Assembly: GCA_023132135.1 (NCBI GenBank)
Contig: JAGLYR010000235.1
Coordinates: 1 to 13,244 of the forward strand
Direction of reading: 5' to 3'
Source of the DNA: Candidatus Eiseniibacteriota bacterium
GTDB lineage: Bacteria > Arandabacterota > Arandabacteria > JAGLYR01
Length of the DNA: 13,244 nt
The position numbers and the translations under genes are program-made. Shown here in pieces: positions 1 to 13,244 of this stretch. The notes under the pieces are model-generated. The model made no database searches, was not told the origin of the DNA, and saw only the letters and a program-made list of their open reading frames with translations. The stretch's first letter is position 1. Every line of letters begins with the position of its first letter.

Positions 1-77
1 GGCCGTAGCCAGAATCCTTACCCTTTCGACCCGACACTTGGTCTCGGCCCTGAGCTGGTCAGATCATCGTCCCATTT

Positions 78-256
78 AGCCTGCGTTTCTCACCAGGTTT
101 CGTCGCGAGGGGCCGGGCCATGTGGCGAGAGGCGCCTTTGGACTGAGTCGCTCCCGAAGGCGTAGCCGTGGCTACGTTGAGGAAGCGACGAGGGAAAAGG
201 TTCCTCGCAGCCCATGGACCGGAGCCGTAGCAGAAAACTGGTGAGAAATGCAGGCT
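78..256. repeat. Large imperfect palindrome at the 3' end of the envelope operon
   Basis: The outer arms, 78-101 and the reverse complement of 233-256, match at 22 of 24 bases. A nested pair GTCGCT (147-152) and AGCGAC (184-189) and a central hairpin CGTAGCC-GT-GGCTACG (161-176) share the same centre near 168, so the whole block folds on itself. Partly matching segments (around 110-128 and 204-222) lie between. The right arm overlaps the TAG stop (255-257) of the barrel gene, so the minus-strand transcript would end in a long stem. It could act as a 3' stabiliser or terminator, or be a MITE/REP-like repeat; no T-run follows. Bases 1-77 show nothing recognisable. Confidence 0.7.
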
Positions 257-1574
257 AGAAGAAGTACCGCGCACGGAGCTCTATCTTCCAATCGTTCATC
301 TTGTCGCCGTATTCGGTGCCATTGCCTCCGAACAGAATATTGAGCCGGGACCGCAGCTCCAGGTTCTCGACACCCGTGTAGCCGACCTCGGGAATGAGAC
401 TGAACGAACCACCATCCAGATTCAGGATGGTGAACAGAGCGGGGGTCACGTAAAGCCATCCAAAGGGTTCTTTCTGGGATGCCTTCACGTAGAGGTAATT
501 CCGCATGAAATGGGGCGGTGGGTAACCGGAAAGGTCGGGGCGGGCAGCGATCAGTTGGGAGTCTTCGGCAGCGTATACAAAGTGGAAGAAATCTCCGGCT
601 TCCCTCTCGGTCTGTCCTTCCCCATTGTGGTAATACTCGATGATCCACGTGGTATTCGTGGGTGCAAGATAGCGGAGTCCCGCCAGAAAACTCAAGGCAT
701 CATGTTCGTCGGAAGTGGCGATTCCATCTGCGCCAACGACTCTTTTCTGAGAATCGGTTGCCAGCGCAGCTTCCCCGTGCACTTCGAAGTTGGCGGTGAT
801 GTTCCGGGAGACGGTAAGACCATACCGAGGGGTTCGGCTTCCCGCCAGCAAGGCCATCAGATCGATGTCGGTGTCGTGGAGCAGGAGGTAGAGCTTCCCG
901 GCCACATTGGCGTGATGTTTCTTGCCGAAATCAGGGTTGATATCGTCTGAAACCGGCAGGAGCACTGCGGTGAGGGCAACGGTTTTGAGCGACCCGGAGA
1001 AGCTTTTCACGATGTCCGCGAGCCCCACCCAGTAGCCTTCCAACGACAGATCGGGATCCGATGGATTCTTGTTCCGGCCGACGAAGTTGGTGGGGTTCCA
1101 GGCGTACCCTTTGCCCCACCGAAGAAGCGTTTTTCCAGCGGTGAAGTAGGCGTTGGAGCTGCCCTGCCAGGAGAGGTTGCCCTCGTACAGGAGGGAGCCG
1201 CCGTCCCATTGCTCCCCGTCGTAGCTCTCCCGCAGGGTGCCGAGGGCATACGCCGTGAACGATCCCGACTGGAAGGTGAGCCCTGTCTGGACCTCAACGC
1301 CGCTCTGCAGGCGGTAGACATCCTCCTCGTGTCCCAGGAAACCGATCCGGTAAAGCGCAGCGTCGCGGTCCAGCCGCGCGCCGGCAAGATACCCCTGCAG
1401 GTAACCGTCGAGAGCCCAGGGAGATTTTTCGAACTCCCCGGCATCGAAAGAGAACTCCTCGATTTCGGGAGAACCGTACATCTCCTGGGCGGAGACGGGC
1501 CGACATGCCAGGAGCAGAACAGTGATGCCTGTCGCGATGCCTGTCCCGATCTTTGCCTGCCGCCCGAGAGTCAC
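255..1574 (-). CDS. Predicted outer-membrane beta-barrel protein
   Basis: A 439-residue protein with an N-terminal hydrophobic signal (residues about 8-24) and a likely signal peptidase I site after VSA (29). The mature part is rich in alternating polar/hydrophobic strands and aromatic residues, and ends RARYFF, the C-terminal Phe typical of barrels recognised by the BAM machinery. The stretch RWGKGYAWNP (152-161) followed by an NPSDPDL segment resembles barrels found beside LolA-like and exporter genes, but I cannot name the family. The start is GTG, overlapping the upstream stop as GTGA, with a GGAGGAG Shine-Dalgarno 5 nt ahead, so it is probably translationally coupled. It is the last gene of the operon and the likely outer-membrane partner of the LolA-like carrier and ABC transporter. 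Cys24 sits in LLAC, a weak lipobox; a lipoprotein is possible but less likely for a barrel. Confidence 0.8.
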   Translation of the reverse strand: MTLGRQAKIGTGIATGITVLLLACRPVSAQEMYGSPEIEEFSFDAGEFEKSPWALDGYLQGYLAGARLDRDAALYRIGFLGHEEDVYRLQSGVEVQTGLTFQSGSFTAYALGTLRESYDGEQWDGGSLLYEGNLSWQGSSNAYFTAGKTLLRWGKGYAWNPTNFVGRNKNPSDPDLSLEGYWVGLADIVKSFSGSLKTVALTAVLLPVSDDINPDFGKKHHANVAGKLYLLLHDTDIDLMALLAGSRTPRYGLTVSRNITANFEVHGEAALATDSQKRVVGADGIATSDEHDALSFLAGLRYLAPTNTTWIIEYYHNGEGQTEREAGDFFHFVYAAEDSQLIAARPDLSGYPPPHFMRNYLYVKASQKEPFGWLYVTPALFTILNLDGGSFSLIPEVGYTGVENLELRSRLNILFGGNGTEYGDKMNDWKIELRARYFF

Positions 1575-2311
1575 CTCAACTCCTCCACCCGAGGCAGGAA
1601 GTTCAGCGTGAAGACCTCGTCACTGAATTCGCGGGCACGGATCTCGGCGAAGAGCATGACGGAACGGTATCCACGCTGCAGGGGACTGTCCGTTTCCAGG
1701 ACACTGGGCCGGACGAGTCCTCCGCCGAAGTCCTTGGTCTTGCTGTAGTGGAGAGTCTTGATGAGAATTCCCGTCGATGCGTAACACCCGATCTCTGTGG
1801 GGATGACGGTCTTCTTGTCGACCCGCATCACGAGGCGCTCGTAGGCCACCGATCCTGATTTCGCCCTGAGATTCAGTACATAGTGATCTCCGTCCACGCT
1901 GGACGAGTCGACGGAATACTCGCTCGAGTAATCAAGTCTCAAGATGTCGGAATTGTTGAACACTCCACCGACGATTGACTGCAGGCTGGTAATGCGAATG
2001 GGTTTGCCCACGTTGGGCAGGTAGAGCCACATGTTGTCCTCAAGACGGAGCGTGCTTCTCCCCTTCTCGCTGGCCGGTGAAAGGAAGAGAGCCACCATCC
2101 GGTCCTGACCCTTCTTGATCGTGTACAGCACGAATTCCTTCTTGCTGCCATCCGGCTTGATGTTGATGAGCTTGCGGTACATCTCGTAAGACTCGGGATT
2201 GAGGTTGCGGTCTACCTGGCGCAGAATCGCCTCCCCGTCGAGGGCGTGAGCCGTCGGAGTGATCCCGATTAGAGCCGCTGTGATCGTGATCGCCTTGAGA
2301 ATTCTTTTCAT
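1571..2311 (-). CDS. LolA-like outer membrane lipoprotein-sorting protein (periplasmic carrier)
   Basis: A 246-residue protein with a Sec signal peptide (MKRILK, hydrophobic core, cleavage after AHA at 23). The mature part fits the LolA-like 'outer membrane lipoprotein-sorting protein' family: an early helix (ILRQVDRNLNPESY), a strand series with KPDGSKKEFVLYTIKKG, the segment LEDNMWLYLPNVGKPIRI, and an SDILRLDYSSEYSV region. Family members have a half-barrel that carries acyl chains across the periplasm. The reading frame stays open upstream to 2560, but that stretch is antisense-like low-complexity Ser/Arg sequence overlapping the permease. ATG at 2311, with AAGGAG about 10 nt upstream and an immediate signal peptide, is the clear start. 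It lies 58 bp after the permease gene and overlaps the barrel gene by 4 bp. The cargo (lipoprotein or lipid) cannot be told from sequence. Confidence 0.85.
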   Translation of the reverse strand: MKRILKAITITAALIGITPTAHALDGEAILRQVDRNLNPESYEMYRKLINIKPDGSKKEFVLYTIKKGQDRMVALFLSPASEKGRSTLRLEDNMWLYLPNVGKPIRITSLQSIVGGVFNNSDILRLDYSSEYSVDSSSVDGDHYVLNLRAKSGSVAYERLVMRVDKKTVIPTEIGCYASTGILIKTLHYSKTKDFGGGLVRPSVLETDSPLQRGYRSVMLFAEIRAREFSDEVFTLNFLPRVEELR

Positions 2312-2369
2312 CTTCCCATTTCTCCTTGTCGCTTGACGGCTCGGCAGCCCCTTGTCCGGATCCGGCCCA

Positions 2370-3617
2370 TCACGCCTGCCGCATCGCCGTGACCGGCTCC
2401 ATTCGTGATGCCTTGTACGCCGGCTGCAGGCTGGCGATCGTCGATATGATGATGACGAGAAGAGAGACGACGACGATGTCCATCGGATCCAGGGTTGGAT
2501 ACAACAGGAGATCCTTCTGGCGGCCGAAGTCAAAAGTGAGGGGGATGGTTTGGAGGACAAAGATCGCGGCCAGAGAGAGCGCGGCGCCGACGGCAGACCC
2601 CAGGATGCCCAAGCTGAGTCCTTCGACCAGGAAGAGCGACAGGATCATCCCGGGCCGGGTCCCGATGGCGGCAATGGTACCGATCTCCTTGATCCGCTCG
2701 AAGACCGCCATGATCATGACGTTCATCACGCTGACCAGCACGATGGAAATGAGCATCAGTTTGATGAAGAAGGTCATCATATCGATCATTCTGGCTATAT
2801 TGTAAAAGGGCGAGAGCTTCTCCCAAGTGTGGATCTCGTATTTTGGATGTCCCTGTTTGTTCAATTCCCCCTCGAGACCTGCTGCCAGTCCTGCTCTTAC
2901 CCTCTTCAACCCACCAGCATTCTTAAGGCGGATGGCGTATTCGTTCGCCTCATTTTCCGTGATTCGGAGGATCTCCCGCGCATCCTCGATGTGGATGTAG
3001 CCGTCTCGCCCACCAGGTCCGGAGATTCCCTCGAGGATACCGCTGACGATGAACGTCTTTGCATTGACCGACCCATCCCTGTTTGTTGCTACCACCACCA
3101 CGGTATCTCCGAGTTTCACCTTCATTCCCTGGGCAAGCAGTTCCGGCACCAGGATTTCACCCGGTTTGAGCAGGACGGCCGAGGCTTCTCCCTGGAGAAT
3201 TCGTTTCGGCAGGAGCGGTGCGGCCAGGATCTCCCTGGCCGGATCGACTCCATTGAGGCGAACGTTGGTCGTCTCCTCGAAGTTACTGAACATCCCCCCG
3301 AACTTGATGCGCGGAGAGTAGGCCTCCACCTCGCCCAGTGCGTCCAGCGCAGCTTCGAGTGTCTGCATATCCGTGGGGCCCAGATTCAAATGGAGGGGGA
3401 GATTGTCGATGGAGGCCACATAACCGCGTTTGTGGACCTGCAGGTGGCCCAGCATGGAGTCCGTGATCTGGCCGATCATCATGGACTTAAAGGCGCCGGA
3501 TATGGAGACGAAGAGAAGCACGGCTACGACGCCGATCGTGATCAGCGAGGAAGTGAGTAGCGTGCGCCTCCTGTACCGGAGGAGATTCCGGAGGGCGATC
3601 TTCAGAATGTTACGCAT
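2370..3617 (-). CDS. ABC transporter permease, FtsX/LolC-LolE/MacB type
   Basis: A 415-residue inner-membrane protein with the classical layout of type VII (MacB/LolCDE) permeases. There is a basic N-terminus (MRNILKIALRNLLRYRRR), TM1 at about 21-42, a large extracytoplasmic domain, then three TMs in the C-terminal third. Typical family motifs are the cytoplasmic EIGTIAAIGTRPGMI loop after TM2 and the C-terminal PAYKASRMEPVTAMR. It would act as a dimer with the upstream ATPase, using ATP to move the periplasmic domain rather than to import a solute. The frame is open up to 3692, but ATG 3617 has AGGAGG 7 nt upstream and begins at the family's usual N-terminus. It overlaps the ATPase gene by 8 bp. 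No second permease (LolC plus LolE) is present, so a homodimer is inferred. No MacA-type adaptor is seen, which argues against a MacAB efflux pump. Confidence 0.92.
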   Translation of the reverse strand: MRNILKIALRNLLRYRRRTLLTSSLITIGVVAVLLFVSISGAFKSMMIGQITDSMLGHLQVHKRGYVASIDNLPLHLNLGPTDMQTLEAALDALGEVEAYSPRIKFGGMFSNFEETTNVRLNGVDPAREILAAPLLPKRILQGEASAVLLKPGEILVPELLAQGMKVKLGDTVVVVATNRDGSVNAKTFIVSGILEGISGPGGRDGYIHIEDAREILRITENEANEYAIRLKNAGGLKRVRAGLAAGLEGELNKQGHPKYEIHTWEKLSPFYNIARMIDMMTFFIKLMLISIVLVSVMNVMIMAVFERIKEIGTIAAIGTRPGMILSLFLVEGLSLGILGSAVGAALSLAAIFVLQTIPLTFDFGRQKDLLLYPTLDPMDIVVVSLLVIIISTIASLQPAYKASRMEPVTAMRQA

Positions 3618-4311
3618 GGCCCGTCCTCCTGTCTTCCCGACCAACGAGAAGGCCGTCTTCGAGGGTGTACACGATCTCCGCCTCGCCCACAATCTTGGGG
3701 TCGTGGGTGGAGAAGATGAAGGCTGTCTTCCTGTCGGCCTTCATGGACTTCATGAGGTTGATCACCATGAAGGCGGTGTCGTGGTCCAGATTGGCCGTCG
3801 GCTCGTCTGCGAGGACCAGTTTCGGGCTGCCCACCAGGGCCCTGGCGACGGCCACCCTCTGTTTCTGGCCACCGGAGATCTGGTTGGGGAATTTCTTGCT
3901 CTGATCGACCATCCCCACCGCCTCGAGGAGAGTTTCAACACGTTCGCGCCTCTCCCGTGCGCTGTAGCCTGCGACCACGAGCAGCGGGTACTCCACGTTT
4001 TCGAAGACAGTGAGAACCGGGATGAGGTTGAAATCCTGGAAGACGAAGCCGATGTTCTTCCCCCGGAACGTCGCTCCCTCTGCACGGCCCAGGGAGGCCA
4101 CGTCGGTACCGGCGACCGTGAGGTGTCCGGATGTGGGGCTGTCGAGACAGCCGATCAGGTTGAGCAGTGTCGTCTTCCCGCTCCCCGAAGGGCCTACGAA
4201 GGACACAAAACTCGCCGGCTCGATTTCGAAGTCCAGCCCCCTGATGGCCCTGACTTCGACTTCTCCGGCCTGATAGGTCTTGCTGATATCACTCGCGCGA
4301 ACGAGACTCAT
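3610..4311 (-). CDS. ABC transporter ATP-binding protein, LolD/MacB family
   Basis: A 233-residue ATPase with every core motif: Walker A GPSGSGKTT (40-48), Q-loop Gln92 in FQDFNLIPVLTV, signature ISGGQKQR (145-152), Walker B LVLADE (165-170) with the PTANLD D-loop, and the switch His203 in STHDP. The 'FNLIPVLTVFENVEYPL' Q-loop region is characteristic of the LolD/MacB/FtsE subgroup that pairs with mechanotransmission permeases. It is cytoplasmic and drives the adjoining permease. The start ATG has AGGAGA six bases upstream. It is the first gene of the operon, with a promoter about 75 bp upstream (4386-4413). Length is normal for LolD. I do not assign a gene symbol because LolD, MacB-like and lipid-exporter ATPases cannot be separated by sequence alone. 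Confidence 0.95.
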   Translation of the reverse strand: MSLVRASDISKTYQAGEVEVRAIRGLDFEIEPASFVSFVGPSGSGKTTLLNLIGCLDSPTSGHLTVAGTDVASLGRAEGATFRGKNIGFVFQDFNLIPVLTVFENVEYPLLVVAGYSARERRERVETLLEAVGMVDQSKKFPNQISGGQKQRVAVARALVGSPKLVLADEPTANLDHDTAFMVINLMKSMKADRKTAFIFSTHDPKIVGEAEIVYTLEDGLLVGREDRRTGHA

Positions 4312-4385
4312 TGCTATCTCCTATGGTTCCCTACCGAAACGGCCGTCGATAACGTGACCACTGTTCTCCAAAGATCGGTTCCGAC

Positions 4386-4413
4386 ACTATCTTGTCCCAA
4401 GATGGCATGTCAA
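4386..4413 (-). promoter_or_regulatory. Sigma-70-type promoter of the envelope operon
   Basis: Read on the minus strand, a perfect -35 TTGACA (4413-4408) is followed after 16 bp by GATAGT (4391-4386), four of six matches to TATAAT. Transcription would start near 4379, leaving a leader of about 68 nt before the ATPase ATG at 4311. It faces away from the promoter of the beta-helix gene in the same 285-bp intergenic region. Confidence 0.55.
4389..4403. promoter_or_regulatory. Candidate operator palindrome inside the operon promoter
   Basis: ATCTTG-TCC-CAAGAT is a perfect 6-bp inverted repeat with a 3-bp centre. It fills most of the spacer between the -35 and -10 of the minus-strand promoter and touches the -10. 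This is where a dimeric repressor, or a MerR-type activator, would bind. No regulator gene is in the window, so the role is inferred from position only. Confidence 0.35.
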
Positions 4414-4501
4414 TACAGGACTGCGGAGATCGGGGAGCTGTGGGGGACGTTGCCATCCCAACAGGGCTCGTCCCGAAGAGCTCCGAAGAGCTGCGGAAAG
4501 C

Positions 4502-4530
4502 TTGAACGTCCTCTGGAATTCTGCTACACT
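4502..4530 (+). promoter_or_regulatory. Near-consensus sigma-70 promoter of the beta-helix gene
   Basis: TTGAAC (4502-4507), an exact 17-bp spacer, and TACACT (4525-4530), preceded by TGC, which gives an extended -10. The predicted start is near 4537, about 60 nt before the ATG at 4597. Between the promoter and the ATG the only ribosome-binding-like sequence is GGGGGTG just upstream of TTTT-ATG. Confidence 0.65.
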
Positions 4531-4596
4531 ATTCACTGTGCAGGGCGGAATACAGAATATCATGCTGTGCCTATTCCTCTCACTCGGGGGTGTTTT

Positions 4597-6453
4597 ATGA
4601 AATCGGTTGCGATTACTGTAATTACGGCGATTGTGGTACTCGCTGGCGTTCCGGCGTCTGCCACCACTTGGAATGTGCCGGGGGACGCGGCGACCATTGC
4701 AGGAGGACTCGCGCTGGCCTCGGCCGGCGACACGGTTCTGGTGGCCTGCGACACCTACTACGAGAGCGGCCTCGACGTGCGGTCGGGCGTGGTCTTGCGA
4801 AGTGCGACCGGCGACCCATCCTGCGTCACTATCGATGGCGCTGCCGGGCGGGGACCCGTGATCTACTTGTCGTGGTCCAATAACGCGACCAGCGTCGAGG
4901 GATTCACCATCACGGGAGGGTCGGCCTCCTACGGTGGGGGCATGAGCTGCTTCAATTCCTATGCTTCGGTTCGCGACTGCAATTTCAACGGCAACTCGGC
5001 CACGGTCCGCGGCGGCGGCGTATCCATAGACGCGGGCATGAGGTACTACAACAGCATGGATTTTGTCGACTGCAGCTTCAACGGTAACACGGCCTCCGAT
5101 GGCGGGGCACTATACCATGGCGGAGCCTGCTGCAACTACTACAACGGAGTGGATTTCGTCGACTGCACCTTCGACCAGAACACAGCCACAAACAATGGTG
5201 GTGCCGTGGTCGGCGATCACTGCACCCACGATTTCACTAACTGCACCTTCTCCGGCAATACGGCAGAGACGGGTCACGGCGGTGGTGTCCTTGCCCAGAA
5301 CACCTACTACGGCGCGTGGGATTTTACGGATTGTACGTTCTCGGGCAACTCGGCTGGAAACTTTGGCGGCGGCGTCTGCTTCGACTACCCGCAGTACTAC
5401 AGCACCTACGATTTCACAGGCTGCACGTTCTCCGGAAACTCCGCTGCCAAGGGCGGGGGATTCGGCATGATGGACGACACCGACTATCATGACTTCGATT
5501 TCACAGGCTGCACATTCTCCGGAAACACGGCAATCAGCTCGGGCGGTGGAGTGTATACGTACTACTCCGGATTTGATTTCCTGGACTGCACGTTCGACGC
5601 CAACTCGGCCCCGGACGGCGGCGGGGCGTTCGCCGATGGCGGTGCCGTCACCTATTTCACCTCGACGGATTTCATTGGCAACACGGCCAGTTCCGGTGGG
5701 GGCGCCGCGTATTCCTCTGGAGCTTACACTCACTTCTACAACTCCACCCTCTACGGAAACTCGGCGAGCATGGGCGCCGGGTTGTACTCCGACTATTCTT
5801 ATGACTACCTCGATCACTCCATCATTGCGTTCAGTCCATCGGGGGAAGCCGTCGCCTGTTCCGACCCGGGTTACTCTTCTCCCAGCGCATGGTGCACCGA
5901 CATCTACGGCAACGCGGGCGGCGACTGGGTGGGGTGTATTGCCAGCCAATACCCGGGCCAAGGCAATATGTCGGAAGACCCCATGTTCTGCTGCGGCGAG
6001 CGGGGGAATCTGCGCATCGACTACTTCTCCCCATGCCAGGCGTGCGATGAATCCCCGTACGCTCTGATCGGAAACCATGGGACTGGTTGCCGGGGCAACC
6101 GGTGTGAGCGATGGGGCGCAAGAGATGATCTGGCTTCGGTTCTCGAGGAACAGCTGGGCGGCGGGACGGAATTCCGGATTCTCTCGCCTGCGCCGAACCC
6201 GTTCAATCCATCCACGGAGATTGCCTACTCGATCCCTGCGGGTTCCGAGCCATCACGGGTTACCATGAAGGTGTACGATGCGACCGGTCGAGCTGTCACG
6301 ACCCTGATTGATGAAGATCGGGCTGGCGGAATGTACAGCATCACATGGAACGGGAGGGATCACAACGGGGCCGAAGTCGCCAGCGGGGTGTATTTCTACC
6401 GGACCACGTGGAACGGAAAGAGCCAGACCCAACGTATGGTCCTGCTGAAGTGA
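4597..6453 (+). CDS. Secreted right-handed beta-helix protein with C-terminal sorting domain
   Basis: A 618-residue exported protein. Residues 1-22 are a Sec signal peptide (cleavage ASA/TTW). The body is a beta-helix: about ten rungs with the repeated pattern C-T-F-S-G-N-[ST]-A ... GGG-[VA] (for example CTFSGNTAETGHGGG), as in polymorphic outer-membrane (Pmp/Chlamydia-type) repeats. It then has a Cys-rich segment (DYFSPCQACDESP), and residues 525-618 (SPAPNPFNPSTEIAYSIP ... GVYFYR ... QRMVLLK) form a FlgD-like/por-secretion-type C-terminal domain. In relatives that domain directs secretion or attachment at the cell surface. The frame is open back to 3430, but that part is antisense to the ABC genes; ATG 4597 opens directly onto the signal peptide and lies below a good promoter. 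No catalytic residues are evident, so it could be an adhesin or structural surface protein as easily as a polysaccharide-acting enzyme. Confidence 0.9.
   Translation: MKSVAITVITAIVVLAGVPASATTWNVPGDAATIAGGLALASAGDTVLVACDTYYESGLDVRSGVVLRSATGDPSCVTIDGAAGRGPVIYLSWSNNATSVEGFTITGGSASYGGGMSCFNSYASVRDCNFNGNSATVRGGGVSIDAGMRYYNSMDFVDCSFNGNTASDGGALYHGGACCNYYNGVDFVDCTFDQNTATNNGGAVVGDHCTHDFTNCTFSGNTAETGHGGGVLAQNTYYGAWDFTDCTFSGNSAGNFGGGVCFDYPQYYSTYDFTGCTFSGNSAAKGGGFGMMDDTDYHDFDFTGCTFSGNTAISSGGGVYTYYSGFDFLDCTFDANSAPDGGGAFADGGAVTYFTSTDFIGNTASSGGGAAYSSGAYTHFYNSTLYGNSASMGAGLYSDYSYDYLDHSIIAFSPSGEAVACSDPGYSSPSAWCTDIYGNAGGDWVGCIASQYPGQGNMSEDPMFCCGERGNLRIDYFSPCQACDESPYALIGNHGTGCRGNRCERWGARDDLASVLEEQLGGGTEFRILSPAPNPFNPSTEIAYSIPAGSEPSRVTMKVYDATGRAVTTLIDEDRAGGMYSITWNGRDHNGAEVASGVYFYRTTWNGKSQTQRMVLLK
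5059..5610 (+). repeat. In-frame tandem DNA repeats encoding beta-helix rungs
   Basis: Units beginning GATTT(C/T) start at 5059, 5152, 5230, 5320, 5410, 5497 and 5575, so spacings are 93, 78, 90, 90, 87 and 78 bp, all multiples of three. The first 30 bases of the units at 5410 and 5497 differ at one base only, which points to recent duplication or gene conversion inside the gene. Confidence 0.75.
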
Positions 6454-6510
6454 GTGCGAAGTACGAAGTGCTTGGACAAGGGCGTTGGAAAGCGCTCCGG
6501 GGTCTTGGGT

Positions 6511-6635
6511 CTTTTCGGGACAGAGCCCCTGCCAGTAGAAACACTTACCCACCGTGGACTTACGACCTTTCTTCTTTGGTCTGAGTGATCAGCCCAGCAT
6601 CTTCTCCAGCTGCAATAGTCTGATGTCCCGAAAAG
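6511..6635. repeat. Repeat copy A flanked by 12-bp inverted repeats (MITE-like or transposase remnant)
   Basis: CTTTTCGGGACA at 6511-6522 is the exact reverse complement of TGTCCCGAAAAG at 6624-6635. Between them, 6517-6608 aligns without gaps to 7996-8087 (81 of 92 bases). Read on the minus strand, one frame gives SLRPKKKGRKSTVGK interrupted by an upstream TGA. The same frame in the other copy is open and resembles the basic tail of REP-associated Y1 transposases. It is most simply a decayed end of such an element. Confidence 0.6.
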
Positions 6636-6699
6636 CTCGTACTTTGATTGACTCCCAAAGGTCTCTTAGAACAGGAAGGTGCTGCCCGGGTTATGGCGC

Positions 6700-6729
6700 T
6701 TGACATCCTATCGTACGGGGGCATATGAT
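6700..6729 (+). promoter_or_regulatory. Strong sigma-70 promoter of the first SGNH gene
   Basis: A perfect TTGACA (6700-6705), an 18-bp spacer and TATGAT (6724-6729, five of six matches). The predicted start is near 6737, giving a leader of about 60 nt to ATG 6799. Confidence 0.65.
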
Positions 6730-6798
6730 ACCTGTGGTGGAGGCTGAGATTGTGTGGAGACTGCGGTTGTTTCGACGGGGTTTCATGTGGCGTAGATC

Positions 6799-7965
6799 AT
6801 GGACAAAAGTGAAACCGCTCAGAAAATAGACTCTCTGCCACGGTGTAAGGTGAAGACGCTCATCTTCGGTATGACCCTCTCCGTACTAGGCGTACTAGCT
6901 GCCGTCCTCGCCACAGAGATCGGTCTCAGACTTCTTAACCCACTCGAAAACATCCCGCAACGGGAGTTTAGCCCCTATCTCGGCTGGCGGGGGAGACCGA
7001 ATCTTACTTGCGTGCTTGCCGAGAAGCATTTCCGCATCCGTATCTCGCAGAATTCGTATGGCTTTCGCGATGCAGAAAGAAGCTTTGATCGACCGGCAGG
7101 GAGCCGACGCGTCTTGTGCTTGGGTGACTCCTTCACGTGGGGGTGGGGGGTAGAGCAGAACGACATATATACCCGGGTGCTCGAGAATGCTCTGAAGGAT
7201 CGCGCAGAGCCGTGGGAGGTCGTAAACGCAGGAGTGGGAGGGTATAGCACAGACCATCTTTTGCTGTACCTACGGAGACAAGGCCGCCGCATCTCTCCGA
7301 ATGTGGTAATCTACCAGGTGGCCAAAAATGATGTTACCGCCGGGAATACGCTACATATCTCAGAGGGTATTTACCAGAAACCCTTTTTCAGGCTCTTGGA
7401 GGACGGCTGCCTGTCTCTTGAAAACTGTCCTGTCCCTCCCCTCTTATTCTGGAACCGTATGAAATATGCTGTGTCCCGGCATAGTCGGCTAGCCTATTTC
7501 CTGAAGCACCGCATCCATGCCGCATGGTTGTGGCGTCGATCAAAATATGTGGCGCAAAAGGTTCCCACAAACACGGAGGAGTCGTCAGGCGCCATCAGCT
7601 ATTCCTTTCGCCTCTTTGCTGCCCTCGTGTCTGAGCTGCAAAGTGAATGTGACTTGCTTGAAGCGAACATGGTGCTCCTCATCGATTTCCCGTTCTCGGA
7701 GGAAGAGCTAGACTACTGGAGAGATAGATGTGCCGCTGTCAACACTCATTTCCTAGTGCCGTATTTTGAACGCAGAGAACGTGAAACCAACATATCCGCA
7801 AGAATCCCAAATGACGGCCATTGGAGCAAGAGCGGCCATCAGTGGGTGGCCGAGTATGTCGCGTCACGTGTGATAACTGATGTACACAGACAGACGCCAA
7901 CGGTGGCTGGTGGTCCTGGTGGCGGTGCCTTTCATCTGGAATCTGATCTAGAGACGACGAGATAG
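6799..7965 (+). CDS. Membrane-anchored SGNH/GDSL-family hydrolase or acyltransferase (copy 1)
   Basis: A 388-residue protein with one N-terminal membrane segment (about 20-41) and an extracytoplasmic SGNH domain. The signature blocks are visible: LCLGDSFTWG with nucleophile Ser111, the oxyanion glycine in NAGVGG (143-148), KND with Asn177, and the C-terminal NDGHWSKSGH with Asp339/His341. Such enzymes make or break acyl esters on lipids or glycans; AlgX/PatB-like members transfer acetyl groups to exopolysaccharide. The substrate is not shown. The tail after about residue 365 (GGPGGG) is probably disordered. The start ATG 6799 has only a weak ribosome site; an in-frame GTG at 6850 would remove 17 residues but keep the TM. 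It is paralogous to the convergent gene 8039-9133, with 73 bp between them. Confidence 0.85.
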   Translation: MDKSETAQKIDSLPRCKVKTLIFGMTLSVLGVLAAVLATEIGLRLLNPLENIPQREFSPYLGWRGRPNLTCVLAEKHFRIRISQNSYGFRDAERSFDRPAGSRRVLCLGDSFTWGWGVEQNDIYTRVLENALKDRAEPWEVVNAGVGGYSTDHLLLYLRRQGRRISPNVVIYQVAKNDVTAGNTLHISEGIYQKPFFRLLEDGCLSLENCPVPPLLFWNRMKYAVSRHSRLAYFLKHRIHAAWLWRRSKYVAQKVPTNTEESSGAISYSFRLFAALVSELQSECDLLEANMVLLIDFPFSEEELDYWRDRCAAVNTHFLVPYFERRERETNISARIPNDGHWSKSGHQWVAEYVASRVITDVHRQTPTVAGGPGGGAFHLESDLETTR

Positions 7966-7979
7966 TGCCGAGAGTCCAT

Positions 7980-8003
7980 GGGACAATGGGACAGAGGGAC
8001 AGA
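7980..8003. repeat. Three tandem GGGACANN octamers between the convergent genes
   Basis: GGGACAAT, GGGACAGA and GGGACAGA lie head to tail directly after the first SGNH gene, and the third starts repeat copy B. GGGACAG strings of this kind are common next to REP-associated transposase remnants, which fits the neighbouring repeat. Confidence 0.5.
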
Positions 8004-8087
8004 ACCCTCATTAGTAGAACCAGTTACCCACCTTGGACTTACGACCTTTCGTCTTTGGTCTGAGTGATCGGCCCAGCATCTTCTCCA
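7996..8087 (-). repeat. Repeat copy B, forming the 3' end of the second SGNH gene
   Basis: Aligns ungapped with 6517-6608 (81 of 92 identical). On the minus strand a 25-codon frame (8088-8011) reads through LGRSLRPKTKGRKSK to a TAA, like the tail of a Y1/REP-associated transposase. A second frame supplies GEDAGPITQTKDERS and the TAA stop of the SGNH gene. Identity with copy A stops abruptly at 8087, inside the coding sequence. Confidence 0.65.
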
Positions 8088-9133
8088 TCCGCTCTCAAAC
8101 CTACAACGAAGTCTTTGAGAATACGGCCGGTCAATCGGTGCCCTGCTGGATTCCAGTGGCCGTCCAGTGGGAAGTAGTTCTCGATTCCCGATTGCCCCTC
8201 CTCCAGGAAACGCGCAGACAGATCGACGTATGGAATCGCAGTTGCTTTGACGAACTCGATCAAAGAGGCCGTCTGTCTTGGCGGATCGCTGCCGTCGGCA
8301 TGGGGAACCACCATCACGGCGAATACAATGTTCTTCGCCCTGCAAGTTTCGCAGAGGGCCGTCAACAGATGTCGTGTGAGATTCTCGGCTCTCGGCATGG
8401 CAGTCTCAGCGCGGACGGGATCTCTGGTTCTCACCTCTCGGGAATATATGTAGTTGGCAATCCTTCGCCTCATGAAGGTGAAGAGGTGGAACCGGCTGGA
8501 CAGGATACGATAGCCGGGCAGGCGAAGCATCGCTTCACGGAGTTTGACCGGGTCGGGCAAGCGCGCGTCCTGTTTGACCAACCGTCCATCCTGAAGTCGA
8601 TAGAGCCCCACCCCGGCATTGTCGAAGAAGTCATTCGCGCCGCAGAAGCAGAGTAGCACAAGATCCGGATCGTACTTGTAGCCTTCAGCATTGAAATAGG
8701 CCAGCTGGTGCGCCGTGCCCGTGCGGTCCACTCCCGCGTTGATCACCTCCCAACACCCGTCACTGCCGGTTTCCTGGTTCAAGAGGTTCTCCAGTACCTT
8801 TGGGAAGACCTCGTGTTGCTCTACGCCGTGACCAAAGGTAAAGGAGTCTCCCAGGCAGAGAATCCGCCGGGTGTTCTCTGGTTTCTCGTAGGGATACTCC
8901 CTGTCGCGAAGGCCCTTGGAGTTAATGGCAGTGCTGGTCTTGAACTCGGGGCTGTCAATGCTGCCCTTTCCGCCCGGGATGTTTCGATGTCCCAGCTCTC
9001 GGTCCCAGGTGTTGATGTGCACGCTGAAATGCTGCTGAGGTCGGAAAAGTCTGAATCCGATTTCCAGGATTCCTACGGTAAATACAATCGCCAGCAAGAC
9101 CAGCAGTAACCGTGAAGCGATCTTTGTCAACAT
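8039..9133 (-). CDS. Membrane-anchored SGNH/GDSL-family hydrolase or acyltransferase (copy 2)
   Basis: A 364-residue protein with an N-terminal membrane anchor (about 5-27) and the SGNH blocks ILCLGDSFTFG (Ser97), INAGVD (131-136), GANDFFD (Asn167) and PLDGHWNPAGH (Asp324/His326). The shared stretches GVEQ, VLENL, WEV(I/V)NAG and DGHW show it is a paralog of the gene at 6799. It is probably periplasmic or outer-surface facing and acts on acyl esters of lipid or glycan. ATG 9133 lies 9 nt from GGAGG; an upstream in-frame GTG (9139) is only 3 nt from it, so ATG is preferred. The last 15-16 residues lie inside repeat copy B, and their DNA is nearly identical to non-coding DNA at 6560-6608, so the tail was probably acquired from a mobile-element remnant. 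The catalytic domain is complete before it. Confidence 0.87.
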   Translation of the reverse strand: MLTKIASRLLLVLLAIVFTVGILEIGFRLFRPQQHFSVHINTWDRELGHRNIPGGKGSIDSPEFKTSTAINSKGLRDREYPYEKPENTRRILCLGDSFTFGHGVEQHEVFPKVLENLLNQETGSDGCWEVINAGVDRTGTAHQLAYFNAEGYKYDPDLVLLCFCGANDFFDNAGVGLYRLQDGRLVKQDARLPDPVKLREAMLRLPGYRILSSRFHLFTFMRRRIANYIYSREVRTRDPVRAETAMPRAENLTRHLLTALCETCRAKNIVFAVMVVPHADGSDPPRQTASLIEFVKATAIPYVDLSARFLEEGQSGIENYFPLDGHWNPAGHRLTGRILKDFVVGLRADGEDAGPITQTKDERS

Positions 9134-9178
9134 GACCACTGCCCTCCGGCTTGAATCGGGGCTCGCCGTTTGCCGTCC

Positions 9179-9212
9179 ATCCCGCTCCGGCGTTCTCCCA
9201 TTGGAGCGGGAT
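9179..9212. promoter_or_regulatory. Hairpin in the 5' leader of the second SGNH gene
   Basis: ATCCCGCTCC (9179-9188) and GGAGCGGGAT (9203-9212) form a perfect 10-bp stem with a 14-nt loop. It lies between the predicted start (about 9224) and ATG 9133 on the minus strand. No T-run follows on either strand, so a simple terminator is unlikely; it may be an operator or an RNA control element. Confidence 0.5.
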
Positions 9213-9230
9213 ATTCACAAGTTCCAAATT

Positions 9231-9259
9231 ATGATACGATGATCAATTTGAAAAATCAA
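9231..9259 (-). promoter_or_regulatory. Sigma-70-type promoter of the second SGNH gene
   Basis: On the minus strand, TTGATT (9259-9254), a 17-bp spacer and TATCAT (9236-9231), in an AT-rich patch that stands out from the surrounding GC-rich DNA. The leader to ATG 9133 would be about 90 nt and includes the 9179-9212 hairpin. Confidence 0.55.
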
Positions 9260-9460
9260 GAGGCGATTGCTTCAGGCTAGGCGGTGTTTCCATTCGCTCT
9301 CAAACCTGATTTTCGTGTACCTGCACATCGATATGTTGTAGAATGCAACTACCAGCCGGACAGAATGCTTCTCTATCTGCCTGCGGCGGCGGTCTGGCTG
9401 GAACCTCATTGGCCCTCCCATGTAGATCAGCGGAGGCGATCCTTGTTAGAAGGGCTGCGC

Positions 9461-10528
9461 ATGTCCGACCGGATGTATGGACAGTTCATCCGCTGGCTGA
9501 CGGTGGTGTTCCTGTACGTGTCTGTGGCCAGTGTTGTGCTGGTCGTATCCCTCCTAAGGCCCGGGGTGCATGTTGGCAAGGGCACCTTCGTCGACATGAT
9601 CCATGGAGAGGCGCACAGGCCCTACGTCTACAGAACCCTTTTGCCAAGTCTTGTGAGAGCTGTTGGGGATGCAAGTGAACCAATACTTGCTGCCCGCCAG
9701 GTGGATAGGAACGATACCGTGATCGCCGGACTTGCGCATCGAATACTGTGGCGTACAAAGGCACCGAAGTCTGCCTTCGAGCACAAGTACGAATATGGAG
9801 TTTGTTTCGCCATACAGTTCCTGTGCATCCTCGGGTTTGGCGTCTTGCTCAAGCTCCTGAGCGACGCCGTCTACCCTGATTTCCCCGGGTTCGTTTCAAT
9901 TCTTGGGCCCGTCATAGCCCTTTCCGTCATACCCCCCATGTTCTTTCGGTATGGCCAATACATATACGATCCCATGACCTTGTTCCTGTTCGCCCTGTGT
10001 GTTTACTTGATCCTCGTGAGACGTCACGTGGCGTATGTCGCTGTGTTCACGATTGCTGTCTTCAACAAGGAGACAGCGATTCTGCTCATTCCGGTATTCG
10101 CTCTTCGAGAAAGAGGGCTGATTCCATGGAGACGCCTGGTGGCGCTGACCCTGCTTCAGGCTCTGCTATACGTGTGTGTCAAGTTATGGCTAGCGCATCT
10201 GTATCGTGAGAACCCAGGTTCATTCGTCGAGTTTCACCTGCTGGACCACAACGTGAAGCTTGTGACGAATCCCGAGTTCTATGTCAGGAATCTCATTGTC
10301 CTGGTTCCGATTGTGACGCTGATTACACACCGCTGGAAGGAGAAACCTGTCTTTCTCCGTCACAGCCTGGTAGCTTGCTCCATTCCCCTTGTTACTTTGG
10401 CGACGTTTCTGGGCTTTGTTGATGAGCTGAGAGGATACTACGAGTTGTACCCGTTCGTGTATCTTCTGGCACTTCCCACACTTGTGGAGGTTTTGGGTAT
10501 CGGTGTCGTGGAGAAGGAGAGTAGGTAG
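9461..10528 (+). CDS. Polytopic membrane protein, possible GT-C-like glycosyltransferase (paralog 1)
   Basis: A 355-residue protein with roughly eight hydrophobic spans (first at about 13-32, last near 332-348). Landmarks are RPYVYRTLLP (53-62) in the first extracytoplasmic loop, FNKETAILL (201-209), KPVFLR (295-300) and VDELRGYYELYP (320-331). These recur in the next gene and in uncharacterised bacterial membrane proteins that often neighbour glycosyltransferases; I do not recognise a named family. The frame is open from 9284, but MSDRMYGQF at 9461, with AGAAGGG upstream, precedes TM1 directly and is the better start. It lies 27 bp ahead of its paralog and is clearly co-transcribed. A role in lipid-linked sugar transfer or surface-glycan assembly is inferred from topology and neighbours only. 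Confidence 0.75.
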   Translation: MSDRMYGQFIRWLTVVFLYVSVASVVLVVSLLRPGVHVGKGTFVDMIHGEAHRPYVYRTLLPSLVRAVGDASEPILAARQVDRNDTVIAGLAHRILWRTKAPKSAFEHKYEYGVCFAIQFLCILGFGVLLKLLSDAVYPDFPGFVSILGPVIALSVIPPMFFRYGQYIYDPMTLFLFALCVYLILVRRHVAYVAVFTIAVFNKETAILLIPVFALRERGLIPWRRLVALTLLQALLYVCVKLWLAHLYRENPGSFVEFHLLDHNVKLVTNPEFYVRNLIVLVPIVTLITHRWKEKPVFLRHSLVACSIPLVTLATFLGFVDELRGYYELYPFVYLLALPTLVEVLGIGVVEKESR

Positions 10529-10555
10529 CCAGGTACTCTAGGGAGTCGCAAGGTC

Positions 10556-11680
10556 ATGGGTGGTGCTCAGGACAATAGTGCGAAGCCTTGGAAACCTAAA
10601 CCGGTTCGTCTGAAAGATGATGAAGTGACAAGCGTCGATCAAGGTTGCCCTAGCTGCAATCCCTCGAAGGACGCAGGGCCGGACTCGCGCAACGGTATTC
10701 TCAGATTCTCCGGTCCCTGCATCCTCGCTCTGTACCTCCTCCTATCCGTCCTGTTCGCCAATTTCTACTTCCAGACCACCATTGAATGGACCCCCGACGA
10801 CTTCAGCGCGTACACCTATTCCTCTGAACGCTATCACTGGAATCCCGTGTTCCGATTCCGTGTACTCGTGCCTCTTCTCGCGAGGGGCGTTGATTGCGTT
10901 CTCGGAGTCAATCTTCAATGGATGTATCAAGCTCTCGCGGGGCTCTGTGTTTTCGGATCGCTGATCGCGTATCGCAGGTATCTGTCGAATTTCCTGCGCG
11001 CGGACTTCTCGAGCATCCTCTCCGTCGCGATCGTCTATCCCATGCTCTGGAACTTCTGTCTTCTGAATAAGATCTACTTCCCTTTTGACCTGCCGGGGTT
11101 GCTGTTCTTCGTGATGGGTTGTCACTTCATTTACCGCAGGAATTGGGGAGCATACTACCCCACACTTGCCCTTGCGACTCTGAACCGAGAAACCTCCTGT
11201 TTCCTCATGTTTATCTTCCTTGTCTGCCTGTATAGGAAGATGGCAGCCAGGAGACTAGTCTGGCACTTGCTTGCGCAAACGGCGCTGTGGATAAGCCTGC
11301 GGTGCTTAGTGTTTCTCATTGTAGGTGACTATTCCGAAGTGCTCCCCAAACTCACGATCGCTTTCAACGCGAGAGTCATACTTGATATGTTGACCCTTCG
11401 CGGTAACGGTCTCAAAGACTGGGTTAAGCTGGGACTTGCCTTCGGGGGCATCTGGTGGGCGCTCCCCCGGGTCATACGCGGCCAGCCGGTTTTCCTCAAG
11501 CGGTGCCTGCTGGTGGTGGTTCCGTTTGTCATAGCAGTGGGCCTCAAGGGCGTTGTTGACGAGGTGAGGGTCTACGCAGAGCTCATTCCCATTGTGCTTA
11601 CACCCGTCGTCGTCGCGGTCGCTGCGGAGTTGGGTGGGACCAGATCTGGCCTGAGTGCAGATGATAGAGGCCGGGAGTAA
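10556..11680 (+). CDS. Polytopic membrane protein, possible GT-C-like glycosyltransferase (paralog 2)
   Basis: A 374-residue protein with a hydrophilic N-terminal stretch of about 50 residues (containing CPSC, 31-34) and then about eight membrane spans. Its landmarks line up with the preceding protein: FRFRVLVPLLAR (99-110), TLNRETSCFL (208-217), QPVFLK (310-315) and VVDEVRVYAELIP (333-345). The two genes are therefore a tandem duplication that has diverged widely. The conserved charged residues (Arg in the first loop, N-[KR]-E-T, D-E-[LV]-R ... E-L-x-P) are candidates for a shared active or binding site. ATG 10556 has GGGAG about 10 nt upstream; if the hydrophilic extension is false, an in-frame GTG near 10625 is an alternative. 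The C-terminal tail after about residue 358 is polar. It is probably in one transcript with the gene before it and perhaps the one after. Confidence 0.78.
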   Translation: MGGAQDNSAKPWKPKPVRLKDDEVTSVDQGCPSCNPSKDAGPDSRNGILRFSGPCILALYLLLSVLFANFYFQTTIEWTPDDFSAYTYSSERYHWNPVFRFRVLVPLLARGVDCVLGVNLQWMYQALAGLCVFGSLIAYRRYLSNFLRADFSSILSVAIVYPMLWNFCLLNKIYFPFDLPGLLFFVMGCHFIYRRNWGAYYPTLALATLNRETSCFLMFIFLVCLYRKMAARRLVWHLLAQTALWISLRCLVFLIVGDYSEVLPKLTIAFNARVILDMLTLRGNGLKDWVKLGLAFGGIWWALPRVIRGQPVFLKRCLLVVVPFVIAVGLKGVVDEVRVYAELIPIVLTPVVVAVAAELGGTRSGLSADDRGRE

Positions 11681-11833
11681 ATGCCTCCGCCGATATCACA
11701 TCACTATGCATGATTGTCGAAAACGAAATAGCTTGCGGTCGGTCTACATAAGTGATAGAGTTCTGTCAGAGAGGATCAATGACGGTGCAGTACTCCGTTC
11801 TGCATGGTGCACATCGCAGACTGGACGCTACCG

Positions 11834-13244
11834 ATGCCGAGCCCTGAGCTGAAAGCCATCGAGCGAACGCCGCCGTTTTCCAATGGGAGCATTGCGAAGG
11901 CAACTAGCGGCCAATCAGCTGATAGATCTCCCTGTGAGAGCTATGCCCGGATCGCACTGATGATGATACTCGTCGGAGTGGCGGTCCGAGTGCTGATGAT
12001 GGTCCTCGCAAAAGGGACTCTGATCGACGATGCCTATATCTCGCTCCGATATGCCCGGAATCTCTGCGTCGGCCGAGGGATGGTTTACAACGTCGGCGAA
12101 CATGTGCTGGGCGCGCCTCCCCTTTATGTAGTCGTCCTTGGATTCCTGTGGCAAGTCGAGAAGCTTGTCTTCGGCAGCAGCGGGGAGCACATCGGCTATT
12201 TCGTCTCGGGTCTGAACGTGCTGCTGACGGGATGGGCCGGCTGGCTCCTCTTCAGATTGGTGCGACCGACGCCTCGCTATCTTTCGCTCCTCCCTCTGAT
12301 GATCTTCTGCTTGTATCTTCCGTTCACCGATAACGGCACAACCGGGATGGAGACTCCCCTGTTCATCCTCATGCTGCTCTTATCGTTGTACCTGCTCGAG
12401 GGACGAAGGGACTGGATCGCCTCGGTTGTGCTGGGTTGTGCGGTTCTAGTCCGGGCCGAGGGGGTGCTTTGGATTGCTTGCGTACTCCTTTCGCGGCGAT
12501 TGCGGGGCAAAAGGTTGAGCCTTGGGCTGATTGTACCCTTGGGCATGATCGGCGCGGGCTGGGCCGTGTTCGGCACCCTGTACTATGGGTCTCCGATTCC
12601 CCAGAACGCGCTGGCCAAAAGCGGGTGGATCGTAGGTATGTGGGGGAGCGAAGGGCTGTTCGGGCACGGGTGGAAGATTCTGCGGGCGTTCACACTGGTG
12701 CCAAGCGGTGGGGCGGCCGGAGCAAGCTTGTTGGAGGTTGTCTTGGTCTCGGGAGGCACTCTGGTTCTCTCCTCCTTGTTCATGGTCGGGATGGTGAGGC
12801 TCTTTCGCCGGCGAAATCGAGACCTGGTGTGGGGATTTTTCTTCGTCTTCAGTGTCCTGTTCTTCATCCTGGGTCGCGGGGCAACGTGGCCCAGCTGGTA
12901 CGCCATACCTCCGGGGCTTTCCTTTGCAATCGTCGTGTCGCACGGCCTCTCTGTCCTGTTAGAAAGCGACAATCTGAGGTCGTGGAGAAGGTGGAACAGC
13001 GGAAGACTCGGCCCGGTTTTGGGTATCGGTCTCTTTATCTTGCTGCTCGTCGGATCTTTAGTCGTCTGGCAGCACAAGAGACTGCCCTACTATGAGATCC
13101 TCAGGCATGGCTACGGAGCTACCGGGGAATATCTGGCCTCAGTAGCGGAGGACCAACGCCTCTTCGTGAACGAGATCGGCTACATCGGGTTCCTGGCGGA
13201 CCGGTATATCTATGACGCTGGCGGTATGGTGACAAAGGACATTC
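11834..13244 (+). CDS. GT-C superfamily membrane glycosyltransferase, partial (runs off the window)
   Basis: The reading frame stays open from ATG 11834 for 470 codons to the window edge; the 3' end is missing. After TM1 (about 40-60) comes IDDAYISLRYARNLCVGRGMV (start 64), with the acidic pair Asp65-Asp66 expected at the GT-C active site, and then VYNVGEHVLGAPPLYV. Further family marks are NGTTGMETPLF (167-177), VRAEG (206-210), SPIPQNALAKSG, and a late soluble-loop segment EIGYIGFLADRYIYDAGG. These match the family of polyprenyl-phosphate-sugar-dependent glycosyltransferases related to AftB-like and PMT/ArnT-type enzymes, which add sugars on the outer face of the inner membrane. The start is uncertain: an in-frame ATG at 11804 also lacks a clear ribosome site. 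It lies about 150 bp after the paralog pair, on the same strand. Confidence 0.85.
   Translation, partial: MPSPELKAIERTPPFSNGSIAKATSGQSADRSPCESYARIALMMILVGVAVRVLMMVLAKGTLIDDAYISLRYARNLCVGRGMVYNVGEHVLGAPPLYVVVLGFLWQVEKLVFGSSGEHIGYFVSGLNVLLTGWAGWLLFRLVRPTPRYLSLLPLMIFCLYLPFTDNGTTGMETPLFILMLLLSLYLLEGRRDWIASVVLGCAVLVRAEGVLWIACVLLSRRLRGKRLSLGLIVPLGMIGAGWAVFGTLYYGSPIPQNALAKSGWIVGMWGSEGLFGHGWKILRAFTLVPSGGAAGASLLEVVLVSGGTLVLSSLFMVGMVRLFRRRNRDLVWGFFFVFSVLFFILGRGATWPSWYAIPPGLSFAIVVSHGLSVLLESDNLRSWRRWNSGRLGPVLGIGLFILLLVGSLVVWQHKRLPYYEILRHGYGATGEYLASVAEDQRLFVNEIGYIGFLADRYIYDAGGMVTKDI

Follow-up and report, generated by a model that had tools for sequence, protein, structure and literature searches.

What does a small operon transport when it joins an ATP-driven inner-membrane unit to a LolA-fold carrier and an outer-membrane barrel, and in which direction? 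The window (the whole analysed stretch of 13,244 nucleotides) carries such a set: four genes, all on the minus strand at positions 255-4311, in the order ABC ATPase, permease, carrier, barrel (Table 1). An earlier note had described this operon with overlaps of 8 bp (ATPase/permease) and 4 bp (carrier/barrel), and both its coordinates and its overlaps are correct; a gap of 58 bp separates permease and carrier. The terminal TAG of an inverted-repeat element forms the stop codon of the barrel gene. No cargo or biosynthesis gene was found near the window's operon.

Table 1. Features of the operon and its immediate flanks, in window positions.
Feature	Position	Strand	Details
ABC ATPase (LolD/MacB-type nucleotide-binding subunit), motor	3610..4311	-	233 aa; ABC_tran 120 bits; best NCBIfam model LolD
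Type VII permease (MacB_PCD + FtsX)	2370..3617	-	415 aa, ATG start; MacB_PCD 59 bits, FtsX 54 bits
Secreted soluble LolA-fold carrier, PF17131	1571..2311	-	246 aa, ATG start; raw ORF opens earlier, at 2560
Outer-membrane beta-barrel, predicted 18 strands, porin-like	255..1574	-	439 aa, GTG start; C-terminal YFF; no Pfam family
Possible sigma-70-type promoter, TTGACA-16-GATAGT, before ATPase gene	4386..4413	-	Weak; number of such sites near chance level
Dispersed inverted-repeat element, directly at 3' end of barrel gene	77..257		

The four-gene neighbourhood is conserved far beyond chance, because the same order recurs in every relative with a long enough contig. Among 386 genomes searched, 13 carry this permease clade, most of them outside the window's phylum, and all 13 show the order ABC-permease-carrier-barrel: ten loci are complete, one has all four genes but is cut at both ends, and two lie on contigs ending inside the carrier gene. 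No exception occurs wherever the contig continues: there the barrel and LolA-like genes adjoin the transporter, as the earlier note's reading of a dedicated pathway required. Divergent versions occur in two further genomes, giving 15 operon genomes. The four proteins vary together in their pairwise identities (r 0.87-0.95). The flanks of the operon genomes share nothing that hints at cargo: no fifth gene is conserved with the operon and no lipoprotein gene travels with it.

The spread of the operon was also followed outside these genomes. When genome contigs were searched with just the carrier, one matched: contig L022, labelled Rokuibacteriota (MAG G154). Its operon is 79-83% identical to the window's, its LysS just 51%; this contig may be misbinned or transferred, and G154 is therefore not counted as an independent occurrence. 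Viral contigs searched with the barrel and plasmids searched with the permease gave no match. Control identities for LysS are 46-56% (full-length matches). These identities show stronger conservation of the operon proteins than of LysS, and as a test of cross-phylum horizontal transfer the control shows only that.

The motor is a type VII ABC transporter, with a MacB_PCD + FtsX permease and a partner ATPase. Transporters of this type take hydrophobic molecules and lipoproteins out of the inner membrane (PMC12646458). The motor's closest characterised relatives are LolC/E/F, and it stands apart from them by score: the ATPase reaches 221.3 bits against the LolD model TIGR02211 (curated cut-off 307.75), and the permease 120.6 bits against the lolCE model TIGR02212 (cut-off 362.45); every operon permease in the 13-genome clade falls within 96-131 bits on that model. 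On sequence grounds the permease forms its own type VII clade beside LolC/E, distinct from LolC, LolE and MacB; it is not an orthologue of LolE, to which the earlier note had likened it. Since there is a single permease gene, the protein presumably works as a homodimer. In LolC/F, the Hook hairpin recruits LolA (Hook as defined in PMC10865981). At the Hook site (E. coli LolC 167-179) the operon permease has a shorter hairpin of other sequence, N-x-D/E-G-S-V-N-[AG], conserved throughout the 13-genome clade; LolE has a loop there too.

Could the operon be nothing other than the Lol system on which the host mainly relies for its lipoproteins? This is very unlikely. Two observations point that way: no PF03548 LolA exceeds threshold in 8 of the 15 operon genomes, the window's included, and in one genome (G317) the operon permease is the sole lolCE-like permease found. 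Against them, the window's genome has a separate lysS-lolC-lolD locus, whose LolC scores 345 bits to the lolCE model, as well as weak LolA-superfamily proteins at C44 and C339. A separate LolC/E of at least 254 bits is present in 13 of the 15 operon genomes, and the operon itself occurs in just 13 of 386 genomes. The operon is thus not the only LolCDE-like set of its genome, and the proposal of a dedicated export line is supported in that the line is an extra one, a conserved four-gene unit beside canonical LolC/LolD.

The carrier matches LolA_like PF17131 at 134.9 bits (Pfam gathering cut-off 30) and gave no PF03548 (LolA) match in the Pfam search. It has a signal peptide without a lipobox, the mature protein starting near LDGEAI as judged by eye. 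Its AF2 monomer model (pLDDT 90) has a LolA fold: LolA structures match it at Z 11-14, the P. aeruginosa protein at 14.0. The closest solved structures include NE2245 of Nitrosomonas europaea (3buu, the nearest; Z 29.3) and LolA3 of P. gingivalis (9tp6; Z 24.6). "LolA-like" is accordingly right for the fold and wrong for the family, which is PF17131/NE2245-type and not LolA proper.

An outer-membrane barrel is indeed part of the operon. Its AF2 monomer model (pLDDT 82) is porin-like, with Z 22.8 to OccK9 in the fold search; the matches listed comprise OprD/Occ, AlgE, LamB, Wzi and chitoporin, and Omp85, TolC and LptD barrels are not among them, though a family absent from the list may still be related. 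No Pfam or NCBIfam family matched (the protein falls under the PF06980, DUF1302, cut-off), and neither the barrel nor its profile found a match in the Pfam/PDB sequence search. Aligned with a DUF1302 profile built from RND cassettes, however, the barrel profile gives an hhalign probability of 98.7% (E 3.8e-16), against 0.6% for the reversed control, at most 0.8% for ten block shuffles and at most 1.5% for E. coli porins. With one DUF1302 sequence in place of that profile the probability is 17%; the clear answer comes from comparing profile with profile. By profile similarity, then, the barrel is a divergent, distant relative of the DUF1302 barrels in RND/MMPL cassettes. The earlier note had placed it where LolB or TolC would be; it is no unexplained stand-in for these, its kin being the barrels of RND cassettes with PF17131 carriers. 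A lipobox-like LLAC at the N-terminus was considered as well, and a lipoprotein reading of the barrel was rejected because this Cys is not conserved.

The carrier points to the same cassettes: it is homologous to RND-linked carriers (hhalign 99.9%, E 3.5e-32), and the sampled PF17131 loci hold an RND pump in 15 of 20 cases and a DUF1302-type barrel in 11 of 20. One system related to these cassettes has been studied experimentally. AmeABCD of Castellaniella defragrans exports monoterpenes; deletion mutants tolerate monoterpenes less well and accumulate more Nile Red (PMC6394551).

Taken together, the gene content, cross-phylum conservation, separate Lol system, folds and carrier/barrel homology computed here suggest that the operon is probably a carrier-type trans-envelope exporter, an ATP-powered counterpart of the RND/MMPL-PF17131-DUF1302 (AmeABCD-type) cassettes that moves a lipid or hydrophobe outward. 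We infer direction, docking, hand-off and cargo as follows. The ABC unit would use ATP to draw an oily molecule from the inner membrane. The PF17131 shuttle would dock on the periplasmic domain of the permease, probably through the N-x-D-G-S-V-N hairpin, and take the cargo. It would then cross the periplasm and give up the cargo at the DUF1302-related barrel, whether into the outer membrane or to the cell exterior.

The opposite direction is improbable. In a retrograde, Mla-like scheme, barrel and carrier would import or recycle lipid while the ABC unit drives its removal from outer to inner membrane. The barrel resembles the uptake porins OprD/Occ, LamB and chitoporin, and a barrel of this porin-like kind might just as well take molecules up; the exporter AlgE, however, scores nearly as high as OprD. 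The work described to date for type VII ABC transporters is outward or periplasmic (PMC12646458), and the RND pump that accompanies relatives of carrier and barrel is of the efflux type (PMC6394551).

The nature of the cargo divides outward export further. The stronger reading of the earlier note would be a dedicated lipoprotein line additional to Lol, in which the permease would extract a subset of lipoproteins, the carrier would shuttle them and the barrel would place them on the surface. The kinship of the motor with LolC/E/F and the LolA fold of the carrier fit this scheme; in Aat, a LolCDE-like ABC unit coupled with an outer-membrane channel serves a lipoprotein (PMC7943197), and a Borrelia cluster of similar logic has been proposed for lipoproteins (PMC13078400). 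Several features argue the other way: the different, shorter hairpin at the Hook site, a barrel that is porin-like and not Omp85/LptD-like in the fold search, and PF17131 carriers that mostly accompany RND pumps. LolA3, among the nearest folds after NE2245, binds LolB weakly (PMC13103446). This scheme is unlikely overall. Lipoprotein cargo, named in the earlier note beside lipid, is possible but found no specific support, as no lipoprotein gene accompanies the operon and small hydrophobes are what its experimentally studied relative exports (PMC6394551); a small lipid or hydrophobe is the more likely cargo.

In the preferred reading, the ATP-powered exporter shares its chassis with proton-driven RND exporters and differs in the motor, because its shuttle and barrel are relatives of theirs. 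A broader idea, plausible though tentative, is that PF17131 carrier and DUF1302-type barrel form a motor-independent export chassis. Either an RND pump driven by protons or a type VII ABC unit driven by ATP would serve as its motor, and the shuttle, diffusing freely, would pass its load straight to the porin-like barrel. A shuttle-barrel pair found with two unrelated motors probably does the periplasm-to-outside step itself. If true, the chassis would be another envelope route beside continuous tubes (MacAB-TolC), bridges (Lpt) and the LolA-LolB relay, and would bear on PF17131 and DUF1302, widespread envelope families without established function. As a four-gene unit without other conserved parts, the operon could be transferred to a laboratory strain for tests.

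Among known systems, the nearest relative is the RND cassette in its PF17131 form (e.g. G007, L114, L119, L127). AmeABCD-type RND (HAE3/MMPL) cassettes contain a barrel and a LolA-fold periplasmic protein that share their families or superfamilies with the operon's own, and like the operon they are a tight motor-carrier-barrel set with no MFP and no TolC. They differ in their motor, a proton-driven RND pump where the operon has a type VII ABC unit and no RND/MMPL pump; moreover, AmeB is a larger DUF1329 protein where the operon has PF17131, and AmeC has no equivalent in the operon. The Borrelia BBJ23-BBJ29 cluster likewise combines a MacB/LolE-like homodimeric ABC unit, a LolA-like carrier and an outer-membrane barrel (PMC13078400); its barrel is Omp85-type and it adds two TPR proteins and BBJ29, whereas the operon has a porin-like DUF1302 relative and four genes only. 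The Lol pathway (LolCDE/LolDF-LolA-LolB) shares the ABC extractor and LolA-fold shuttle; the operon departs from it in its permease clade, Hook-site hairpin, PF17131 carrier and added barrel, and no LolB outer-membrane lipoprotein receptor is found among the four genes or conserved neighbours. Aat (PMC7943197) and MacAB-TolC also have a type VII ABC motor and a way out through the outer membrane. Unlike MacAB-TolC, in which ATPase and permease are fused, the operon keeps them as separate genes; it also lacks an adaptor gene, and its barrel model is porin-like. Where Aat and MacAB-TolC use an MFP adaptor and a TolC-like channel, it has a shuttle and a porin-like barrel.

The four genes of the operon (ABC ATPase, permease, LolA-fold carrier and predicted outer-membrane barrel) form one unit, because their order is conserved, the four proteins vary together in pairwise identity (r 0.87-0.95) and the flanking genes are different at each locus. 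The window spans the whole of contig G000:C152, which belongs to a 3.4-Mb genome of 345 contigs, 96% complete. The overlaps of 8 and 4 bp reported in the earlier note are both correct; 58 bp separate the permease and carrier genes, and the carrier's TGA is overlapped by the barrel's GTG.

A permease profile was searched against 386 genomes sampled across bacteria, widely but thinly. It gave 13 matches above 450 bits, the next being at 172. The earlier note held a dedicated pathway unlikely if the barrel and LolA-like genes were not neighbours of this transporter in relatives. They are neighbours: the carrier gene follows the permease gene in 13/13, and the barrel gene comes next wherever the contig continues. 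The operon is complete at ten of these loci; an eleventh has the four genes but is truncated at either end, and at the other two the contig runs out within the carrier gene. Two further genomes, G317 and G153, also carry complete operons, in divergent versions. Nine of the 13 core genomes lie outside the window's phylum (labelled only "same domain"), all in different families. Within that phylum the barrel is present in four of the eight genomes in the collection; G004 and G005 retain all four genes in unchanged order, and G006 also encodes all four, its ATPase and barrel genes being truncated where the contig ends. Six of 12 loci retain the 4-bp carrier/barrel overlap. Away from the operon, the barrel profile finds a single strong match, on G272:C29 (L079 3150-4637), a lone paralogue with no such carrier or motor nearby; that genome carries the operon as well. 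In a MAG labelled Rokuibacteriota (L022, G154:C366), the operon is 79-83% identical to the window's and LysS 51%; the contig may be misbinned or the operon transferred.

Features of the window and of the dispersed repeat element
Feature	Position	Strand	Remarks
ABC ATPase	4311-3610	minus	Pfam ABC_tran
Permease	3617-2370	minus	Pfam MacB_PCD + FtsX
LolA-like carrier	2311-1571	minus	Pfam LolA_like PF17131, 135 bits
Predicted barrel	1574-255	minus	no Pfam match
Inverted-repeat element	window 77-257; L002 6033-6214; L005 from 6301		dispersed, imperfect
Chlamydia-PMP-repeat protein	4600-6453	plus	divergently transcribed; seven repeat matches; C-terminal FlgD_ig-like tail
SGNH/GDSL-like hydrolase	6799-7965	plus	probable N-terminal membrane anchor
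SGNH/GDSL-like hydrolase	8039-9139	minus	probable N-terminal membrane anchor; also weakly AlgX-like
Three polytopic membrane proteins	9284-13244		adjoin the two hydrolases; last matches GT87

The inverted-repeat element lies at gene 3' ends, all in the window's genome, with termini TAGCC[TC]GC[AG]TTTCTCACCAG (one L002 end has a further mismatch); in the window and L005 its terminal TAG is the preceding gene's stop codon. The PMP-repeat protein is probably secreted and a probable beta-helix surface protein, and the segment 6799-13244 is possibly an exopolysaccharide or glycan locus.

The earlier note held a dedicated pathway unlikely if this were the genome's only LolCDE-like set. The genome also has a separate lolC and lolD, following lysS on contig C217; the curated lolCE model gives this LolC 345 bits vs 120 for the operon permease. 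A separate permease of at least 254 bits by this model occurs in 13 of the 15 operon genomes. G267 has weaker separate lolCE-like permeases only. In G317 no lolCE-like permease was found besides that of the operon, which may therefore act as the genome's Lol system; this genome (G317:C67, L075) is 1.3 Mb and 89% complete. LolA (PF03548) is found in 7/15 operon genomes; no protein of the window's genome passes the threshold, but contigs C44 and C339 encode weak LolA-superfamily proteins.

In a maximum-likelihood tree, all 15 operon permeases share one branch apart from LolC/E and MacB (support 83/61), and the core 13 among them group with support 100/99. In E. coli LolC, the Hook (residues 167-179) is essential for LolA recruitment (PMC10865981). 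The hairpin at this site is long in LolC, absent from MacB and shorter in the core operon permeases, where it carries a conserved N-x-D/E-G-S-V-N-[AG]; LolE has a loop there too, and length alone proves nothing. The operon hairpin may be a docking element suited to a different carrier.

The carrier should be soluble as LolA is, unlike the anchored LolB, because it has a signal peptide and lacks a lipobox. Its AlphaFold2 monomer model (13 homologues, pLDDT 90) is nearest to NE2245 (Z 29.3, rmsd 2.0 over 219), followed by a Vibrio putative lipoprotein-sorting protein (24.6), P. gingivalis LolA3 (24.6) and a DUF1329 protein (23.9); LolA and LolB proper score Z 14 and below. The barrel model (AlphaFold2 monomer, pLDDT 82) has 18 strands and is nearest to OprD/Occ channels (Z up to 22.8), MOMP, AlgE (21.7), chitoporins (21.5) and Wzi (19.3). 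The barrel protein ends in YFF, a signal typical of outer-membrane proteins, and relatives keep an aromatic end.

Profile comparisons and trees link the operon to RND cassettes (RND/MMPL pump, PF17131 carrier and DUF1302 barrel), so that, judged by sequence, shuttle and barrel are common to both and the motor differs. Operon and RND-linked DUF1302 barrels match at 98.7% (E 3.8e-16, 330 columns), against 0.6% for reversed profiles, at most 0.8% for ten block shuffles and at most 1.5% for E. coli OmpC, OmpF, LamB, FadL and ChiP; the carriers match with E 3.5e-32. A single branch (support 100) divides the barrel tree, with the ABC set on one side and the RND set on the other. In the carrier tree the RND-linked carriers group together on one branch, and the two divergent ABC versions are separated from the core 11. 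In G007, of the same class, the PF17131 protein sits beside an MMPL-like pump, followed by a DUF1302 barrel, and no such ABC unit adjoins it. Among 20 further PF17131 loci, taken stepwise down the strong-match list and not at random, an RND pump adjoins the carrier in 15, a DUF1302-like barrel occurs in 11 and an ABC unit with two permeases in two, the rest being undecided. MMPL matched in 3/3 pumps tested, and PF06980 in 10 of 11 compared barrels. Another PF17131 ABC arrangement, in which a single ATPase gene and a tandem pair of permease genes accompany the carrier (L129, L131, L080), had neither an operon-type nor a DUF1302-type barrel detected adjoining.

AmeABCD, an RND-LolA superfamily-DUF1302 cassette, is required for monoterpene tolerance, and its loss increases Nile Red accumulation (PMC6394551). 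Type VII ABC transporters remove their substrates, hydrophobic molecules or lipoproteins, from the inner membrane (PMC12646458). From these two observations together we infer the cargo, direction and hand-off of an export line: most probably the ABC unit would extract a lipid-like molecule at the expense of ATP and hand it to the shuttle, which would unload at the barrel. A lipid or hydrophobe is the probable cargo, if with some reserve; a lipoprotein is an unlikely one. The searched literature, mostly without subscription journals, yielded no account of these four genes as a set, or of how they are related to the RND cassettes. The general logic of an ABC unit, a LolA-like shuttle and a barrel has already been proposed, in 2026, for Borrelia BBJ23-29 (PMC13078400). 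In the Aat system, TolC is coupled to a LolCDE-like motor (PMC7943197). The Borrelia system uses an Omp85 barrel and seven genes, whereas the operon described here has four.
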